A DNA stretch of 64,000 bases from assembly GCA_950295325.1 (NCBI GenBank), contig OX485803.1:42733554-42797553 (forward strand), given 5' to 3'. The notes under the pieces were generated by a model, which was not told the origin of the DNA, ran no database searches, and saw only the letters and a list, made by a program, of their open reading frames with translations. How positions within the stretch are numbered: the stretch's first letter is position 1; each line of letters starts with the position of its first letter. The translations under genes were made by a program, and so were the position numbers. This document shows positions 1-64,000 of this stretch, in pieces. The stretch comes from Polytrichum commune (taxonomy: Eukaryota; Streptophyta; Polytrichopsida; Polytrichales; Polytrichaceae).

Positions 1-1220
1 TATAGATTTGAATGAAATGAAATTGATGGCATAAGGTATGTGGGCCTTATGTGGCGATTCTTCTCAATTGGGCACATGTATTTGAGTGGCATATAGCAAG
101 GTTTGTAGTTGAAAATGAAACCCTAAAAAGTCACATGGTGTTTCTTGAAGGCGAGAAAGCTAATTAAGATGAGGAACTTTCCATGTTACGATCTCGTTCA
201 CACAACAATAGAAGTTGTTATAACGCACCCAAAGATTACATCCATATTGTTACAATTTCAAGTTAACATCTTGACATGGTAGAAATCCATGTATAAGATT
301 TTGATTTGTCAATGTTCGTTGTCAATTCCCATCACGGCATTATATAAGGAGATAATGTGCGTAAGCTCAACTAACTGATGTAGATTATATTATGAAGGAT
401 TGAGAAAGAGATACAATCAAGTGTGAAAATGGTGGCTCAAAATCCTATTTATTGCAAGACGAGAAAAAGAAACTCTAATGTTTTCACACCAACATGATTG
501 TGAGCCCATTGGCCCTATGTTGATCATGGTATTCCGAGATGCAAATTAGGGGGAAGTTGCCTTCCTTTTGTGAGGTAGGCTCAATCTACTTATTGCATAG
601 GATTGTATATTGTATTGTAATTTTGTTGTATTTGCACCCTTCTTCCAATGTCTTTCTCTATTTGGCCCAAGCCCACTAGAAAGATGAATGAAGCTATTCA
701 ATATAGGTTACTTTTCTAAGAAACGAGTGAAAATGAAGCTAACAACAAGAAACTTCCATTCTCCTTGTCTCCAAAGTCTCGTATGGGTCTCGGTGACCGA
801 GTGTTGAGAGATCACGTAGACCCTCCCAATTGTATTCGCTATTAGAATGGTGTCTATATTTCAAGCATATACTTAGCCCTAGTGAACATAGACTAGGAAG
901 TTCCATGTGTTAGAAAGAGATCTTCAGTCCGACCTGTGATAACTTTTGCATTTCAACTCATATTCCAATTGCAGTTCGAATGAGATTTCTTTTGATTCAG
1001 GATTATTTCCTAATTGAGACAATTCAAAATCCAATTCAAAGGTTGTAACCGGTTGGCCGCTTTGTTTCGACGAGGTGGCACTACACGATTGGCTCTGAGC
1101 ACACAAGTTTGCAGACGATAACCTCGACATCCCAGCCGGTTATGATCATCTAAATCGGTTATGGTGACAGGTGACCCACTGTTTAGGTCACGTGCGCGGC
1201 TCAACAAAGCAGCCAACCGG
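1..1220. other. Non-coding, old dispersed-repeat fragments
   Basis: No reading frame here resembles a known protein. Phrases such as a tract reading about 'acttttgcatttcaactc' near 940-960 and 'gaatggtgtctatattt' near 845 recur elsewhere in the window (near 32390, 36190 and 41055), so this is probably worn mobile-element sequence. The family is not identified. Confidence 0.5.
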
Positions 1221-1228
1221 TTACGTCC

Positions 1229-1288
1229 GGTAATCGTTTTATTGGAACCGGTTCTGCACCGATAACCGGTTCCAATAAAACGATTACC
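1229..1288. repeat. Perfect 25-bp inverted repeat with 10-nt loop
   Basis: Arms 1229-1253 and 1264-1288 are perfectly complementary and separated by a 10-base spacer. Each arm holds AACCGGTT, and related CCGGTT motifs cluster nearby (about 1048, 1136, 1215). It could extrude as a cruciform or mark the subterminal part of a transposon. No coding function is evident. Confidence 0.85.
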
Positions 1289-1330
1289 TAATACGTAATT
1301 GTTTGTAGAGTTGGCAGTGCCAGTCACATA

Positions 1331-1836
1331 GGGCCACTTCCCACATGAGACTGAGAGCCCGTGACCATTACACTTCAAGCACTCTCATTGGTGGAAAAGG
1401 CGGAGCCGCTCCAAGTTCGCTACTTCACACTACGCTTTGAGGGATCAATGGAGTATTTGAATGCAAGATGGATGTAAAGTCTACATGGACTCCTACATGG
1501 CATCGAATGGATCATGTTTCATGGTCACTTGGACTATTCTCAAAAACCACCTCTTGAAGGTAGGCCTAACACAAAACCGGGAGACCATGGCACTCCGAAC
1601 ACTCATAACCGTTGATTTTTTCTATTTTATCATGTGTCATGGCCCGCGTGAATAGAAATTCAATGAAATAGCCATTTGGTTGAGGCCCCGGTTACATATG
1701 ACATCACACTGCACTTGAGGGTCCGTGACCACACTACAAGATTTTGGAGGTGTTGTGGGACGGCCTTTGGACACTTTCCTTTGGGCTCTCACAATTTCAT
1801 GGTCACGGCTCTTGGCTCATGTGCATGAAGTGGCCC
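1331..1836 (+). mobile_element. 506-bp TIR element, copy 1 (Mutator-like candidate)
   Basis: The unit begins GGGCCACTTC and ends in its complement, with imperfect similarity extending inward about 50 bases. A second copy of almost the same length lies in opposite orientation at 27276-27780, which fixes both boundaries. GC-rich ends and a size near 500 bp fit a non-autonomous element. The flanks of this copy show no clear target duplication, so the superfamily is uncertain. Confidence 0.6.
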
Positions 1837-1897
1837 TTACTTATGTTAGATTTGAGTGTGATGATTTTGTGAGCAGTTGCCATGATAGTGCTGAGTC

Positions 1898-1919
1898 ATA
1901 TATATATATATATATATAT
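1898..1919. repeat. (AT)n microsatellite
   Basis: Uninterrupted alternating A and T of about 22 bases, followed by TTGG. Confidence 0.9.
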
Positions 1920-2099
1920 TGGTGGGGCCCACATTCATGGAGTTTTTGCATGGTGGGGTCCATGCAAGCTCCCAAGTGGCCCGATGTGATGATGTGGCTG
2001 CTCATGGACCATGCATCGAGCCATAGGTCGCCGCTTGCCCACATCATACACCTTTTGGTTTTTAAACAAAATGCGGTCGGAAAACACCATATAACATGG

Positions 2100-4001
2100 C
2101 TAATAAGGGCCGTTTATTTATACACGTGACCAAGGGTTGTGAGGAAAAAACAATTTAGGGCTTCTCGTGCACACAATGGGTGGTCCAATAACCATGATCA
2201 GGAGAATCCTACATCATTTTTTTTAAAAGCCTTGGTTATGGGATGTATTGTAAATGACCCTATCGTTGATGAGATACCCATTACAAAACAATTGACCCCC
2301 AATAGTTAGGAACAAAACAATGTTAGGCCCTAGAGAACCATCTTGTGTTATCCAAATTGATTTTCTCGCATTGGAAAGAAAGGTTTAGGGACTCCACTGT
2401 GGATTGAAAACAATCATGTTGGTGATGAGATATCCATTTACAACTCAAATCTTTGTGTAAGCCCTTCTAAATATATGTATGTTCCAATTAGAATAACACA
2501 TGTGATGAATGGGCTAATTTCATAGAGGGTTAATTTTGACACTTTTAGCTAAATACATGAAGAAATAGTTTCAAATTTCGTATCCATGAGGTTTTATGTG
2601 ATTCCAAGATCAATTATAAAGTGACATTTGCAAGCTCGATTTATGAAATGTTCATGAAGTGATATTGTTGATGCAAAGTCAAAGAGCACATCCATATGCT
2701 TGGACCTTCTATATAGGGTCATGAGGTTCATGTGAGCATTTTCAAAGAAAAAGGTTAAAGAAAAAAAAAACTGCATAAAATGGAGATTACATTGTCTTTT
2801 TTTAATATTTAATAGATGTGTTCATCTTATAAGGACTTAAGAAAATACTTTAAGATCCATAAAAGAATATCATCATATATAGAGAGTGAGAACAATACTT
2901 GTTAAAGAAACTAGAAACTCATCATTTAGTTCATTAAAAATGATGTTTTATTTCTATTTTTTTTAAAAATTTAACATAGAATTGCTAATCATCATGGTGA
3001 TGCACATACAAAAATAGAAAGAATTCATATTTTTTATGCCATAGCACTTTGAAAATAATATTAAGATAATATCAACATATATATATACACAATGAATAGA
3101 GAAAAGTATTTCCAACAACTCTTCATTATAAAATACACCATTTGAGTACTAAAAGTTAATAATTCTCTTGAATACAACGTTTATGTTGGAAAATCGTTTA
3201 CCAGCTGGAAGGTTGGCTACGAACTTAATGAAGAACCGTAATCATATGATAAGTCCAAATCCACTCTTCAAGACGCCATTCTGATGTAAACCTTTAACAC
3301 TCCACCAAAAAATATTCTCACATCTAAAAGGACCTCCAACCAATGCTAAGGGGGATAGGAAAATGATGTGGCCATCATAATGTGGTTTTTATATGTGGTC
3401 AAACCCCTCCATTGACACATGACATGTAATAGGTTCAATAACAAACTATCTACATCTTACCATCCCCCAATAGAATCTAGGCTAAGTTACGAAACACCCT
3501 CTATAATTGTCACTCATGAACAATATTGGTGGGGAAAATTATAACCAACCACATGGCTCTTTTGCAAGGTGTTAGACCTCCAAGAGGGGTTTTTTTTCAT
3601 TTTCATACCCTATTGTGCTAATAATGTTATATCACAATTAATTAAGAGAAATGTGTGACACTATATTTATAGTGTTGATTTATGTGGGTGTCACATGAAT
3701 GTAACCTTTTCAATTCCTTTAACCCCTTATGCACAAGCATTTTTTCAATACATAGATTGATTTGAAATTTGACTTCTTAGTTTTTGAGACATTTTGATTT
3801 AAATACAAAGTTGTAGATGGTTATTGTTAAAACTCATTCAGACAATAATTATGTTAAGAAACTCTTTGGAGCTTTATAAATCTAATCTAAGAGAAATTGA
3901 TCTAAAAATTCATAAGATAATGACATAGTCTGGTTGACGGTCCAAATTTTGTTAAAGTTATCACAAAACCATGTACTTCCCACATTTGTAAGTGCTACAA
4001 C
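2100..4001. other. Non-coding, no feature recognised
   Basis: AT-rich sequence with short A and T runs. All frames are short and resemble no family I know. No RNA gene is seen. Confidence 0.5.
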
Positions 4002-4002
4002 T

Positions 4003-4013
4003 CCCCCCCCCCC
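4003..4013. repeat. Poly-C tract (11)
   Basis: Homopolymer of cytosine in AT-rich surroundings, one of more than ten such G/C tracts in the window (see findings). Confidence 0.9.
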
Positions 4014-4589
4014 TCCCCATGTCACTGAGGCACTGTGAATGAAGGGTGTGTGATTGTGGGCATACCACATCCAAGGCATCCATTCACAAAGCCCTATCCT
4101 ATGGTCTACAAAATTGTTCGGGCAGCCTGGGAAAAAAACTTTCCCACAGATGACATTTTGGTGGATGAAAAATCAATGTTTGCAAGATGAAGGGGTTGAT
4201 TGTTCATTCCATTGTATCATCACATTGGTTCCCAACGGGGAAGAGTTCCCACGCAGGTGTGGGCAAGTAGTGAATGAGGCATGGGAGGGGCGGGGTCCTC
4301 CTAAGCATAGATGTGATTTTGACCAGAGCAAGACGACATGTTTGCCTGTTGGCACCCTCCTTGTCTCTTTATGTTGGCGAGGTCCTCAACTTTCTAGTCA
4401 AATTAGCCATGAATGAAAGGGTAGCCGGAAGGCATGGTGGTCCTTGGTGGTGAGGGACAACAAGTCATCTCATAGTACGGAAATGACAAGTCCTTCACGA
4501 TTGGATGTGCTTTAACTTTCGACTCCAAAGCCAACTTGTTTTGTATTGAGCTTATGCTCAATATTGGGGCTTGAGAGCAATTGAATGAA

Positions 4590-4790
4590 GAGCCTTGCCT
4601 ATTGTTTTTAATATAGGCATGAGGCCACCATGGCTTGCACGATTACCTTGCAATGGGTCGCAAGAGGATGAGGTGTCTAAAATTCTAGGCATCCCATTTG
4701 GCCATAACCTTCAGGTGAAATGTGTTGATAAGTTCGGAATGGAAAAAAGGTTAAGGAAACACTTATTTTTTGGTACGTGGGGTGGACTTT
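4590..4790 (+). pseudogene. LINE reverse-transcriptase relic (plus strand)
   Basis: The plus-strand frame has a PPWLARL segment followed about 16 residues later by SKILGIPFG and a VDKF segment. This matches the order of the conserved PPW...LLGTPFG...VD region after the catalytic motif in plant non-LTR reverse transcriptases. The similarity is recognised by eye from family knowledge. Stops flank it, the YxDD motif is not visible and nothing downstream reads as the rest of the protein, so it is a short dead fragment. The upstream stretch 4054-4416 is open in the same strand but is not clearly part of it. Confidence 0.55.
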
Positions 4791-5164
4791 CTAGTGGAAA
4801 CCTAAATGATGTGGGTGGGTTACTATGAAATAAAAGTCCCTGTATACAAGAATTTTATAGAGAAAAATAAATGTACACGTAGTAATGCCATGCTAGAAAA
4901 TGGACTCATGCATTTATATCAAGCATTTCAAGTTGATGTGATAAATGCTTCCACTACACACACTGTGAACCCTTTGAGTGGTCCACCACTCTGCGGGATC
5001 ACTTTTAGTTAGAATGTTAGCATTAAAAGTTAGAATTGATAGGGAATTTAGGAAAAATTAGTTCATTTAGCATTTAGCCTAGAAGAAGGAAGGTCAAAAT
5101 GAAACTAAGTAGTGCTAGAAGATAGCAAAGTAGAAAAAATGTGCTAGCTAGTAAAAACAACTAG

Positions 5165-5262
5165 CTAAGCAAATATTAGTAGATGCTAGTTATTAAGCAA
5201 ATATTAGTAGATGCTAGTTATTAAGCAAATGTTAGTAGATGCTAGCTAAGCAAGTGTTAGTT
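5165..5262. repeat. 28-bp tandem repeat, about 3.5 copies
   Basis: The phrase AAGCAAATATTAGTAGATGC starts at 5167 and 5195, and with one change at 5223. A diverged, shortened unit starts at 5248. The spacing is 28, 28 and 25 bases, and most units contain the palindrome-like GCTAGYTA. Confidence 0.85.
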
Positions 5263-8200
5263 TATTAGTTAGTGTGAGGCACACAAGACTATTGGAGGTG
5301 TTTTACGTAAGAAGATAAAATCGGCGTGAAGAATTTTGAAGACAAAAAAGAAAGAGAGCAAGGGGGATACTTGCCCACTTGCCCCCTTGCCAACTCGATG
5401 GCGGAAAAATTAGAAAGATTTCTAAAGGTTTTTTGTCGGAGCCACCTCGGCGAGAGGGTGGCAACCTCAACCGGGAAAACCCCCGAGCCAAAATTTCGGG
5501 AAAGGGTTTGAAAAATGGATCCGGTGGAGGAGGGGTCCAACCCTTTTGTGAGAGGGTTTAAAAACCCCTCCTTCCACCTTGTAGCTCTCTTTCTTTCTCT
5601 AGTTTTTGGGCGAAGCCCTGCTTCAATGTAGTTAGGAAAAAATCCTTTAGCATGTATTCTCAATGGTCTAGAAGAAAGGCTTGAGAACCTCCTCTACTCT
5701 CTCTCTCCTAGTTAGGTTGTGTGTTTATTAACACACCAACAAAATTATTCCTTCTTTTGTAGAGGTAGGTTGGATGGTAGAGTTTTGAGTAGAGGCATTA
5801 TAGACCTCATCTGCCAATGCCCTGAAGGCTTAGTTCAAAAGCTAGAACAAGATACTTATCATTTTTCTCTTAGAGAGATTTCATATAGCTATCCATAGCC
5901 GTTTCCCATTTGTGATTTGGTTGAGATGACAATTAGTTATGGATTTTCAAAGATGGAGTAGAAAAACTGGGTGGTCTTGTGGGTAGCGGCTGCTGGATCA
6001 GACCTGCGAGCCCAATAGGAATTTTAATTCCAAGAAATTATATTTTTCCCAAGTAGAACTTTTGTGTAGCTTCCCAAAATGGCTTAGAACATTTGATTTG
6101 AGCATGATTTGAATTAGATATGAATTGTGCAAGATGGGACACATAGTTTGAGAACTTTTGGTTGACTGCTGCATTACAGAGGACCTGCTGGGTTCACTTC
6201 GGCTTACCTTTCTAATCACATATTTTTATCAAATACATATTTTTAATATCTCTCCAGGGTCATATAGAACGTTTGATTTGACTAAGATTTGAATTAGATA
6301 TGAATTGTTGAAGGCGAGATACATAGTTTAAGCCTTCTTGATTGACTGCTGTGTAACAAGGAGTCCGCTGAATTTCTATTAGCTTAACCTGCTGATGTCA
6401 TAATTTTTCTAGTTAGAGCTTGTTCATAGCTTTCCAATGGTATAAGGAAAGCCTAGATCCAAGTAGTAAGGAATGTGCTATGAATTCTTCAAGTTAGAAG
6501 GTAGATAGGTGGGTTGGAAGGGTCGGTTGAATCGACCTCACACTTCCAACCCTCATAACTTTTGCATTTCTTATCCGATTAGAGTGATTTTTAGATCATT
6601 GGAAAGATAATTTGGTGCACTAAGTATAAATATTATGCTTAGGATTAAATTACAGGGCAGAATAACACTTTATATTTTAATTGTTAACTAAGGTACGCTT
6701 ACTACCAAACTAGTTACAAAGAAGGAGGCAAGGTCGACGCTCGGAAAGTGGAGCAAGGAAGGAGGTAGCGGCTCGGCCTACATCAAGCCCAAATCAACCG
6801 AGGAAAATTGAGGTAAATTAACTAACCTTAAGCCTTTCATTTAGGATTGGAGGGAGCACGGCTAAGGTACGCATCTCTAAACCCACTCACCTATCTCGTA
6901 AGGTCAAGTGGCTTGACCACTTGACCGCCAAGGGAGTACCCAATTCCATTGTTTTCGGGGCCCTTGGTATGTTTTGTGGTAGTAGCTTCATTTATTAGCA
7001 AGTTTCGTGTGTGGTAAGTCGGATTAATCACCGACACGACCACTCTGAATGTTGTTGGTGGAAAAGTGGGGTTAATGACCCGCGAATCCACTATTATGTT
7101 GTTGGCCCCATAGATTGGGAGTAATGGCCCAATTTATGAAGATTGCGCAACAGGGTGAACCTACAGGTCGCCCGTCACCATGGTCCCATTGAGTTGCATT
7201 TCGTGGTCTATCCAGTGTAAACACATTTAACAATCAAAACATACAAAATAAATCGTAAACCCTTGTTGGCAAGAGACCCGAGGTAAGGGGTGATGCCTAA
7301 TATGTTAATGTAGTAAGTTAGGACGTGCAAACAAAAGTAAGTAATTAAGAAGGAATTTGTGTGAAGGGTGGGACTTAGGCCAAGTTCCCCCGCTTAGAAA
7401 ACTAAATAGAACTAAATAAAGAAATAGGAAGAATTGAATGGTCCATCAAATTGTCGTTATTCCGTTCGTTGAGTTAGGGTGGTATGAGTCACATCCGGTT
7501 GGGTGTATCAGAACCATCCCAATTCACAAATTAGGATTGCCTTGGTTTCAAGGCTGGTGCGTCTGCGCGTAGAATAGGTTGTAGGTTAAGGTTAGAACTA
7601 GATATGAAATTGGTTAGTGGAGTTTAAAGCCACACTAATAAAAAACTAAGGCCTAACCTCCGGAGGTACTACGACGCATATTTAATCTCCCTTAAAAATC
7701 TAACTACTCACGTTATACACCTATCATCCGGGTTCGGCTTGGGCGCCTGCAAATGCAGGCCACCTTCACCGAAGGGCTTGTGTGATACTTTTAGGCTCCC
7801 TCGAAAGGGGGTGGCCCAAAAGTACCACACACACCAAACATAAATCATGAAATAGAGAGGCCTTTATTAGATAGACAATCCACTTTCCACTTTCCAATGA
7901 GAAAGTCATTGAACATGTTTTCATCCATATGATATAGTCTCATAATAATATGACCTGAAAACATCCGGGGGGGGGAGGGCCGGGAGCGGTGCACCTTTGA
8001 TAACATGTATGAGTATAGGTGAGTGCACAAAAAAAGATTTTAATTTGAACTTATATGTTTTATGTATATGTATGCTACACAAATTATAACTTGTAGTTAT
8101 GTACATGTATGATGGACCTTTAGAAAATATATATAACATTTGTACTTGTATGATAGGGTCACTAGACTTTATGAAACTAGGATAAGTAATTTTCTCATTT

Positions 8201-8890
8201 CCTTATCTCAACTATGTATGTATAGAAGAGGCACTATTAGGGGTTTGGAAGGGGTGCTTGAGTTGAGAAAAAGGCCACTTCTTGCTTAGAGTTGCAGGAG
8301 GAATAACTAGTGATTCTTTGTGGCGTTTCTTTGTGGTTGATGCAGGTGGTTGTGGGTGGTCGATGCCTTGGTTAGATCATGGGTGGCATTGAAATTGCGA
8401 AGGTGTTAATTCCCAAGTGGGACTTCTCTCAATTGTTTTCGTATCATTAGTTTACTTTCGATGTGCAACAATTTGGATCAAGCATTTATGGATTGTAATT
8501 GTTGCAAGTTCTAGTAGCAAGCATGGAGATTAATTTATGTTGGTATCAATAAGGAATAAAAAATAAGTGGACTTACAATCTTACGTATCATTTGGTGGTA
8601 GATTTAGAAAAAAAATATTGGATAAGCTTCTATGACATAGATTATATACTTACATCCTTATGAGTTACATCTAGGGGATGAAAAACCTTCAACAACTTTA
8701 GTAAGGAATGTTGGGGCTTTACATTATACATATGATAAGGGTTCATTATTATTCAAAAGTATATGTGTATACTTATGTTAATGACTGTACATAAATGCAC
8801 TTTTTTTTTACATATACATATTGTCAGTTATATTCCATCCTTAAAATTATCGTGTATGGCTTGATTTTATAAATAAATACTTGTATACGA

Positions 8891-8901
8891 GGGGGGGGGG
8901 G
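8891..8901. repeat. Poly-G tract (11)
   Basis: Homopolymer of guanine preceded by ATACGA and followed by TAGAG. Confidence 0.9.
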
Positions 8902-10689
8902 TAGAGTATGTTGTGAACGTGTTGTGGTTCTTGGTTTTTAATAAAAAAAGTGCAACCCTAAAGAAAACACACGTCATTGAAGTTACAATTAATGAAAATG
9001 TGAATTGGATGGAACTAGTGCATTTATTGTCAATTTTGTCTCTAAATCTTAGGGCCCCCTTTGTACATCTATCTTTACTTCAAAATATAATAGCATGTTT
9101 AAATATACTCTAAAGAAAAACAATGCTTCTTCCTTAAGTATATTATGTATGCTAATGCCCCAAATAATACTTTTATATATATATATAAATAATACATTGA
9201 GGTTTGCTTGTACACCCCTGGGCTTTTGATGCACCTCTAGATTAATGTTTAGACATCATTGTTTAATCATTGATTATGTGTTACTTTCATCGTTGTGGTA
9301 CTCTTCAACAACTTGGACTATCAACATTTGAATTGTAGACCATATCAAAACTCTAGTGCATAATTATTTGCGGACAAGACTTATAGCAAATAATGAAATG
9401 AAAATATATGTTTGAGTTAAATTGGGATAATTAAATTAAATTAATGAAATATAATATGTAATATAGTAAAAAAACCCTAATAGAAAATAAATGAAAATAG
9501 AAATAATAATATAATATAATATGAAAACAAAGCCCGTATAACATGTAGAAATTTTACATTGCCTTCTAGACCGGTAGATCTCCCCATGCTAGTACATGAT
9601 ATTTTGAATGTACTAAATAATAGAATGGGGAGACTTCCCAATTCACACTTAAAAGACAATTTGAGGGGTCATAGGGTGAGTAGATTTTATGGCATCATGG
9701 GGAGATATTCCAGTGTGGCTCCAAAGGTAAAAGTTAGAAAATCCACTAATTTCACCCTCAAAGCCCCACCATGAGATCCCCCAATATAATGTTGAATGAA
9801 AATTCAAATAAATAAAATTGTGAAATCATTTATAAGGAGAACAATTACTTCCCTTTATGTGGTCTTTAAGACGCAAAGCTATTAGAGTTTAGACAACAAT
9901 TTTAGGCATTTATCAAAAAAGGTTAAAGAATGTAATACATCAGATTGTACAATATACTTCATGAGAGTTCAAGAAATTTTTTTGTGAACATAAGACTCCA
10001 AGGGTTAAAACATAAGACATAAGAGCTAATGTGGACAATAACACGACATGGGGGAAAATTCTACATGTGAACAATAAATTATGCACAACACTCTCGATAC
10101 ATGATCAAGAAAAATGCGTTGTTGTATTTTAAACCAACTAGAAAATCACTACTTGGAACATAAATAAGGATATTGATGCCTTGAAATATAATTTTATAAA
10201 TTTTGAATGATTATCATGTATTAGTAAGCCATGAGACTTATGCAACTACATGAAAATGTAAGTCCAAATGGCTTCGTGAAGTTTAACATGTAATTTTATA
10301 TGGAAAACCATCAGGAGCACTCCTGATGTTTTCCCTATGCTAGTTGGTTAGAGGAGTTCACCAATTCTAAAATTTGTTTGGTGTTTTTCTGGTCATATTT
10401 TACTATTTGCACAATATAAGTGTCAATTGTGGTTTTCCTAGTTATGTTGGGATAAAGCACAAAACTACATCTATTCACATAATTGTTATTGAAGCCGGAT
10501 CACATTCCCACTTACCATCTCAAGCTCCTTTATAACGTACAAGGTCTATCTTTTAAAAATAAAATAAAATAATTGTTTGCTAGGTCTCCAATACCGAATT
10601 TGAAATTGACCACATTGAGAATGATTGTATCTAGTTGCACAATTGTGAATCCTTGGCCCACCCACACATGGTAGATATTGTGTTCAAAG

Positions 10690-11090
10690 GATTGACAAGA
10701 ACAAAATCATCTCAAAGAAAATCTTTATAAAGGTTGTAGGATTCTTTGGGTTCCCAAATTGTGATTCCAACTATTGCTTCTTTCCTTAAGGTGGCTATTG
10801 AGGTTTTCATACCTGTGATTCATTGCTTTTTATTGGATGACTCAAAGTATTTATGGTATCAATCCCAAGGTATTTATTTTCATGGGTTATCTTAATTTGG
10901 TCCTTGCCTAGGTAAATTGCATCTTGGTTTAATTTCATTCTGTTGCGGCCAAAGATCATAATTTTGGTCTTAGATAAATTGATATCAAGGCTAAAAGTCC
11001 TACAATATAAATAGTATTGTGGCCACCTACTCAGAGAGATTGAACATGTTTATCTATTAATAGATTCTTATGTTCATTCTAAAAAAGGTG
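10690..11090 (-). pseudogene. LINE reverse-transcriptase relic (minus strand)
   Basis: Read on the minus strand, one frame contains SLDINLSKTKIMIFGRN, then THENKYLGIDTI, and after a frame change ATLRKEAIVGITIWEPK. This is the order found after the YxDD motif in plant LINE reverse transcriptases, where 'vNlsKTKvmiF' and 'yKYLGi' are hallmark segments. Stops and frame changes interrupt the line. The catalytic motif is not visible upstream, where the sequence between 11030 and 11230 is badly decayed. This is a dead insertion of a family different from the relic near 4.7 kb. Confidence 0.75.
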
Positions 11091-11099
11091 GTAAATTTG

Positions 11100-14028
11100 G
11101 TCACACGCAACAAATAATTTGGTTGCTTTATAATGTTCCCTCAAGGAGGAGGGCCTACCCACTCTACTTTAGCTTGTTTTGCGTGTTGCGTTGGGGCAAC
11201 CTGCTTGACTATTGAGGTTAATTGTCTAGATTTTTCCCGGCCCCCATCAATCTTGCCTACACTAACAACGTAGTCAATTAGTCATAAGATCATAAATATC
11301 TTCTTTGACTTTCAATCCCAAAGAATTATAACAAACATTGCATTAAACCGGTGCAACCAAGTTGAAATGGGTTGGTTACAAACATATGGGGACATGTTTT
11401 AGTGGATTTGTTTTTTTTTTACCTCAATAAGAGTGATGGGGGTTCAATTTCAACAAGAGGAAGTGTAGTTAGGATTTTGCTACGACTCAAAACAACAAAC
11501 CTAGGGAACTAAGTCTCCAGGAAGACTGAGATAGTGTCTATAAGGGTTAATGTCACATTGGATTAAGGATCACAATAACAACTTAGGGTCTTTCTTTCTT
11601 CATTCCTTCTTTATTTCACTTATTTTCCACTCTTATAGTTCCTTGCTGCTTCTCCAGTTGTGAGTGATCCCATCCTATCTTTAGGGAATTTTCTATCACT
11701 TTATGTCTTGACCTATTTAAGTCGTGAAGCTCAAAAGCTTGGCAAGTTGTCATTGGCAGGACATAGTCCGGGGTAATGTCTTTTTATAACCGCATAGTCT
11801 TGGAAATGCCATAAACAGAGTGTGTGGGCCAAATTTTTGGATCATTTAGTTTAACTATAGACTGATAGTTGAGGCTCGGATGAAGTCCATCCGAGCATAT
11901 GAACATAGTTAAACTATAGGCAAGTAGTTATAACCATAGGCACGGGCTTAGGTGCCCTCAGTCGGTTATGATAACTATCGTCTCCCCCCGCTGAGCTAAG
12001 AGGGTTGGCGAGGGAGAAGCAAGCAAGCATTTCTCTGCATAGTTTTGAGCGCATAGTTAAACTTATGGACTTGTCTCCCTCATCACAAAGATTGTGAGAG
12101 GATAATCGTTAAACGATTTTCTAAGTAAACTTATTGATCGCTGCAATGATTGCAGGACACTGTTTTCTATTAAAGCTTATTGTTACTTTAAATGTTGAGT
12201 CGATTGAATGGCCGGAGCCTTGTCGAACTATTTTCTTGTTTTGATTATGTGAATGTGAAATTATAAACTATTGTCAGTCGATAGTACTGCAAGTGACCGA
12301 GACTGAAAGTAAGGATGAAATTGATTGGGTGCAAACTGCAGAGAGCAATGCGAGATTGAGAGAGGAACTGAACAAGTTCAAACTGTGAGGAGCAACTGCA
12401 GATTGGGAGGAAAGTGATAAGTATCAAGCGATGGGAAATGTGAATGAATAAGAGGGTTAAGCAAGGAGCAAGTAAATGAGAATGAAGAATCTGTGAGGAA
12501 TGAAGAAGTCAATGTAGAAATCAAGAGTGAAAACTATTGGCAGTCGAAGTGGAATATTGTGTCACCATTGCCTAAGTGCAAATTCTGGAACATAGTTGAG
12601 CCGGCTGCGATTATGAATAAGGAGAGTATGTTGATTGTTGTATAAATGAACCATCGTCAAGGCAATAAACCTTTTCAGTCTGAGTGAAACAAATGAACTG
12701 TCAAGATTTTCACGGCGAGGAATTGTGTCGCACTATGAGCGTAGAGAGTTATCACAGAGAGAGAGAGAGAGAGAGAGAGAGATGAACAGGGGGGGATCCC
12801 ACATTGCCAATACAGTCTGATACCGTGATTGTCGAAGGAAGGGAGAAGAGTGAAACTGTAATCTGATATACCCGAGAGGTGCATTCCCTGAGTGATGAAG
12901 GAAGATAAGATAAACTATTATTTGAGGAGTTGTGTGTGAGAGAGATAATCCACTTGAGAGAGGTTCTGTGAGAGTTCCAGTCGAGAGAAGGGAGTTGAAA
13001 GGTCAGGGAGTTAGCCTGTCTGAAGTGTAACTATGGGCTATAGTTGAAACTTACTATAGGTTGTAAAGAAGCCGTAAGGCCAAGTGTCTGACTGTGAGAG
13101 AATCTATTGAGTATAATTGAAGCCTGCGAGAGGCCATGATGAAGAAAGCCAATACTTCAGCCAAGTGTGATTATAGTTGAATCATAAAACTTTAAGCTAA
13201 TAGGTTTAAAATTGGGAAAAGTGAATTTAATGAGAAAATCTCAATCAACTGAGGTGACGAGAAATCACTTCTGATCAGTTGATTAGAAGAGGAATTGAGG
13301 AATGTGAAAGGGATTAAATGAATTTCAGATAGAATGAACTTTGGATTATAAAGGAAATCTAGGCATAAGTTATTCTAATCTTAATTAAAGTTGTAAATTG
13401 ATATTTAGTCAAGGGATTTGATCTTTGAGTATGAGATGCACATTAACACAATCAACTACTATCTTGTGTGTTACCCTGGTTGTTGTTGTTGCAGGTTGCA
13501 GGGCGACCGAGACTATAGCTTGTCCTTGATGTTCGTTGTTAGTTGCATGAGTTGTGAGTAATGATTAAATCTGAAGTTAAGGAATAAACAATTTGTCTTG
13601 TATTGGAATTAACATTGGCCAAGTAATGGAGGAATTGTTTTGATTTGAAGATGCATTGACCAATGATTACCAAAGACAATTGTGATACTAAAAAACTATT
13701 GTTCTCTCTTGACTATTGTTATACAAAATCTCATGGCGAGATGGAAACTACATTTCCACTAACTGAGAAATATTGAGAGGAAAACCAAGAGAGAAAAAGA
13801 GAGTAAAAGACATACTAGTCATAATTTGGAGTGAAGATAGCAACCTTATTGTCCGATTAATGAACTATAATGTGACAAATGCCTGTAATAGACACTAGTT
13901 AAGTCTTCTTTGAGAGTCTGTACCCTCGGTTTTGGGTTATTTAGTTGAGAGCAAAAACTTACTACACAGAGTCTGCAAGGTTCTTTGATTAACTGCTTGT
14001 TAACAACTTACAATCATCATGCATGTCT
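11100..14028. other. Non-coding; purine-rich tract and microsatellite
   Basis: No gene is supported. Short imperfect inverted motifs built on GTTTAACTATAG occur around 11845-11920, including a 9-bp stem with GCTCGGATG. From about 12250 to 13420 the plus strand is strongly purine-rich and includes a (GA)n run. This may be one old element, but no ends were found. Confidence 0.4.
12755..12782. repeat. (GA)n microsatellite
   Basis: About 14 uninterrupted GA units inside the purine-rich tract. Confidence 0.9.
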
Positions 14029-14918
14029 TCGCATAACTCAAGTCACCACCTTCATCTTCAATCATCTAGTGACTCATCTCAAACAATCATCCAATAGTCA
14101 ATATAAAATTCATCATCAGCTAGGCTATTTCCTTTCCTTAAGGCTTTAGTCTGCTTTAAACTAACAACACATGCAGATGGTAAAGTCTTACTCTAGTAGG
14201 GTAATCTTTCCTTCTTGGGAAGGTAATGTCTTGGCAGCCTATAGCCTGCCCCTAGTCCTTCCATGTCCTGCGCTGGCAATTAGCCCAACTCTCTCTCTTT
14301 GTGGCTTCCCAGCTAATGGCCAGTACTCTAACGGCACTTGTCCAAGCGATGGCCCCTCTCTGTAATCTCTCTGTCGGCCTCTCTCAATAAAGGCTATTGC
14401 CCTTTCGGCTAGCTACTGAGCAACCTTCAGGGTTCTCTCAGCCCTTTTTCAAAACTGTAGCTATCATCCTTCTTTACTTGGCCAATCGCCTGCACTCACT
14501 GCTTTCGGCCAACTTGCCTAAATCTAAGATCATTGCTCGCTAAGCTTTTGCTTTCTTTTCGACAGGCTGACATCCCCTGCCAATTTTCTTCTTGGACTAA
14601 TTTCTTCGCCACTTTCTGGCTTGCTATTAGATTATTGCCACATATTGGTTTTGTCTTGTTGTTACTCTCAAACATGTCTTGGCCACTCGGCCTCCTCGAC
14701 TTCCCCCGTCTGCGGGAGTACATTGGCCAATAGCCCTCTTAGAATATGGCCTCACTGTTTCTCATGACTCAAGACATCTTTCAACTCTTCGTCATATACT
14801 CAGCCTCTTTAGACGCTTCCCACGACTGAGCCATCTTCTGTCAATAGCCTTTCATGCTTCCTCTCTAATCACTCACTCTTAATCAATCTTGGTTCACTCC
14901 AAAGCAAACTTCTTATTA
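14029..14918. other. Pyrimidine-rich host tract, left part
   Basis: The plus strand is strongly C+T-rich with recurring GGCCAAT/GGCCAAC phrases. Similar composition resumes at 24789 beyond the retrotransposon, so the element landed inside one pre-existing tract. No coding frame is convincing. Confidence 0.5.
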
Positions 14919-14922
14919 GCCT
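14919..14922. repeat. Target-site duplication GCCT, left copy
   Basis: GCCT directly abuts the TGTC end of the left LTR and is repeated at 24785-24788 directly after the GACA end of the right LTR. Four bases is one fewer than usual for Ty3/gypsy elements, so coincidence cannot be excluded. Confidence 0.6.
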
Positions 14923-14938
14923 TGTCGTGTAAACTAAG
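14922..14938. repeat. 17-bp direct repeat at outer end of left LTR
   Basis: TTGTCGTGTAAACTAAG occurs here and again at 15365-15381, immediately inside the other end of the same LTR. The right LTR has a different sequence at the matching position (see findings). Confidence 0.85.
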
Positions 14939-15363
14939 TTTCTCTCTCCAAACTTAAGAAACTAAAATGTCTCCTTACAAAGCTTAAGAAACTCTAAAAT
15001 TCACACACAAGAGTCAAGCTATCTCTCACTCCACGAAGGGAGAATCCAAGAGTGCAAGTGGTGGAGAAAGAATGCAAAGGCTTTACTCATAATCTACTAC
15101 ACCATAGCCATGAGAAAGCAACAACAAGCTCTCTCTCTCTCAAAACACACTCACAAGACTTGACTTGACAACAATGGCAAGTCAAGAGGCCTTCCTCTCC
15201 ATACAACCCCAATCCTATGTGGAGTTCATCCATGGAGTGGATGAACAACTAACTAGGACTCCCAATGGAGTCCGTTATTCATCCCAACACACATGGGCTC
15301 CTAGTGGAGTCCATTTACTCCTAAATTGACGTGACTTAGCCCCCGATGTTACCTCACGTGACA
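14923..15363 (-). repeat. 3' LTR (left copy)
   Basis: About 441 bp, beginning TGTC and ending GACA on the plus strand. From 14939 onward it matches the right LTR with only four differences, all transitions. Its outermost 15 bases do not match the other LTR, and the internal side lacks the polypurine tract expected before a 3' LTR. It contains a CACGTG (G-box-like) motif close to the end that starts the sense LTR. Confidence 0.88.
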
Positions 15364-15364
15364 G

Positions 15365-15381
15365 TTGTCGTGTAAACTAAG
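15365..15381. repeat. 17-bp direct repeat, inner copy
   Basis: Exact second copy of the 17-mer at 14922-14938. It occupies the place, next to the 3' LTR, where a polypurine tract would be expected. Confidence 0.85.
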
Positions 15382-15796
15382 ATCGTTAAACACAACAGAT
15401 CGAGTGTTGTTGTCAACATCAATTAGCAAAATAAAATAGCAAACTAAAATGCTAAACAACCACCTCTTCAAGTGCCCCCACTAGCAGATAAGGAGCCCCT
15501 CCAATCGGCTAGGAACAAACACACTCATCGGTAGAGTTGTTGAACATGATGAAGTTGTTGCTACATCTATACATATTTAATTGGGTAGTAGTAATCAAAG
15601 GAATTAAACTCGTGATTGACAAAGCAATCCAAGAACTGTAGGCTGGGTGCAATGTGAGCCCCATCCTTAATCGCCTTCAACAATTAATGTTGAATTCTTA
15701 GATAACTCTTTCAATGTGGTCTTAATTCCATAAAATTTCCAACCAACTAAATAACAACTTCGCTACTAAAACATGAGGTAAACATCCACAAAATTC
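15382..15796 (-). other. 3' untranslated region of the retrotransposon
   Basis: About 415 bases between the end of the PHD reading frame and the 17-bp repeat. No further domain is seen. A pyrimidine-rich patch on the plus strand near 15461-15480 is the nearest thing to a polypurine tract on the sense strand, but it is about 100 bases from the LTR. Confidence 0.55.
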
Positions 15797-15982
15797 TCAA
15801 TCATGACCATTAACGGCCACGGAATGAGAGGCTTTCCAACAACGAGGACAAACCCAATTGCCAGAAGGAAGAGTCAAAATGGGAGGTGTCAAATATGCCA
15901 TGTGCCATCCACGTTGACATTGGTCGCACAATAACATTGTTGCAGCTCCTTTCTTCTCTCCACAAACATAACAAGGGAGATC
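15797..15982 (-). pseudogene. PHD-type zinc finger, C-terminus of the retrotransposon polyprotein
   Basis: Directly after an in-frame TAG at 15983-15985 the frame stays open for 61 codons. It reads CYVC, then 11 residues, CDQC, GWH, and about 15 residues later WVCPRC (15973-15839). This is the C4HC3 ligand pattern of a PHD finger, including the tryptophan before the last Cys pair. The Cys expected three residues after the His is Tyr here, a single G-to-A change. PHD fingers commonly read histone H3 tails, so a role in choosing or marking chromatin targets is plausible but inferred. It lies just after the integrase C-terminal domain, where other elements carry chromodomains. Confidence 0.78.
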
Positions 15983-16195
15983 CTATGGTACAACCGCCAA
16001 CTCGGAATGCACAGAGCCGTCGATGGGAAGGTGACATGGAGCACAATTCTTTGAATGCTCACGACATTCCCGTCCATCCTTGCCTTCAAGCAATAATATA
16101 CCACTTGGCAAGACATCTTTTACCCGCAAAATCGTGCGTCCAGCCTTGACATCCAATGTCGTAGGCGCCTCCTGTTGCAAGTAAACATAATCCCC
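15983..16195 (-). pseudogene. Integrase C-terminal domain, frameshifted
   Basis: The frame after the one-base loss at 16192-16195 reads through TLDVKAGRTILRVKDV, PSGILLLEGKDG and NCAPCHLPID, then stops at 15983. The 'LRV..V.PSGvLlLeG.dG' pattern is familiar as the small beta-barrel downstream of the integrase core in several Ty3/gypsy lineages. The same line continues in frame into the PHD finger, so the two were one polypeptide. The upstream integrase frame instead runs on out of frame to 16120. Confidence 0.75.
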
Positions 16196-17262
16196 TTGGA
16201 AAATCTACGAACCTGAGGTCGATAAGCTCCACTGCGGATCCGGGCATACCGTAATGTATCACGATGTTGAGCAATATTTAAGTTCTCCATAGCCATAGGC
16301 ATGGCCTTTTGGAAGAATGTTGCTCGGTCATGAAGACATTGAGCCCAAACATCTGGATCATCCAAGTTTACCACGGGAGCCAATTTCTCTCGCACCGAGC
16401 TAGGTAAAATTGGTTCCCGTCCATACAAGAGTTGGTAAGGACTATAGGATGCCAAAGATGCTTGCCTGCTGAAACGATAACCCATTGCTATCCATGGTAA
16501 CATCAAGTCCCAATCGCGATGGTTGCCATGAAGCAATCCATACTTCCGCAAACCGCGCTTAACTGTCTGAACAACTCGTTCAGCTAAACCATCTGCCTCA
16601 GGGTGATATCTAGAAGTTGTCCGATGATCAATCAAAGCCTTGGTACACAAAGCCTCGAAAGATCCAAGGAATTCTCTCCCTTGATCCGTCAACACCTCTG
16701 CAGGTGCTCCAAACCGTGCCAAAACTCGATCAAGAAATGCCATAGCCGCCAATTCTGAGGAATTTTGGGGAAGAGCCACGAGTTCAATCCACTTACTAAA
16801 ATGCTCCACCATCACAAGCACATACTTGGAACCACGTGGAGTGATAGTAAGCGGTCCGGCAAAATCCAAAGACCAACAATATCCCAAACCCATAATAGGT
16901 AAAGGCTGAAGTTGAGGTGACAGAGTATTAAAACTTGACCTGACCCGGTCACATACTTCACACCAAGAAACATAAGTGGCAACCTGTTGATACATACCAG
17001 TCCAGCAATATTGGTTGCGCAACATAGAGTGCGTCCTTCGCACTCCAAAATGTCCAAGCTCCTCGTGCACTTGCCGCACCAAAGAAACTCTTTGATCTGG
17101 CATTGGAACGATGCGCCTCGTTCCGTTCGGCCACATACGAAATAACAAGCTGTTTGCCCAACGAAACCTTGTTATCCGGTGACTAACTCTATCTCGCTCC
17201 ATAGCAGATAGTCTAAGAGGAAATATCCCTTGTTGAAGTTTGTGCAAGACCGCCTGGTCTTC
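16120..17262 (-). CDS. Integrase (zinc-binding HHCC and DDE core)
   Basis: Inserts element cDNA into host DNA. Numbered from a TTG codon at 17247 (codon 1 of 375), the zinc-binding domain is H61, H66, C96, C99. The catalytic triad is D128 (SLDFAGP), D188 (LTDQG) and E223 (HPEADGLAE). Spacing between the last two is 34 residues, one fewer than the usual 35, by hand count. All three acidic residues are present and the core has no stop. A TGA at 17263-17265 separates it from RNase H in the same frame, so it was part of the polyprotein. The last 25 or so codons, after about 16195, are out of frame because of a one-base loss in a run of four G (sense strand). The copy cannot make an intact integrase. 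Confidence 0.92.
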   Translation of the reverse strand, partial: EDQAVLHKLQQGIFPLRLSAMERDRVSHRITRFRWANSLLFRMWPNGTRRIVPMPDQRVSLVRQVHEELGHFGVRRTHSMLRNQYCWTGMYQQVATYVSWCEVCDRVRSSFNTLSPQLQPLPIMGLGYCWSLDFAGPLTITPRGSKYVLVMVEHFSKWIELVALPQNSSELAAMAFLDRVLARFGAPAEVLTDQGREFLGSFEALCTKALIDHRTTSRYHPEADGLAERVVQTVKRGLRKYGLLHGNHRDWDLMLPWIAMGYRFSRQASLASYSPYQLLYGREPILPSSVREKLAPVVNLDDPDVWAQCLHDRATFFQKAMPMAMENLNIAQHRDTLRYARIRSGAYRPQVRRFSKGIMFTCNRRRLRHWMSRLDARFCG

Positions 17263-18702
17263 TCACACATCACTAACAACGAGAGATTTATCAACCTCCT
17301 CATCTTGTTCTTCTACAAGGATCTCAGCAGCCAATCCCAACATCATTGTGAGATATGTGGCAGCATGCCAACCTGGCACTGCCTCCCTATCACAATCTCC
17401 ATGCCACCTGGCTCCAGTTAAATCCTCATCTGAAGGACTTGGATTGCGAGACAATCCGTCTGCATCCAAGTTGGCAATTCCTGCTCGGTGAACAACTTCA
17501 AAATCATATTCTTGAAGTAACAATGCCCACCTAGCAAGTTTCCCGGTGAATTTATCTGATTCCATAAGCCATTTTAAAGGCTGATGATCAATCACCAAAG
17601 TAAACTTTTGCCCATACAAATAAGGTAAAAAATGTGCAATGGCCCAAACGGCTGCCAAGGCCTCGCCTTCATAAGAAGAATAATTAGATTCAGCACTATT
17701 ATTGCTTCTAGATGCATAAGCCACCACATATTTTTTTCCCTCTTCATCTTTCTGTGTCAATACCGCTCCCAATCCCACTGCACTCCAATCCGTGTGCAAT
17801 TGAAAAGCTCTAGACACATCCGGGCGTCGAAGCACTGGCGCTGAACCGAGCCTCTGCTTCAATGTATCAAATGCATGTTGTTGTTCCCGACTCCAAATCC
17901 ATGGTTGGTCTTTCCCCGTGAGAATGGTAAGAGGTTTGGCAATCAAACTAAAGTTTTTGACAAGCCTCCTATAATAATTTGACAATCCTAGAAATGCACG
18001 AAGCCGTGGTACATCACTAGGTGTGGGAATTTTGTACAAAGCATCCACCTTCGCCTGTTGCACACCAAGACCGCCAGGAACAATCATGTGGCCTAAATAG
18101 GGCAATTGATCATGGAAAAACTTACATTTTCCATGATGTAAACGGAGTCCCCACCGTTGAAGTCGTTCAAATACCGCTTGCAAATGTCTCACATGATCCT
18201 GTGGACTATTACTAAAGATGATAACATCATCAATGTAACATCTAGCAAACGGCAAACCAGCCAATAATTGGTCCATCACCCGTTGAAATTCAGCCGGTGC
18301 ATTCTTAAGACCAAATGGCAGAAATTTCCAATGATAAAGTTGATCCTTGCCATCTTTATCAATTCCCCAAAATGCGGTCTTCACCCGATCACCCAACAAC
18401 AAAGGTAATTGGTGATAACCAGACCTCAAATCCAGAGTGCTGAAGATTCTAGAAAATCCCAGTGCATTAAACAACTCCTCCGGCATCGGCATTGGATATC
18501 GATCCGACTTGGTCTTGCGGTTGACTGGACGATAATCACCACACATCCGTTTTTCCGTCCAGTTGCCAAAGATATTCTTCTTTGACGGCATAACCGTGGT
18601 ACAAGCATACTCTCCATTGGAGAGTTCAATCAATTCCGTTGCCAATAACTCTTGACATCGAGTTTGAACACCCAACCTTTCAGAGGTACTAAGTCTGTAC
18701 GG
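17263..18702 (-). CDS. Reverse transcriptase and RNase H
   Basis: Copies element RNA into DNA. Numbered from a TTG codon at 18675 (470 codons), reverse transcriptase shows D82 (LDLRSGYHQ), FGLKNAPAEFQ near 121-131 and catalytic YIDD at 147-150. The connection reads FLGLSNYYRR, typical of Ty3/gypsy. RNase H follows with D296 (TDWSAVGLG), E336/E338 (YEGEALAAVW), D363 (VIDHQPLKWL) and the HRAGIANLDADGLSR end. All key residues are present over the whole length. The stop at 18703-18705 falls a few residues before the domain and the one at 17263 just after it, so the enzyme body is open although the polyprotein is broken. Confidence 0.95.
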   Translation of the reverse strand, partial: PYRLSTSERLGVQTRCQELLATELIELSNGEYACTTVMPSKKNIFGNWTEKRMCGDYRPVNRKTKSDRYPMPMPEELFNALGFSRIFSTLDLRSGYHQLPLLLGDRVKTAFWGIDKDGKDQLYHWKFLPFGLKNAPAEFQRVMDQLLAGLPFARCYIDDVIIFSNSPQDHVRHLQAVFERLQRWGLRLHHGKCKFFHDQLPYLGHMIVPGGLGVQQAKVDALYKIPTPSDVPRLRAFLGLSNYYRRLVKNFSLIAKPLTILTGKDQPWIWSREQQHAFDTLKQRLGSAPVLRRPDVSRAFQLHTDWSAVGLGAVLTQKDEEGKKYVVAYASRSNNSAESNYSSYEGEALAAVWAIAHFLPYLYGQKFTLVIDHQPLKWLMESDKFTGKLARWALLLQEYDFEVVHRAGIANLDADGLSRNPSPSDEDLTGARWHGDCDREAVPGWHAATYLTMMLGLAAEILVEEQDEEVDKSLVVSDV

Positions 18703-18939
18703 CTATCTGAAAATAGGGTGGTCGTCCTCGAGTTGAATACGAACAGGTTTACCTTTATATCCTTCAAGATCATGAAGACTAAAGGCAAAACAATTATGGT
18801 AAGAGCAAATAAATGCCCGTACCTTTCGTGCTTCGGCACCAGTAAGCTTTGGCCCCACTTCAATTGGCCAATCGTCAAACTCCGTGGTTTCCTTTTTCAT
18901 AGAAGGATTGCCACTTGGTGCCAGCACAGCCTGTGATCG
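18703..18939 (-). pseudogene. Linker and N-terminal lead of reverse transcriptase
   Basis: Open between stops at 18940 and 18703, in the same frame as both neighbours. It ends in CFAFSLHDLEGYKGKPVRI and EDDHPIF, the usual segment just before reverse transcriptase in Ty3/gypsy polyproteins, where the line would normally continue into the PYRLS motif. Here a TAG interrupts, and PYRLS follows at once in frame. The upstream part (SMKKETTEFDDWPIEVG) is linker of unknown role. Confidence 0.85.
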
Positions 18940-19281
18940 CTAGTCCGTGGAGAGGGCAACACCTTTGCCCCCATCATCTGTACTTGAATCCAAATGCGTA
19001 TCCTCTCCACTACAATCAGTTTGTGTAGCTAAATAGCTACCCACATATGAAGTATCACCAAAAAATAGAAGTGGAAAAATTTTATGGGCCTCCAACTTCC
19101 CAAACTCTTGGGCCAAAGCCGAAAAAACACGTTGGGCTCGAAGCTCTTCCGCAACATGAAGTTTTAAAGGAAATAATCCCTCGGTGTCATTGACCTCAAT
19201 GTGATCCTTGGATTGCGGCTCCATTGCCCCTTGACCATTGTTCTCTGCCCTCAGAGTAAGCAATTGGTCATCCATACGTTG
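18940..19281 (-). pseudogene. Linker between methyltransferase and reverse transcriptase
   Basis: About 113 codons in the common polyprotein frame, bounded by TAA at 19282-19284 and TAG at 18940-18942. It is hydrophilic at both ends (SKDHIEVNDTEG; DCSGEDTHLDSSTDDGG) with a helical, hydrophobic centre (LHVAEELRAQRVFSALAQEF). No known domain is recognised. It may be a spacer cleaved by the element protease. Confidence 0.7.
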
Positions 19282-20373
19282 TTAAGCAACAAGACAAATT
19301 CCAATTATCCACACAATGCTGTTAAGATCCATAGCTTGCCCCAATAGGAAACGTCTCTGACCTTCCTCAAGCCCGTGAGCAGCCGTGGTACCTGTAAGAA
19401 AACCCATGGCGCGTTCCCGCTCATCTGCCGTAGGCTCCTCATAAGTTTGGGATTTTGAATCCCAAACCATGCCAGGTCCACGAGATCGAAATGCAAAAGA
19501 CTGTGGATATGTCACAAAAGTAGGTAGTGCACCTTTCGGAATGCCCACCTTATTAAGTAATGCAAATGGCAAGGTGTCATCCTTGGTAACTGCCAAGGAA
19601 ACACGATGATCATCTAAAATGTCATCCACCTTGCGATCCATAAGGCGGGGAATGCGGGCAATCGCCGCTGAAAGCACCCGAGGTGATACCAAGTTGGTCA
19701 AAAACCAACGAGGCCGATGAGCAAAGGATCCCAAAGATGCAGCATCCAGAAATGTTGGAGTATCCAGAATTTGGTTAATGTACTCACCATCCTTCACCAC
19801 TTTGTGCCGGGTATCACCCAATAATGGTACATTTTCGAAAATGTACCCTGGCGGAGTTGATTGGTGGGTAAACCACCATTGCGTCAATTGCGTCAAATCC
19901 GCAAACAAACTAGACCTAGGATCATCCAATCCCTGGCCAGTTCCTGCCCGCGAATTGCCTTGACAAGGCCATCCTGCAAGAATCAAATCCACGTGGCCCA
20001 ACCTTCTCAAATCCTCATCACTAATCATAGTGACATCTTGAGGAAGTTGACCACAACATCCATGAATGGCAGAGGCTGACAATTGTGCGGGGTATCTCAA
20101 CAACAATTGTTGGATGTGGTGTCGGACGGCTCTGTTGGCTGCATACCCATTGTCCACATGAATATATCCCCAAACTGTAATTCCAGCTTCCAACACTGCC
20201 GCCAAACCTGTGCCAATGCCTCCAAAGATCTCCACAAGGACAATACCTTCAGGTGATGGTTGCCAACGAATGGGTTGAGCAAAAGAAAATGAGGATAAAG
20301 TTGGAGGTGCCTCTCCAAGCTCCAAATCCGCTACAATGTGTCGACAATGGTCGGATAACTCCTTAGGAGTTCG
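19282..20373 (-). CDS. Cytosine-C5 DNA methyltransferase domain in the retrotransposon
   Basis: Predicted to transfer a methyl group from SAM to cytosine in DNA. Numbered from a TTG at 20325 (347 codons): motif I EIFGGIGTG at 32-40 (SAM binding), motif IV GWPCQGNS at 118-125 with catalytic C121, motif VI FENVP at 163-167, motif VIII RPRW at 204-207, motif IX-like ERERAMGF at 302-309, and motif X GQAMDLNSIVWI at 329-340. All are present in canonical I-to-X order. Plant DRM enzymes have permuted motifs, so this is not a DRM copy. AHRPRWF and the spacing after PCQ recall DNMT3-type enzymes. The target-recognition part is short. It is flanked by in-frame stops at 20374 and 19282, in frame with protease and reverse transcriptase. 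No host-type reader (PWWP, ADD, UBA) is attached. Confidence 0.93.
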   Translation of the reverse strand, partial: RTPKELSDHCRHIVADLELGEAPPTLSSFSFAQPIRWQPSPEGIVLVEIFGGIGTGLAAVLEAGITVWGYIHVDNGYAANRAVRHHIQQLLLRYPAQLSASAIHGCCGQLPQDVTMISDEDLRRLGHVDLILAGWPCQGNSRAGTGQGLDDPRSSLFADLTQLTQWWFTHQSTPPGYIFENVPLLGDTRHKVVKDGEYINQILDTPTFLDAASLGSFAHRPRWFLTNLVSPRVLSAAIARIPRLMDRKVDDILDDHRVSLAVTKDDTLPFALLNKVGIPKGALPTFVTYPQSFAFRSRGPGMVWDSKSQTYEEPTADERERAMGFLTGTTAAHGLEEGQRRFLLGQAMDLNSIVWIIGICLVA

Positions 20374-20412
20374 CTATGGTGGAGGTGGATCCTTGAAATG
20401 TCGAGCATGAAT
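20374..20412 (-). other. Protease/methyltransferase junction with two in-frame stops
   Basis: Between the TAA at 20413-20415 and the TAG at 20374-20376 lie about a dozen codons in the same frame, including a run of four prolines. The continuous frame on both sides shows that protease and methyltransferase belonged to one polyprotein before the stops arose. Confidence 0.8.
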
Positions 20413-21825
20413 TTAAAAAGATGGTAAAAATTGTTGTTCTGCCGCATTACAAGTGTAGTCCATTGTTTCCTCCAATAAAACTGGAGCACAAGGCAAATCT
20501 GCAACTGAACCGCTGCAACCAAACATTGCCTCCGCAACCATAGTCATAGCAGTGGCTGCAAATGTGACGGGAATAAATACCTTCCTCCCATCTCCAGTGG
20601 ACCATCCCGGTCTAATCCATGCCTCTTCCGTCCAATTATCCAAACCAAAGCCAAGTGGGTAAAGAGCTTGCTGACCAACAAGTATATCATAGTTGGTAGC
20701 ATTAGTAACAACACACTTCATTGACAAATGAGTGTAAGTAGGCCCTGCCCCCACATGAAAAATCAAACGTAGAGGTGCCTTGGTGTAACCTGTTGCACGT
20801 TCAGTGCCCCCTACTGAAGTCACAATAGTGAATGGACAAGGATCCAAGCTTGCTGGCGTCAATCCAAGACTGTCAGCAAGTCCTTTGCCAATCATAACCG
20901 GTTGAGCACCGGAATCCATCATAACTCTCAGTGGTGTAGCACGGATAGTGGGCATATCCGTGCGTGAAACGACAAACAAAGATTTGTCGTTCATCAGCCG
21001 TACAACTCCAGGTTGCAAATTATGCCGTTCGCGAGCAGGCCTTGCAGAAATGTCTGCAAGATATGCCGCTCCCGACGCATAATTCGAAAATGACGTATCC
21101 ACTGCTGAAATTGATGCTGGAGGAATATCAGTTTGCTTACCAAAAGCAATGATCGCCGCATCCGCAAGACTCGCTCGCAAATTGGCTAAGTCCTCCACCT
21201 CCTCAGCCACAGGTACGTCAACCACAGCTTGGGATACTTGAAGGGATGGCAAATCCGCCTTACCTTCTAACATTCTCCCAGCTAAATGAAAAACTGCAGC
21301 AGGCTTGAAATTCGAAGCCATAAACTCCGAACCCGAGAAAATTGACATATGGAGAATTTTATATGCCAATGCCTGCGTAACATCCTTCGAGATGGAATCC
21401 CCATCTCTCAAAGGTACAGGGTTTTTAGCCCCAACAACAGTAGTGTCTACCAATCCAAATGAAAGAGGTAAACGTGTTTGACCAATTTGATCAGCTGGTC
21501 CGGCATGGCGAGGATGTAGCATCTCGTTGCTACCACCACTCGTGGAAGCCACCGCATCTGCCAATGTTTGTGAGCGGGTAGAAGCCGCCGCCACCACCTC
21601 TCCAGCTGCTCCAAACATATACATGTCCGAACCCGAGGTGCCACCACCCACATGCGGCTCATAAATTTGAGCAAAAGATGCAGAAGATTTGAGCTTTTGC
21701 TCAAGCTCTGCCACCTTAGCCCTCAAGACTCTGCTCCCTTGGAGACTTTCCAGTGACATAACTGGCATGCCGCATCTTCGGATGAAGTTGGAAACAATGA
21801 TCCACATCGTGATTAGTGCCACCAC
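20413..21825 (-). CDS. Aspartic protease with long N-terminal region
   Basis: Cuts the element polyprotein. In the 470-codon frame numbered from 21825, the active-site loop VMMDSGAQPVMIG has D304, S305, G306, and the second hallmark ILVGQQALYPLG lies at 381-392. A likely coiled coil (VLRAKVAELEQKLKS) is at 33-47. The roughly 240 residues between coil and protease are alanine/serine-rich and not recognised. It overlaps the end of gag by 110 bases in a frame shifted +1 (or -2). That may be a programmed gag-pol frameshift, normal at this border, or a mutation. An in-frame TAA ends it before the methyltransferase. Confidence 0.88.
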   Translation of the reverse strand: MVALITMWIIVSNFIRRCGMPVMSLESLQGSRVLRAKVAELEQKLKSSASFAQIYEPHVGGGTSGSDMYMFGAAGEVVAAASTRSQTLADAVASTSGGSNEMLHPRHAGPADQIGQTRLPLSFGLVDTTVVGAKNPVPLRDGDSISKDVTQALAYKILHMSIFSGSEFMASNFKPAAVFHLAGRMLEGKADLPSLQVSQAVVDVPVAEEVEDLANLRASLADAAIIAFGKQTDIPPASISAVDTSFSNYASGAAYLADISARPARERHNLQPGVVRLMNDKSLFVVSRTDMPTIRATPLRVMMDSGAQPVMIGKGLADSLGLTPASLDPCPFTIVTSVGGTERATGYTKAPLRLIFHVGAGPTYTHLSMKCVVTNATNYDILVGQQALYPLGFGLDNWTEEAWIRPGWSTGDGRKVFIPVTFAATAMTMVAEAMFGCSGSVADLPCAPVLLEETMDYTCNAAEQQFLPSF

Positions 21826-23038
21826 AATGGCTACATTTCAATTGTCTCTTCTTAGAATTGTCCCCTGCCCTTACTGGTTCCATCTTTTGTTTTAATTTTC
21901 CCAAAGGCTGAGTTTTCTTCTTCTTAGGACAATTGGGATCATTCTTCGAATGACCAGCTTCTCCACAACCCCAACAATGCAAAATCTTTTGCTCCTTGAC
22001 GGGTTGAGTCTCAGCTAAACTACTAGTAGCTGTGACAATTCTTCTTGGTTTCGGACTCTCTGTCATCCAAGATACCATATCCGTGGCATCATGTTGGCAA
22101 AGAGCCCGATCACATCTCTCAACCACGGCAAACGCTTGTGCAAGCGTAGCTCGGCCCTCGTAGTCGAGGATAATCCGAGGTGATGCCAACTCAAGTAGCC
22201 GCTTGTCAATCTTAGACAAAAAGATTTTAACAAGCTGACTCTCAGCAAAAACACCTCCCGACTCCACCGCAAATCGCGGGAGTCGCGTATACATGGTCCG
22301 TGGAGTATCATCCTTCTTTCGGCGAAAATCCTGGATGCGTTGCATCTGGTCTCGCCGAAACCCACCATACTCCACTTCCAAATGTGCGACAAATTCAGTA
22401 AGGGGATTAAACAGAGGTGGTGGACCAACAGCCGTCAATGCTGCCTGTGTAGCACGTGCCACCCGTGAAAGGGTTGCCGTGCTACTGCTAGCCACCATTG
22501 GCCCAAGTGCCAGTTCCGTGTCCTTAGACTCCGCCGGCGATTCCTCCTCCTTTAAGGTGGGTGGAGCTAAGGTAGCAACCGCCCCATCCTTAAGGGCTGA
22601 AATGAGCTCAACCCGAGCCTCCCAATACTGCTCCACCTCCCGAAGTTGTCGCTGATGACCCTCCGTCCAGCGTTCATAAGTTTGGAGTGCCTCATACTCC
22701 AAATGCTGAGGCAGAAGTTCAAAGGCATACCAATCATTGAAATTGGAAGACCTTTGGCGTTTCTCCTTGATCCAGGTACGAAACCGGAGTTTCCAATCGG
22801 GCAAGGAAATGCCCCCAGCTCGACCTGAAAACCGATCACGCACTGAATTGTGGCGATCATCCTCCATTTCGTCGAACGTGCCGACACTCCAAATCCGAAG
22901 CCTACTAGTAGTGTCCAACGCCGAAATAGGCTCAAAAGCCTCGTTGGTATCTACCTCTGGCTCAAGATTTGTGGTATGCACGTCCTCCAAGTAATATGGT
23001 GATGGAGATCGATAATATCGGCTCCTAGTTTGCACCAT
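21716..23038 (-). CDS. Gag, nucleocapsid with two zinc knuckles
   Basis: Structural protein that packages element RNA. It is 440 codons from an ATG at 23038 (MVQTRSRYY). The body around residues 240-330 (FVAHLEVEYGGFRRDQMQRI, FLSKIDKRLLELASP) has the helical texture of retrotransposon gag. Near the C-terminus are two zinc knuckles: C355-C358-H363-C370, with two extra residues before the last Cys, and a canonical C402-C405-H410-C415. The chain between them is Lys-rich, fitting RNA binding. This is the only reading frame of the element that starts with a good ATG and is unbroken. Its sense-strand leader is about 1.3 kb long. Confidence 0.92.
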   Translation of the reverse strand: MVQTRSRYYRSPSPYYLEDVHTTNLEPEVDTNEAFEPISALDTTSRLRIWSVGTFDEMEDDRHNSVRDRFSGRAGGISLPDWKLRFRTWIKEKRQRSSNFNDWYAFELLPQHLEYEALQTYERWTEGHQRQLREVEQYWEARVELISALKDGAVATLAPPTLKEEESPAESKDTELALGPMVASSSTATLSRVARATQAALTAVGPPPLFNPLTEFVAHLEVEYGGFRRDQMQRIQDFRRKKDDTPRTMYTRLPRFAVESGGVFAESQLVKIFLSKIDKRLLELASPRIILDYEGRATLAQAFAVVERCDRALCQHDATDMVSWMTESPKPRRIVTATSSLAETQPVKEQKILHCWGCGEAGHSKNDPNCPKKKKTQPLGKLKQKMEPVRAGDNSKKRQLKCSHCGGTNHDVDHCFQLHPKMRHASYVTGKSPREQSLEG

Positions 23039-23196
23039 AAAATAATCACTTGAGTACCTGCAACTATCTACAAGGTAATGGCAACCTGCACCTGTTGCGG
23101 GCTATCTAAATGGCAATCCCTTGCCAAATGCCAAGTGTTTATGCCCCCAGAATTCCAAAATTGTGCAAAGGTTTGAGATTGGTAATTAAAATGAAA

Positions 23197-23620
23197 AATC
23201 AGCGTTGAAAAGGCTCATTTCCAAGGTGATTATGGACTCCAATCAACAAACTAAGTGCACCAATGGACTCCTAGGCAGATTTCACACAAATTAGGCTCAA
23301 ATTTCACTCCGTTCGGAGTTAATTTGCTCCCAAAAACAAAAATCAGCGTTGAAATTAATAATTTCAGCAATGATTTTGAATTCCAATCAACAATCCAATT
23401 ACACCATTGGATTCCTTGGCAAATTTCACACAAGATAGGCTCAAATTTCACTCCGTTCGGAGTTAATTTGCTCCCAAAAACAAAAATCAGCGTTGAAATT
23501 GCTAATTTCAGCAATGATTTTGAATTCCAATCAACAATCCAATTACACCATTGGATTCCTTGGCAAATTTCACACAAGATAGGCTCAAATTTCACTCCAA
23601 TCGGAGCTAGTATGCCCCCA
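23197..23620. repeat. 144-bp tandem repeat, three copies
   Basis: Unit starts marked by AATCAGCGTTGAAA at 23197, 23341 and 23485 are exactly 144 bases apart. Copies 2 and 3 are nearly identical, copy 1 is more diverged and copy 3 is slightly short. Because 144 is divisible by three, frames stay open through the array on both strands, but the repeated peptides resemble nothing known and probably mean nothing. Confidence 0.9.
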
Positions 23621-23824
23621 AATTTGAACCTCAAAGTGTGTGAGAAGGGGATGCCAAGTTTGAAAGGTGAAAGTAAAAATGTAAAAATAATAAAAATAAA
23701 AATAAAGTAATAATAAAGTAAAAGTAAAAAGTAAAAATAAGTGTTTTATTTTTGTTGTTGAAATCAAAAAAAATAAAAAATAAAAAAAATAAAAACAAAG
23801 GTAAGGTTAACTTACCTTTAAGAC

Positions 23825-23965
23825 AAGCCAACCAGGCTTGGCCAGCGTCCGCCCGCCCGTGGGCCTGGCCGACGCCCGCCCGCCTGGCCCGCTCCGTTGG
23901 CGCCTGGGCCCGGCCTGCGTACGCCCGCCCCGGCCCCGGGATCTGCCGCCGCCCGGTGCAGAATT
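23825..23965. other. GC-rich island in the retrotransposon leader
   Basis: A run of about 140 bases rich in CCCGCC and GGCCTGG phrases, between A+T-only sequence on one side and an A29 run on the other. It is by far the most GC-rich stretch in the window. It may form stable RNA structure for packaging, initiation or dimerisation (inference). Confidence 0.7.
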
Positions 23966-23984
23966 GGAGCTCCAAGAGTGTCCG

Positions 23985-24001
23985 TGGAGCTCCGGAGCTC
24001 C

Positions 24002-24030
<29 letters not shown>
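23985..24030. repeat. 16-bp palindrome followed by A29
   Basis: GGAGCTCCGGAGCTCC is a perfect palindrome. A further copy of its core (TTGGAGCTCCAA) lies about 20 bases away. A run of 29 A follows at 24002-24030. Confidence 0.85.
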
Positions 24031-24032
<2 letters not shown>

Positions 24033-24341
24033 GGATTTTAAGTTTGGTTTGTGTTTGTTTGTAAATTAAAAAAAAATTAAACTTTGCTTTTACAAATTGC
24101 AAGCAAGAATGATGTGACTTGAGAATCTTGAGACCAAATGGAATCTCAAGATTCAACCATCAACACTTGAAGAAAACACAAAGAGACAACAAAAGAAAAA
24201 TGGGAAGATTTCTCTCAAAATCTTCTTGAGGGTTGCAAGAAATGACAAACTAAGCTTTCAAACACTTGTATCACTCATTTACTCTCAATACTGGGCCATT
24301 CTAGCTCATAAATACAACCAAAAATGAAAAATTTGAACAAT

Positions 24342-24784
24342 TGTTGCCAAGTATGAGAGTTTCTCTCTCCAAGCTTAAGAAACTAAAATGTCTCCTTACA
24401 AAGCTTAAGAAACTCTAAAATTCACACACAAGAGTCAAGCTATCTCTCACTCCACGAAGGGAGAATCCAAGAGTGCAAGTGGTGGAGAAAGAATGCAAAG
24501 GCTTTACTCATAATCTACTACACCATAGCCATGAGAAAGCAACAACAAGCTCTCTCTCTCTCAAAACACACTCACAAGACTTGACTTGACAACAATGGCA
24601 AGTCAAGAGGCCTTCCTCTCCATACAACCCCAATCCTATGTGGAGTTCATCCATGGAGTGGATGAACAACTAACTAGGACTCCCAATGGAGTCCGTTACT
24701 CATCCCAACACACATGGACTCCTAGTGGAGTCCATTTACTCCTAAATTGACGTGACTTAGCCCCCGATGTCACCTCACGTGACA
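24342..24784 (-). repeat. 5' LTR (right copy)
   Basis: About 443 bp, the promoter-bearing LTR of the element on the minus strand. It starts TGTCACGTGAGG in sense orientation and is paired with 14923-15363. A CACGTG core just inside the start resembles a plant G-box and a (CT)n-like patch lies mid-LTR. No clear TATA box was identified. The far end (24342-24358) does not match the other LTR, so that boundary is estimated. Confidence 0.85.
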
Positions 24785-24788
24785 GCCT
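24785..24788. repeat. Target-site duplication GCCT, right copy
   Basis: Matches 14919-14922 and abuts the GACA terminus of the right LTR. Confidence 0.6.
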
Positions 24789-27075
24789 ATTTGCATGATT
24801 TTGACATTACAATGCTACGCCATACTACTTGCTCAGATTTATTCTTCACACATTGCTCACAAGAAAACACTGACACAACACACTTCGACAATTCCTCTCC
24901 GCTCGTAGGACAAACAATTGCACATCACAATTTGCTCATAACTTTCGTATTAACAGAAAATGTATTTCCACTTCCAGGGTCTGGTTACTACGGCCCTTCT
25001 TCTCCTACCACTATGACCTTAAGCTTCTTGCTTGGTCCTGTCTATGGCCAAACTCAATCACTGAGCGGCTATCTTTCTATGCCTATTGCTAACACTACTT
25101 TTGAGACTATGTAAGATCTTTTTTGTATGCAAATAGTTTGTCTCCTACTTGGCCAGTCTCCTCCTTATCGTCGAGGGAGGGGATGAGGTGGTTAGCAGTC
25201 TTAACCACTTCCTCGCAGCTATTGCCCTCGCCTGCCACTCTGGATGACCTCCAACCGCCAATCGCCGGATGAAAGACGTTGAAATTCAAGAATGGCCCTA
25301 TTCAGACAAGCGATGGCCAAAAAATTGGTTCTATAGGAAGTCATCTAGCCTTGGCGCAATCACTTGAAAATGCCAAGGTGGTAAGAATCAAAAAAAAGAA
25401 AGAAATACTCCATCTCCCTCTTAAAGCATGCATGAATGGGAATTCTCTTTGCCCACATGATATTGCCAACTTTTGATGGAGGACTCTCCTACACATGTTG
25501 AGGAATACACTTGGGTGATGGGGAATTGATGGGTGGGGGTGGTAGAACCTCGCTTCAATGTTGAAGGTGGTGGGGAGAGTTCTTATTTGTGTTTGACTTA
25601 CAAGCATCATGGCATGGTTTGAGTACCGTTGTTTGACCTTAATTTCATGAGAAGGGGAGATGGTGTTATCTAATCACCCAAGCTTGGTGCAATTGATATC
25701 TCCTAGGTTGTTGAGTTGAAGTTACGCTCTCCATTATATCATTGTTGATTCAACAATTTGTTGCCAGAGGTTTTGTTGTGTGAATTTTAGACTAGGTATC
25801 TAGTATGGATTTCAAATTATTTTTGCTGAGCATGATGGCATAGAGAGAGCATATTGCCATGTTGTTGTTCTTCTTGTTATATAAATATAAAGGAGGGTGA
25901 GTTTTGAATTGTATGTAAAGGAAATTGTGGTTGGTTTTGTGAATGCCTCCCCATTGCCCTACAATGAGGACCATGAGGGGTTGGATGTGTCACCATGCTG
26001 TGGCGATTATGAAAATAAGATGGGTACATTTGTCCATTTTTCTTTTAGTGGCAATTTGTGAGATTTGGTTGTGGGAGAAGTGAATTCAATGAGGTGAAGT
26101 TGGAGGTGATTGGATGGGTGGGTTGAAAGGGGGTGGTGGGAACATTGACCTTAGACAATTAGGATGTTTGCTAGAGTTGGGTAGGGATATGCATAGATGG
26201 GAGGAGCATGTGTAGGGCAAGACTTAGTTGGGAAAATGTTGTTGGAGGTGTGTTCTAGGGAGGACATGCCATTGGTAAGGCATTCCCATCAAGTGTGGTG
26301 GTTAGAGAGTAGTGGTTCCCAAATATATTCTAGGCCTTGGTTATGTCAATGGATATAGAGGCCTTTTATAAGCACGGTGGTCGCAAATGACCAATACATA
26401 TTAAGGTCATGTATGAATTTGGGAAGTTCATGTGCAACAAAGAGGGCATAATGGAGATTGAAATTTCATGACCAAAACATGTTTATCCAACAATGGCCCA
26501 TGTGTTGCGCATTGCGGAACTTGAGTGTTTGGATTATGTGGGAGGCAATTACATTTGTGTGGTTCCATGAGGTGCTTGAGAGGATAGTGTCTAGATTACC
26601 ATTGTTGATGCATTTTTATAAGGATTTGTGAGTGAGGTATTACTTGTAGAAGAGGGGAGTTGGTTGTCCAAGTTATGTATTGGCCCTTCCCAAGAGCATT
26701 GAATGTGAAGGTAGTGGGGTTATGTGCTATAGATGTGAATTGGGTTCTCGCCCGGTGTTGCTGAGTGGGTAATGGCTTTGGTTTTTGCCCTTCATGCTGA
26801 TGCCAAGACCGTACATCAAAAAGCTGCGTGCATTCACAATATGACAACCATACATGGTTCAATAGTCAATATGATTGGGGGTACCTATATGACTATTTAA
26901 TGAACACAATAATTTTCACTATGGTAATGGATGAGGTATTCATACGAACTCCCAAGATTACAAGGGAAGTGGCTACAACCCGATTTGAATTCACCACCAT
27001 CTTGTAGAAAACATGTGTTTCCATATCCTAGGAGAAGTTTGTTAGTAAAAAAATCGACCCATCTACCTCACCAGT
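24789..27075. other. Non-coding host DNA right of the retrotransposon
   Basis: The pyrimidine-rich tract resumes and continues to about 25110, with similar material to about 25300. From there to 26900 the plus strand is G+T-rich and reads like decayed coding DNA on neither strand in particular. I could not recognise any domain. Confidence 0.4.
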
Positions 27076-27090
27076 CACAAGGCGGGTGTG

Positions 27091-27102
27091 GGGGGGGGGG
27101 GG
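27091..27102. repeat. Poly-G tract (12)
   Basis: Guanine homopolymer following GGCGGGTGT. Confidence 0.9.
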
Positions 27103-27112
27103 AGCTCCAATA

Positions 27113-27275
27113 AAATGTCTAAGGAGATTTTTGTGTCGAAATCCTAGTGTGTGTTTCCAAGTCCAACCGGCTACATGTTGTGATTTTCCAGTTTTTCTTT
27201 GTTAATTTGAGGCATATTCCATAGATTCCTTTAAAATGATGCGTAATTATGTTGAACTTCAACTAGCTAACTCAT
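27113..27275. mobile_element. Partial hAT-like MITE of the 226-bp family
   Basis: Carries the family phrases 'gtttccaagtccaaccgg', 'acatgttgtgat' and 'atagattcctttaaaatgat' in the same order as the full copy at 61617-61842. It ends abruptly where the inverted element copy begins at 27276, so it was truncated or interrupted there. Confidence 0.7.
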
Positions 27276-27780
27276 GGCCACTTCACACACAAGTCAAGAA
27301 CCGTGACCATTAAACTATGAGAGCTCAAAAGCAAGTGTCCGAAGGCCGTCCCAACACACCTCCAAAATCATGTAGTGTGGTCACGGACCCTCAAGTGTAG
27401 TGTGAAGCCACATGTGACCGGGCCCTCAACCAAATGCCATTTTAGTGAATTCCTATCCAAGCAGGTCCTCACACATGATTAAACAGAATAAACCAACGGT
27501 TATGAACGTTCAGAGTGCCATGGTCTCCCAATGATTTTGTGGTAGACCTACCTCCAACAGGTGGTTGTTGAAAAGAGTCCAAGTGACCATGAACCATGAT
27601 CCATTCGATGCCATGTAGGAATCCACGTGGACTTCAAATCCATCTTGCATTCCCACACTCCGTCCGTTGGTCCCTCAAGCGTAGTGTGAAGCGAACGTGG
27701 ACCGGCTCCACCGTCTCCACCAATGGGAGTGCTTGAAGTGTAGTGGTCAGGGGCTCTCAGTCTCGTGTGGGAAGTGGCCC
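27276..27780 (-). mobile_element. 505-bp TIR element, copy 2 (Mutator-like candidate)
   Basis: Inverted relative to 1331-1836 and similar along its whole length. The flanking nine bases (CTAACTCAT before, CTGATTCGT after) agree at 6 of 9 positions, and the three differences are all transitions. This would fit a decayed 9-bp target duplication as made by Mutator-like transposases. No transposase is encoded. Confidence 0.6.
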
Positions 27781-28203
27781 CTGATTCGTCAAACGCAGCC
27801 AGTTCATGTGTACCTAGTGGCCCGATTCTCCCTGTTTGGTGTTCCAATAAAAGCCAGGGCCACAGCCCCTGACACATGCTAAGCTGGTAAAGGCAAGTGA
27901 GCAGAAGCCCAATGCCATGACTCATGAGTGGCCTTCTCTCTTGTGTGTGTGTGGGGGGGAGGGAAGTGGCAGAGCCAATGCTGCCAAGGGACAGGAGATA
28001 GAGAAGGGAGCTCGATACATAAGTTAGTCGCACACTGTGCTGATCGAGAATGATGCCATGCCCGAGGCTTCAATTCTGCTGTCTCTGCCACCACATTCCC
28101 TTCCTCCCCTTCAATAATAATAACAATAATAATAATAATACAACAATCTCACCAGGCATGCGCTCCATCATTGCACTTAACCCTTTAAGAAGGCCTCCGT
28201 AGC

Positions 28204-28226
28204 TTCTCTCTCTCTCTCTCTCTCTA
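28204..28226. repeat. (CT)n microsatellite
   Basis: About eleven CT units followed by ATATGTGT. Confidence 0.85.
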
Positions 28227-29484
28227 TATGTGTACGACATACTACAAGCTTGTGTGTCCGTATACACGATGTGTATGATCCTCAGGCAAGTCTAAGAATA
28301 CGTATTAGAAAAACGAGTTCGGATATGAAGCTTTGTTTAGTACATTCAGTGTCAAGGGGAAGATTGAAGCCGATTTGGTTGTATGTGATGTTGATGATCG
28401 AAATGTGAAGCATGCATTTGTATCCAGGGGGGGACTCACGTTGTGCAGTTGAACCTACATCTTCGATGACATTCGAGTTTTAATCGATTCGAAAAGTGCG
28501 TTTGGACAGTAGGTCGGTTCTTAGATTGAGGTAAGTTTTGATGTGATTCATTAAAAATGGAAGTATGTAGTTGAAATACATGGTTTGGTGGGTAGAGAAG
28601 ATCAATCAGTGTAGGCCTCTTGGGTGTTTAAGTGTTGACCTTATTTAGAATTCTTGTTGAAGTTAGTTCATTGCTGTATTTTAAGGATGATGTTTTGTAG
28701 CACCTACTAGGGGAGGGGGGGGGGGAGATTATTAAGTAGAGCATGGGGATTACATTATGAGCCAATTTAACACTTATACTGAAGTTGGGGACCTTGAACT
28801 AGTGTACTATGATTGAATCAAGTTGAAGCAACAACAAATCTACAGGGGGCATCTTTTCATTACACCCCTTTGGCAATTGTTTGGAAACCAAATCCATACT
28901 AAAGTCATACCGTGCATTGAGGTATTATAAATGGGCAAGTTCGCACCTAAATTCAGCCTCCATGTCATTTCTAAAGAGGCTCCAACCAGTCACGTCATGA
29001 CACGTGCCACTTTTTTGGGGGGGGCATGACAAAATCAAGTTCATGCCCTATCCAACGCACATACATGGTATCAATACGTGCAAGATGATAAAGTCTTCAC
29101 CAATGTTGGTCTAGTATCGTCATTTTCTCTATCATCCATGTACTTCTAATGAGAATTTCACATACTTTGATACCAAGAGGATAAGGTTACTTGACAATCT
29201 TTTTGTTGTCTGCAATACTAGTCTGATCTCTACGCCATGCAAGAACTGTCACACCCAGACAAAACCGCCCTAACATCAATATGGTGAAGAACAATCTCGA
29301 CCCAAATAACAACTCACATATCCAGAAACTCTCTCGCATTCACATACCCACTAAACATCAAAACCTGACTGGTATCACAAAGTTGACACCCATGGCTAGG
29401 TTCATGGATACCATGATAAAGTCACCCAATATACACCATACCAACACGGTCTCAAATCCTCCCACCATCACGATTTCCTTCTGC

Positions 29485-29510
29485 CTTCCTTCCTTCCTTC
29501 CTTCCTTCCT
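29485..29510. repeat. (CCTT)n microsatellite
   Basis: About six tandem CCTT units. Confidence 0.85.
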
Positions 29511-29734
29511 TTTGCAAACTCATAACCGCCTCATCAGCTTGCATGTTGTGTTTGAGGTGAGGTGAGGTGAGGCGATGTTGTTAGTTTCTTGCAGTTCAGT
29601 GGGTCGTACATTGGTTGTGAATTGAAGGCAGGCAAGTAAGTAAAGAGGGCAAATTCCCTGGCATTGGCACTTTTTGGCAGTTGCATGTGCAGTAGCAGCA
29701 GCAGGCATGCCAATTGCCAAAGTGGTGACGTGTT

Positions 29735-30432
29735 ATTCCAGGCGCCCCCTTTCTATCAACCCCCCACCCCCAGAACCCACTTTACTACTACTCCTCTCCT
29801 CTACTGCACAGTTAGCCGCTACACTCACACAGTCAATTTCGGTTCAAGAGGCTCTGCTGGAGAGAACAAAAAAAATTAATAAAATTTAATTACTGAACAA
29901 TCGAAGTGAACGGTGGCAGTGCTGGACGAACTGCTACACTGTTTTATGCTATATTAGTGTCACTTACTGTTTGGAGTCATATGTTCCTCTATATTTTCTA
30001 GTTTTGATGTACTTTTCCTGACCAAGTAAAGATGTTAATGTGCCATAGTGTCCAAACAACCAAGTCGAGCATGGCTGGTAAAAAAATGAGATTCCAGGCG
30101 CCCCCTTTCTATCAACCCCCGACCCCAAGAACCCACTTTACTACTACTCCTCTCTTCTACTGCACAGTCAGCCGCTAAACTCACACAGTCAATTTCAGTT
30201 CAAGAGGCTCTGCTGGAGAGAACAAAAAAAATGACTGAATGACCGAAGTGAATGGTGGCAGTGCTGGACGAACTGCTACACTGTTTTATGCTATATTAGT
30301 GTCGCTTACTGTTTGGAGTTATATGTTCCTATATATTTTCTAGTTTTGATGTACTTTTTGTGACCAAGTAAAGATGTTAATGTTCCATAGTGTCCAAACA
30401 ACCAATTTGAGCATGGCTGGTAAAAGAATGAG
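29735..30432. repeat. Direct tandem duplication of about 350 bp
   Basis: ATTCCAGGCGCCCCCTTTCT starts at 29735 and again at 30091. The two units (356 and about 342 bp) are well above 90 percent alike by eye, differing by scattered substitutions and a small gap after GAACAAAAAAAAT. Each unit ends in the left half of a TA-flanked MITE. Confidence 0.9.
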
Positions 30433-30505
30433 ATGCAAAGTACACAATTATATAGCATTACGTGATTCCAAATAGTATGGCACACTAAATATCATATTTA
30501 GTGTA
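30277..30505. mobile_element. TA-flanked MITE A
   Basis: Terminal inverted repeats of about 45 bp: the left begins TACACTGTTTTATGCTATAT, the right ends in the complement of TACACTAAATATGATATTTA. Family members are seen at 30504-30727 and 63357-63569. The ends meet TA dinucleotides as in Tc1/mariner-type elements. No coding capacity. Confidence 0.75.
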
Positions 30506-30727
30506 CACTGTTTATGGGGTACTTAGTGGTGCTTATTGTTTGGAATCACGCGATGAAATAGCTTCTTACTTGTGAGTTCGATTTTTGCGATCGAAAGTTT
30601 GAATAGGTTGTTTGGACATTATTGAACGTGACTGATTTTGCTTGGTAAAGTACTACGTTCTTGATAGATAATCAAAGCATTGTGTAACTCCAAATTGTAA
30701 GTGACTCTAAATACCATGAATGGTGTA
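30504..30727. mobile_element. TA-flanked MITE B, head to tail with A
   Basis: Starts TACACTGTTTATGGGGTACT and ends ATACCATGAATGGTGTA. It shares the TA at 30504-30505 with the end of MITE A, so the two sit directly side by side. Confidence 0.7.
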
Positions 30728-31872
30728 GTAGGAAAGGGGTCTTGATACAACTACGAGATGACTGTGTGACGACTGTGTTGCAACTATGTTTGGGCTAGTT
30801 TGAGCATTGTTGAAGGTGGTTTGAAGTTTTTAGGTTTGGTGTTGATGTGTAGTCAACGTGGTCACTTCACACGTAGAAACAATGTATTGAAACTGCACGA
30901 AAATTACGCACATTTGGCCCTTTGGACTGATGTTAAATTTCCCTCTGAAACCCATACTGAACCTCCCTATATGCCATTAACTCATGAACAATATATTATA
31001 TTGTGTCTTGTCATGATCATGGAAAATAAATAATTGCCAAGTGCTTTTAACTCGACAACTCTCCCTAATTAGATGGTCCTTCCAACTCTCACTTATTGGA
31101 TGATCCTTGTCGACACCTATGTGGCAATACTGGAGTAGAGCAAAGGAATTGACCACCACCCCCAACTCCACGTTCTAGGTGGGTGCCCTAGCCAACTCTT
31201 TAAACAAACTGGCGTGAAAGCTCTAAGGGCTTACTATTATCTAGCCCATACTATTCATTGTCGATCCACATTATTTGCATTGCAATAACTAGTAGGTGGA
31301 AAGTAGAGAGGATGTCACATGACACTCAATGATTGTGCAATAATTTGTTAAAATGGATCTAATTAACATGGCACATGAACTTCATTCCCACACCTCTTTA
31401 CCCATGCAAGTTACCTTGGGTCAAAAGATTATAACAAGTTATAACTTTGTTCATTAATCCGTATAGAAACTTCGGTAATTGCATTTTGTTACCATTGTAG
31501 TAATAATTCAAATAGCGATGGAATGTTGATATATTCACATGGGGCAACCTAATTACACATATCAATTTAGTTACCTTTGTAGTTAAAGCTTGTATTTAAC
31601 TCCTCAACATCTAAGTCATGTATGCACAATTTTTATGAGTCGCACCAAGTCTTGTTTTATGTTGATTTGATTATAGTGAGTCTCAAATGATATGGGGCTA
31701 CATTATCTTATGCCAATGAGAAAATAAAGCATAGTCATTTGTCACATTGATGATCACAATACTAAGCATTTGAGCTATAAACTTCCATTTTAGTCAATTG
31801 TGTCAAAAAGGATGGGCCCATCTAAAATTAACTCATTCTTCAAGGACACTTTTCAAACCGAGTGCAAAATGC
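30728..31872. other. Non-coding, no feature recognised
   Basis: AT-rich DNA without supported reading frames or recognisable repeats. Confidence 0.45.
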
Positions 31873-31874
31873 TA

Positions 31875-32094
31875 CTCCCTCTGTTTCACAATAAAACCAT
31901 GGTTTCTGCATAAACTCCGTGCCAGAATAAAACCATGGTTTCGTTACGGACCTCCTCCGGGCATGACAGAGACGTCGGCAACTTTTCGGCAGCTCCCAAT
32001 TTTGGTTAAAAAGCGCATTGTGGTTCAAATCCGGTCACTGTTCTTAATCCCGCACTGAAATAGAAACCACAATTTTATTTTGAAACAGAGGGAG
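31875..32094. mobile_element. Stowaway-like MITE (Tc1/mariner)
   Basis: Begins CTCCCTCTGTTTCACAATAA and ends TTATTTTGAAACAGAGGGAG, the classic Stowaway termini, with TA target duplications at 31873-31874 and 32095-32096. It is 220 bp with no coding capacity. A direct repeat AATAAAACCATGGTTTC occurs twice near the left end. Confidence 0.92.
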
Positions 32095-32096
32095 TA

Positions 32097-33030
32097 TTTA
32101 TGAATGAATTGGTTTTATATCATGTGAATTTTGACATAATTAGCCAAATGTGAAAGTATGGAAATTCAAACACACTTCAGGCACTTCTCACTAACATAAA
32201 TATAAGTAATACATGTTGTGTGTGGAGAGGTTAGGGGTTTAAAACTCAACATGAATAAGACATTGTTATGATAAGATTGGACTACGTGCTCAATAAAAAT
32301 AGAAACCATTATGAGTTCAATAATGAACACTATTGAGAGGGTCGACATGATCACTTGAAGACAAAAAAATTCTCACTTTAACCTCTTGTAACTTTTGCAT
32401 TTGAACTCCAATTCTAAAGTTGAAATGACAATCTTCTTGATTTGTAAGTACTTACCTAATAGAATAATTAAGCACATAACCTACAATACTAGATTCTAAC
32501 CTCTTTGGTAACTACTAAGGGGCTACCTAATGTCAATTTGCAGCTACCCCACCTTGCAAGTACACTAAATAGTCCTACTATTGTGGGCCACATTAATTTT
32601 CAACCTACGCTAAATTTCTACTAGGAAATTACTATGCGCGACTATTTGTTTTTCGTGCTACTTTTGATGTAAGATGACGATTTTATTTTATGTAAGGTGT
32701 TGGTCAAAAGTCTTCATGACAACTTAGGGGAGGACCTAGGGTCTTGGACCCACAATAATCCCATCTCGATTAGAAAATAAGCGTGGCCCACGCTAATTTC
32801 CCATCCACACTAATAGGACTATTTAGTGTAGTTGCGAAACCGCATTCATTAGTCACATACTAGCCACCAAACCTCACCAAGTAGCCATTGAACCTAAGTG
32901 ACAATTCATTACCGGTTGCCGAGCCTCGCCACTAGGTATCGAACCTTGTTACTCGCTATTAAACCACAAATGACATTGAATTTTTGACAAGTGTTAAAAT
33001 AAAATTGTCAGCCAAAGTGTCCAGGGCCAA
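32097..33030. other. Non-coding, dispersed repeat fragments
   Basis: The 32240-32480 part shares phrases (cttttgcatttgaactcc, tggactacgtgctcaa) with 40890-41100 and with 940-960, so it is a dispersed repeat of unknown class. The remainder shows nothing recognisable. Confidence 0.45.
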
Positions 33031-33371
33031 TAGAGTTATCCTTTAACTCAAGCGGAGTTTTAGTAGGGAGTTGGTTGTTTCGCATGCATAACTTTCCATG
33101 TTGGGTAAGTTGTGGGTGCATGCTTGGAGTCAATGTGGAGGTTTGAACAAAGGACCTTCCATATTAGTTCATTGGGTACCAAACTCATTTTGGCATTGCC
33201 AAGAGACGCCAAAATGAGTTTGATACCCAATGAACTAATATGGAAGGTTCTTCGTTCAAACCTCCACATTGACTCCAAGAACGCACCCACAACTTACCGA
33301 ACATGGAAAGTTATGCATGCGAAACAACCAACTCCCTATTAAAACTCCGCTTGAGTTAAAGGATAACTCTA
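33031..33371. repeat. 341-bp near-perfect hairpin (foldback element)
   Basis: Arms 33031-33194 and 33208-33371 are each 164 bp and differ at about seven positions by hand comparison, around a 13-base loop. Both strands carry a nearly identical open frame as a by-product of the symmetry, not as evidence of coding. A diverged relative lies at about 55990-56215. A transcript across it would form one long duplex suited to Dicer-like cleavage (inference). Confidence 0.93.
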
Positions 33372-33588
33372 ATATTGTTGAAAGTTTAGACTCAAACCCA
33401 GGTTTTGTCATTTGTACCCGTCATAAAAATACGTTATATCTAGCTACCAGTGAATGTTGACGAGCCTTGATCGGTAGATATGTGGGTGCTAAGTTACTGT
33501 GGCCATTTTTAGTACCATACATTTTTGGGTTGGATTGAATCGGGAATGGACTCATTTTAGGTTTGAGTCTCATGCTATAACATTGTTA
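33372..33588. other. Spacer between hairpin and MITE
   Basis: No feature is recognised. Confidence 0.4.
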
Positions 33589-33814
33589 CAATGAATGGGG
33601 ACAACTGACTGCTAGTTGAAGATGAACTGGGTTGAGTTTGAGAAATAACTGGTTGAAGTTCAAGACTTGAGGAAAACTACAGATCATTTAAAAGGAATAT
33701 ATGGAATATACTTCAAATGAATAATGAAACCCAAAAGATCACCACATGTAACCGGTTGGACTTGGAAACACTAGGATTTTAACTGATTAAGTCCAATAAT
33801 CTTCATGGACACTA
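33589..33814. mobile_element. hAT-like MITE, 226 bp
   Basis: Starts CAATGAATGGGGACA. The interior matches the family (gagtttgagaaataac; acatgtaaccggttgg). The flanking octamers CATTGTTA (33581-33588) and CATTATTA (33815-33822) differ at one base, as expected of an old 8-bp hAT target duplication. Confidence 0.85.
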
Positions 33815-36607
33815 CATTATTAAGAACATCTCCACCATAATATCTTAACGTCAAATAAAGCATATAATATTTTGTTTGTTTGGGGAACTTGTCAACCTGG
33901 GCGGGACCACTCATATTGAGTCAAATTCCACCTAAGCCTAGGCATACCCCGCCATTATTGGGGAGCAATCAGTAAGACAATGACACCTATCATCTGCCAC
34001 ATGATAAAGTAGGATACCACATTATTTGATATTAAAGTAATCTCTTGGCGGGCCAGAGGAGGGTTGCTATATGAGCCATTTGTGACAAGGGAATGTCCTC
34101 ACTACACTTGGGCCAATTCTAAGGTATGGAGGGGGGGGGGGCACTGGTGGGGCTCACTTTGTGTTGGCACTGTCACCCAAGAACCCGGGATGGCATTGGC
34201 TCGCCCCATACCAACGCTAGTGGGCACGCTCTACGAGGCTCAGTGTGCACTCCTTCCGAAACCACCACGGATTATCTACGATGCTCAGGTTGAGCATTGT
34301 AGAAACGTTGATGGTCCGGGATTGTCTTAACCGATTATTCCCAACCCCACATCACCTGATTATTGAACTAAGTAACGTCATGGCAGATATCATAATATAT
34401 AATTTTCTTTTTCTTTTTCTTTACGTGATCAAGTACAAGTCCTCACAATCATTCAACCTGGAATGATTAATATGATTTGAGCATGTAGTCCAATCTCATC
34501 GTAACGTGTGTCTTTCTAGTGTCCATTCTTAGCTACAAGCCGCCATGACATAACGACTGACCATATAAGGCCCATACTCCGGCTTTGAAACTCAAAGTGT
34601 CCATGTATTGTGGCTGGCTTGCAGGACAGACACTGTGCTCCCGAGCGCGGTTAGATACTCCGGGTGTTGTTTTTCTCTTCATTTTTATAAGATGTAAAGT
34701 TTTCTGTATCGATAGGCTTAATTCTTCCAAACTGGACTCATGTGGAGATATTTGCTGCCAAATCATCAGCAACTAAGTGATTTGTACTGCGACTTGCTTT
34801 TCCAGCAGGACGGAGCACAGTTTGATGCACAAGTTTCGACTTCACCTACCTAAGATCCTCCATTGAGTTACACAACTTTATTAGTAGCCCAAGGGACTCT
34901 GAGGTCTCATTCTTCTGAAGGAGCTTGCCACTTGGACACGACAAAGTCCTGGCGGGAGGGTCCGAGGCCGAGTCGCTTTATTCCAAGTGGAAATAATAGT
35001 GCAGAGCCACCAGCTTCTGGAACCCGACAACACCTGGACCAGTTTAAAAGAGTGTTGTGGATTTTTTTAACCATGGCCAAAAGGATGTCTTCACTTTTTT
35101 CCTTTGTACCTTGGCGGTCTCCAGCATGTATATGAGACTGAAAAAAAATCTGGAAGTTCGTTCTGGAAATGCAGTATGCTTTCGTTGTGTTCAGGTACGA
35201 GATACTAAGGGACGCGGATGTTGTTTGGTACGATTTTCATGGTCTCCAGCTTTGACCGGTTGTATTTACACAACAAAACATGTGTTGCATTAGCAAATCT
35301 ACGATGAGGCATCAGCGAAAAACGGGACTGAGAATCCGACCTTCCCTTGTTCACTTATGGTTATCGATCGGGAGTGCATGTTTCTTGGTGACTTCACTGA
35401 ATATACATATGTATATACGTCCTCCCAATTCTGTTCACTATTAATGTGGAGTAGTGATCAAAATTCGATGACATAGTCCAATCCAATTTTTTAACTGTGG
35501 CTTTATGGTGTTTGTTCTTAGATCCTCACTGCACCACATGCCAATCAAGCTCAGGTGTCCGATTAAGGAAAGTAATTGAATAACACCCACATACCTGAAA
35601 GAAACATGAGATAGCATCAACATTAGTAAGTAAGAGCAGACACTGTGACCAGATTGCCTGACTGTCACACTGCCTTCTGCAGGATCGCGTGTGAACATCA
35701 AATTTTTCGAGCCTTCAGACATTGTCCTATTTTTGACAGAAATGACGTTGTTTTGTCCTAGTGGGATGTGGATGGTCTAGCTCTAATTGTGTGGCAGCTA
35801 CAAACATTTCTCAAATTTGAGCAGATTTTGAGTCCAGATTTTGTAATGATTCACAATAGATCCGTGCTTGTGTCCCTGTGTTCAGAATGCTACACCCGAG
35901 TAAACCTACAGGTGTGGAGATTTGTGCAGCAATCAACATTTCCAGGTCTAAAAAAGACCTCACTTTCAGTCTTACATTGGTAGTGGCGCTATTGTAGGCA
36001 TTTCCACTTTGACAGACAATGTTGAACCGTTGGATCAAAAGAAGGAAACTGTCTCTTAAATTTAGCACTTGCAAATCACACAGTTTGTTATATCAAGTCT
36101 CTGAGTCGAAGCTGAGATGGAAATATCATAGTAGGAGTCCAAAGTGGTCATATAGGAGCTCTCAATTTGTGTTTATAACAATTGAACCTAGAATGGTGCC
36201 TATATTTTAAGCACATTGTCCAATCTAATCGTAATGCGTGTCTTTTGGGTGTCCATTCTTAATTACAAGACTGGCCATATCACTAGAATATAGGTTTTCA
36301 ATTCAAGAGTGTGACTCCTTCGGAAGGCCCACATACATCACAAAGTGCTTGACAATCTCCTGGTGGATCATGATCCTGTTTTGGTGGCGTCTCCTTGATA
36401 TATCGAATTTGAGACTTTATACCCTACATTTGACATACTGTTTAAAAGGGCAAGGAAATCAAACACCTCATCATGCCATCCATTGACCAACACCCCAGAT
36501 TCGTCTGGCTAACTGCAAGTCCTTCATCACTGCACTCCCAAATACAAAGGGCAAATTAATAGCCGTAATTTCATTTGAAGCAAATTTTGCACCTGGAACT
36601 GTCTTCT

Positions 36608-36609
<2 letters not shown>

Positions 36610-36635
<26 letters not shown>
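36610..36635. repeat. (GA)n microsatellite
   Basis: About 13 AG/GA units. Confidence 0.85.
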
Positions 36636-36638
<3 letters not shown>

Positions 36639-37102
36639 TGGTGACTTGCTTGGCGTAAATTTTACATAGGTTTGATCTTCAAATAAATGGATCAATTAGT
36701 CCATATTTGCCTGCACTTCGTTTCAGAAATCTGTTAACAAATAGTTAACTGTTGACGCATCCAGTAGTTAGGTTTTGAATGTGCAAAGCTGAGAGCATGT
36801 GTAAAGGTTTGACTGGTAGATAAAATCTTACTTATAACCGGTTTATGGCATCGTCTCGCCATCTTGGCAGTTTCTGGTTGGTTGAGAAGGGGGCAATATC
36901 ATGTAACCAGGCAGTCTCCAAGCATAACACCGAACATGTTCACAACAGTTCAGCAGACTTGAACTGGTGGTTCAATAGTGTTTCAACTTCCAGACGTGGC
37001 AGGGTGAACAAGTGGCATAGATCCAATTGGCTCCAAACATCGGCGGCTCAACATTCCCATAACACCGGCTTATGTTGGGTAAGTGCTTTGAATATATTCG
37101 TT

Positions 37103-37180
37103 GTGGTTAGTAGCCTCAGCACCCTGGGCCAAGCTCTGTCGAACTTGGCCCAGAGTGCCACAACTACCAGCCATAACCAC
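37103..37180. repeat. Imperfect 78-nt hairpin
   Basis: The inner arms 37119-37133 and 37144-37158 pair at 14 of 15 positions around a 10-base loop. Outer pairing continues with gaps to GTGGTTA/TAACCAC. The size is in the range of small-RNA precursors, but no known plant microRNA sequence is present in either arm. Confidence 0.6.
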
Positions 37181-37269
37181 ACCCTACAAAATGGTTACCC
37201 TAATTCCTTAACTGGGCTCGCCAAAAGGGTTACCCAATTTGTTATCATGAACAAAAGTTGCATGTGAAA

Positions 37270-37497
37270 CAATGAACAAGGAAAACTGACCGCTACTTAC
37301 AGATGAACCGGTTGAGTTTGAGAAATGACCGGTTGACGGTGGAGACATCAGGATAAAGACTGATTAATTATAGAAGAATCTATGGAATATTCCTGAAATA
37401 AATAAAGGAAAACCGGAAAGATCACAACATGTAACCGGCTGGACTTGGAAACACTAGGATGTGGACTGATTATGCCCAAAAATCTCCCTGGGCATTG
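37270..37497. mobile_element. hAT-like MITE, 228 bp
   Basis: Starts CAATGAACAAGGAAAAC and ends CTCCCTGGGCATTG. Family interior phrases are all present. The flanking octamers ATGTGAAA and ATGCAAAA agree at 6 of 8 positions. Confidence 0.8.
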
Positions 37498-40400
37498 ATG
37501 CAAAATGCATCTCATACAAGCAATAGAAGCTTCTGCTGTCCACCGCAGCATATACGAGGAAACTGGATTTGTGATTTCCTTCACCTGCGAGTTTTAGTGG
37601 CTGTCAATTAACTCGCCACAGAATTTTCCATGTATGTCAGTACACCTCGCTATCTCCTTCCACCATTCTAGATCGATTCTTGTGCCTGAGATCACCCTAG
37701 AGGTTGATTGAGTGGCATTGACTTGTGACACCACAACCCTGTTCCCACTTACTCAGTGATGGCCCTTACGCTTACATGTTGCAAAGATTTGGAGGAGAAA
37801 GTGAATGGGAACGGATTAAATGTAACCTGTGTGGTGTTTGGGACATGCAACGATCCTGGGAGGATAAACAGTGGTGCGATAAAAGATAGGATCGTATTTA
37901 ATGCTTCAAAGTAAAATCTTTAAATCTATAAGGGTAGTGGAAATTCACTTTGAGACTGCACTAGATACATCTCAAAATTGTTCATCGAAAATGTGGATTA
38001 TTTTATGAATATATACATATATATGTGGTTTACTTCATAATCCCTCCTGGAAACACCCTTGTACCTTGGGTGGTTCATGTCTCTACAAGGGAGTGGCTCC
38101 TAGACGATTGATGCATGTCTTTTATTTCAACGAGCACGTGAGAATTCTGCGAGGATCTTCAGGAGCTTTGAAGGCCACAATCAGCCTGCACAATTGAATT
38201 CTGTCAGATCAAATGAAGATGATAAACCTTTAGTACAGGGAACTTGAGTGATTTATTCCATAGGCTCTATGGAAAATCCTGTCAACATGAAATGACAAAC
38301 AGATAGTAAGATATTCTTCATAAAATGAAGAACTTACAGGTGAGGTACTTAGCTTCACATGTTTTCTCTCGAGTATCGCCGAATATAGGAGATTACATTG
38401 CAGCAAGCCGTAATAGGTACATATCCCAAAAGCTGTTTAAGGAAATTTTTCCCAAGATAGTATATCGCGAGCACTGTACCTTCTGGATTGGTCTCTTGGA
38501 GCCAATAGATTCAGAGAGGGTATGCAGGACATGGAAGTTTTATGAGGTTTTTTTGGTATTCTTGATGTGTTCCTGCAACTAATGTTCCAGCTTCACTGGG
38601 GCTCCTGGAGATTCAGGAAATTGATATTGTTGCTTTAAATGCATGTCAACAATTCTAATGGTTGTTCGATCCACTGAGACTTCCATTGAACCACAACTTA
38701 TCTCAAACAAGTAAAAAAAATCTAACATAAACACATGTTGTTCTTTGTCTGTTTGTTATTATCTGTCCACTTCATAACATAATCAACACATTTGTGGACA
38801 GAGTGAATTTTTGACACCGTATAATGCCTGCTCGTATGGTTCTTTATGCATAATACCTGCCATACAAGGCAAAATGCCCATTGTATAGCTCTTTACACAA
38901 AAAATCAGAAATTCTTGATGTAGGGTAATGCCCTTTGGGTGATGCTTTATGGAATTTTAGACACTCCCCTCATGCTCCCGCCCTTAAACAAGTACCCTTA
39001 AATCCCACAATGCACTCCCCTCAAGGTATTCCCCTATGCATGGACTATAAGAATTCCTAGTGGGGAGAGAAGTCCGTTTTTGTAACATTTGCCATACAAC
39101 TCTAGCTATTGTGTGGCATCATTCCAATAATCTCACAACTTGCATGTGATCAACACCTAGAAGTTTCTTATGATCAACTCACAACTTACAACATTTTCAT
39201 TCACATTTTCTTGTGCTACATTTGATGAAGATGTTGCTCAAGACTGCTAAGATTGCACATGGCAAAATTTTAGAGGAGGAATGTCAAGAATTTCCCCTTG
39301 AACTTAGGTCCTTTGGGAATGATTCCGACATGAAGTACATCAACATGTCTTTCAATCCAACGGTGAGTAAAAGCAAGGAGAATAGGAGGAAACTAGACTA
39401 GGCAAAATTGTAAGTGCAAAATTCAGGAGGTCAATAGCATGAGTGTTCACCAAGCAAGCGAAAGGAATACGAGCCTAGAGGTTACCAATGTTCCACAAGA
39501 AAACACCTTGTGATAAAACAGAGCATCCTAATAAATGTTTAAAATCAAAAGTTATAAAGGTATTAATCAAGAGCATTAGAAATTCCTTTGAGAATATATT
39601 AGGCATATTCTAAATTTAAAATGTATGGAATATCCCATGATTATGTGCATTATTTTAAATCTCACCTTAAAATAACTATGTAATTCATGTTGTTTATATC
39701 ATTAGAGGAGGAAGTTGTTATAGTAGTGGGCCTCAAGTCTAGGGATTTTTAGTGAATGCCCCTCCCCCAAAGAAAATTCCCCGACTGTACTTCCTTTCTC
39801 GTCCCTCGTGGCACATAACGTGCCACGCATGAAATCAAGACAAGAGAATAAATAAATAAAAATGTCCAGATTCTTTTTATTTATAATTTTTAAGAACATT
39901 AAGGATTTAAAAATAATATTTATAAGTTAAATAAATTTTTAGATTCATTAATTCAAATTAATCCTTTTTTTATGAGAATCATTGTTCAGATATGCAACAT
40001 GCACCCAAAATCAACAAACGGGAAGAACCAACTCTTACTAATAGTCTAAAGGGTCCAATCTAAAGGTCCAATCTTTTGATTTTCAGGTCTAATGAGATCT
40101 ACTCATGAGATACTTGGTTGTTTGGGCCCATGGATGGAAATCAAATTAGTAAGAAGCATCTCATTTTTGCTCACCAATTGAGGATCCTCTGAGGCCTATT
40201 TCGCCCCCCACCCCCTTAAATGTTTTTAGTTGTCTCAACATACGCAACTTAAATCACAACTTCATCTTCACAAATTGCTCAACAAAATGCGTGTAGACGG
40301 GGAGTTGCTCCGTTCTACTTGTTTCTATCTTTTAAGTGCACTCTCCTATGGAGCCCAGGCAATGTGGCTTCCGCTTGCCTGTCATTGCTCCATAACAAGA

Positions 40401-42105
40401 CTCTTCATCTAAGGTAGAAATACCATAACCCGTTAACCACCCTGTAGCCGTGCACTAGACCGCCGTCATAATGGTGAAGTGCCATTTCTAAAACCGATCA
40501 TGGCTCGGTGGCAACTTCAATGCGTGTACACTTAGTGTAGCCAATGGGAGTCAAGTGTTAATGCACTCATGAGGTAACTGATTTAGGCGATGTTCTGTAT
40601 GGAAATGCGGATTACCGTGTTCGGTGTAGGGAGAATCTAGTGAACGAGTAGGGAATTGAACAACTTTCCACTTTGAAAAATTGTAGCATTTTTTATATAG
40701 GACTAAAAAATATGAAACAATTTGCATTCTTCATGAATCCGTCTCGTCTATCTTGAAAAATTATCTCATGATTGTCAAACCAGATCTTCAATGCAAATCA
40801 CCTTATTTTCACGGGTTATGGTATTTCTACCTTAATATATTGGTCACTTGTCCTAATTGGACGCTTATATTTGAGTGGTAACTTATAATGTATGATCTGT
40901 AGTCAAGCACAGAACCAAAAAGACACATTGCATGATGAGATCGGACTTGGTGCTCAAATTGTACACACAATTCTAAGTTCAATAAGTAACACAAAGAGGA
41001 GTTGGGCTTATGTGTTTACTTACAAAGCAAGAATCTTCTTTTCGTCCACCTACAAATTTTGCATTTCAACTCCGATTTTGAAACTTGAAATAATGATGTA
41101 CATGGAAATTGCAAGAACTGTTATTTCAAGTTTGTAAAAAAATCATTATCTACAATTATGGACTATAATACTTGTAAAGCTGAATCAAAGCACCCTCTAT
41201 GGTACAAAGTGCATTGATGTGTGCAATTATGTTGTCCCATGCTAATTTATTGACATTCCACATTATTGATAACATTTATTACCACAATAATAGAATATAA
41301 GAATTCTATTTCACTATGGTTGCTATATGAATGTATAAACGAAGACATAAGTTTTGTTACATCTTATTTGGACCCAAGGTAATTTGCATGGTTAAAGAGG
41401 CAACCTATTTGCAAAGGCAACCTAATTGCACATATTAGGGTCTTAAATGGCTACTTTTTTTTTACCGCTTCTCGTAGGATATGAAACATTCGATAAGTTC
41501 AAGGTGGTTAGCAAATCCAAATCAAGGCCATAGCCGCTTTCTTCATAACTTTCGGAGCTCGTATGAATATCTTATTCATTATCAACGTGAAGACTCTCGT
41601 GCTCATTAAATGGTCACATATGTCCCTTTAATTAGGTTGACTATTGAACCAGGTATGGTTTTCATATTTTGACCATGCAGTCCAATGTCTCTATAACAAA
41701 TGTCTTTTTGGTCTCCGTTCTTGGAGACACACCAAACCACATGCCACTCAAATATAGGTGTATGTTTAATTATAATAATTGTATTAGACACATCGACCTT
41801 TAGTGTTTTGTTTAGGGACAAAAGAGGGGCTCCATCCCCCTCTTCGCATCCCATCTCCTTGGGTTGTCACCCCTGCAACCTTCCAATGCTCATCTCCTAC
41901 GTGTTCATTTTTACTATAAAAGAATCTCAAATATGTGGAATCGACTCATAAGCTTTTATGCAAGAACCTTATAATGAAATGGCACTCAAGGCTCGACAAC
42001 TTTTCAGCCTTTGCAATACTGAAAGTGAAATGAGAACAATGGGACCCCATAACGCTTTGAGAGGAGGTGATTGAGACGTTCGTTGGACAATATCAATGAG
42101 GAGGC
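37498..42105. other. No gene supported; AT-rich, dispersed repeats
   Basis: Dispersed-repeat phrases occur at 40840-41100 and 41600-41960. Elsewhere only short frames. Poly(A/T)-rich DNA near 39840-39970. I see no RNA gene or conserved protein. Confidence 0.45.
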
Positions 42106-42119
42106 GGGGGGGGGGGGGG
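42106..42119. repeat. Poly-G tract (14)
   Basis: Guanine homopolymer about nine bases from the left end of the neighbouring TIR element. Confidence 0.9.
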
Positions 42120-42127
42120 TTAATAGT

Positions 42128-42770
42128 ACACTAAATATTGTATTTAGTGTCATACGGTATTTTATGTCATTGTGATAACTTTTCTAATGACGCTTCTTAT
42201 GAATGAGGACAAGTCTAATTGAGGTTCAAGCAACGGAGAGAAAGAATATGTTGACGATAGCATAAGAGTAATGAGACTGTGAGTAAATGGAAGATGGCAT
42301 TGAGATTGAGTGTAAGTGAATTGAGTTGCTAACAATAGGCCAAGGATTAGAAGAATGGAAAGATAATGTTAGTTGGAAGAGAGAGAGAGAATTTGATTAA
42401 GGCCGTGGTTAATTATGAGTGTGAATACGAAGTGTAATGTTCCGAGAAGTTATTGCAGGTTAGTAAGAATATGAAAGTCTATGAGAGCCAAAGTCAAACT
42501 TGTGTGTGTGTGTGACATTGAGGTGATAGCCTTTCAGAGGTAATGTTGTAATTAATATCACCTACCAAGTGATATTTCATTCAAATTTTGATCATCCATG
42601 ACAATATTTCATCACAAGCTGCTGACAAGAGCAGGTGGAGTTTTGGCCGATGGATGAACTCACTCACCATCCATGACAATATTTGGTCACTTATTCATAA
42701 GAAGTGTCATCCAAAAAGTTACCGTAGTGACATAATATATCACATGACACAAAATATCATATTTAATGTA
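42128..42770. mobile_element. 643-bp element with about 85-bp terminal inverted repeats
   Basis: The left end TACACTAAATATTGTATTTA and the complement of the right end (TACATTAAATATGATATTTT) align inward for about 85 bases, through an ACTTCTTATGAAT-like segment. The ends resemble the TA-flanked MITE family at 30277 and 63357, and TA occurs at both tips. No transposase frame. Near the right inner part CATCCATGACAATATTT occurs twice (about 42592 and 42669). Confidence 0.75.
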
Positions 42771-42824
42771 GCACACACAACGAGGGAGATTGGCAGGAAA
42801 TATTGCCAAGAAGTACTGGTCCTC

Positions 42825-42835
42825 GGGGGGGGGGG
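42825..42835. repeat. Poly-G tract (11)
   Basis: Guanine homopolymer after AGTACTGGTCCTC. Confidence 0.9.
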
Positions 42836-43148
42836 TAGTCATTGGCTGGAGTAGCAATATACGTGCGAACAAATGATAGGGTATTTTAAAAACATGGGGG
42901 CTAAAAATTATAAATGGACTTAAGAGTAATATAGGGTATCAAAAATGACATTGGACATCTTTAAAGTACTATAGGGTATGGAATAATAGGTAATTTGGAA
43001 TTATAAGTAATGCAAGCCATTTTTCTATTAACCCAAAGTAGAATTTTACATAATGATAGCATGTGAAAAAAAGAAGAGAATTGAAAGTAATACCCCCCTA
43101 TAAAATAGTGGTTGTTCGCACCTATATCCTTAACTTTTTAACACACTG

Positions 43149-43165
43149 CCCCCCCCCCCCCCCCC
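43149..43165. repeat. Poly-C tract (17)
   Basis: Cytosine homopolymer directly followed by GAGTACTGGTC, which also appears in modified form next to the poly-G run at 42825. Confidence 0.9.
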
Positions 43166-43169
43166 GAGT

Positions 43170-46136
43170 ACTGGTCGCAAATTGTTGCTACTATGGGAAA
43201 GGGCAAGGTCGTTGACCCAACCCTTGAGCCGAAGGTATTGGGAAGAATGTGAAAATCCCAAATGCATGTGAGGAGGAAACAAAAGCACTACAAGATATTT
43301 TTCCATGCAATTGTTAAGTTTAGTACGAAAGATTGAAGGATTGCTAACCTCTTATTGATCTAACTTCTATTACAAGCATGTGAGTCCGTGAACATTTGGT
43401 GTGCATCCCACTAACACTCATTGAGATGGTGTAAGAATATGGGCCTGGGTGAGGACGACATCTATAGCAGGAATTTTTCAGGGAGCGGCTCCTCTTCGAA
43501 TTCTACATACCAAAAAACCTGTTCCATTGATGTTGATAATTTTTTGCTCCTGTTTGATAAGTTGAACAAGCCAAATGCTTGGCAGTTTCTTGGTGAAGTC
43601 TGCCCGTATAATGCGAAAGACAGCTTCTATGAATCGCCTCATAAAAAGAAGGGTTTGTGCTTGATTCAGAAGCAAGTAAACGATGCTTGCGAAGTGATGT
43701 AATAGCTGTGTTAGTTTGAGTAATACTTCAAAATACCCACAATGAGAAAGTGCAGAGGGGTAGATAATACTACATCTCTGTGTGAAGCCCAGAGTTACTG
43801 TTTTCGGTGATCGAACAATGCAGTTGATTTCATATCCGTATGACTATAATGCCCCCTCCCCACCTGACTTTAGCTAAGCCTAAAAGTTGGTTGGTTTTAA
43901 AAGCACGGCCTCCACACCATCGACATTTATTATCTAGTGCTGAGCCTAGTTGGTAAATGACGTGGCATGGCTTAAAAGTGGAGGGTTTTAAGCCTCAAGC
44001 ACCAACCCTCCCATCAGTACATAAAGCAAGAATGTTGGACTTTTAAAAGTGTCGCCTCTCGCCCTTGTGATTAGTTGCTTTTAGTCTTAGCTATGAGGGT
44101 ACAAGGAGCTTCATTGACAAAAACCAATGGTAAGATAGATGAGTAGTGAGGCACTTGGAGATGGGACAAAAACTATCCAACATTTCATTGCTTGGTAAAT
44201 GAAACAATGAACATGTGTGAAAGTTGCTTAATTGAAACCTACTTGGAAAATCTCCGGAGCAAGTTCTTGTAGGTGCATTGGGAGAGCCAGATGCCTCTGC
44301 TATAACCGAGGGAGCTTTACCCGGGTTTTAGGAAAACCTTTAGTTATTTGGTAAAGTCAGGTGGGGATGGGGCATGAGGTTGTGAGTGAATGGACTGAAA
44401 TTTTTCTAAGGGTACATACATATGCGGAGATTGGGTAAGAAACGTTACAGTACCAGTGCAGAATTTGTTTCTTGGTGGAGTGCTACAATAGCACTTTTGT
44501 AAGAGAGTTTGACTAGGGTGGTTCTTCTTCTTCTTCTTCTTCTGTTAAAGACAGACTGCATAATCTAACCTACCTCTGTTGTGCGACAGAAGATGTTCTG
44601 AAGATTGTCATTCCACTTCTTGGAGGAAGAAGAGAAGAGAGTAGTGTAAGAAGAGTGAAGGTTGGGTAGATGAGTATAAAGACTACCTATGACTGACTAC
44701 TTCTAGACACATGTAAATGGGGTGTCTGACATAGAAGTAAGAGTTAAGAAATTTGTTATAACGGGTTGACAAATGAGAGGAGACTTTAACTCCTATAGCG
44801 TCTCTCTCAATTCCTTGGACATTTTCCACAACAATCTCAATAAGTAGTGTGTTGAGGAAAGCATTGACATCTCAATGATCATTGCCTTCTTTTCTTTGAT
44901 TTCGACGCCTCAGTCTCTACCAAATGATTTTCTTTGAGGCAATGGCAGGTGGAGAGGTAAGCAATCCCTATTGAGATAACGGCAGTCCTTAGTCTGGCGG
45001 TTACCCTCAACGCCTTCTAAATACGAGAATCGCAAGCTGATGTCACTTGGCAACACCCAATATAACAACGTAGGTAAAGTTTTTGCCCCCTTGGCCCAAC
45101 CAACCCCATCATTGCTTCACCCACAATATCCAAGGTGGCATTGTCAACCAATGCTCGCCTCAACACACTACTTATTGCTTAACCTTTGGCACATTCCCCT
45201 AAGGGAGAGCCTATGTCATCACTTAGAGAGAGAGAGAGAGAGTCAATCTTCACTTTGCCCTTGTATACATTCTGGATATAACTCCAATTCCAAAACGGTT
45301 GAAATAACAATCCTTGTAATTCACAAATGCTAACATGGATAAGGCGATCCTAGAGCCGATCCAAATTTTCAAAATCATATGTGATGTTGGAAGTGCCCAC
45401 AATAGGGCCGCATCCCTTAGATGCCAAATTGCACCAAAAACAATGTGATTGTATCCCTTAAATACAAAAGCTTTTAATTTTATTTTTTAAAAGCCAATGA
45501 AGTTGTGTAGCTTGGCAAGTCAATGCCAACTCCGCATCAAGTGTCACGTATGCAACAAGTGTTGTCTCCGACACATGAACCACAACAGCTCCTCCCTTGC
45601 GACCTAACTCCAATGTTTACGAAACAAATTGCATCTCATAACCAACTTTAAAGTTGGATAAAACATACAAAAAACCAATGACATCTCAATTGTACATGCA
45701 GCCAACACTCAGATACTCATAACACACCTCCTAAATATTTATTAAAAAATAATAAATAAAGAAGAAGAAGAAGAAGAAGAAGAACTTTGCTTAATTAGAT
45801 GTGCTAGGTTGCGGAGTTTTGAACACTTACCTCAGCTAGGTTGTTAATAGCTTTGCTGTTCATGTTGCAAATAACAAGAATACAAATGTGGTCCAAACAG
45901 CCAAGGATTTTTGTTTCGGTCGAAATGAGGTCCAACTTGGAATACAGTTTTGAAATTGATTATGGCCACATCAATTCGCTATTTCGATATGTTTGGCCAA
46001 TATTTGCATTTTTGTGCGGTGATTAGAGGGATGGTTGCTTGAAGGTTGTGTGTGATAGCCATCAGATGCTAGTGCGTGTATTTTCAGATATAAAGGTCCT
46101 CATTTCAACCTTAACCTTCTCACTAATGTTGCACTA
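43170..46136. other. No gene supported; microsatellites
   Basis: Contains (TTC)n near 44524-44543, (GA)n near 45226-45241 and (GAA)n near 45763-45785. The frame at 43421-43702 (93 codons) is open but unlike any family I know. Nothing else is recognised. Confidence 0.45.
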
Positions 46137-46711
46137 AGGGCCGCTTTACACCATGGACCATGAAGTCGGACCATGGAAGATGGCCTTTTTCATGGTCCGA
46201 CTTTCATGGTTTGATTTCTTAAAAAATCAATGTACAAAGTCCTTTGGGCCCCTCGCTAGGTGTAAACTGAATGTGGACCCAAGAGGAATGACCATGCACT
46301 AAAAAATAAATGTGTTGATTTTTTTTTTTAAAACCATATGTCCAAAAAGGACAATTTAAAAAAAAATCAAGTTCGATCATTCTCTTGTCTTAATCTTCTC
46401 TTCCCCCCCCCCCCCTCAATAATAATAATAATCATCATTAAAAATTTATTATAACAATATTTTTTGCCATGGGCTCCTTCTTTTTCTTACCAGATCACCT
46501 CCTTTGCCTCTCCCACCACAAAATCCGTTGGACCATGTCAATGGATAATTTAGGCCTTTAAATATATTTGTTGGGGACCTCAAACTTCATGGTCACTCCG
46601 ACATTTTTTCCTTAGTGTATACCAAAGTGGTCCCTGGACAAGTTCAACAACCAATCCCAGATTTTACAAGGCCTTGGACATACTTCATGGTCCATGGTGT
46701 AAACAACCCCT
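46137..46711. mobile_element. 575-bp TIR element, AGGG ends, copy 1
   Basis: Begins AGGGCCGCTTTACACC and ends with the complement of AGGGGTTGTTTACACC. A 22-bp block, TTTACACCATGGACCATGAAGT, is perfectly inverted at both ends. A relative with similar ends lies at 50801-51287. hAT-like termini are possible, but no 8-bp duplication was found. A poly-C run of 13 lies inside at 46403-46415. Confidence 0.75.
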
Positions 46712-46984
46712 AAACATACACAATTTTTTTAATATTATTATTTATTTTCTTATTAAATTCATTATATTCAGAGAAGGTCCACAAACACAAGTGAAATAAG
46801 GTACTCGCACCTATTCCCAACACTTTGGCAAGTATGGGTGCTTGAGTGATTGAACTTATGTGCAAATCATCTCGTTGGGTGAGCCTTTTAAGGTGGATTT
46901 GAGGGCCATATGATTCAATGTACTCTAATCGCGATTCATGTCTCGGTTCTTATGGAATTTTAGATCACAACGTTGTCAATCCCA

Positions 46985-47375
46985 ATAAGGTAGGGGTGGC
47001 AATTTCCGTGCGGGTCCTAAAGTCGACTCCTATGTCGGAAGCACCTTTTTAGGTGCTTTTACCTGGGTTTACAAAAGCATCTATCAAGGTGCTTTTACCG
47101 TCCACAGTGCTCCCAACATTTCATTGGCTGCCAGCGGTCGGTTTTAGAAATCCACCCAGTGGATATATCACGTACTCTATGTGCGAGTGTTGGTCACTCT
47201 ACAAGGTTTCCTTTAAAATTTTGTAGGAAATCATAAACATGCCGGAAATTTTTGATTTTTTCATAGTTGCTCTTGCACTAGCTTTGCGGAGCGCTCAAAA
47301 TTTATAAAAAAATAATTTCAGCATCCCAACTAGGCACATCTGAAATTTGGACGGAAATAGCCACCCCTACCTTAT
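46985..47375. mobile_element. 391-bp MITE with 24-bp TIR
   Basis: ATAAGGTAGGGGTGGCAATT at the left is matched by the complement of the right end with one mismatch over about 24 bases. The TAGGGGTGGCAA core is typical of hAT-type ends. Inside, AAGCACC/GGTGCTT forms a short stem near 47039-47061. No clear target duplication. Confidence 0.75.
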
Positions 47376-48001
47376 AGGGATATCCGATGGCTTTGCCCAT
47401 CTAGATCACGCGTTACCTTTTACAAGGGGAAAATCAACTCTTTTTTGAAAAGCTTATTATCGCCTTCTCTTAGGCCTCATGGTTGTGAAGGTCGGCCGCA
47501 CAAAGCTTGGACTTGAGCTCAAGTTTTCAATGTTTGATGGGCCAAGGTGAAAGGATGTGGAACCTCATATGTGCCTCACATGATGGAGCTTTGGTTTCTC
47601 CTTATTTTGGATTGATTATCAAGTTCAAGCACAAACTTCAAATTGTAGTCATTTGACTTGATAATTATGTAAGTTTTAGTTTGTTCTTGAGTTTTGAGGG
47701 CTAACTTCCATATAGTTGGTGGTTGGTAGCTACAACTAGCAGCAACAATAACCAACAAACTAGTCAAGCATGTCATGGCTAGACTACAACGGTTGGCCAA
47801 CACTCCTAAACTGGGACACGGCTGGTATACACCCAAGTTGCTACTAGTTGAAAGTTTTTAATTCCAAAGGCACAATTTATGGAAAGGGGGAGCCAATCAA
47901 AATGGCCCATGGTTCCGAATAATGGGCTACCCTACATAAGGAATCACATTATGACTATGAATGACTATTCTAAGACAAGTTGACTCCGGAAATAAAGTCA
48001 G
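47376..48001. other. Non-coding, no feature recognised
   Basis: Only short frames; no repeat boundaries identified. Confidence 0.4.
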
Positions 48002-49625
48002 AAACCCATGATTAGTCTAGTGGTGTCAAATTGGAATGAATCGGTCCTCAATGTTGTAGGGGACTTTTTTCATTGGAGCCCCTTCATTCATGATGGATGA
48101 GTTTTTGTAGACGCATGAATCCCAAGCCTTCATCCAACATAGAAGCCTTGAAATAGTATGCAGCACGAGGTTACTTATTTTAGTTTATTTGACACTAAAT
48201 TTAGCTTTGAAGACCATGAATTATCCTACTCAAGGTCATTGGAGATGACTCAACAACAAACCTATAGGGGACCAAATTTCTATGTTGGGTGATTGAGAGA
48301 CACCCCTGTATACAAAATTCCCTCTCTCCACATATGAGTCATGTGTGCCCTCAAACACTTAAATCTATCTATAGCGCAACCACCATTTCAAGCTTGGAAT
48401 GGTGCCTAGTTGAGTAGGGCAACCCCATGAGAAACCTCCACTATCTTAGGCACATGTAAAGTTCTTAAATTCTTTATCCTTGGCCCACCAAATTTGGGAG
48501 TTTGAACTCAAGTTGTGTGTGGCAACCGCATGAGAAAATTGGGATCACACACAACACGCCACACTTGTATATGTGCCAAATCAATGGCATGTGTTATTCG
48601 GTTTTCATAATAATAATATTGTTATTATTATTATTAAATTACGTGAGGCAAAGCCCAAGCCGGCAAAGCATGACATGTGTGCACATACAACAAGTCTGCC
48701 ACATAGAAAACCGTGACGGAGGCAAGTGAGTGAAGGCTCCAACATAGGTAGGGCTATATGTCGTTCTACCATTTACTTTGGGTTTGTGAAATAGATCACA
48801 AGCCCATGACACATGACTTATTACGACAACCCTACGTTTCTCCTTGGTTGAATTTACTGTAAGTTGGAAGGGCTTGGGCTTCATGGCAACGTGATAAAGT
48901 CATCCATTGTCGTATGCAGATGGATGGAATGCAATAAAATTAGAGGATTGAATCATTCCAATGGGGTCTACCTCTATAAAACTAAGGTCTTGGATGTCAT
49001 TTGAAGTCAAATTGGTGATATATATATATATATATAGTCTCTTATACAAACCAAACACAATCTCATCACATTTTCACCGGATAAATGAATTCACAAAGAC
49101 TTGATTGGACTTCATGGCATCTATGTAAAGCCATCCATCGTGGATGAAGGGGCTCTAGCAAAGATAAACTACTTATACCTAATTTGATGACCAATTCATT
49201 CCAACATGAACCCGCTAGAGTGTTTCAGGGCTTTTAATGTGAGTTTTAAAGCCAAGTAGAATTTCTCATGATATAATAGAATGGCTCATTGCATACACTA
49301 ACTTTCACCTCCCAGTGGATGGGACCAATTTAACTAAACACCATGAAGCTTTATTTGAGCTTCATCTATGGCTTGGGGTCCGTGGTGTCTATGTAAACTC
49401 ATCCATTGTGGACGAAGGGGTTCAAATTATCTAATAATAGTCATCCACATACCGTAATAGTTTACTTAGACACCAAGAATCCTTGGCATGCATCTATGGG
49501 CTTGGGATTCGTGATGTCTATCTAAACTCATCCATCATGAATGTAGGGGCTTCGGTAAAAACAAGTCCCCTATAACATCGGGAGGCCAACTCATTCCAAC
49601 TGAACTCCACTAGACTAATTTGGGA
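48002..49625. repeat. Inverted pair of about 130-bp repeats, 1.4 kb apart, with internal copies
   Basis: The left segment (about 48002-48135) is the complement of the right one (about 49490-49625), sharing TTAGTCTAGTGG, TTGGAATGA, AGGGGACTT and CATTCATGATGGATGAG. Direct diverged copies of the same segment also occur near 49095 and 49365. The whole could be an old transposon with long inverted ends. An (AT)n run lies near 49018-49036. No transposase is visible. Confidence 0.6.
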
Positions 49626-50800
49626 GCAAATTACATCCAAGAAATAGTCAATTACATATTGCAATACAATTCACTATGGTTTCGCCTCCGTGGCAATGAA
49701 CAAGTTCACTTACTACACACCAAGAATCCCTACTACACTATTGTGTCTAACTAGTGTAAGTTGGGTTGGGGCGAACCAACCGGTACACTTGTTCCTTGGA
49801 GGCAAGGGTTTAGACATCCAACAAGGAACGAGTGTATGGGTTGGTTCGCCCAAATCTTTAAGTTGTTGTTTGGATCTACGCATTGCTATAACATTTTACT
49901 GAGAGCATTTCTTTTTTTATCCCAAGCAACATAAATAGTTAGTATGCACATCAAAAAATATGATAATCCTTCCTTAATACTAACAAAAGAAGAGTCTTGG
50001 TAAAAAAACTATAGCAACACGTAACTCCTAATGGTAACCCACATCAATTAGACCCAAATAGTGTAGCCGGAGTCTATGGCATGTCGTTATTTGTGTACAC
50101 GGCATATTCTCCTACAACTTTGCCTAGGACCGGGTGTCCTTTGGTAGGCACATGATGTCCTTCTATCAACTTGCGCCTCCACAATTTGCTAAAGCAAAAA
50201 TTTTAATGCACAATCAATTGATGCACCATTTGTGGCACTACTATTGACAAATACAAGCCCATATGCACATGCTGTGGGGAGTCAAAACTAATCCCTAAAT
50301 CGGGGCCAAAATTCCCAACTTAGTCTAGTACATTGAATTGGGATCTGTGTGAACATATGTCCAAGTTATCGTGTACGTGCATATATACCTCTCATCAATT
50401 CGGTAGAAACATTTGACCTCTATTAGTTTGTTGCCAATTCATCTCAAATAAGCTTAAGTAGACTAATTTCAAAGTCAAATCAACTTAAGATAGTAACATA
50501 TGGGCTTCATACTATTTCACCGCTTTTATGTTGGATGAATGAGAGGTACGTTCATTTACGATAAATTCCGTCTCTCTCAAGTGGATGACCCATTTTTACA
50601 GCGCCTTCCCTCCCCTCTCCGATAATGTGTTGGGAAACAAAATCCTTTTTCTTTTAGTTGTTTCGTTACATGTCGTATATGTATATCAAACTATACACAA
50701 AGATATCTTGCAACGATCTCATGTGACTTTGATGATATTGAATTTGAATAATGGCATATGGCGACATCTAATGATTGATAGCCTTATGTGCATGTTTGTA
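49626..50800. other. Non-coding, no feature recognised
   Basis: A short imperfect inverted repeat around 49768-49850 (GGTTGGGGCGAACCAACC against GGGTTGGTTCGCC) is the only structure noted. Confidence 0.4.
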
Positions 50801-51287
50801 AGGGCCGCTCCGCACTATGGCCGAAGGTCGAGAGGCTGTTGAATTCCACCAATCAGATTGCAGAAAACCAAGATTTCAACCTCTTGACCCTTCACACTAG
50901 AGGCCAAAGTCCAAGGCCGTCGCTCTCCAAAATGTCTACATGGCAGTGTTTTTTGACCAAGGCGACGGACTCTCAAAGGAAGTTTGGGTTGGACAAGAAT
51001 GGAGACCCAAATTATGGTCGATTTTTTTCCATAAAAAAATCAAAAACTGACAAGATCTCAGCCATTAGATTGGAGGGGTTGTTTTGGGCAGGGAATAAAG
51101 TGGGATGCTCCTTCTTCCTTTGAACTTTGGGCTTGGCCTTTAGAGGCTTCACACTATGCCCGCCCAAAGGCTCCGATTCCTATATTTTATTGGCTATTTT
51201 CAAACCATTTCTTTGGACTCTCAACAAAGTTTGGCCATTCAATCCCACGGCCTCTTGACTTGGATGGCCACAATGTAAAGCAACCCT
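50801..51287. mobile_element. 487-bp TIR element, AGGG ends, copy 2
   Basis: Begins AGGGCCGCTCCGCACTATGG and ends with the complement of AGGGTTGCTTTACATTGTGG. These inverted ends share the AGGGYYGCTYYRCAYTRTGG pattern and relate it to 46137-46711. A 111-codon open frame inside is not similar to transposases and is probably chance. Confidence 0.65.
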
Positions 51288-54200
51288 AAGGTGTGTGGGT
51301 TGGTGCTACTCGGTTGCTTTTCTTAAAAAGGCACCTATATTTGAACGGTGTTGGGTTAGGTGTGGATACAAGAACATACGCCATTGATTCACATGTTCAA
51401 AAGAGTTTAGACTAAACTTTTATATTTTATCAACTATTGTACATTTGATAGTCGACATGATTGGGGGAACATGTGTATCCTTTAAGGAATGAACACACAT
51501 GCACTTCCAATAATCATAACTAAATCAAGGGTTGTTCAAATTTTAATCTAATATTTGTTGATGTTTCGTAATATATTTGTTAGTGTAGTTGCTTTTTGTA
51601 TCGATTACAAGACATAAGTTTGATCAAAAGAAGATGGAGAACAAGAATAATTATCCAAAGAACACATGCACACCTTGGGGTGTTTACTCAACTACTCAAA
51701 GGGGTTGTGGTTGTGGTTGTGGTTGTGGCTTGGGTACACTTTCAACCACAATGAAGGACTTTATAGTTCACACACAAGGTGTAATGTAAGATGGGTGCAA
51801 ACATGGTAAAGTGGACCAAAATAGTGCTCCAGTAAACTAAAAACATTTTTTGTTGCGGGGGGGGGGGGGGGGGGTCAAAGGCCTAAAATTAATGACAAAG
51901 TGTCGTTTGAATTGGAGTTTTTTTTTTCATGATGACCTTTATTGTTGTGTTAAATATTCAAATGAGAATATCAAGTTGAGATCTTCAAAAAAATTTATTA
52001 AAAATGATGCTCAAAAGCAAATGGTTGAATTTGGTTTTGGATGTTAATTATTTTTCATGACTTGAACTATTTTTAAGTTTGATTTTTTTTTTCATATTCC
52101 TTGCATTCATTATTTACTTGAGGGCATCTTCACAAAACTTTGTAGAAAACCATCAATTTCATGTTATTTTATTTTATTTTAATAAACAAATTCTAGACAA
52201 TTGCTTGTTCAATACGCCTACTTGCACACCACTTGCAACATCTTCTAAAAATGTAGACTTTTCTTGAAATTTTTTTTGTCGTCGTATATTGCTTGGCTTT
52301 GTAGGTCAATATGTTTTCAAAATGCCCATGTTTTGTTCTTAATGAGTTCAATTCGACTTGGGGGGTCAAAGACCTTATTGTGACCGAGAGTAACTTAGTT
52401 AGTTGTCACTTGGAAGGTTAGGCCACAAATGGGCATTATTTCTTGATTTTCACTCAGGTTATGTTGGTTTAGCCATGTTGGTTGTATTTTGGTTCCTTTC
52501 TTGCAATTGGATTTTCAAAATGTGCCAAAGAAATAAAATGTTGTTGATTTTTTTTCTTCCGAAAAATCAAAGTTAGTACATAGTTTAGTTACTTTCACTC
52601 AACACTCAGCAAGGATTAGGAGTTGTCCACTTCACCGTGCTTGCACCCAACTAGCTTACTTTTGTTACTTATTTAATCATACGTCTATATTTGAGTGATA
52701 TGTTGTAAGATGTGGATCTAAGAACATACCTCAGAAATACACATGTTTGAAAGAGAGTGGACTATGTGGCACTCAAATTTTGTAAATTCTTGGAGGTTTA
52801 GTGGTCAACATCATTGAGGGGCGTCTGTGATCATTTCGTAAGGAAGAAAATCTGCACTTTGATAACGTATTAATTATCAAGTAAGTTATTCATGGAAGCT
52901 CCAGATGTTATGAGGAAAATAGTTGAGTCTTTGATTTGGAATTACTAGTCATTCATTAAGTCTGTATTTCATATCCTAGAATCATAACATCATTCAGATC
53001 CATAATAGTATTATGTGGGAGTGACAATATACCACAAAATATTCCCCACATTTAGTACAAATATGGGGAATATTCCGGAGAATACTGTTAGTCCCACAAA
53101 ACATTGTTATGGATCTAAATAATGTTATGATAAGTGGGTGCAAATCCACAAATGAAACAAACCCAAAGAAGGTAAACTAAAACCATCGCAACTAGAAGCA
53201 GGCGCGTAGAACGAGAGAGAGTTGTGATTGTGGTTGTCAATAGTGCACCTTATCCATCATTCCCCTTATAAAAGAGAGCAAAGAAACCAACCTTCAATTA
53301 TCAATCACCATGGTTATTGTTGTATGTAAACATCCCTTATATCACAAGCGATGTATTTGTCATTATAAAATGCTAGATTGAGTTGATGTGAATAGGAGCT
53401 ACCAAATATAGAGAGGTTGTACATGTTTTTAGTAGCCCGCCCACTTCTCCAAAGATAATAAACACACAATAAGTGTGAGATGTTTCTCTCATATCCAAAA
53501 GGAAGCCATAGCCGATTCTATCGAAATGTGAAGGACTCACATAAATTTCTCACTCTTTATTAAAGTGGTCTTCATTGTACTATATGGAAACACAAAAATG
53601 ACATTCTCTTTAATTCTATCCACTAGCAAGAGGAGAAAACACTCAATAGATTGTTTGGGTTGCCCTCCTTGAATATGGGAGAATTGAGTGGACAAAGACC
53701 CTTACCGATTTTGAGAAAGCTTAGATGTTGCTCACCATGATGTTCTTACGAAGTTTGATAGGATTTGGTGTGTTAAAAGTCTTACTGCCACTAGAAGCAA
53801 TCTAGTGATCACTTGAAATGTCAAGCCCAAAATGGACATGATCACTTAATGCCCCGCTTGCCGTTGGTGGGTTCTTTTTTCCGGCGGTAGTTGTACTTTG
53901 GTTACCTTCTACAATTGAATGCGTTCAATTTGTACCCGAAAAAAGCTTTAAAAAGCAAAGAATCTCTCTCTTCAAGGGCCGTGTAGATATCATATTAAAT
54001 GATATCATTATGAGGGTTCCCTTCCTTTTTAAATGATCACATATATACTTCCGGCCCTTATTGTGTTGACTATATTGGTTTTAGAATAAATAACAAATGT
54101 TTAGCACATAGTCAACCCATCTTTTAAAAACATGTGTCTTTCCGTGTCCAATTCTTAGATTCGCACCTAAACACATGTCACTCAAATGTACGTGTATATG

Positions 54201-54921
54201 ATTGATAATATAAGTGGCTGACTTCGGTCCACTTATCTTACAAGGTAGCCCACATGGTGGTGACTAATGTTTTGATTTATTTTGTTTGCCACTCAAGCCA
54301 AGCAAGATAGAATCTTGTAACTTAAGATGATTTCATCACTCGGGGGGTGACCGGTCAAAAAGTAGAAACCACGTGAGAACAACTATAGGGTGCTTTTGAT
54401 TCATTGGCAAGAAAAATTATAGAAACTTTGGATCTACCAAGCCTACTTAAATTGTGAAACATGTGATTATATATAATTTAGCATAAGGTAAAAACCCCCC
54501 ACTTTGGGTTTGAGGTAGAAAGAAATTAGTATGACAAAAAGATAAAGGGTTTGAAAAAAAGTAGAATGAGATTTTCACATAGAATATATGCAAAATGGAT
54601 GAAAACTAAACGACTAGGTTATGATGTGTACACTCTTGTTTCACCAATAGATAGCAACATGTATATACACCATGCCATATTGGAGTCTTTAGTTTGCCTT
54701 CATACGGAACAAGTAAATCAAAATTTTATAAGTAATTTAGCATCATTTGAAATAGCATAGGTTTTCTTTTATGATCACCTATAGGGTGTTGAATATTTGG
54801 TGAAGTTGTTGTTTTTTTTCCCCTACTTAAAGGGTTCCCTAAAATCCATATGAGGAGGTAAATAGCCTCCTATAAAAATACCCTTTGTACGCACATGGTT
54901 ACATAATACAAGAGGGAGTGA
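51288..54921. other. No gene supported; AT-rich, poly-G and dispersed repeats
   Basis: A poly-G run of 18 lies at 51857-51874 and a GGTTGT repeat near 51703-51728. Dispersed-repeat phrases ('tatatttgagtg' type) occur near 51330, 52690 and 54095-54200. Between 53000 and 53120 two stretches are mutually inverted around AATATTCC (weak). No protein is recognised. Confidence 0.45.
51857..51874. repeat. Poly-G tract (18)
   Basis: The longest guanine homopolymer in the window, preceded by TTGTTGC. Confidence 0.9.
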
Positions 54922-54936
54922 CCCCCCCCCCCCCCC
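54922..54936. repeat. Poly-C tract (15)
   Basis: Cytosine homopolymer followed by ACCCAC, 24 bases before a partial MITE. Confidence 0.9.
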
Positions 54937-54960
54937 ACCCACTTTCATCACCACACAAAC

Positions 54961-55020
54961 CAATGAACAGGGAGAACCGACCTCTAGTTATAGATGAACC
55001 AATTGAGTTTGAGGGACTGA
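54961..55020. mobile_element. Truncated hAT-like MITE end
   Basis: The first 60 bases of the 226-bp family (CAATGAACAGGGAGAACCGA ... GAGTTTGAGG). The rest is absent. Confidence 0.7.
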
Positions 55021-55989
55021 TCACACCAGCCACTTATGGCACCATTCATCACCATCTCCGGTTGTAACAATGTGAAAAGTGGTGGGCCAACCCTCAACAA
55101 TTAGCATTTGGGGTTAAAATTGTTGACCACATTGATTGTCTAGTATTGTTGCTAGTGTGTTTTGTGTAATATAACATCTAACACACATCTAATTGAAACA
55201 TGTGAAACCCCTCTTTTAGTTTTTTCAAAGATAGCGAGCCATTATTTAGAGTTCTGAGCTACATAGGTGAGTATGAAACCAAGGGGACTCTTGAGCATAG
55301 TAGGATGAATGGGCCCACATTCATGTACATGGAAAATCACCAATGTTTATTTTTCTTTTTAGTAAGTAAGAACTGATGATGGTGTATGCAAAGTGGTGTT
55401 AGTCACGGACCAAATTGGATTATGCACATGACTAAATATAAGCATTCCAATGAATAGTCCACCTTGAGATTATTTTTCCTTCTAGTGTGAAACACACTTT
55501 ACTAGGCGGGTGTATCAATGTCAATTTTGTCGTGGTACCATTTTCCTTAGACCAATCAACAATTTTGCCCCCATAGTTAACATTTAAGTATATTTGGATA
55601 AACCATTTTTCCAAAAATAATAAGGGATATGCACTTGTGGAGACAAAAACATCAAATAACAACAACAAAAGTAAGAACACAATAACCACAACTTCAAATG
55701 TATGTATTCCATGCTTGCCGACCATCATATTTGTCTAGATTTGCGATCTAGTGTATGTTAGATTGGCGGTAGGAATTGTTCAAAATTCATGCATAAATCC
55801 AAATATACTCAAATCCTAGTTTAATGTACCTCTTCTCAAACCTTGTGCCCAATTGCATGTGCTTAGAGTTACCCTTTCATTTAGTAGGACCTTTTGTTGG
55901 GAGTCGGTCCCCTATAAATCTTCATCGCTAGTTTTGCATACAAAACCAATATTCCCTACCACTTGTGGTGCATGCTCAAAGATAGTGTT
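55021..55989. other. Non-coding, no feature recognised
   Basis: AT-rich with short frames only. Confidence 0.4.
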
Positions 55990-56215
55990 TGAATATGGAT
56001 GAAAGAGCAACCTATCTCGAGTTCATGGAAGGCCAAACTCATTTTAGCACTTCTTGACATGCCAAAATCACTTTGACCCTCAATGAACTGAAAACTTCTG
56101 AGGATGCACCCTCACTATCTCCAAGCACGCACCAAAAACTTCCAAACACATGTAAGATCTTCTATGCAAAACAACGAACTCCCGACTAAAATATCATGTT
56201 GAGTTACAGGGTAAT
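55990..56215. repeat. Diverged relative of the 33-kb foldback element
   Basis: Shares CAAACTCATTTT, GCACGCACC, AACAACGAACTCCC and TTGAGTTA-type blocks in the order of the central and right arm of 33031-33371. The left arm is largely decayed, so it no longer folds well. Confidence 0.6.
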
Positions 56216-56264
56216 TCTAGTAAACCATAATTCCCCCTATAAGTAGGACATGGTTATCGCATTC

Positions 56265-57200
56265 GACGTCTTCCCCAAAAAACCACCCAAAAAAGGAAGC
56301 CCCTTACTTACTCATATTTTCAAGAGTTTCTCAAACAAGTGATCACTCATTGACTATTTTCTCAAAGATGGGTGCACAACAATGGTCATTTGAAATTCTA
56401 GTTGAAAGGAGTAGGAGGACCTTTGCGAAGTTGATGATGTCACCAACTTTTTTTTGAAAGAGTTCCAGTTTAAAATATGCAACCGTGATGATACCAAGAA
56501 CTGAGTCATTACAAGAAAAGAAAAGAAAAGAAAAGAAAAACCAACGTCGGGCAATCTGATGTGAATTTGAACCCGTTGACCCAAGTCACTCCAAGAGAAA
56601 ACTCACCAAAGAAAGCACCCACTTTGCTCATATTTTCAGGAGCTTCCCATCGAGCAGTCATTGATCACCACACTCTCAAATATGAATGCACAATGACGAT
56701 TGTTTGAAGTTCTAATCGAAAGGAGTCGGAGAACCTTCACAAAGTTGACGACGTCATATATCAGCCTTTCTTGGGGAGGAGGGGACTCCAGTTTACTACT
56801 GTAGGGTGTTGTCTGGTTCGACACGAAATGCTAAACTTCTTGCAAGAAATCTGCCACTTGTCAGTTTCAAATTGATGAAGACATCGTGAAATCTTACATG
56901 GAAATCACCTCTTGACACTCAAAGTGTTCAACCATGCATCACTCTATCTGCAATGTGATACCTGTTAACTGACTCCCAGGAGAAACCTACTAAAGGAAGA
57001 GCCTATACTTTGATCAGGTTTTCAAGAGCTTCCGAACAAGGGGCCATACATCACCTGATTCTCAAAGACGAGTGCGCAACAAGGCACGTTTAAAGATCTA
57101 GTTAACATGAGTGTGAGCACCTTCCTGAACTTGATGGCGCATGACATGCCATTTCGAGAGTTTCGGGCTTCTCTCGAGGGTTTTAGATTCGCATGTGATT
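56265..57200. repeat. Three diverged direct repeats of about 300-390 bp
   Basis: Recurring blocks ('tcatattttcaagagtttc', 'catattttcaggagcttcc', 'aggttttcaagagcttcc') begin at about 56314, 56628 and 57018, followed each time by a related 100-base stretch ending in a TTGATG/TTGACG segment. On the minus strand all three give short frames with a shared VFE/IFE...GSS-like pattern, which hints at a duplicated ancestral exon or element. The family is not recognised. Confidence 0.6.
56512..56540. repeat. (AAAAG)n microsatellite
   Basis: About five AAAAG units inside the first of the diverged repeats. Confidence 0.85.
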
Positions 57201-57246
57201 CACGCAACTTTAACGTGCAAAAGAAGGTCAAACACTACACTGTGTA

Positions 57247-57743
57247 TGGTAGTGAGTGTCACGTACACCTCGAATGAGGGTATAGTGACACATATTATGC
57301 ATGTGACATTAAATATTATCATAAATGTGTGTAGTCAACATACTCATTCCTGGATATTAGTGATAACGTGCACTTGACCACCAAGTGTCATGAGGTGACA
57401 CTAACGATGAAGTTGTTGGTCATTAGTGTAACCTAGCATACGTCTCAAAAGAGGGTATAATGACACATATTATGCTTGTGACATTGAATACCATAAACAG
57501 TGTAGTCAACATACTCATTCCTGGATATTAGTGATAACGTGCACTTGACCACCAAGTGCCATGAGGTAACACTAATGGTGAGGTTGTTGATCATTAGTGT
57601 AACCTAGCATACGCCTCAAAAGAGGGTAAAGTGACACGTATTACACATGTGACACTAAATTCCATAAACATTGTAGTCAACGTACTCATCCCAAGATATT
57701 AGTGATGAAGTGCACTTGACCACCAAGTTCCATGAGGTGACAC
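57247..57743. repeat. 171-bp satellite, about three copies
   Basis: CACTTGACCACCAAG occurs at 57371, 57542 and 57713, exactly 171 bases apart, within units that also carry GGTGACACTAA, CCTCAAAAGAGGGTA and a TCCATAAACATTGTAGTCAA-like segment. A further unit lies at 57970-58255 and a diverged single unit near 62470-62630. Confidence 0.88.
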
Positions 57744-57969
57744 TTATGTGCAGGAAGAACCGTCGGTTAGTTGCAGATGAACCGGTTAAGTTCGAGAAAT
57801 AATTGGTTAAAGTTCAAGACTTCAGGAAATTTACCGATCGTTTTAGATGAATCTATAGAATATACCTCAAATGAATGAAAGAAAAACCGGAAGATGTCAA
57901 CATGTATTTGGTTGGATTTAGAATCACTACGATCTTGACCGACTATGCCCAAAGACTTCCCGGGCACTG
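57744..57969. mobile_element. hAT-like MITE inside the satellite, 226 bp
   Basis: Interior phrases of the family are intact. It is flanked by a perfect 8-bp duplication GGTGACAC (57736-57743 and 57970-57977), which is also satellite sequence, so the insertion point is exact. The left tip is mutated (TTATG for CAATG); the right tip ends CACTG. Confidence 0.88.
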
Positions 57970-58255
57970 GGTGACACTAACCATGAAGTTGGTCATTAGC
58001 GTAACTCAACAGATGCCTCAAAAGAGGGTAAAGTCTATAGAATATACCTCAAATGAATGAAAGCAAAACTGAAAGATGTCAACATGTAACCGGTTGGATT
58101 TAGAATCACTAGGATCTTGATGCCCAAAGACTTCTCGGGCACTGGGTGACACTAACCGTGAAGTTGTTGGTCATTAGTTTAACCCAGCACATGCCTCAAA
58201 TGAGGGTAAAGTGACACACATATTGCACATGTGACACCAAATACCATAAATGGTG
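57970..58255. repeat. Satellite continuation with a partial second MITE copy
   Basis: Satellite sequence resumes, then at 58033-58145 the right half of the MITE appears again and is once more followed by GGTGACACTAACC. The second half-copy has no left end, so it arose by duplication of an already MITE-bearing unit with loss of part. Confidence 0.75.
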
Positions 58256-59156
58256 CATGTAGTTGTGTACGGGGTGAATCCAGTGACCACGTGTTTCAGC
58301 GGCCTGACCCTTGAATGAAGCTCTAAAGAGATTCAGCTTTTGGGAAGTCAACGGCTCAACACCTTCCCACAAATTTGAGCAATGTTTGAAACTTTGAACT
58401 TTGCATACAAAATCCTACAGACAGCTAGGATAGCCTTTGGTATGTATGATGATCGTACTTTTTTGGAAGTGGGTGTTCCTCAACGACAGTATTCTCAAAG
58501 TTCCTGAAACATCGTCGATGGGTCAATTTTGTGTCTGCCTTAGTGGCTCGCTCTGTGAATTCCCCACAAATGCTTTTGAAGATTATTGACAATTCTGGGG
58601 ATCGATCCAATGGAGTTTGATTTCAATCATCTCTGGCTCCATACAATTGCGCCGTGAGGATCACGTGTTCAAATTAGGGTTACAGCTAAGTAAGCAGCTA
58701 ATCGATACAAGCTTGTACAATTCCCCATCTGGATTCTGAAGACTATCAAAAATGTTCAGAGAGACGCAGAGAATCCAATTCTTGGGTTCCCAAAATACAT
58801 TGGTAGTTTCTGTTCGATCTATCCTGCTCGCCAATCCAAGCAGCTACCTAATTATCATTACAAGCTTGATGAGCTCCCGTTTCTTCTACAGCCACGGAAT
58901 GAATGGTCACTGGTGTTGTCCAACATTTGATCACCCGAAAGCTTACGTCTCCAAGGGCAACAACAATTTGCAATCTGCCGTATGATCATCTGGGAAATGG
59001 TCGTATGAGAAGAAGTAAAGACACACAAATCCTTTGAGTCAAATCAATCAATTGGCCATAGCCAAATTGTCTGTCTGTCTGTCTGTGTCTGTTTGGCTCC
59101 CTTATATTGGAGTTCAGTGCTCACCGAAGAATCAAAAACATCAATAGTTTGCTTGC
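58256..59156 (-). other. Region 3' of the F-box gene
   Basis: Presumably includes the 3' untranslated region of the minus-strand F-box gene. A (TCTG)n patch lies near 59067-59092. No polyadenylation signal is clear and no other gene is recognised. Confidence 0.45.
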
Positions 59157-60287
59157 TCATAGCTCTACAGCGCAAGAGATTTGTGCAACTCCGACGAAGT
59201 CTTCAGCCACAGGACAAGCCTCCCACCTACCTTTCCTACGCTTGGAGGCAGGAAAAGTGTAAATCAAGGTTCGGTACTGTTCATCATCTTCATTCCAGGG
59301 GCCGGTGACAGCAAGAGCCTTACCAAGCCCGGTAGCACAAGCAAGGGAAGAGATTCCTGTCTCCCCCTCGGGCAAGAAATCCAACAGCTCCCATCGATTC
59401 CTGTCCTCACAGTACACCAAAACCTGTCGATCGTGAAAGGCCACAAGGCGATCCGCCACAGCTACAATGGTGCCAGGCCGCACAGTGCACATGTTCTCCA
59501 CCATATTCCAACGTCCCTCTTGCTCGTTCCAAAACTCAGCACTCGTCACAAAATTACACTCCACCGAAGAGTCGTAACCGCTAATGGCATAAAACTTCCC
59601 GTTCAAAGTTGCACCGATGCACTCGTCACGCAAAACAGCCAAGTTAGGTAAAGCCTCCCAAGCATTTGTGTCCAGGTTGTAAACCTCCGCGGAAGGTAAG
59701 GCTGTTTTGGTGTTATCATGGCCTCCTGCAACGAACACACGGCTTCCCACCGCGGAACATGCGAAGAACGATCTTGTCGTAGGCATATCGGCACCCCGCT
59801 CCCAAGACCATTTGCAAAAGTCGAATACATACACCCTTCGAAGAGTTTCCCATGTGGCAGGGTGCCATCCACCGATGATGACGAGCTTGCCTTCACCTGC
59901 TGCGAACCGGCAGAAGAGAGGGACCCCTAGGTCTTTGAAATCGGGGATGGGAGGAAGCCTATCCCATTTGCGATCATCTTGCTCGTTCAAGACGCTGATG
60001 AAGTAAACCGGGTGTGATTGTGTCTCGGAGCGATCCGGTGTCGCTTGTAAGATGCACAGGAAATGGCCTGTCGTGCCTTCCCGTTTGCGTTGGGAGTAGT
60101 ATTCGGGGCTGGATACCAGCTCCTTCCACTTGCGTGACACTCCGTGAAGTAGGCCATGTGAGTGTGGGGAGACTCGAAGTAAACACTCCCTGGCTACGTC
60201 GTCTGGGAGTGATGGTATGTATGGTTGCGATACTAACTGCCGTTTCTTGCTGCCAATGATGTTATTCTTACTTTGCTCCTCCGCCAT
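59157..60287 (-). CDS. KMD-like: F-box/kelch protein of the KMD (KISS ME DEADLY) type
   Basis: Predicted substrate adaptor of an SCF ubiquitin ligase. The 376-residue chain has an F-box at about 24-68 (IPSLPDDVARECLLRVS ... WKELVSSPEYY), then kelch-type repeats with double glycines at 139-140 (VIIGGW) and 188-189 (VFVAGGHD), an aromatic W six to ten residues before each repeat boundary, and a diverged last blade. LPDDVARECLLR matches the start of Arabidopsis KMD F-boxes. Those proteins direct breakdown of type-B cytokinin response regulators and of phenylalanine ammonia-lyase; the same role here is inference. The length is close to the family (about 350-360). I start at ATG 60287 in good context (GGCTATGGCG). 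An upstream in-frame ATG at 60428 would add only a microsatellite-coded Arg-Glu run. The gene is intronless and not truncated. Confidence 0.88.
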   Translation of the reverse strand: MAEEQSKNNIIGSKKRQLVSQPYIPSLPDDVARECLLRVSPHSHGLLHGVSRKWKELVSSPEYYSQRKREGTTGHFLCILQATPDRSETQSHPVYFISVLNEQDDRKWDRLPPIPDFKDLGVPLFCRFAAGEGKLVIIGGWHPATWETLRRVYVFDFCKWSWERGADMPTTRSFFACSAVGSRVFVAGGHDNTKTALPSAEVYNLDTNAWEALPNLAVLRDECIGATLNGKFYAISGYDSSVECNFVTSAEFWNEQEGRWNMVENMCTVRPGTIVAVADRLVAFHDRQVLVYCEDRNRWELLDFLPEGETGISSLACATGLGKALAVTGPWNEDDEQYRTLIYTFPASKRRKGRWEACPVAEDFVGVAQISCAVEL

Positions 60288-60320
60288 AGCCACCGACTTA
60301 TACCCCCCGCTACCCACTCC

Positions 60321-60322
<2 letters not shown>

Positions 60323-60386
<64 letters not shown>
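60323..60386. repeat. (CT)n microsatellite in the F-box gene 5' leader
   Basis: About 32 CT units (GA on the sense strand) starting roughly 36 bases upstream of the chosen ATG. GA-rich leaders of this kind are common in plant genes and can influence transcription or translation. Confidence 0.92.
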
Positions 60387-60390
<4 letters not shown>

Positions 60391-60428
60391 AAGATTCTCT
60401 CTGTGACAGACTCCTCCCCTCGCAACAA

Positions 60429-61166
60429 GGGAAACCACCTACACTCTTGAACCTACCATGCTCAACTGAGTGAGCCGACTTCATACCCTGCGATACCCAT
60501 CACAAAAAACTCCTCAAACCATCCGGGACCAAGAAATTGAACACCTCCATAGAACCTCGACTCCTGCATTCCAATCACTCCTCGACCATCAACATCGCCA
60601 CTCTCTCTTCAACATCCACATGAAGGTAGATGATGTCACACTTCTCACTGCATCACCATAGATCGGGGAGTTACTACAACAAAATTATAGAGTTGCAGGG
60701 AGCTCCTCCTCCAGTCCTCCAAACGGTAGCCTGGCGATGACGACGTCCTCAAACCTTCGGGATACCCAAAAACCTCTACAAAATCACTCCTGCGACTTTC
60801 TTCAGAATCCACAACTGTTGATGATGCTAGACTTGCTTGTTTGTCCGGATCGAACCAAATGCATCATCGACGTACTTACACGCGTTTCCGGCATTCCTTC
60901 AAACATTTAGCACGGGCCCATGATACTCTGCCACAAGCTTTTTTCAGGAGCTGAGATCGATTGTGCCCTTCCAAATCACACATATATTGAGTTCACTGCA
61001 GAGTCATCATATTGTTTATGTACTTAATGCCTCAAGTGAGGAAGGTACATTTGGATCGTCGATTTTTTTTCTAGCCATGTGGCTGGATGCGATGTGATCT
61101 ATTGTGCTCGTGATTAAGATTAACTTAAGTTGTCTGTAGTTGTATTATACGATGGATCACGAAGCA
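60429..61166 (-). promoter_or_regulatory. Presumed promoter region of the F-box gene
   Basis: Upstream flank on the minus strand. No convincing TATA box or named element was found; the assignment rests only on position. Confidence 0.35.
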
Positions 61167-61378
61167 CAGTGTCCAGGGGATTTGTGGGTGCACTCGGTCA
61201 AGATCCAAGTGTTTCCAAGCCCAACCGGTTACATGTTGTGATGATCTTTTGGTTTCTCTTTATTAATTTGAGGTGTATTCTATAGATTCCTTTAAAATAA
61301 TCAGTAATTTTCCTGAAGTCTTGGACTTGGACTGGTTCATCGCTAACTGACTTAGCGGTCACTTCTCCTTGCTCATTG
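61167..61378. mobile_element. hAT-like MITE, 212 bp
   Basis: Starts CAGTGTCCAGGGGATTT and ends CTCCTTGCTCATTG, with family interior (cccaaccggttacatgttgt; atagattcctttaaaat). Flanking octamers are not clearly matched. Confidence 0.75.
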
Positions 61379-61440
61379 CCGACAGTGGTCATGAAAATGG
61401 AAAAGTGTATACATACGGAAATTAGTAAGCAAATAAGTAG

Positions 61441-61589
61441 TACACCGTTTATGGTTTAAGTGCCGCACACACTATTTGTTGCCCAGTGGTATCGAAGTGT
61501 CACGTCTGCTAATTGTCAACATGATGTTGTTCATCAAAACAAGTAACTTTCTTATCTGAAAATTTATACACAATATGATGTTTAGTGTA
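61441..61589. mobile_element. Short TA-flanked MITE, 149 bp
   Basis: Begins TACACCGTTTATGGTTTAAG and ends with the complement of TACACTAAACATCATATTGT, as in the MITE family at 30277 and 63357, but with a shortened interior. Confidence 0.6.
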
Positions 61590-61616
61590 GTCGCACATTG
61601 GGATACTTGAGATTAT

Positions 61617-61842
61617 CAATGATCGGGGAGATTTTTGGGCATAATCGGTTGAGATCCTAGTGTTTGCAAGTCCAACCGGTTACATGTTCACATCCTCCGG
61701 TTTTCCTTTATAAAATTGGGGTATATTCTATACATTCCTCTAAAATGATCGGTAATTTTCCTGCAGTCTTGAACTTCAACCGGTTATTTCTCAAACTCAA
61801 CCGGTTCATTTGTAACTAACTGCCGGTTCTCCCCGATCATTG
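61617..61842. mobile_element. hAT-like MITE, best-preserved copy, 226 bp
   Basis: A perfect 15-bp terminal inverted repeat CAATGATCGGGGAGA at both ends, starting with the CANTG-like pattern of hAT elements, and an 8-bp target duplication GAGATTAT / GAGATGAT (one mismatch). The interior has four CCGGTT motifs. It is the reference for at least seven other full or partial copies in the window. Confidence 0.92.
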
Positions 61843-61850
61843 GAGATGAT

Positions 61851-63356
61851 GGTTTTGGGTTTTAGTATGCATAGGGAAGATATTCTTGAGCACATTGATG
61901 GTAAGTGTTTTGTGTTTATATTTTAGTGAGGTACAAACACCGAAAATGGTGAATGACCACTAGTGGTGCACTAGACTAGGATAGACGTGTGGACCCATGG
62001 CTAATTGTTGAAGTGGTGGTCTAGATTGGATGCAATAATTGGCCGGATAGGTGATGTTTCACACCATTTGTGATCACTTTTGGGTGTCATTGAGTTTTGT
62101 GTGCATTCATATGCTTAGTAGGAAAGTTTGGTGCTAAAATTAGGGAGACTGTACAAGTTGGGGGCTTGACTTACTTGCCTCTTTGGGAAAACGTAACAAA
62201 TATCTACATGGAATAAAATTATGAAACAACTTTGCATTCCTCTTCATTTCCTCTATTCCATCTCGAAAAAATGTTGCACAAATTTCAAGCCGCTCTTTCT
62301 AGCCGAATCTAGCCAAACTAGCCGAATTCATTGTTATCTGTATTTTTACCTTATGCAAGAGGAAGATATTCTTCATGATAGTAATTATAAGTGTCATTTT
62401 TATACATTTGTAGTCAACTTGTAGACCATTGTGTAACCTAGGCATACAACCGCATTACATTGGTGAACACTCCCATCCCAAGATGTTAGTGTGTGAACTT
62501 GAACGCCAAGTGTCTCAAGGTGACACTAATGATGAACTTGTCAGTCATCGGTGTAGCCTAGCATACACTTCAAAATAGGGTTAGTGACACTTTTATGTAT
62601 GTGACCCTCAATAACATGAATGGTGTTGTTGTGGTGGTGGTGGTGGGGATGGGGCATGCCATGTCAAGGTAGATGAGGCTAATTCAATTAGCTCCCTTAA
62701 TCGGACACCTATTTTTTGCTCATAATGGGCAGTATAGTTGCCCTAATTAGGTGGATGAGTAGTACATGCAGAGCTAGCTGCCATCTTGATGATATTTGGG
62801 TTAGTCACCTTCATAGAAATCAAACTACACCCATCATCCTTCATAATAAGGAGTGCTACCCATTGAGCCCTATTACGCTTCATTTTTGTGGGCGAGTTGG
62901 GCAAATGAGAAGGCGCATGTGGCTTCGAGGTGCCAACCTACTTGTATTGTGGGTATTCTATAATGAAAAGCCCATTTGGAAACATTTATCATATTAGTGA
63001 CCACTTTAGAGACATAACACAGTCAATATTAGCATTAAACTTGATTTTCATTGGCAAGTGGCCCATGTAGAATTATTATAGTGATGTCGTCCACTTACAC
63101 AACATTGAACAATGAAAAAGTTCCTTCCTATAACACTAGAATGGCAAGCAAAGAATCCTTCATTTAAGAGCCTAGATCAACACCTTTCTCAAACTCCAAT
63201 TTCAGTGACTTTAAATTCTTTGGTCGTGTTTTGCAATTGCTAACTTGCTCAAACTTCTAATGCCCAAATCCATCAGATGAATGATTCCATAGGGTTGGAG
63301 GTGTCCACATTAGCTTCATCTACCTTATTGGTTCCTCATTACTAGGAGAACTAAGT
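61851..63356. other. Non-coding; one diverged satellite unit
   Basis: A single diverged unit of the 57-kb satellite lies at about 62470-62630, followed by a short GTGGTG repeat. Otherwise only short frames. Confidence 0.45.
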
Positions 63357-63569
63357 TACACCGTTTATGGTATTTAGTGTTACTTACTATTCGGAGCTAT
63401 GCAGTGTTATGACTTTTTGCTTAAGATGTAATTTTTTATCAAGTAAAGTCATTATGTTGTATAATACCACTTGTTTAAACTTTGTTGGTAAAAATGAAAC
63501 CTATAGTAAGAAGTTCTAGCTTTGTGTGATTCCAAATAGTAAATGACACTAAATATCATAAGCGGTGTA
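63357..63569. mobile_element. TA-flanked MITE, 213 bp
   Basis: Inverted ends of about 45 bp: TACACCGTTTATGGTATTTA at the left and the complement of TACACCGCTTATGATATTTA at the right, continuing through ACTATTYGGARYYA. No coding frame. Confidence 0.82.
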
Positions 63570-64000
63570 GCGTTTCCAACTTCTCCTTTGCATTCAAGGA
63601 CATAGGGAATTATTGTACACAAGTGTACCTCGCATCACATTTATGTGTTACAAGCATAAAAACTTGACGCCTATAGGTTTGTGGTGATTTGTCTCAAATG
63701 ACTTGGAGTAGATTCATTTGGGGTCTTCCAAGCAAATTCCAACGTCAAGTCAACTAAAAGTAATAATAAACTTTGGATTGAATATTGATTCATGGCTTTT
63801 GTGTTGGATGAATGAAAGGTACACTTGTAAGTCATAATCCCCTCTCTCTCTCTCCCATGTACAAGGCCCATTCTACATTGATATATGCAATTAGGCTACT
63901 TCTGCAAATAGGTTGTCTCTTTATCCATGCAAATTACCTTGGGTCAAAATCAAATCTTAAAAGCCTATAGCTTTTTTTATTCGTTTTTATATTAACAACA
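63570..64000. other. Non-coding right edge
   Basis: AT-rich with a short (CT)n patch near 63841-63854. No feature is recognised. Confidence 0.4.

What the first reader, a model, noticed from the sequence alone, without database searches (positions are those of the whole stretch)
15797..24784. LTR retrotransposon carrying both a cytosine-C5 DNA methyltransferase and a PHD finger
Seen directly: between protease (DSGA) and reverse transcriptase (YIDD), in the same frame as both, is a domain with all core C5-methyltransferase motifs in order, including PCQ with the catalytic Cys and ENV. A PHD-type zinc finger follows the integrase. Known: methyltransferase capture by retrotransposons has been reported in dinoflagellates (Symbiodinium) and charophyte algae (Klebsormidium), with the suggestion that the elements self-methylate. 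Inference: this element could write methylation on its own DNA and use the PHD finger to read histones at insertion sites, hiding from or co-opting host silencing. A writer plus reader in a land-plant element would be a distinct system.
Basis: partly seen in the sequence, partly recalled or inferred. Interest (0 to 1): 0.95.

Follow-up and report, generated by a model that had tools for sequence, protein, structure and literature searches.

The report
Moss retrotransposon carrying DNA methyltransferase
A recently active family of jumping genes in a moss carries its own DNA-methylating enzyme and a chromatin-reading finger, in a layout that points to leaky-stop translation and an unusual way of joining its DNA ends; a simpler relative is known from an alga, and the land-plant form makes self-methylation by a mobile element testable.

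Summary
Window 14923-24784 (minus strand) is one decayed copy of a retrotransposon with a C5 DNA methyltransferase (MT) between protease and RT and a PHD finger after the integrase. It is not a nested insertion: the genome holds at least 117 MT matches, and in 20 of 20 fetched copies the MT lies inside a continuous block (4.8-8.4 kb, ~97% identity). Eight of 13 copies show no substitution between their compared terminal repeats, so the family moved recently. The MT is DNMT3-type, keeps its catalytic Cys and Glu in 21 of 21 young copies, and shows purifying selection like RT. (1) MT closes the gag-protease frame, ahead of a UAG-CAR-YYA stop (TMV-type leaky context) in 43 of 43 copies read, window excepted. 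(2) The repeats are A-internal-B-A-B, as in PAT elements, but with a DDE integrase and 4-bp target duplications. (3) Diverged elements elsewhere share MT plus PHD; related MT proteins occur in Sphagnum, Marchantia and Calypogeia. The nearest published element is KnitGypsy-Dnmt3 of Klebsormidium: a new variant of a known kind. Self-methylation and PHD reading are inferred, not shown.

The parts
14923..24784 (-). whole retrotransposon copy (decayed), A1-internal-B1-A2-(B2 remnant), bounded by TG...CA
   Evidence: terminal repeats, boundaries and target duplication; colinear with genome copies
24785..24788 (-). 4-bp target-site duplication at the 5' end (AGGC in element orientation)
14919..14922 (-). 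4-bp target-site duplication at the 3' end (AGGC)
24353..24784 (-). A1 repeat (5' LTR-like)
   Evidence: 428 aligned columns with A2, 4 mismatches; end CTCAT
14937..15363 (-). A2 repeat (3' LTR-like); in this copy a few nt short at its 3' end
15366..15472 (-). B1 repeat (107 bp), directly after purine-rich tract GTGGGGGCA (15473-15481)
14923..14936 (-). remnant of B2: only its last bases are kept
   Evidence: B2 is 105 or 107 bp in the 8 other copies measured
21716..23038 (-). gag ORF with two CCHC knuckles
   Evidence: no Pfam match
20413..21825 (-). protease region (DSGA at 20887-20928)
   Evidence: Asp_protease_2 E=1.2e-4, just below the curated cut-off
19285..20325 (-). DNMT3-type C5 cytosine methyltransferase domain
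18940..18942 (-). conserved UAG between MT and RT; context CGA-UCA here, CAR-YYA in the other copies read
17263..18675 (-). reverse transcriptase and RNase H
   Evidence: PF00078, PF17917, PF17919
16120..17247 (-). integrase (H2C2 and DDE core)
   Evidence: PF17921, PF00665
15830..16048 (-). PHD finger region; one zinc ligand Cys is Tyr here and a stop lies before it
   Evidence: Pfam match on copy L009
23188..23622 (-). three tandem 144-bp units in the 5' leader

Best explanation
A Gypsy-type retrotransposon family of a moss that makes its own DNMT3-type DNA methyltransferase as part of the Gag-protease product, and a minor readthrough product RT-RNase H-integrase-PHD. Shown: the anatomy, near-identical terminal repeats (recent movement), conservation of MT and of the leaky-stop context, the A-internal-B-A-B repeats with 4-bp target duplications. 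Inferred: (i) the UAG is read through at a low rate, so the MT is made at Gag level and packaged in the particle; (ii) the MT methylates the element's new cDNA before or at integration, so that new copies arrive already marked, which lowers their cost to the host and their conflict with it; (iii) the PHD on the integrase steers insertion by binding the H3 tail, probably H3 unmethylated at K4; (iv) cDNA with repeats B-GC-A is joined end to end, and the integrase then acts at an internal B|GC|A junction, which yields the A-internal-B-A-B form.
Against: No expression, methylation or translation data were available. All copies were found by their MT, so MT-less copies would be unseen. The KnitGypsy MT gave no methylation in yeast (judged inconclusive by the authors, as DNMT3B also failed; PMC5890265 section 10). 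MT and RT share one frame in P0134, and MT lies between RNase H and IN in P0135/P0136, so Gag-level dosage is not general. The shared-variant test is not significant for PHD (ratio 0.74, p=0.69), PR, linker, post-MT and connection; for IN it is lost without CpG-type changes (p=0.24). The RNA stem after the UAG is only weakly beyond synonymous-codon shuffles (z -1.5 to -2.9 in six tests), and in copy L022 the stop window is not among the six lowest of 50 windows of pol, though it is the lowest in L128. Most joints are exact, which simple end joining would not predict. The C>T footprint needs no element-coded enzyme. 2 of the 18 PHDs carry stops.
Confidence: 0.55

Rival explanations
1. The MT acts on host chromatin or host methylation (for instance as a competitor or partner of host DNMT3/DRM), not on the element's own cDNA; its location in the polyprotein only serves expression.
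For: DNMT3 enzymes work as oligomers (recalled); the MT fold is closest to DNMT3; catalytic residues and purifying selection fit any enzymatic role.
Against: MT is fused inside the polyprotein at two different positions in relatives, which keeps it with Gag or Pol rather than freeing it; no host-wide data.
Confidence: 0.25
2. The MT is a passenger: a captured host gene that is carried along, with no benefit to the element.
For: Host methylation alone explains the C>T footprint; the tested algal relative showed no activity in yeast.
Against: Shared variants are biased to synonymous changes about as strongly as in RT; catalytic Cys and Glu kept in 21 of 21 young copies; the domain persists across relatives at 35-83% identity.
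Confidence: 0.08
3. The UAG is an ordinary end of ORF1 and pol is made from a spliced or re-initiated RNA; the CAR-YYA is inherited by descent only.
For: No translation data. Copies of one family share the motif by descent.
Against: The motif varies only at its permitted positions (CAA/CAG; UCA/CCA/UUA) in two subfamilies at 63% MT identity and in L128, while the flanks diverge; RT follows in phase. The decayed window copy alone departs from it.
Confidence: 0.2
4. The A-internal-B-A-B arrangement is inherited in the RNA and restored by a DIRS-like templated process rather than by joining of cDNA ends.
For: Published PAT elements have A1-B1-A2-B2 repeats (PMC4157794 passages); joints are exact in 23 of 25 readable ends; L071 carries an extra B.
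Against: Integrase is DDE with 4-bp target duplications; a purine-rich tract sits just before B1; the trimmed joints (window, L063) are centred on A2|B2.
Confidence: 0.4

Closest known systems
KnitGypsy-Dnmt3 of Klebsormidium nitens (de Mendoza et al. 2018, PMC5890265; seen: part 1 of 7 of the text, sections 9 and 10, and passages; figures and supplements not seen)
   Same: Gypsy pol with DNMT3-type MT in the Pol polyprotein; repeat structure described as that of DIRS with Gypsy domains; MT under purifying selection; a K. nitens 'putative retrotransposon protein' (P0112) is among our MT homologues at 33% identity over 60%.
   Different: Host is a moss; leaky-stop context between MT and RT; PHD finger after integrase (the word PHD does not occur in the main text of that paper); 4-bp target duplications and A|B joints described here. 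Whether KnitGypsy has a PHD was not tested.
SymbioDIRS-Dnmt3 and SymbioLINE-Dnmt of Symbiodinium (same paper)
   Same: Retrotransposons with C5 methyltransferases; SymbioDIRS MT methylates CG in yeast.
   Different: DIRS (tyrosine recombinase) and LINE elements; the paper calls the K. nitens capture independent of them.
PAT and other tyrosine-recombinase elements with split direct repeats
   Same: A1-B1-A2-B2 repeats (PMC4157794 passages).
   Different: Ours has a DDE integrase and target duplications, and no tyrosine recombinase among the Pfam hits.
Chromoviruses (chromodomain Gypsy elements)
   Same: Histone-reading module after integrase (recalled).
   Different: PHD instead of chromodomain; no chromodomain hit on the ORFs scanned.
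TMV-type readthrough (UAG-CAR-YYA)
   Same: Same stop and hexanucleotide (PMC2754532 passages).
   Different: Here between MT and RT of a retroelement; readthrough not measured.

Membership tests
Ty3/Gypsy LTR retrotransposon | gag-PR-RT-RH-IN order with DDE integrase | tested here: met
Ty3/Gypsy LTR retrotransposon | two simple direct LTRs that form both ends | tested here: not met
   A1-internal-B1-A2-B2; element ends in B2
Ty3/Gypsy LTR retrotransposon | short target-site duplication | tested here: met
   4 bp, exact in 9 of 10 with the window
Ty3/Gypsy LTR retrotransposon | RT groups with Ty3/Gypsy in a tree | not tested
   no RT tree was built
KnitGypsy-Dnmt3 lineage | DNMT3-type MT in the polyprotein of a Gypsy element | tested here: met
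KnitGypsy-Dnmt3 lineage | DIRS-like A-B-A-B repeats | tested here: met
   against the legend
KnitGypsy-Dnmt3 lineage | MT of common descent with the K. nitens element | tested here: inconclusive
   P0112, 33% identity over 60%, E 6.4e-15, not in the tree
DNMT3 (catalytic domain) | non-rearranged motif order, closest to DNMT3 in sequence and fold | tested here: met
DNMT3 (catalytic domain) | PWWP and ADD domains upstream | tested here: not met
   no such Pfam hit on ORF1 of L009, only protease-type hits upstream
DNMT3 (catalytic domain) | de novo C5 methylation activity | not testable with these tools
   catalytic residues kept
PHD finger | PF00628 above the Pfam cut-off | tested here: met
   copy L009, 42.6 bits, cut-off 24
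PHD finger | binds histone H3 tail | not testable with these tools
   nearest solved chains by sequence: CHD4, PHF12, Lid, PHF21A, ATXR5
DIRS order | tyrosine recombinase | tested here: not met
   DDE integrase PF00665 instead
Type I (TMV) readthrough site | UAG followed by CAR-YYA | tested here: met
   43 of 43 copies read other than the window
Type I (TMV) readthrough site | measured readthrough | not testable with these tools
   none

The most novel reading that the evidence does not exclude
A lineage of DDE-integrase retrotransposons in green plants and algae that arrive pre-methylated: a particle-borne DNMT3-type enzyme at Gag dosage (in mosses set by a TMV-type leaky UAG) marks the cDNA, a PHD on the integrase chooses chromatin, and integration uses the internal B|GC|A junction of joined repeat ends, like a minicircle junction. 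Writer, reader and an unorthodox integration substrate would belong to one ancient package.
Probability: 0.22. Interest if true: 0.92.

Novelty: new variant of a known kind. Interest (0 to 1): 0.72.

Why it matters
It puts a DNMT3-bearing retrotransposon that moved recently in a land plant, in a group with genetic models (mosses, recalled), where methylation biology can be tested. It also shows MT with a PHD finger as a recurrent package in diverged elements, and gives three testable predictions: readthrough at the UAG, methylation of cDNA, and integration through an internal repeat junction. A Gypsy-type element with split direct repeats and a DDE integrase departs from the textbook view of how LTR elements form their ends.

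Tried and rejected
Nested unrelated insertion of a methyltransferase gene: rejected. In 20 of 20 fetched copies, on six of the seven large contigs, the MT lies inside one continuous block with its flanks. These 20 were picked from the 116 other matches, from the top of the list and for long open frames, so they favour young copies; 17 older ones were fetched over MT and stop only.

Bacterial or phage origin by contamination: the best match in the bacterial collection (L128, a contig filed under a cyanobacterial MAG) is itself a retroelement of this kind, so the MAG is taken to be the contaminated party (inference). The other bacterial and phage matches are 22-52% identical over part of the domain.

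DRM- or HhaI-type enzyme: weaker in the profile comparison, HhaI weaker in the fold comparison.

A TAA between RNase H and IN in L009 first looked like a second family stop; among the copies aligned there it is in L009 alone.

Led nowhere: outgroups for the MT tree (bacterial and phage ORFs covered too little of the domain, so the tree is midpoint-rooted); a primer-binding site was looked for by eye only, after A1, and not recognised. The RT-based search for copies without MT, and the search for the host's own DNMT3, did not complete, so MT-less copies and a host-gene origin are untested. DRM and CMT are not in the list shown by pdb_via, which excludes nothing.

Papers: I saw no report of a land-plant retrotransposon with a DNA methyltransferase in the listings (open-licence PMC papers only). 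Beyond the listings I saw passages of PMC9033089, PMC11244446, PMC2754532, PMC4157794, and the parts of PMC5890265 named above. One search found the name KnitGypsy in one paper.
Full report
What is there. The window holds one copy of a retrotransposon on the minus strand, 14923-24784, with 4-bp duplications AGGC on both sides. In element order it encodes gag with two CCHC knuckles, an aspartic protease, a C5 methyltransferase (MT), RT, RNase H, a DDE integrase and a PHD finger. This copy is broken in several places, PHD included.

It is a family. 117 MT matches, the window's included, were scored of 586 candidates in a 408-Mb genome, a lower bound; a Pfam search scored 123 of 352 candidates and reached a further subfamily. 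Twenty copies fetched at about 9.5 kb share blocks with the window at about 97% identity, the block that holds the MT being 4.8-8.4 kb long in each. A1 and A2 differ at 12 of 3713 compared sites in 13 copies (68-434 sites per copy, gaps not counted), and at none in 8 of them. In the window they differ at 4 of 428.

Host. A single-exon F-box/kelch gene in the window (59160-60287) is nearest, among named records, to mosses: Ceratodon purpureus 50% over 97%, Sphagnum balticum 51% over 63%, Physcomitrium patens 50% over 68%; the best hit (94%) has no name. Seven large contigs make up about 406 of 408 Mb (lengths). I recall that Polytrichaceae have x=7, which would fit; the species is not established.

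The leaky stop. MT closes the first frame. A UAG follows, then RT in the same phase. The six bases after it are CAA-UCA in 35 and CAA-CCA in 1 of 36 family copies covered (37 fetched, L041 not covered), CGA-UCA in the window. Copies L152 and L156 have CAA-UCA; a second subfamily in the same genome (62-63% MT identity) has CAA-UUA in L153, L154, L155 and CAG-UUA in L151; the element L128 has CAA-UCA. CAR-YYA after UAG is reported as essential for TMV readthrough (PMC2754532, passages). The 14 long relatives P0116-P0129 all end soon after the MT; their DNA, and so the stop, was not seen. A stem begins about 13 nt after the stop in L009 and L128 (z -3.2 and -4.5 against dinucleotide shuffles), but against synonymous-codon shuffles six tests gave z of -1.5 to -2.9, and in L022 the stop window is not among the six lowest of 50, so the stem is only suggestive.

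The PHD. It was found in 18 of 20 fetched copies, two of them with stops in it. L128 has it, and the polyproteins P0134, P0135 and P0136 have MT and PHD, with MT between protease and RT in P0134 and between RNase H and IN in the other two (the MT of P0136 is seen by alignment, 37% over 87%, without a Pfam MT hit). A eukaryotic gene model, P0100, joins MT and PHD. The nearest solved chains are CHD4, PHF12, Lid, PHF21A and ATXR5. I recall several of these as readers of H3 unmethylated at K4; binding here is inference.

The repeats. Flanks show that the element starts with A1 and ends with B2: A1-internal-B1-A2-B2. The A2|B2 joint is exact in 13 of 13 copies and in 10 of 12 readable ends among 20 more (8 not readable; L059 and L071 have single substitutions beside it); L063 lacks 28 nt of B at the joint, L075 has no B, L071 has a second B. 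The window joint lacks bases on both sides. Target duplications are exact in 8 of 9 copies and the window; L011 matches in 3 of 4 bases; 4 of the 13 copies had no 5' flank in hand. B1 and B2 keep the same length variant (105 or 107 bp) within each of 8 copies, with 0-2 mismatches. B1|A2 reads ACACGACA-GC-TGTCACG, also in L128, and a G-rich tract precedes B1 in both. Reading (inference): plus-strand DNA starts at B1, so the cDNA repeat is B-GC-A; ends are joined A|B; the integrase then uses a B|GC|A junction. The 2018 paper states for KnitGypsy that the repeats are as in DIRS while the domains are Gypsy.

Methylation footprint. Singleton C>T per site and copy: CG 0.0089, CHG 0.0095, CHH 0.0057, against T>C 0.00096. 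This fits methylated copies in all contexts; no other element family was measured as a control, so it does not show who methylates.

Spread. The MT tree of 71 rows (midpoint root, no outgroup) puts the window family in a supported clade with L128 and unnamed rows; Sphagnum, Marchantia and Calypogeia rows lie together in another clade; the RNase H-MT-IN elements lie apart, on long branches. Marchantia and Sphagnum rows include gag or protease sequence (P0130, P0057); for Calypogeia only an MT protein was seen. The K. nitens row (P0112) is not in the tree.

Verdict. Its nearest published relative already has the core idea (MT in a Gypsy element with DIRS-like repeats). New here, as far as the listings show: the land-plant host, the PHD, the leaky stop behind the MT, and the joint evidence on the repeats. 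What the MT and PHD do remains inference.

Noticed in passing
window 33031-33371: Near-perfect inverted repeat: two 164-nt arms, 96% complementary, 13 nt apart; a foldback element or a long-hairpin RNA source.
   Followed up: no
window 1450-1823 and 27286-27661: Two pairs of inverted copies (127 and 158 nt, 85-87% complementary) about 25.5 kb apart, on either side of the retrotransposon.
   Followed up: no
window 59157-60428: Single-exon F-box/kelch gene, 94% identical to an unnamed protein from ENA, 50% to Ceratodon and Physcomitrium.
   Followed up: partly
L128 (CADCWO010000201.1): A contig filed under a cyanobacterial MAG holds a retroelement of this kind with 127-bp end overlap; P0002, named as a Candidatus Obscuribacterales protein, is likewise a relative. 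Such MAGs seem to carry plant DNA.
   Followed up: partly
P0135, P0136 (ENA proteins): Polyproteins with the order RT-RNase H-MT-IN-PHD: the MT sits at a different place, so either it moved or was captured twice.
   Followed up: partly
G000:C1:45100992-45101492 (L071): 3' end with A2-B2-B, an extra B unit joined by one G.
   Followed up: no
window 57264-57744: Tandem array of a 171-bp unit, 2.8 copies.
   Followed up: no
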